Shown piece after piece: positions 1 to 14,515 of a stretch of DNA of 14,515 nucleotides. The stretch is from Dehalococcoidales bacterium. Its GTDB lineage: Bacteria > Chloroflexota > Dehalococcoidia > Dehalococcoidales > UBA2162. The notes beneath the pieces were generated by a model that was not told the DNA's origin, did no database searches, and saw nothing but the letters and a program-made list of their open reading frames with translations. The translations under genes and the position numbers were made by a program. The DNA is taken from NCBI GenBank assembly GCA_020343555.1, contig CP070800.1:2304462-2318976 (forward strand). Reading direction: 5' to 3'. Positions within the stretch are counted from its first letter, which is position 1. The number at the start of each line of letters is the position of its first letter.

Positions 1-693
1 AGCAGGGACCAGGAAGAAATTACTTAAAGAAGCCACGCCGAGTAATATTGCCAGTCCTTTCCATGACCAGATGAAACGAAACCCCTGCATCATGTCGTAA
101 ATGACGGATGCTTTTTCAACAAGGGTTGTTTTCAGAGGTTTTGGTATTGCTATTAACGACATCAGTCCTACGGCGATTATCGCCGTCCCAATATCAACAG
201 CAAGAACTCCGTACACGGGTATAGTTTCCATTAATAGCGCCCCAGCTGGCGGGCCAATTATGTTGATGATCCCGCCGAGCATCTGGTTCAATCCGGCTAC
301 CCGGGCGAGATGTTTCTCCGAGACGATAAGTGGAATGGAAGCTGCCATTGCCGGGAAATGAAATGTACCGCCTATTGATCTGGCGATCATAGCTACATAT
401 ATATGCCAGATCTGAATGGTTTCCGTAAAGAAGAGGACAACCAGACCAGCGGTTATCAGGGCGACGAATGAGTCGGCAACAATGATTATCTTTTTCCTAT
501 CCCACCGGTCAATATACGGACCAATCAAGGGGCCAAGAATGATTTGTGGGAGAATTGCTATCATCATGGCAGTGGCGAGTATTGTGGCTGAGCCTGTCTC
601 TTGAGTGAGATACCACGCCAGGGCAAAGTTGACGATAGAGCTGCCAAGAAGAGAAGCTGCCTGACTGATCCAGATTACGAAAAACTTTTTCAT
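1..693 (-). CDS. MFS drug-efflux-type transporter (3' end beyond window)
   Basis: The open frame runs from ATG at 693 to the window edge, 231 codons with no stop. It shows the N-terminal half of a major facilitator: hydrophobic helices at about residues 4-29, 35-58, 68-90, 96-125, 137-157 and 160-183, then a basic cytoplasmic loop (about 184-210) and the start of helix 7. The loop between helices 2 and 3 carries MFS motif A, with GP at 54-55, D62-R63 and R66-K67-K68. The style (start MKKFFVIWISQAASLLGSS) resembles the DHA3 / macrolide-efflux (MefA-like) group. That subfamily and its drug substrate are inference; a proton-driven inner-membrane exporter is the safe call. The start is fixed by a TAG codon directly upstream in frame; no good Shine-Dalgarno is visible. 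It lies 117 bases downstream of the GIN-domain gene on the same strand, so co-transcription is possible. Confidence 0.85.
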   Translation of the reverse strand, partial: MKKFFVIWISQAASLLGSSIVNFALAWYLTQETGSATILATAMMIAILPQIILGPLIGPYIDRWDRKKIIIVADSFVALITAGLVVLFFTETIQIWHIYVAMIARSIGGTFHFPAMAASIPLIVSEKHLARVAGLNQMLGGIINIIGPPAGALLMETIPVYGVLAVDIGTAIIAVGLMSLIAIPKPLKTTLVEKASVIYDMMQGFRFIWSWKGLAILLGVASLSNFFLVPA

Positions 694-810
694 CTATTTA
701 TTCAAACGGTATTTGATACTAGTCTGGCAGCTCTGTATCTATACGATATAATACATCTACGATTAATTTAGTTTATCGCATTTACGTCATTTTATAAACC
801 AATTTAATCC

Positions 811-1719
811 TTATTCCTTGCTAAGCTTTGCAGCTCCGGATGTCCTGATATCTCCCATCACTGGCTCGCCCCGCCAGCCGAAATACGAAGCTCCGCTCAG
901 TCGGGCATCCAGTCTTCCGGAAACATTTGCAGAAAGACGGCTGGCGCCACTCAATTTTACCGCCGCATTTTCTATAGTAAATTCACGAAGATCGATACGG
1001 TTAGCGCCGGAAGCTCGTATCACGGCGTCTCTGGAAGAACCGTTTAACCTGATGCGACCTGCTCCTGACACGTCAAAATCGATATTACCGGAATTAATAT
1101 CACCATCCAGGGAACAGGCACCGGACGTATCCAGCTTAAAGGATTCAGATGAGCTGAAACCTGAAATATGTACACCGGTAGCGCCCGACAGACGAAGCTC
1201 TTTCAGGACGGGCATAGATAACTCAACCCTGGGCTTGACTAACGCTGCTCTCCAGCCTATATGCCTGCTATGACGTACCCGCAGAGTATCTCCTTCCTTC
1301 GACACATCAAGATTTCTGAAGAAATTATGGTTAGCGTCTACGCTGACACCAAATGTATCGGATTGTGTGATCCTGACATCGAATATCCCACTGATTTGAA
1401 TCGTACTGAAATTGGTAAAATCATATTTATTAGATTCTCTATCTTCATCGGACGCAATAAAACCGGGCATATCGAAATCATCGAAAGGCTGGTGCGGTGG
1501 AGGAGGGAAGGGTGGTTCGGGAGTAAATGGAGTATCAGGAAAAGACGATTTTCTTGTCCTGATATCATCAACCTCATCTTTTAAGGTAGACCGAATATTA
1601 TCCAGTTCCGTTTTCAGGTCTTCCTTGATTTCCGACTTGATGGTTTCCAGTTCATCCCTTAGGCCCTTCATTATGGTATTTATGATGTCGCTTGTTTCAT
1701 TTGAATCTTTATTTTCCAT
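811..1719 (-). CDS. GIN-domain (DUF2807-like) beta-solenoid protein with coiled-coil N-terminus
   Basis: The encoded protein is 302 aa. ATG at 1719 is chosen over the one at 1746 because AAGGAGGT sits four bases before it. Residues 11-57 are charged and heptad-like (probable coiled coil). Residues 60-86 form a Pro/Phe-rich hinge (EPPFPPPPHQPF). Residues about 100-302 match the putative auto-transporter adhesin head GIN / DUF2807 fold: the S-G-A tripeptide recurs at 178, 199, 218, 237, 257, 275 and 294, a period of 18-21 residues expected for rungs of a right-handed beta helix. There is no signal peptide or membrane segment, so the mature protein looks cytoplasmic unless exported by another route. 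The molecular function of GIN proteins is unknown. Its strong RBS and AT-rich promoter suggest good expression. Domain call fairly sure; role not known. Confidence 0.85.
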   Translation of the reverse strand: MENKDSNETSDIINTIMKGLRDELETIKSEIKEDLKTELDNIRSTLKDEVDDIRTRKSSFPDTPFTPEPPFPPPPHQPFDDFDMPGFIASDEDRESNKYDFTNFSTIQISGIFDVRITQSDTFGVSVDANHNFFRNLDVSKEGDTLRVRHSRHIGWRAALVKPRVELSMPVLKELRLSGATGVHISGFSSSESFKLDTSGACSLDGDINSGNIDFDVSGAGRIRLNGSSRDAVIRASGANRIDLREFTIENAAVKLSGASRLSANVSGRLDARLSGASYFGWRGEPVMGDIRTSGAAKLSKE

Positions 1720-1784
1720 ATTGACCTCCTTATCAAATTTAGTCAAATATTTATTGAATAATTAAAATATTAATTAAACAATAA

Positions 1785-1814
1785 ATTAAAACATAAATTA
1801 AAATAAAAAGTCAA
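1785..1814 (-). promoter_or_regulatory. Promoter for the GIN-domain gene
   Basis: On the minus strand a TTGACT -35 (1809-1814) is followed after 18 bases by TTTAAT (-10, 1785-1790). Transcription would start near 1778, leaving a leader of about 58 bases that ends in AAGGAGGT. The surrounding 1745-1810 region is almost pure A/T with A-tract runs about every 11 bases, which may act as an UP element or bend. Alternative -10 matches exist in so AT-rich a stretch. Confidence 0.5.
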
Positions 1815-1900
1815 TACCCAATATTTCGTGTTAGTTATATCCATGTTTATATTATTTTCTTCACCTTTCTGGTCAGAGCGTTTTTTCTTACCATAAGATA

Positions 1901-1929
1901 TTGCGCTTGCAGGCTGTCACTGGTATAAT
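1901..1929 (+). promoter_or_regulatory. Promoter for thrS
   Basis: TTGCGC (1901-1906), a 17-base spacer and a perfect TATAAT (1924-1929) form a sigma-70-type promoter. The start site would be near 1936, giving an untranslated leader of about 130 bases before thrS, which contains a terminator hairpin. Confidence 0.65.
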
Positions 1930-2021
1930 GAAACAAGTTTGGGGATTCGTATACTCCGACTCATTCTACTTTGGAGAAAGATTCCGGAATAATATCTTTA
2001 TACCGAAGAAACTGAAATGAG

Positions 2022-2053
2022 CCTCTCATCCCTGAATCGGGTGAGAGGTTTTT
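2022..2053 (+). terminator. Intrinsic terminator in the thrS leader (probable attenuator)
   Basis: CCTCTCA (2022-2028) pairs with TGAGAGG (2042-2048). The stem extends by CCC/GGG (2030-2032 with 2039-2041, T2029 bulged) around the loop TGAATC. Five T follow (2049-2053). It lies between the thrS promoter and the thrS start, not after a gene, so it should act as a conditional terminator. No T-box signature (the conserved TGGNACCGCG-type segment) and no Thr-codon-rich leader ORF could be seen, so the sensing mechanism is unknown. The 3' arm also carries the only purine-rich GAGAGG before thrS, 16 bases from the ATG. Confidence 0.7.
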
Positions 2054-2064
2054 GATTTGTAATC

Positions 2065-3816
2065 ATGGCAAACGAAGATAAAGTAAGAGAAAAAGAAGAA
2101 AAACTGGAAACCATAAGGCACTCGGTGTCTCATATTATGGCCGAAGCCGTATTATCCATGTTTCCGAATGCCAAATTCGGTATCGGCCCGGCGATAGAGA
2201 ATGGTTTTTATTACGATTTCGAACTGCCCCGTTCACTTACTCCCGATGACCTTCCGGTTATCGAAGAGAAAATGAATGAAATTATCAAATCCAACACTCC
2301 TTTCGAAAAGGATGAGATAACCAAAGAAGAAGCGCGACAACTATTTGCCAACCAGCCGTATAAACTTGAGCTTATCGATGAACTTGAAGATGAAGAGGTC
2401 GGAATATATCGGCAGGGCAGTTTTACGGATCTTTGCCGTGGACCTCATGTCGAGACCACCGGTCAGGTTAAAGCGTTCAAACTTACCAGTATAGCCGGGG
2501 CATACTGGAGAGGTTCAGAAAAGAATCCCATGCTTCAGAGGATTTATGGAGTCGCTTTCGAATCGTCGAAAGAACTGAGACAATACCTTCAGCAACTTGA
2601 GGAAGCAGCACGTAGAGATCATAGGAAACTGGGAAAGGAACTCGAACTATTTATCCTTCCTGAAGAGATAGGTGGAGGGCTGGCTGTATTGCCGCCCAAA
2701 GGCGGACGTATCCGGTCGATTGTCGAAGATTTCTGGAAAAAAGAGCATTTCGATAACGGTTACGAGGTACTTTATACACCGCACATTGGCCTGTCAAAAT
2801 TATGGGATATCAGTGGTCATCTCGACCATTATAAGGATAATATGTATGCTCCGATTACAATCGATGAACAGGAATACTACCTGAAGCCGATGAACTGCCC
2901 CTTCCATATACTCGCATATAAAGCCAGGACACGTTCTTACCGTGAATTACCATTGAGATGGGCAGAGATGGGTACAGTTTATCGTTATGAGAAAAGCGGT
3001 GTTCTTCATGGTTTACCCAGGGTACGAGGTTTTACTCAGGATGATGCCCATATTATCTGTACACCCGATCAGATGAATGATGAACTTTCTGAGGTTCTGC
3101 GTTTTTCACTGTCAATCCTGAGGACTTTCGGATTCGAAAAGTATAAGATTTACCTTTCAACTCGTCCGGATGATTCGGTCGGCGAGGAGCAAAGGTGGCT
3201 TGATGCTGAAGTTGCTTTACGCAAGGTTATCGAAGAATCAGGTTTGCCTTTCGAGGTTGATGAAGGAGGAGGTGCTTTTTACGGCCCCAAGATTGATTTG
3301 AAAACTGATGATGCACTTGGCCGCGAGTGGCAGCTTTCAACCATTCAATTCGACTTTAACTTACCCGAGCGGTTTGACATGACTTATATAGGTGATGATG
3401 GACAGGAACACCGACCATATATGGTACATCGAGCGTTACTCGGATCCTGGGAGCGTTTCTTCGGTCTTCTTATCGAGCATTATGCCGGGGCTTTTCCTGT
3501 ATGGCTGGCACCTGTACAGGTAAAGATAATACCGGTGGCTGACAGGCATAATGATTATTCCAGGGAATTAGAAAAGGAACTCCGACAGAATGATATTCGC
3601 GTTGAGGTTGATGACCGATCGGAACGCATGAACCAGAAGATCAGGCAGGCTCAATTGGAGAAAATTCCTTATATGTTAATAATCGGTGATAAGGAAGTGG
3701 AGTCATCCAATGTTTCTGTCAGGCTCCGTACGGGTGAACAGACCACACAGTCGCTCGAGAGTTTTCGTACCCAGGTCAAGGAAGATATCGACACCAAGGC
3801 TACGGGTCTCAAGTGA
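2065..3816 (+). CDS. thrS: Threonyl-tRNA synthetase, short form without TGS domain
   Basis: This class II synthetase charges tRNA-Thr and hydrolyses Ser-tRNA-Thr. At 583 aa it is shorter than the roughly 640 aa E. coli type because the N-terminal TGS domain is missing; the protein opens directly on the editing (N2/SAD) domain. Editing-site residues are present: H19 and H23 (HSVSH), C124 and H128 (DLCRGPH). Catalytic zinc ligands are visible as C278 (MNCPFH), H329 (QDDAHI) and H455 (VHRALLG). Motif 2 is RGFTQDDAH (about 321-329) and motif 3 VHRALLGSWERF (about 454-465). The anticodon-binding domain occupies about 480-575. A TGA lies four codons upstream in frame, so ATG 2065 is the first available start; no well-placed RBS is seen. 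infC follows after 103 bases. Expression is probably set by the leader terminator. Confidence 0.97.
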   Translation: MANEDKVREKEEKLETIRHSVSHIMAEAVLSMFPNAKFGIGPAIENGFYYDFELPRSLTPDDLPVIEEKMNEIIKSNTPFEKDEITKEEARQLFANQPYKLELIDELEDEEVGIYRQGSFTDLCRGPHVETTGQVKAFKLTSIAGAYWRGSEKNPMLQRIYGVAFESSKELRQYLQQLEEAARRDHRKLGKELELFILPEEIGGGLAVLPPKGGRIRSIVEDFWKKEHFDNGYEVLYTPHIGLSKLWDISGHLDHYKDNMYAPITIDEQEYYLKPMNCPFHILAYKARTRSYRELPLRWAEMGTVYRYEKSGVLHGLPRVRGFTQDDAHIICTPDQMNDELSEVLRFSLSILRTFGFEKYKIYLSTRPDDSVGEEQRWLDAEVALRKVIEESGLPFEVDEGGGAFYGPKIDLKTDDALGREWQLSTIQFDFNLPERFDMTYIGDDGQEHRPYMVHRALLGSWERFFGLLIEHYAGAFPVWLAPVQVKIIPVADRHNDYSRELEKELRQNDIRVEVDDRSERMNQKIRQAQLEKIPYMLIIGDKEVESSNVSVRLRTGEQTTQSLESFRTQVKEDIDTKATGLK

Positions 3817-3846
3817 AATAATGCCGGTAGAATATGAGCCTGAAAT

Positions 3847-3875
3847 TTGATTATCAGGCTTAAATGTGATATAGT
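3847..3875 (+). promoter_or_regulatory. Probable internal promoter for infC-rpmI-rplT
   Basis: TTGATT (3847-3852) and TATAGT (3870-3875) are separated by 17 bases, predicting a start near 3882. The -35 and spacer overlap a 7-bp hairpin (AGCCTGA 3837-3843 with TCAGGCT 3854-3860) that has no T-run behind it, so the hairpin is not an evident terminator but could be a processing or regulatory structure in transcripts reading through from thrS. Confidence 0.45.
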
Positions 3876-3902
3876 TTAATCTCGAAACACTTTTTTATTG
3901 AC

Positions 3903-3922
3903 AGGAGGATGAGCTAAACATA
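3903..3922 (+). promoter_or_regulatory. Shine-Dalgarno and AUA initiation site of infC
   Basis: A perfect AGGAGG (3903-3908) precedes ATA (3920-3922) by 11 bases. The reading frame that gives the conserved IF3 N-terminus (AKKLRVNREIRASE) contains no ATG, GTG or TTG between the upstream TGA (3899) and residue 29. The ATG at 3909 directly abuts the Shine-Dalgarno, is in another frame and stops after two codons. infC in other bacteria begins at AUU or a similar rare codon, through which IF3 represses its own synthesis; ATA here is the matching candidate. Confidence 0.75.
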
Positions 3923-4471
3923 GCAAAGAAACTACGCGTTAACAGAGAAATAAGGGCTTCAGAGGTTCGTCTCGTTGGAGAGAAAGGCGAGCAGCTTGGT
4001 ATAATGCCCCTGGACCAGGCAAGAGAGATGGCAAGAAATAAAAATCTTGACCTGGTTGAAGTACAGGCTAATGCAGATCCGCCGGTTTGTCGCCTGCTTG
4101 ATTACGGGAAATATAAATACGAGCAGTCTAAAAAAGAGAAGGAAGCCAAAAAGAAGGGACCGAAGATAGTCTCGCTCAGGGAAGTCAGGTTGCGACCAAA
4201 GATAGGCGACCATGATTTTGAGGCCAAGGCGAGGAGCGCCCGAAAGTTGATTAACGGTGGTGATAAAGTCAAAATAACGATAATGTTCAGGGGACGTGAA
4301 GTAACCCATCCTGAATTAGCATGGAAATTACTGCAGAGAATGGCAGAATCACTGAAAGATATTGCTGCTGTCGAGGGTCAACCTCTCATGGAAGGAAGAA
4401 GAATGCACGTTGTGATGGCACCAGGAGCAGCACAGAAAGCGAAAACTGAAAAAGTAAAAGAAGAGGTTTAA
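3920..4471 (+). CDS. infC: Translation initiation factor IF-3
   Basis: IF3 binds the 30S subunit, proofreads initiator tRNA and start codon, and blocks premature 50S joining. With the ATA start it is 183 aa, the normal family length; the first ATG (4004) would drop 28 conserved residues. The N-terminal domain (about 1-75) includes RVNREIRASEVRLVGEKG and the DLVEVQANADPPVCRLLDYGKY signature (about 44-66). A Lys/Glu-rich linker follows (KKEKEAKKK, about 71-79). The C-terminal domain (about 80-170) has KIVSLREVRLRPKIGDHDF and FRGRE. The tail (172-183) is charged. It is followed by rpmI after 9 bases, the classic infC-rpmI-rplT operon. Confidence 0.95.
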   Translation: MAKKLRVNREIRASEVRLVGEKGEQLGIMPLDQAREMARNKNLDLVEVQANADPPVCRLLDYGKYKYEQSKKEKEAKKKGPKIVSLREVRLRPKIGDHDFEAKARSARKLINGGDKVKITIMFRGREVTHPELAWKLLQRMAESLKDIAAVEGQPLMEGRRMHVVMAPGAAQKAKTEKVKEEV

Positions 4472-4480
4472 TAGAGATCA

Positions 4481-4684
4481 ATGCCAAAGATGAAAACTCA
4501 TAAAGGAGCGAAAAGCCGCTTCCATATCACCGGCACCGGTAAGATCATGCGAGTAAAGGGACCTAAAAGCCATCTGCGCATGAGAAAAGCGAAGCGTGTA
4601 AAAAGATTATTTGACGAGAAAATAGAACTGCATCCCGTCGATAAAAAGAGAATAAGCAGACTGATACCCTACGGGGCGAAATAA
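4481..4684 (+). CDS. rpmI: 50S ribosomal protein L35 (bL35)
   Basis: The 67-residue, very basic protein begins [20 protein letters not shown], the bL35 signature, and ends SRLIPYGAK. It is part of the large ribosomal subunit. It sits between infC and rplT with gaps of 9 and 14 bases, and the weak RBS ahead of it suggests translational coupling to infC. In other bacteria this gene pair is repressed by L20; no L20 target structure was identified here. Confidence 0.97.
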
Positions 4685-4698
4685 GAGGAGAACAGACC

Positions 4699-5058
4699 TT
4701 GCCACGAGTTAAAAGAGGTTTTACAGGACATCATCGACACAAAAAAGTGCTTGCCCTTACCAAGGGGCAGAGAGCTTCCCGTCATAAGCTTTACCGGCGT
4801 GCTCACGAAGCCATGCTCCATTCATTGAGCTATGCCTACGCACACCGCCGCGAGAGAAAAGGCGATATGAGGCGTCTCTGGATCACCAGAATAAATGCTG
4901 CCAGTCGGAATAACGGGCTTACTTACGGACGTTTTATGGAAGGCCTGAAGAAATCCGGAATTGAAATCAATCGCAAGATGCTTGCCGATATGGCGGTCAG
5001 AGAGCCAGAAGCTTTCGCCCAGCTGGTTACAACAGCAAAAGGCCAAATAGAAGGTTAA
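4699..5058 (+). CDS. rplT: 50S ribosomal protein L20 (bL20)
   Basis: The 119-residue basic protein with MPRVKRGFTGHHRHKKVLAL at the N-terminus, RLWITRINAASRNNGLTYGRF in the middle (about 60-80) and a KMLADMA segment matches bL20, which binds 23S rRNA early in 50S assembly. The start is TTG at 4699, eight bases behind GAGGAG (4685-4690); no ATG is available in the right place. It closes the operon and is followed by a strong terminator. Confidence 0.97.
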   Translation: MPRVKRGFTGHHRHKKVLALTKGQRASRHKLYRRAHEAMLHSLSYAYAHRRERKGDMRRLWITRINAASRNNGLTYGRFMEGLKKSGIEINRKMLADMAVREPEAFAQLVTTAKGQIEG

Positions 5059-5094
5059 AACAGGAATATCTGTCTATAATATTCAGCTATTCTT

Positions 5095-5128
5095 ATTATC
5101 CCCCCTGGAATCCAAGGGGGATAATTTT
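5095..5128 (+). terminator. Terminator of the thrS/infC-rpmI-rplT unit
   Basis: ATTATCCCCC (5095-5104) pairs perfectly with GGGGGATAAT (5116-5125). An inner TGG/CCA helix (5106-5108 with 5112-5114) follows one mismatch. The run TTTT (5125-5128) follows. It lies 37 bases past the rplT stop. Confidence 0.9.
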
Positions 5129-5166
5129 ATGTTGTTGTTCGTTTATCGAAAGGATATATATAACCT

Positions 5167-6432
5167 TTGCAGGCAATAGACACAGCTAAAAACGGTATTG
5201 CCAGGGGATACGGCTTTTTCAAAAGGCAGGAACGAGATTGGAAGATCTCTGTTTTTCGATCCAATATTCATATCTTCATGCACAAGATAATCGATCCATA
5301 TCTTTCGATATATATCGTAGCCCTGGGAGCATCCGCGACTCAACTTGGTTTGATCAACAGTATCGGAATGATTGTCGGAGGTCTGGTAGCACCTTTTCTC
5401 GGCAGTCTTATCGACAGGATAGGTGTTAAGAAGGTCTACCTTATTACTATATTCTTCGTCGCGGTCGCCTATATTCTCTATGGTATTGCCGGAACCTGGG
5501 TGGTGGCGATTATTGCCATGATCGCGTTCTGGCTTGGGCATCACCCAAGTCTGCAAGCCTGCGGAGTAATCTGCGCGAATTCTCTATCAAGCAGTGAACG
5601 TGCTACAGGCATGGCTTTATGCGAAACAGCCAGTATGGGTGTACTGGGGTTGTTTGCCCCCATGCTGGGGGCGTTACTCGTTACTGCTTTCGGCGGTATC
5701 AGTGTGGATGGCATCAGGCCGATTTTTTTCATCTGCATGGCATTCGCCGTAATCACGTTCATCCTGATATTCACCCGGTTATCCGACCGCAGATGGGGAA
5801 GCACTGGTATGAATCTCGGCTTTTTCAAAGGCATGTCCGAGGTATTCAAAAAAGGTAAACATCTGAAACGATGGATATTGATTTCAACCATAACATCTCT
5901 GCCGATGGGCATGGCGATGCCGTTCAGGCAGGTATTCGCTCACGATATCAAGGATGCCGACCAGTATATTCTCGGGCTGATGGTAATGGCTTCTTCTCTA
6001 GTGCCGATCATCCTCGGCATTTTCATGGGACGACTTGCCGATCGACTGGGTCGCAAGAAACTGATATACGCTTCAATGCCGTTTGTCTGGCTTTCTAACC
6101 TTGTACTCATATGGGCGCCGAATACTGGCTGGCTGGTTGTGGCGGGAGCGTTGCAGGGATTTTTCATGCTCAGCGGTCTGCCGGAAAGAGCGATGAGCCG
6201 GGAACTCGTGCCGCCGGAACAGATGGGGAGATGGCTGGGGATACTGGACTTCTGCAAGATGATATTCTCCGCTGGCTCCGTATTACTGGCTGGAGTTATC
6301 TATGATAACGTCGGTCCTCACTACGTGTTCCTGATAATCATCGCCACGGATATACTTATCAGGATACCCCTGATGCTGGGTATGCCCGAGACATTGAACC
6401 TGGATATTTCACAGAACGGAGAGAGTGGTTAG
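5167..6432 (+). CDS. MFS transporter
   Basis: The 421-residue protein has a complete 12-helix major facilitator pattern. Motif A appears twice, once per half: G79-S-L-I-D83-R with K88-K89, and G288-R-L-A-D292-R with R296-K297-K298. The linker between halves is polar (about 205-235). Substrate cannot be told from sequence. The start is a TTG at 5167, preceded by AAGGA about 12 bases upstream; TAA lies two codons upstream in frame and the first ATG (5278) would remove 37 residues, including the segment leading into helix 1. A weak promoter (TTGTTG 5132-5137, TATATA 5155-5160) would put the transcript start at the TTG itself, so read-through or a leaderless message are alternatives. Its stop overlaps the convergent HAD gene by four bases. 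Confidence 0.88.
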   Translation: MQAIDTAKNGIARGYGFFKRQERDWKISVFRSNIHIFMHKIIDPYLSIYIVALGASATQLGLINSIGMIVGGLVAPFLGSLIDRIGVKKVYLITIFFVAVAYILYGIAGTWVVAIIAMIAFWLGHHPSLQACGVICANSLSSSERATGMALCETASMGVLGLFAPMLGALLVTAFGGISVDGIRPIFFICMAFAVITFILIFTRLSDRRWGSTGMNLGFFKGMSEVFKKGKHLKRWILISTITSLPMGMAMPFRQVFAHDIKDADQYILGLMVMASSLVPIILGIFMGRLADRLGRKKLIYASMPFVWLSNLVLIWAPNTGWLVVAGALQGFFMLSGLPERAMSRELVPPEQMGRWLGILDFCKMIFSAGSVLLAGVIYDNVGPHYVFLIIIATDILIRIPLMLGMPETLNLDISQNGESG

Positions 6433-7085
6433 TCCTGCAAGTTTTTAATTGCCGGAAGCAGTTCCTCTGCTGAATGGCATATGCGGTCGGGTGATGCTCC
6501 CGCTATTTCTACAATGCTGCCGAATCCCCAGGTAACACCAATCGTCCAGATATTGTTAGATTTCCCGGCAAGCACGTCTTCTTTTCTATCGCCTATCATT
6601 ACCGTCTCATCCTGAGAAAGGTTATTCTCATTAAGCGCTGATTTTATGAGTTCAGCCTTGTTGTCCGGATATCCTTCAAGATCCGATCCGTATATTCGCC
6701 GTATCAGATGATCGAATCCGAGGTGCCGAATAACCTTTTCAGAATCCTGGGTATTTTTCATTGTTACTATATAAATGGAGTAAGACTCTTCATCCAGGGA
6801 GGACAGCAGTTCAGTTATTCCCGGATATACGGAATTGCCGGTGATACCGATCTCTGCGAATTTATCACGGTAAACCGAAATTGCCCTGGTGATGAGTTGT
6901 TCATCGTCCGTTTGAAGCAGTTTACTGAAAATTGTATGGATGGGTATACCGATCAGTTTCATTATCACGGATTCTTCGGCGTAAGAACCGGTCAATACTT
7001 TCAGAGTGTGTTGAAAACAGCCGATAACGCCTTCACGCGAGTCAGAGATAGTACCATCTAGGTCGAACAGAAGATTCTTTAGCAT
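6429..7085 (-). CDS. HAD-superfamily phosphatase (phosphoglycolate phosphatase / PpaX-like)
   Basis: The 218-residue soluble hydrolase shows all HAD motifs: nucleophile D8 and acid/base D10 in LLFDLDGT; T108 in IVTMKN; K143 in PDNKAEL; and D166 with D170 in MIGDRKEDV. The alpha-helical C1 cap lies at about 15-85. The ending GVTWGFGS is typical of Gph/PpaX-like enzymes, which remove phosphate from 2-phosphoglycolate, pyrophosphate or related small substrates; the actual substrate is unknown. The frame stays open to 7181, but the ATG at 7085 starts right at the conserved strand, whereas the extra 32 codons overlap the divergent pheST promoter and leader ORF. No clear RBS is seen. The stop TAA shares bases with the stop of the convergent MFS gene. 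Confidence 0.88.
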   Translation of the reverse strand: MLKNLLFDLDGTISDSREGVIGCFQHTLKVLTGSYAEESVIMKLIGIPIHTIFSKLLQTDDEQLITRAISVYRDKFAEIGITGNSVYPGITELLSSLDEESYSIYIVTMKNTQDSEKVIRHLGFDHLIRRIYGSDLEGYPDNKAELIKSALNENNLSQDETVMIGDRKEDVLAGKSNNIWTIGVTWGFGSIVEIAGASPDRICHSAEELLPAIKNLQD

Positions 7086-7117
7086 TACGTTTATAATAAC
7101 ACATGCAGGCGTCCTCG

Positions 7118-7145
7118 TTGACAATAACTCAGCCTGTATGATACA
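7118..7145 (+). promoter_or_regulatory. Promoter for the pheST leader
   Basis: A perfect TTGACA (7118-7123) is followed after 16 bases by GATACA (7140-7145), a 3-of-6 match to the -10 consensus. TATGAT (7137-7142) is closer in sequence but only 13 bases away. The start would be near 7152, just before the leader ORF. Confidence 0.5.
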
Positions 7146-7164
7146 CTTTTGCCGGAAGCTGAAT

Positions 7165-7245
7165 ATGAAAATGATGTACAATACTTACTTTCGGTTTAAC
7201 TTTAACTTCATGTTTACCGGGCGCTGCAGGCGCGTGGGAAGGTAG
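7165..7245 (+). CDS. Phe-rich leader peptide of pheST (attenuation peptide)
   Basis: A 26-codon ORF runs from ATG 7165 to TAG 7243-7245, preceded by GGAAG six bases upstream; further ATGs at 7171 and 7174 keep the same frame. Residues 9-17 read FRFNFNFMF, so five of nine codons are Phe (four TTT, one TTC), in strict alternation. E. coli pheST has an analogous leader peptide (pheM) in which ribosome stalling at Phe codons during charged tRNA-Phe shortage prevents termination. The ORF ends about 46 bases before a terminator hairpin and overlaps alternative pairing segments, exactly where such a peptide must lie. Too short for most gene finders. Confidence 0.85.
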   Translation: MKMMYNTYFRFNFNFMFTGRCRRVGR

Positions 7246-7298
7246 TATTGTAGTGTAATCATAACAGGTTATTGTGCATAACACAGATATGCCCTCCC
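7217..7298 (+). promoter_or_regulatory. Alternative RNA structures of the pheST attenuator
   Basis: Three competing segments can be drawn. A short hairpin GCGC (7221-7224) / GCGC (7230-7233), supported by CC 7217-7218 with GG 7236-7237, would hold GTGGG in the protected state. If a ribosome stalls at the Phe codons (7189-7215) its footprint breaks this hairpin. GGGAAGG (7236-7242) can then pair with CCTCCC (7293-7298) with one bulged A, destroying the terminator. A separate hairpin GTTAT/ATAAC (7268-7272, 7278-7282) lies between. The pairings are read by eye; energies were not computed. Confidence 0.55.
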
Positions 7299-7314
7299 GA
7301 GTGGAGGGTTTTTT
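7292..7314 (+). terminator. Attenuator terminator upstream of pheS
   Basis: CCCTCC (7292-7297) pairs with GGAGGG (7303-7308) around the loop CGAGT, followed by six T (7309-7314). It lies between the leader peptide stop and the pheS start, 34 bases before pheS, so it must be bypassed for pheST expression. Confidence 0.85.
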
Positions 7315-7348
7315 AGTAATACGAAACTAAATATAAGGAAATAGACAG

Positions 7349-8386
7349 ATGGCAGAGAATCCGGAACAATTGAGACAAAAAGCGCTCGAAGAACTGAAAA
7401 CCATAAGTGCTGAAGAAAATCTTGAAGCCTGGAGGATCAAGTACCTGGGAAGGAAAGGCCAATTGACCGCTGTACTTCGCGGCCTGGCGAATCTTCCTCC
7501 CGAAGAAAGAAGGATCACAGGCGCAGCCGCGAACAAGGTGAAGACCAGCCTGGAAAAAAGCCTGAAAGAGAAGGAACTGGAGATTAAGGAATCACGCCTT
7601 TCTTCGGTGGACAGCGATGCGATAGATATTACTCTTCCAGGAAAACCTCTTCCGGCAGGCAGAATTCACCCGGTCACCCAGGCGATCAACGAAATTTGCG
7701 ATATCTTCAAATCGATGGGTTTCCAGATCGCCCAGGGCCCGGACGTGGAATGGGAATACTACAATTTCGAAGCTCTGAACATACCAGAAGAACATCCCTC
7801 CCGGGATACTATGTCTACCTACTGGGTAGACTATATAGATGCCAGGGGTAAAAGTCCGATGATGCTGCGTACTCAGGGTACAGCAGTCAGTGCCCGGATC
7901 GTTGAAGAAAGAGAACCTCCTATCAGGACGATCGAACCTTCCAGGGTTTACCGGTATGAGGCAACGGACGCCACTCACCTGAATATTTTTCATCACCTAG
8001 ACGGTATAGCAGTCGATAAAGGAATAAACATGGCGGATCTGAAGGGCACACTCTACGAGTTCGCCCGGCGCTACTTCGGTGAAGACAGAAAAGTACGGTT
8101 CAGGGTCGATTATTTCCCTTTCGTAGAACCGGGTGTTGAGATGGCGATAGACTGCGCGGTTTGTCGTGGAGACGGATGCAGCTTTTGCAGAGACAGCGGA
8201 TGGCTGGAAATACTCGGGGCGGGAATGACCCATCCGAACGTACTGCGTATGGGTGGAATCGATCCTGAAGAATATACCAGTTTCGCCTTCGGTATAGGAC
8301 TGGAACGCCTCCCGATGTTGAAATACGGGATCGATGATATGAGGTTGTTCTATACCTCCGACCTGAGATTTTTAAGGCAATTCTAG
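7349..8386 (+). CDS. pheS: Phenylalanyl-tRNA synthetase alpha subunit
   Basis: This is the catalytic subunit of the (alpha-beta)2 PheRS, 345 aa. An N-terminal coiled-coil tRNA-binding region (about 1-90) precedes the class II core. Motif 2 is RVYRYEATDATHLNIFHHLD (about 199-218). Motif 3 is FAFGIGLERL (about 312-321), and the C-terminus GIDDMRLFYTSDLRFL is canonical. Residues C269, C272, C277 and C280 (CX2CX4CX2C) form a zinc-knuckle-like insert found in some bacterial PheS. The segment LRTQGTAVSAR (about 173-183) differs from the common RTHTS version. AAGGA sits nine bases before the ATG. pheT follows after 44 bases in the same operon. Confidence 0.97.
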   Translation: MAENPEQLRQKALEELKTISAEENLEAWRIKYLGRKGQLTAVLRGLANLPPEERRITGAAANKVKTSLEKSLKEKELEIKESRLSSVDSDAIDITLPGKPLPAGRIHPVTQAINEICDIFKSMGFQIAQGPDVEWEYYNFEALNIPEEHPSRDTMSTYWVDYIDARGKSPMMLRTQGTAVSARIVEEREPPIRTIEPSRVYRYEATDATHLNIFHHLDGIAVDKGINMADLKGTLYEFARRYFGEDRKVRFRVDYFPFVEPGVEMAIDCAVCRGDGCSFCRDSGWLEILGAGMTHPNVLRMGGIDPEEYTSFAFGIGLERLPMLKYGIDDMRLFYTSDLRFLRQF

Positions 8387-8430
8387 AGTCGAAAAACCTG
8401 AAAAGTATAAATAAATGAAGAGTAGATAAA

Positions 8431-10836
8431 ATGAAAGTATCGATTAGCTGGTTAAAGGAATATGTAGATTTTGTAGAACCGCTTGAGGATATAGCCCATA
8501 AGCTGACCATGGCCGGATTTGAAGTGGAAGAGATAATAAGAACAGGCAGCGGCTGGGATAAGGTAGTCGTGGCGCAGATAAAAACGGTAAATCCTCACCC
8601 GAACGCCGACCGTCTTACTCTGCCGACACTCGACCTGGGTGGTGAAGAAGCAACAGTCGTCTGCGGAGCTCCAAATCTGAAGGTCGGAGACAAGGTGCCT
8701 TTCGCATGTGTCGGCGCCGAACTCATTGACGGGCACACCGGGAAACTGGAAGTGCTCAAGCCGGCCAAGATTCGCGGGGTGGAATCTGCCGGTATGGTCT
8801 GTTCCGAGAAGGAACTCGGTATATCGGAAAGGCATGAAGGGATACTGGTGTTGCCTGATGACGCTCCTGTGGGAACACCTCTGGCTGATTACATGGGAGA
8901 TGTCGTTTTCGATATCGATATCACGCCGAACCGGGCCGATTGCCTTTCGGTGATTGGTATTGCCAGGGAAGTGGCAGCCCTGACCGGGCAGAAAGTTCAT
9001 ATACCGGAAGTGGCTTACGAAGAAACAGGCGATCCGCTCGAAGACCAGATAACGATAGAAATAAACGCGCCGGACCTGTGTCCGCGTTATGCTGTCACCC
9101 TTATCAGGAATGTAACATTCACTGAATCGCCTCCCTGGATGCAGCAGCGATTGCTTGCAGCCGGGATGCGGCCGATCAACAACCTGGTGGACGTTACCAA
9201 TTATGTGATGCTGGAGTACGGGCAGCCACTTCATTCATTCGACTATGATAAGATACGGGCTAAAAAGATAATCGTACGCCGGGCTTCAGACTATGAACCC
9301 ATAATTACGCTGGATGATAACGAGCGAGAACTTAATTCCGGTATGCTGGTGATTTCGGACCCGATGGGCGCGGTAGCCGTCGCCGGTGTTATGGGCGGCG
9401 CCAACAGCGAGGTAACGGAAAATACCACCGCCATTCTGCTGGAAGCGGCGAGTTTTAATCCGAAAAGTATTCACTACACGGGCAGGCATCTTGGTATTCC
9501 CAGCGAAGCCTGTATGCGATTTGAGAGGGGTATCAGCCGGGAGTTGACTCTGGGTGCCCTGAAACGGGCTACCCAGCTTCTTGCCGAACTGGGTGGGGGA
9601 GAAGTGGCTAAAGGAATCGTCGATATCTACCCGGAGAAGCTTGTCCATGAACCGATAACTCTATCCGCCGCGGCAGTCGAACGCCATATAGGAAGAGAAT
9701 ACAGTATGGATGAAATAGCCAGTTCACTCGAACTGCTTGGATTTGACATAAAGAGAGATGATTCAGCCGGTGAAGTCACAGCAATTGCACCGTACTGGCG
9801 CACCGACATCAGTATCAGGGAAGACCTTATCGAGGAGATAGTGCGTGTTGTCGGTTACGATGAAATCCCGACGACGATGATAAGCGAACCTATACCCAGG
9901 CATGACGCGCCGCCGGTAGTTGAATTGAAACGGGAGATAATCCGAATCCTTACAGGCTGTGGGTTGCAGGAGATCAAGTCTTATACCATGACTGGCCTGG
10001 ACATGATAAAAAAGATATCTACCGGACCTGCAGCTGATGAATCTTCACTTATCAGGGTATCGAATCCGATAACAGCCGACCAGGAATACATGCGACCGAG
10101 TCTAAGGATGAACCTTCTGATTGCCCTGGAATCGAACCGGAGATACCAGGGCGGCGGCATCAGGATATTCGAGGTCGGTAAGGTATTCATACCGCGACAG
10201 TATGACCTTCCGGAAGAACGTGTAATGCTTTGTGGGCTGATCGCCGGGATCGATACCGAAAATTCCTGGCACGGTGAAGGTCGGCAGTCGAATTTTTACG
10301 ATGCCAAGGGAGTAATCGAAACTCTCCTTGATAAACTGGGTGTAGAAGCCGTTTATATCCCGGGAAAAGATGCAGGACTGCATGCTTCAAGGCAGGCTTC
10401 CGTTATGGTAGATGGAAAGGAGATCGGGGTTATCGGCGAAGTCCATCCATTGGTGCTGGAGAAATTCGATATCGATGAACCTGCCTACCTGTTCGAGATA
10501 GACCTGCCGGCATTGCTTGAGTATACCCTTGATGACAGGACATTCACAACATTGCCCAGGTTCCCGTCCGTCGTCAGGGACATGGCTCTTATCGTGGACT
10601 CCGACGTGATCCATACCCAGATAGTCGAGATAATCAGGGGATATTCGCTGGTTGTGGCAGTAGACATCTTCGATGTGTACTCGGGAGAACAGGTACCGCC
10701 GAGCAAGAAATCGCTGGCTTACAGACTTACCTACCAGTCACCTGACCATACTCTTACTGATAAGGAAGTGAACAAGGTACAGGAACAGATCCTGAAGAAG
10801 CTTGAGAAAGACCTTGGAGCTACACTACGAGTCTAA
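8431..10836 (+). CDS. pheT: Phenylalanyl-tRNA synthetase beta subunit
   Basis: The beta subunit, 801 aa, has full family length. Domains in order: N-terminal helical/B1 region; OB-fold tRNA-binding domain (about 40-155, with NPHPNADRL at 54-62); B1 continuation with FDIDITPNRADCLS (about 160-173); B3/B4 editing domain (about 210-370); B5 (about 405-475); a core-like region (about 490-690); and a C-terminal ferredoxin-fold anticodon-binding FDX-ACB domain (about 708-801), with FPSVVRDMALIVD and the end SLAYRLTYQSPDHTLTDKEVN. The editing domain hydrolyses Tyr-tRNA-Phe. The RBS before ATG 8431 is weak (GAAGAG), suggesting dependence on pheS translation. A strong terminator follows. Confidence 0.97.
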   Translation: MKVSISWLKEYVDFVEPLEDIAHKLTMAGFEVEEIIRTGSGWDKVVVAQIKTVNPHPNADRLTLPTLDLGGEEATVVCGAPNLKVGDKVPFACVGAELIDGHTGKLEVLKPAKIRGVESAGMVCSEKELGISERHEGILVLPDDAPVGTPLADYMGDVVFDIDITPNRADCLSVIGIAREVAALTGQKVHIPEVAYEETGDPLEDQITIEINAPDLCPRYAVTLIRNVTFTESPPWMQQRLLAAGMRPINNLVDVTNYVMLEYGQPLHSFDYDKIRAKKIIVRRASDYEPIITLDDNERELNSGMLVISDPMGAVAVAGVMGGANSEVTENTTAILLEAASFNPKSIHYTGRHLGIPSEACMRFERGISRELTLGALKRATQLLAELGGGEVAKGIVDIYPEKLVHEPITLSAAAVERHIGREYSMDEIASSLELLGFDIKRDDSAGEVTAIAPYWRTDISIREDLIEEIVRVVGYDEIPTTMISEPIPRHDAPPVVELKREIIRILTGCGLQEIKSYTMTGLDMIKKISTGPAADESSLIRVSNPITADQEYMRPSLRMNLLIALESNRRYQGGGIRIFEVGKVFIPRQYDLPEERVMLCGLIAGIDTENSWHGEGRQSNFYDAKGVIETLLDKLGVEAVYIPGKDAGLHASRQASVMVDGKEIGVIGEVHPLVLEKFDIDEPAYLFEIDLPALLEYTLDDRTFTTLPRFPSVVRDMALIVDSDVIHTQIVEIIRGYSLVVAVDIFDVYSGEQVPPSKKSLAYRLTYQSPDHTLTDKEVNKVQEQILKKLEKDLGATLRV

Positions 10837-10854
10837 TAATTCTTTGAGAGTATA

Positions 10855-10886
10855 AGAGAGGGGCTCAAAGCCCCTCTCTTTAGTTT
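10855..10886 (+). terminator. Terminator of pheST
   Basis: AGAGAGGGGCT (10855-10865) pairs perfectly over 11 bp with AGCCCCTCTCT (10869-10879), loop CAA, followed by TTAGTTT. It begins 18 bases after the pheT stop. Confidence 0.9.
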
Positions 10887-11079
10887 CCATATTCACGGGA
10901 ATGACATATGTACTCGGTACTAGAAGAAAAGGTAGTTTTTATGTACATTCAAACTTTTCTAAGTTCAACTATCAACCGCCTTTCATTATACACCCATTCA
11001 ATTGGCTAAGCAATCATCGGGATCAGTGTCCAGTGATGTGTATAGCTATTTGATTCCGTTTAGCTTCAGGATTAATATC

Positions 11080-11097
11080 AAAAAAAGGAATCCTTTT
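11080..11097 (-). terminator. Weak candidate terminator of the antiporter gene
   Basis: Read on the minus strand, AAAAGG (11097-11092), loop ATT and CCTTTT (11088-11083) form a 6-bp A/T-rich hairpin that runs on into three more T. It lies 65 bases past the stop of the Kef-type gene. A second small dyad without a T-run, TAGCAA/TTGCTA (11133-11147), lies closer to the stop. Nothing else is seen between the pheT terminator and the gene. Confidence 0.35.
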
Positions 11098-11161
11098 CAG
11101 TGTCTACAAAGTCTTAGTAGCTACACTTAAGGTAGCAACTATTGCTAAGGCAGTGGTCAAA

Positions 11162-12889
11162 CTACACAGAGTGATCAGGATTAAATTCGGTTATTTCTTC
11201 GTCCTTGCGTATAAGGGCTAGAATCCGTCTTCTCTCTTCTGTCTTCAAGCCCATTACATTCAAGAGTCTTTTGATAAACCTGAAACTGGCCTCATACTCA
11301 GGGCTAACCAATTCGATTACTCCCAACTCTTTAAGCTCGTTAGCTTCTCTAGCCCGATGTACCCTCGCTAATACCTTTAGCTTTGGATTAATACTCAGAG
11401 CAGTCTTTACCGTGGTAACCAATGCAATCGGGTCTGGATAAGTTACCACCAAAGCTTGCGCTCTACCAAGGTCAGCCTTGGATAGAACATTTATATTGGT
11501 AGCATCACCATATATACGTGGTCGCCCGATGTTTCTTGCATCGGAAATACGCTCCGGATCGAGATCGACAATAAGGTATGGAATACCAGCATCTTGCATG
11601 CCTTGAGCGATATTTTCACCAACTCTACCATAACCAGCAATCACTACTCGGCCTATATCCTCAGAGGGAACAGAATCATTAGATAGCGTATCCACTTCGG
11701 TAATCATCCGCTTTCTACTCATCAACACAGCTAGTTTTGGATATAGTCTGAATACCAAACTAATTGAAACCGGTGTTAACAACATGGTGATAATTGCACT
11801 GGCGAGAATTAATGAGTAAAACTGAGCTGAAACGATGCCCATATTGACTCCACTCTGAGCTAAAATAAAGCTAAACTCACCAATCTGAAAAAGGCCGACA
11901 CCAGTTAAGATGGCAATCCGGGAACTATGACCAAAGAGTCGTACAATACTAAAAATAACCAGTATTTTCAATACGATGATAACCGCCACTAACAGTGCTA
12001 CTGATTGCCAGTTATTAATCAGGAAAACGGGGTCAAGCAGCATACCCAGAGAAACAAAGAAAAGAGTAGCAAAAATATCACGCAATGGAGTAATCTCTGC
12101 CAACGCCTGATGTACAAACCTTGTTTCACGCAATACCAGACCTACTAGGAAAGATCCAAATACGATTGATAGCCCTAAAATCTGTGTGCCCATTGCGGCA
12201 GCCAAACATAGTACAAGAACTGTTAACAGAAACAGTTCTCGAGCTCGAACACCGCCAACTTTGCCCAGCAACCAGGGGAGAACCCAGCGTCCTAATACGA
12301 TTGCTAACCCGATAAAAAGAAGTGCTTTCCCTACAGCGACAGCAAGAGTAAGTGGTAAGTTCTCGGTTAAACCACCCATTAATGGTATGACCACCATCAT
12401 AACTACTATACCGATATCCTGAAGAATGAGGATGGCAATCATTATACGCCCATGCACTGAGGCCAATTCACCTCGCTCCATCAATATTTTAAGGCATACT
12501 GCCGTACTGCTGAGAGAGATAATCAAACCAAACAAGCCAGCTTGGGGCAGAGGCCATCGGAATAGAAAGAATCCTACAATTAGGCCTAGAGTGAGAGTAG
12601 CTGCAATTTGGCTAATGCCACCCAATATTCCTATCTTGCCTACTTCACGTAATTGAGATATCGAAATTTCCAACCCCAAGGTAAACATCAATAGCGCAAC
12701 GCCTATGGTAGCAGCTGCTTCAACCATTTCCAGATCACCTATCAGACCAAGAGCATGAGGTCCAACAGCTACACCGATTACTAGGTAGCCCAAAATAATT
12801 GGCTGCCTTAATCGATGGGCTATCATTCCACCTACTAAGGCTGCTGACAACAGCACGACAACGTTAACAATAGGATCCAATTGCTGCAC
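11162..12889 (-). CDS. Kef-type CPA2 cation/proton antiporter with RCK domain
   Basis: The 575-residue inner-membrane protein combines a monovalent cation:proton antiporter-2 domain (about 5-385, roughly 12-13 helices) with a cytosolic RCK_N/TrkA_N domain (about 413-530). Visible motifs: LQD at 156-158 in the ion-binding helix; FFVSLGM (277-283); QIGEFSFIL (335-343); nucleotide-binding G419-Y-G421-R-V-G424; and D442 at the end of the second strand (LIVDLDPER). Such proteins (KefB/KefC, YbaL, RosB relatives) exchange K+ or Na+ for H+, gated by NAD(H)/ATP or glutathione adducts; no separate KefF/KefG partner is nearby. The start is GTG (12889), with an in-frame TGA four codons upstream; the TTG three codons in, better spaced from GGAG, could be used instead. 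Expression appears controlled by the upstream Mn2+-type riboswitch, pointing to a role in metal or pH homeostasis. Base use looks more A/T-rich than pheST, by eye. Confidence 0.93.
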   Translation of the reverse strand: MQQLDPIVNVVVLLSAALVGGMIAHRLRQPIILGYLVIGVAVGPHALGLIGDLEMVEAAATIGVALLMFTLGLEISISQLREVGKIGILGGISQIAATLTLGLIVGFFLFRWPLPQAGLFGLIISLSSTAVCLKILMERGELASVHGRIMIAILILQDIGIVVMMVVIPLMGGLTENLPLTLAVAVGKALLFIGLAIVLGRWVLPWLLGKVGGVRARELFLLTVLVLCLAAAMGTQILGLSIVFGSFLVGLVLRETRFVHQALAEITPLRDIFATLFFVSLGMLLDPVFLINNWQSVALLVAVIIVLKILVIFSIVRLFGHSSRIAILTGVGLFQIGEFSFILAQSGVNMGIVSAQFYSLILASAIITMLLTPVSISLVFRLYPKLAVLMSRKRMITEVDTLSNDSVPSEDIGRVVIAGYGRVGENIAQGMQDAGIPYLIVDLDPERISDARNIGRPRIYGDATNINVLSKADLGRAQALVVTYPDPIALVTTVKTALSINPKLKVLARVHRAREANELKELGVIELVSPEYEASFRFIKRLLNVMGLKTEERRRILALIRKDEEITEFNPDHSV

Positions 12890-12943
12890 AACTCCATCTC
12901 AACTACATCGGTTATATTTGTTTTCATCCCTCATTAAATAATT

Positions 12944-12986
12944 AAAAAAGACCTTTATCGCAAAATATAGATTGCAATAAAGGTCT
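12944..12986 (-). terminator. Expression-platform terminator of the riboswitch
   Basis: On the minus strand AGACCTTTATTGCAA (12986-12972) pairs with TTGCGATAAAGGTCT (12963-12949) over 15 bp with one G-U pair, loop TCTATATT, then five more T (12948-12944). The first arm includes the 3' strand of aptamer helix P1 (12983-12977), so aptamer folding and termination are mutually exclusive. Confidence 0.93.
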
Positions 12987-13071
12987 CGCTTGTTAGCCTT
13001 TACCTAACCAACAGCTCCGGGTCTTTCAGACCGTGTTGACGTTAGCTGTTTAGCCAGCTACTCCCCTTTAT
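12977..13071 (-). promoter_or_regulatory. yybP-ykoY manganese riboswitch aptamer
   Basis: Read on the minus strand from 13071, the segment begins ATAAAGGGGAGTAGC and ends AGCGAGACCTTTAT, the two conserved flanks of the yybP-ykoY class, whose metal site is formed where these two loops dock. P1 is ATAAAGG (13071-13065) with CCTTTAT (12983-12977). P2 is AGCTG/CAGCT (13059-13055, 13048-13044). A long arm is built from CTAAC/GTTAG and CAACA/TGTTG, capped by GGTCT-GAA-AGACC. This class binds Mn2+ and usually controls exporters (MntP, TerC/Alx, P-type ATPases). Here it lies 88 bases before a Kef-type antiporter. When Mn2+ stabilises P1 the downstream terminator cannot form, so it should switch expression on. 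Confidence 0.92.
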
Positions 13072-13077
13072 GGTTTC

Positions 13078-13106
13078 ATAATCTCAAAGTAGCATACGTT
13101 TGTCAA
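13078..13106 (-). promoter_or_regulatory. Promoter for the riboswitch-antiporter transcript
   Basis: On the minus strand a perfect TTGACA (13106-13101), a 17-base spacer and GATTAT (13083-13078) predict a start near 13071, exactly at the first base of aptamer helix P1. The fit between the predicted start and the aptamer boundary supports both calls. Confidence 0.75.
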
Positions 13107-13413
13107 TTTTAACCAGAAGATTCATGTATATGTTGCAAGCAAGTATAGATCTTAAGAACCATATCTTGAGCCCTAGCTAATATTGTACAAATATTGGGAT
13201 AATTATATAGACATAATAGAGACTAAATCTGAATTCTTACTCTATCTAAGCCTTCACAATATAACAGAACAGCATTCGCGAGTATAAATATACATTATGG
13301 AATTTTCTAGGATGTGTTCCAGTCGCTACAGCAATTTGTATAAACCAGTTACAATATCAACGATCTTCTTTACCGCTTCATTAAGTGGGATATTTTTAGT
13401 CTGTTTCTTTGTT
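13107..13413. other. Non-coding A/T-rich spacer
   Basis: The stretch between the antiporter promoter and the inverted repeat upstream of the tandem-domain gene shows no convincing gene, RNA or mobile element on either strand. A 69-codon minus-strand frame at 13326-13535 is judged spurious. Confidence 0.5.
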
Positions 13414-13466
13414 TCAACACTGTTTTGAGGGTATTGCTCTCGGTAACAAGAATAATCCAGTGTTGA
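13414..13466. repeat. 9-bp inverted repeat at a promoter
   Basis: TCAACACTG (13414-13422) and CAGTGTTGA (13458-13466) are perfect inverted copies with 35 bases between. The right copy overlaps the -35 element of the promoter for the 13524 gene. This could be an operator pair for a dimeric repressor, or chance. Confidence 0.4.
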
Positions 13467-13491
13467 CACCATTACGGGCATCATATAGCAT
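13463..13491 (+). promoter_or_regulatory. Promoter for the tandem TIGR04076-like gene
   Basis: A perfect TTGACA (13463-13468), a 17-base spacer and TAGCAT (13486-13491, 4 of 6 matches) predict a start near 13498, leaving a short leader with a strong GGAGGGG RBS. Confidence 0.6.
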
Positions 13492-13523
13492 AAAGCATAT
13501 TTTCTAACGTATGGAGGGGTAAA

Positions 13524-14081
13524 ATGGCGGATCATTATAAAATCAGGATCAAATTATTAAAAAACGACAAACCCTGTAACCAGGGTCATAAACCGGGTAC
13601 CGAATGGCTGTACGATAAAGCGGCTCCGCAGGGATTATGCAGCTTTGCATTCAACTCTCTTCGCCCGTTTATCGAGGTGCTGAAAAACGGCGGTAATCTT
13701 CCTTGGGAAGGTGATCCTAACGTCGTCACCCAGTGCTGTCCCGATCACCTGGTTAACAACGTGTTCGAAATGAGGCGTGAACCTGAGAACGATAAAAAAG
13801 CTGACGCGTATAATGTCTTTGTCAAGCTGGTCGGTAAGGATTGCGATGGAGTCTGCGGTTTCGGCCACAAGGAAGGAGATACCTGGGAAATTAATAGCCC
13901 CAGAGAAATGGTCCTCGAGAATATCTGTCCTTCAGCGTTTAAGGCTGTCAATGATGCAGTGACGGTGATGAGGTATGGCGGACAATATCCCTGGCAACCC
14001 GATCCTGAAACATACACTGTAACCTGCCCTGATCCGAACGTGAGAAACAAGTTTGAACTCAGGCGTACACCGAGGCAATAA
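13524..14081 (+). CDS. Protein of two tandem TIGR04076-like domains
   Basis: The 185-residue soluble protein is an internal duplication. Copy 1 (about 5-87) and copy 2 (about 96-183) share, in order: GHKPGTEW (21-28) / GHKEGDTW (114-121); L/I-C at 39 and 135; a GG (56-57 / 152-153); PW (60-61 / 156-157); DP (64-65 / 160-161); CPD (72-74 / 168-170); and FE-x-RR (81-85 / 177-181). This matches the uncharacterised TIGR04076 family as I recall it, which is normally a single domain of about 90 aa. Conserved Cys (C18, C39, C71-C72; C107, C111, C135, C168) and His (H22, H115) could bind metal or a redox cofactor; that is inference. GGAGGGG precedes ATG 13524 at good spacing. It lies alone between its own promoter and a convergent partial gene. 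Function unknown. Confidence 0.85.
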   Translation: MADHYKIRIKLLKNDKPCNQGHKPGTEWLYDKAAPQGLCSFAFNSLRPFIEVLKNGGNLPWEGDPNVVTQCCPDHLVNNVFEMRREPENDKKADAYNVFVKLVGKDCDGVCGFGHKEGDTWEINSPREMVLENICPSAFKAVNDAVTVMRYGGQYPWQPDPETYTVTCPDPNVRNKFELRRTPRQ

Positions 14082-14177
14082 CGAGGGAATATCATAAGGT
14101 GAAGATCATCAGATAGACATAGGCATCACTGGATAATGATCACGGTATTAACTCATCTCGAGGATAGGCGCCTAGAT

Positions 14178-14515
14178 TCAAACCAACAGTCTGTCGCATA
14201 GCTTTTTCAGTCGATCAGATAACACCTGGTCCAGTATGGCAGGATAGCTTATTGCGTGTTCCTCTGCCAGTGGGGGAACGAGTTCCTGATAGAATCGGAC
14301 GATTACGAGTGCAGCGCGTAACATCACCTCCCGCTCCATTGGACAGAATGTTGACTCTAGTACAGCTAGCTTTTCCACTGGCCCATAGAGGTCCAACTTA
14401 TCATAGTTACCCGGTTTGGCTGAGAAATTTTCACTGAGATGGGCCAGATTTACGCAATAGCGTCGTAATGCTTGTAACTGACCATAGCCCCACCATAGTT
14501 GACCACGCCCTAAAG
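14178..14515 (-). CDS. C-terminal part of a possible nucleotidyltransferase (5' end beyond window)
   Basis: The minus-strand frame is open from the right edge to TGA at 14178-14180, showing the last 111 residues. It starts within GRGQLWWGYGQLQALRRYCV and continues with a helical segment, FCPMEREVMLRAALVIVRFYQELVPPLAEEH, ending KKLCDRLLV. The all-helical character, the W-W/LRRY segment and the ALVIVRFYQEL helix recall the C-terminal domains of aminoglycoside/lincosamide-type nucleotidyltransferases, but the catalytic part is outside the window, so this is a tentative resemblance. A 10-bp palindrome TAGGCGCCTA (14165-14174) lies just past the stop. It converges on the TIGR04076-like gene. Confidence 0.6.
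   Translation of the reverse strand, partial: LGRGQLWWGYGQLQALRRYCVNLAHLSENFSAKPGNYDKLDLYGPVEKLAVLESTFCPMEREVMLRAALVIVRFYQELVPPLAEEHAISYPAILDQVLSDRLKKLCDRLLV

Follow-up and report, generated by a model that had tools for sequence, protein, structure and literature searches.

Introduction

In the yybP-ykoY riboswitch of L. lactis, Mn2+ stabilizes helix P1.1 and prevents termination (PMC11087558). The adenosine of L3 contacts Mn2+ through its N7, a role described for A41/A48 (PMC6754395). In E. coli, alx and mntP are reported Mn2+ riboswitches, Mn2+ shock raises the cytoplasmic pH, and alkaline pH tightens the binding of Mn2+ to the mntP riboswitch 17- to 22-fold (PMC9603457). A further comparison is offered by the Na+-I (DUF1646) riboswitches located before kefB and napA, which are likewise ion riboswitches that act on a CPA2-family gene by transcription termination, but which sense Na+ and form a separate RNA class (PMC9337991).

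The window analyzed here is the entire stretch of 14,515 nt from a Dehalococcoidales bacterium (GCA_020343555.1, contig CP070800.1, positions 2,304,462-2,318,976 of the forward strand). Its minus strand carries, in order, a predicted promoter (TTGACA-17-GATTAT, 13106-13078), an aptamer (13071-12977), an intrinsic terminator (12987-12948), and a gene for a CPA2 cation/H+ antiporter (12889-11162). Considered as a whole, the locus probably represents a yybP-ykoY transcription ON-switch that governs a monocistronic gene for a CPA2 (Kef/YbaL-like) antiporter, by which Mn2+-linked alkalization would be countered. It shares with the L. lactis type of transcriptional yybP-ykoY riboswitch the L1 and L3 cores, a P1.1 3' strand that lies within the terminator, and the ON logic. 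It differs in the lack of helix P2 and in a CPA2 target rather than TerC, MntP, a P-type ATPase, or CaCA.

Assignment to the riboswitch class

A preliminary description assigned a yybP-ykoY riboswitch to the minus strand of this DNA and suggested a search with the Rfam model. RF00080 does not match the window at its gathering score, nor at E-values up to 1. This negative result carries little weight because, in the E. coli control, the same model misses the alx leader (L076, 1871-2004) and scores mntP at 41.6 bits against a cut-off of 45 bits. Over 14 control genomes, RF00080 gives signals in nine and exceeds its cut-off in two; its match in L075 reaches 11.3 bits. As RF00080 of Rfam 15 misses a reported member, surveys that rely on it may undercount the class.

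Two further covariance models were used. Model R1 consists of the window and a close relative, L122, and model R2 of 14 other loci with both of these excluded. The seeds of R2 were collected with R1 and its structure line was taken from R1, and R2 is thus independent of the letters of the window, not of the drawn structure. With filters off, R2 matches the window at 12973-13075 with 79.1 bits (E 8.4e-17), at the place and on the strand first proposed, while the next-best site in the window scores 12.4 bits. The same model scores L122 at 76.7 bits and E. coli alx at 36.9 bits (E 1.1e-5). Over 19 sources at E up to 0.1, R1 gives five matches, namely L122, L091 (TerC, 33.6 bits), L109 (24.4 bits), alx (23.9 bits), and mntP (17.4 bits), and reports none of the remaining pattern sites in those sources. 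R1 scores L126, a P-type ATPase locus by Pfam, at 46.8 bits. When its filters are turned off, it misses L121 and returns false places: two extra ones lie in L109 and L077, a distant one in L111, and one out of register in L086. The reach of both models is limited; of the 96 pattern loci L133-L228, R1 gives a signal in 30 when E-values up to 1 are allowed. Together with the L1 core (GGAGUA and GAGA) and the L3 core (UCAACAC), which match the class, these results make the window RNA almost certainly a yybP-ykoY riboswitch, as judged from its sequence.

Aptamer fold and ligand

The aptamer is closed by P1.1, in which AUAAAGG (13065-13071) pairs with CCUUUAU (12977-12983), and by P1.2 (13056-13058 with 12988-12990), both drawn from the comparison with L122 and from model R2. 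The L1 strands lie between these helices. The 5' strand GGAGUA (13059-13064) is invariant in the 13 sequences of alignment A1, most of which were picked by a pattern that fixes GGAGUA, and the 3' strand GAGA (12984-12987) is drawn from A1 and R2. P3.1 (13040-13048 with 13012-13019), placed by L122 and R2, contains a bulged A13043 and an A13042-G13017 mismatch where L122 has G-C. It leads to L3 (13033-13039) and to P3.2 (13020-13032), a 5-bp hairpin with a GAA loop in which a U-A pair of the window is A-U in L122. Hairpin P4 (12992-13008) is supported by the comparison with L122, by covariation in the seeds, and by R2.

The P1/P2/long-arm fold first proposed stands for P1 but not for P2. Instead of the four-way junction with P2 that is expected of the class, P1, P3, and P4 form a three-way junction, common to L122 and the R2 seeds, in which a joining strand of 7 nt between P1.2 and P3.1 (13049-13055) takes the place of P2, as judged from the structure and from loci with short gaps. 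A P2 hairpin (AGCUG...CAGCU) is preferred for the window by energy folding alone; it was set aside, since its bases are those that form P3.1 and the P2-less form is common to L122 and the R2 seeds. The segment CAGCU (13048-13044) can pair with either a 5' or a 3' AGCUG, and the 3' pairing gives P3.1. The region 13012-13058 thus holds three AGCUG/CAGCU segments that make a P2-like hairpin and P3.1 mutually exclusive, an arrangement kept in L122. The gap between the two conserved blocks is 16 nt in the window and 15-17 nt at 13 of 97 sites in the survey described below. As these sites and, by reading, alx have a similarly short gap, P2 is seemingly not universal.

Among the 14 R2 seeds, 21 of 28 pairs have changed on both sides, and none of 500 shuffles reaches any of five measures, a result favored by the fitting of the seed alignment to the drawn structure. 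In the seeds, 95.0% of cells pair, and this falls to 35-47% when the partners are slid. L122 retains all 28 pairs, one of them through a double change, and the window retains 27. Folding energies of the aptamer alone are modest (z -1.44, with 15 of 200 shuffles equally good), and the drawn structure lies above the minimum-energy fold by 6.4 kcal/mol in the window and 4.6 kcal/mol in L122.

By comparison of L3 with L. lactis and X. oryzae (PMC6754395), A13037 would be the equivalent of L. lactis A41 and is predicted to be the adenosine that contacts Mn2+. Mn2+ is very likely the ligand of this riboswitch. That the RNA is a yybP variant with a different divalent ion as its ligand is, by comparison, highly improbable. 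A review does expect such variants and notes the diversity of associated genes (PMC7266159), but the L1 and L3 cores match the class, the sensing adenosine is kept, and the UCAACAC of L3 occurs at eight of 97 survey sites; the best downstream match of these eight is TerC (six) or a P-type ATPase (two). The search pattern of that survey itself fixes the L1 core and the sensing adenosine of L3.

Promoter and terminator

The -35 box TTGACA (13101-13106) and the -10 box GATTAT, preceded by TG (13078-13083), are separated by 17 nt. The box is present as first described, but not directly at P1: it lies 30 nt upstream, and it is the transcription start, predicted near 13071 from the spacing, that falls at the 5' end of P1.1. 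A promoter scan finds one sigma-70-like site against a shuffle mean of 1.5, i.e. at chance level. As this count is no better than in shuffles and the -35 box is weak alone, the promoter call is based on its position and on the equal geometry in L122.

The intrinsic terminator (12987-12948) consists of 16 pairs, where 15 had been counted, followed by a U tract, and is found by both the terminator scan and folding. The scan detects a single terminator-like site, where shuffles average 0.2, and the 56-nt terminator stretch has a folding energy of -22.5 kcal/mol (z -6.95 relative to shuffles). The proposed reuse of P1 is borne out, as the 3' strand of switch helix P1.1 lies within the 5' arm of the terminator, which is the layout of a transcription ON-switch. 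Downstream, a GGAG is spaced only 2 nt from the GTG start assigned to the antiporter gene by homology, so either the start or the ribosome site is uncertain. The copy of the protein in the protein database (P0001) has 572 aa, which fits a TTG start three codons later than the GTG.

The antiporter

As the preliminary description stated, the CPA2 gene (11162-12889, minus strand) is the only gene downstream of the riboswitch, and the next gene, pheT, is convergent. CPA2 is very probably the riboswitch target. Elsewhere in the window, 13524-14081 of the plus strand encodes a tandem TIGR04076 protein with two matched stretches. The antiporter of 575 aa harbors a Na_H_Exchanger domain (PF00999, E 4.8e-63) and a TrkA_N domain (PF02254, E 1.9e-25). 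No NCBIfam model listed gives it a score that reaches the curated cut-off. The best is YbaL (329.6 bits, cut-off 700), and the KefC and KefB equivalog models give 264.9 bits (cut-off 752) and 248 bits (cut-off 804). TIGR00932, the model of the CPA2 subfamily, gives 197.2 bits against 238.3 (E 3.6e-58), which marks a clear relative below the curated line.

The protein resembles E. coli KefC (PDB 8BXG) in its membrane exchanger with TrkA_N, in the QD motif, and in seven of eight residues at the K+ site. S127, T129, L154, Q157, D158, K308, and F339 of the window protein correspond to S125, T127, L152, Q155, D156, K307, and F338 of KefC; the difference is S336 of KefC, which is a glycine (G337). 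The eight positions are the analysts' choice among the residues at and around the K+ site described in PMC11150392. The same eight letters occur in 19 of 19 compared CPA2 relatives that carry no riboswitch before the gene, all scanned with a covariance model over at least 1,000 nt upstream (18 with R1, and L130 among the R1 and R2 scans). The site letters therefore do not vary with the presence of the switch.

These comparisons bear on the possibility that the antiporter itself exports Mn2+, as a CPA2 branch with a shifted substrate that is marked by the riboswitch. The characterized targets named in two papers, E. coli MntP and the L. lactis exporter, are Mn2+ exporters (PMC7266159, PMC11087558), and Mn2+ specificity may, by the inference of a review, extend to other transporters that the switch controls (PMC7266159). 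Antiporters as such are normal targets: in the survey, 12 of the 98 sites precede Ca/Na antiporters, and the riboswitch of L234 precedes a GDT1 divalent cation/H+ antiporter. Yet with the KefC-type site kept, and with its letters unchanged in riboswitch-less relatives, export of Mn2+ is quite improbable. Nothing in this analysis favors carriage of Mn2+, which this antiporter is unlikely to perform, and the earlier suggestion that this branch exports Mn2+ is not upheld. The other earlier suggestion, that the antiporter counters the pH or K+ stress of Mn2+ excess, is the better fit, and findings in E. coli lend it indirect support (PMC9603457). Exchange of K+ (or Na+) for H+ in correction of pH or K+ is a reading that we place somewhat above an even chance.

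Related CPA2 loci

The preliminary description proposed to look upstream of CPA2 homologs in related genomes, and the riboswitch is absent from all the loci scanned. Model R1 finds none in 32 related CPA2 loci (L001-L020, L022-L028, L030, L060, L118-L120), of which 31 are distinct because L119 repeats L012; L018 offers only 116 nt upstream. Model R2, over 32 CPA2 loci with L018 dropped and L130 added, gives only two weak matches (L026, 16.7 bits; L010, 16.0 bits), both far from the gene start. In 74 CPA2 loci, the three-block pattern gives one chance match (L052), almost 5 kb from the CPA2 gene; L021, L029, and L031-L074 except L060 were covered by this regular-expression screen only. For L130, the CPA2 locus of the genome that carries L122, the 1,500 nt before the gene contain no match. 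The nearest loci, L001, L002, and L118, encode proteins 81-82% identical, and their upstream DNA is unrelated by reading; closer homologs (P0002-P0015, 83-87% identical) were covered as proteins only. The absence in relatives shows a lineage-specific arrangement, and outside this lineage there is no sign that the pairing is under selection. Neither this absence nor the missing Rfam match is counted as refuting the riboswitch, because RF00080 misses alx and the absence reflects that arrangement.

L122, in another genome of the order (G484), provides a close relative of the window RNA. Its riboswitch (1492-1594) precedes a gene (151-1428, minus strand) whose product carries PF01595, PF03471, and CBS and belongs to CNNM/CorC (DUF21 + CBS), a Mg2+-linked family. 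Window and L122 are identical at 86 of 103 aptamer positions with equal promoter geometry, so that a near-identical promoter and aptamer stand before CNNM/CorC instead of CPA2. A terminator-like repeat follows the L122 aptamer by reading; the terminator scan reported none. The two loci align over the span bounded by the -35 box and the U tract, and no further. A regulatory cassette that was transferred or rearranged would be the simplest reading of the two loci, although not proven.

The sharp borders of this block also suit a different explanation, in which rearrangement placed the cassette before CPA2 and the regulation has no adaptive role yet. The absence of the riboswitch from the related CPA2 loci tested points the same way, as does a tblastn search of 12 window proteins against 34 loci, which found no window gene other than CPA2 itself within the DNA compared (up to 5 kb per side for most). 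Such orphan regulation is nevertheless unlikely: all parts are intact, including 27 of 28 pairs, both cores, the terminator, and the short leader that precedes the gene. An unselected cassette would be expected to decay, although its arrival could be recent.

Targets of the riboswitch elsewhere

The distribution of targets was surveyed with a three-block pattern in 400 sampled genomes from the phylum of L001 (titled Dehalococcoidales). The pattern found 98 places in 87 genomes, with two backward-control hits, and all 98 were inspected (30 loci, 66 regions, and two places in L080). Targets were called by blastp against six references, with the best match taken among all ORFs in the 1,650 nt that follow each site. 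By this measure, 38 sites precede a P-type ATPase, 35 TerC, and 12 CaCA, 13 have no match, and none precedes CPA2, CNNM, or MntP. For the P-type ATPase, six of the 38 sites have 564-1,113 nt between the aptamer and the start of the matching ORF, and another gene may therefore come first. Pfam assigns nine of the 13 unmatched sites to the TerC family and the others to CitMHS/ArsB (L227), PGPGW (L211), and a lamin-tail-domain protein (L168), apart from L223, which lacks the core and is a chance match. The totals for the 98 places are then TerC 44, P-type ATPase 38, CaCA 12, and other 4, with CPA2 as the best match at none.

Several of these sites have features of their own. TerC-family proteins of half length (93-97 aa) are found at L213, L214, L215, L216, L220, and L221, where the riboswitch also has no room for P2. 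At L227 (208-1485, minus strand), the riboswitch precedes the transporter of the CitMHS/ArsB family, and the sodium/calcium-exchanger genes under the riboswitch include those of L155-L158.

Within the order of L001's genome, patterns and models applied to 156 genomes give three sites, L122, L126, and L121. The L126 riboswitch precedes a P-type ATPase by Pfam; an ORF that reads like a transposase adjoins the pair, in a genome bin of 0.9 Mb. L121 (1501-1824, plus strand) carries a riboswitch and a terminator-like repeat before an ORF of 52 codons, which reads as a small membrane peptide, has no Pfam match, and faces pth on the opposite strand. In 304 genomes of the class, R2 gives 15 matches, comprising L122, ten TerC, one CaCA, one P-type ATPase, one GDT1 (L234, by Pfam), and one without the motif. 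R1 matches two of 393 genomes of the class, at L127 (TerC; the same as L233) and L128 (E 0.019). A two-block pattern was rejected as too loose: it marked 15 places, spread over 14 of 393 genomes, whereas the backward control gave 16 hits; nine of the 15 have the CGTCA core. The three-block pattern took its place. In viral contigs, the two-block pattern marks 23 stretches, four with the core, and two of these four were used. BLAST against plasmids returned only a terminator-sized match, in two records of Lachnospira eligens, and the L. eligens locus reached through it (L129, 2917-3093) has a riboswitch before a Ca/Na antiporter.

In these searches, this member of a known riboswitch class stands alone in having a CPA2 target. 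The literature search yielded no paper that pairs yybP-ykoY with CPA2; the two founding papers of 2015 lay outside its coverage, so novelty is not certain. For Kef and yybP-ykoY, no pairing was seen, the available portion of one matching paper being concerned with Na+ riboswitches. The matches listed for CNNM/CorC make no mention of yybP-ykoY, and a search for 'manganese riboswitch' with Chloroflexi found no paper.

Proposed mechanism and significance

Without Mn2+, the 3' strand of P1.1 would join the 16-bp terminator and transcription would stop. With Mn2+ bound between L1 and L3, presumably at A13037, P1.1 would hold and RNA polymerase would read into the antiporter gene. Alkaline pH probably aids Mn2+ in preventing termination. 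The antiporter probably swaps K+ (or Na+) for H+, and a cytoplasm alkalized in Mn2+ excess would thereby be re-acidified. Because Mn2+ raises the cytoplasmic pH in E. coli, we infer that a K+/H+ exchanger that admits H+ would counter the alkalization.

A broader and much more tentative model links the window and L122. A compact promoter-riboswitch-terminator cassette might have come to control a K+/H+ antiporter gene in one lineage and a CNNM/CorC gene in another, with Mn2+ and alkaline pH jointly opening the gene, the exchanger acidifying the cytoplasm and feeding back on the switch, and the balance of pH and monovalent cations joining the Mn2+ response.

The annotation of transporter genes under Mn2+ riboswitches is often ambiguous, and the substrates are inferred from the switch. 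The step from a Mn2+ riboswitch to a Mn2+ exporter may fail here, because the binding site of the antiporter looks K+-type. The locus is a direct test case for the reported alkalization of the cytoplasm under Mn2+ stress, and suggests that changes in internal pH or potassium may form part of this bacterium's answer to Mn2+ excess.
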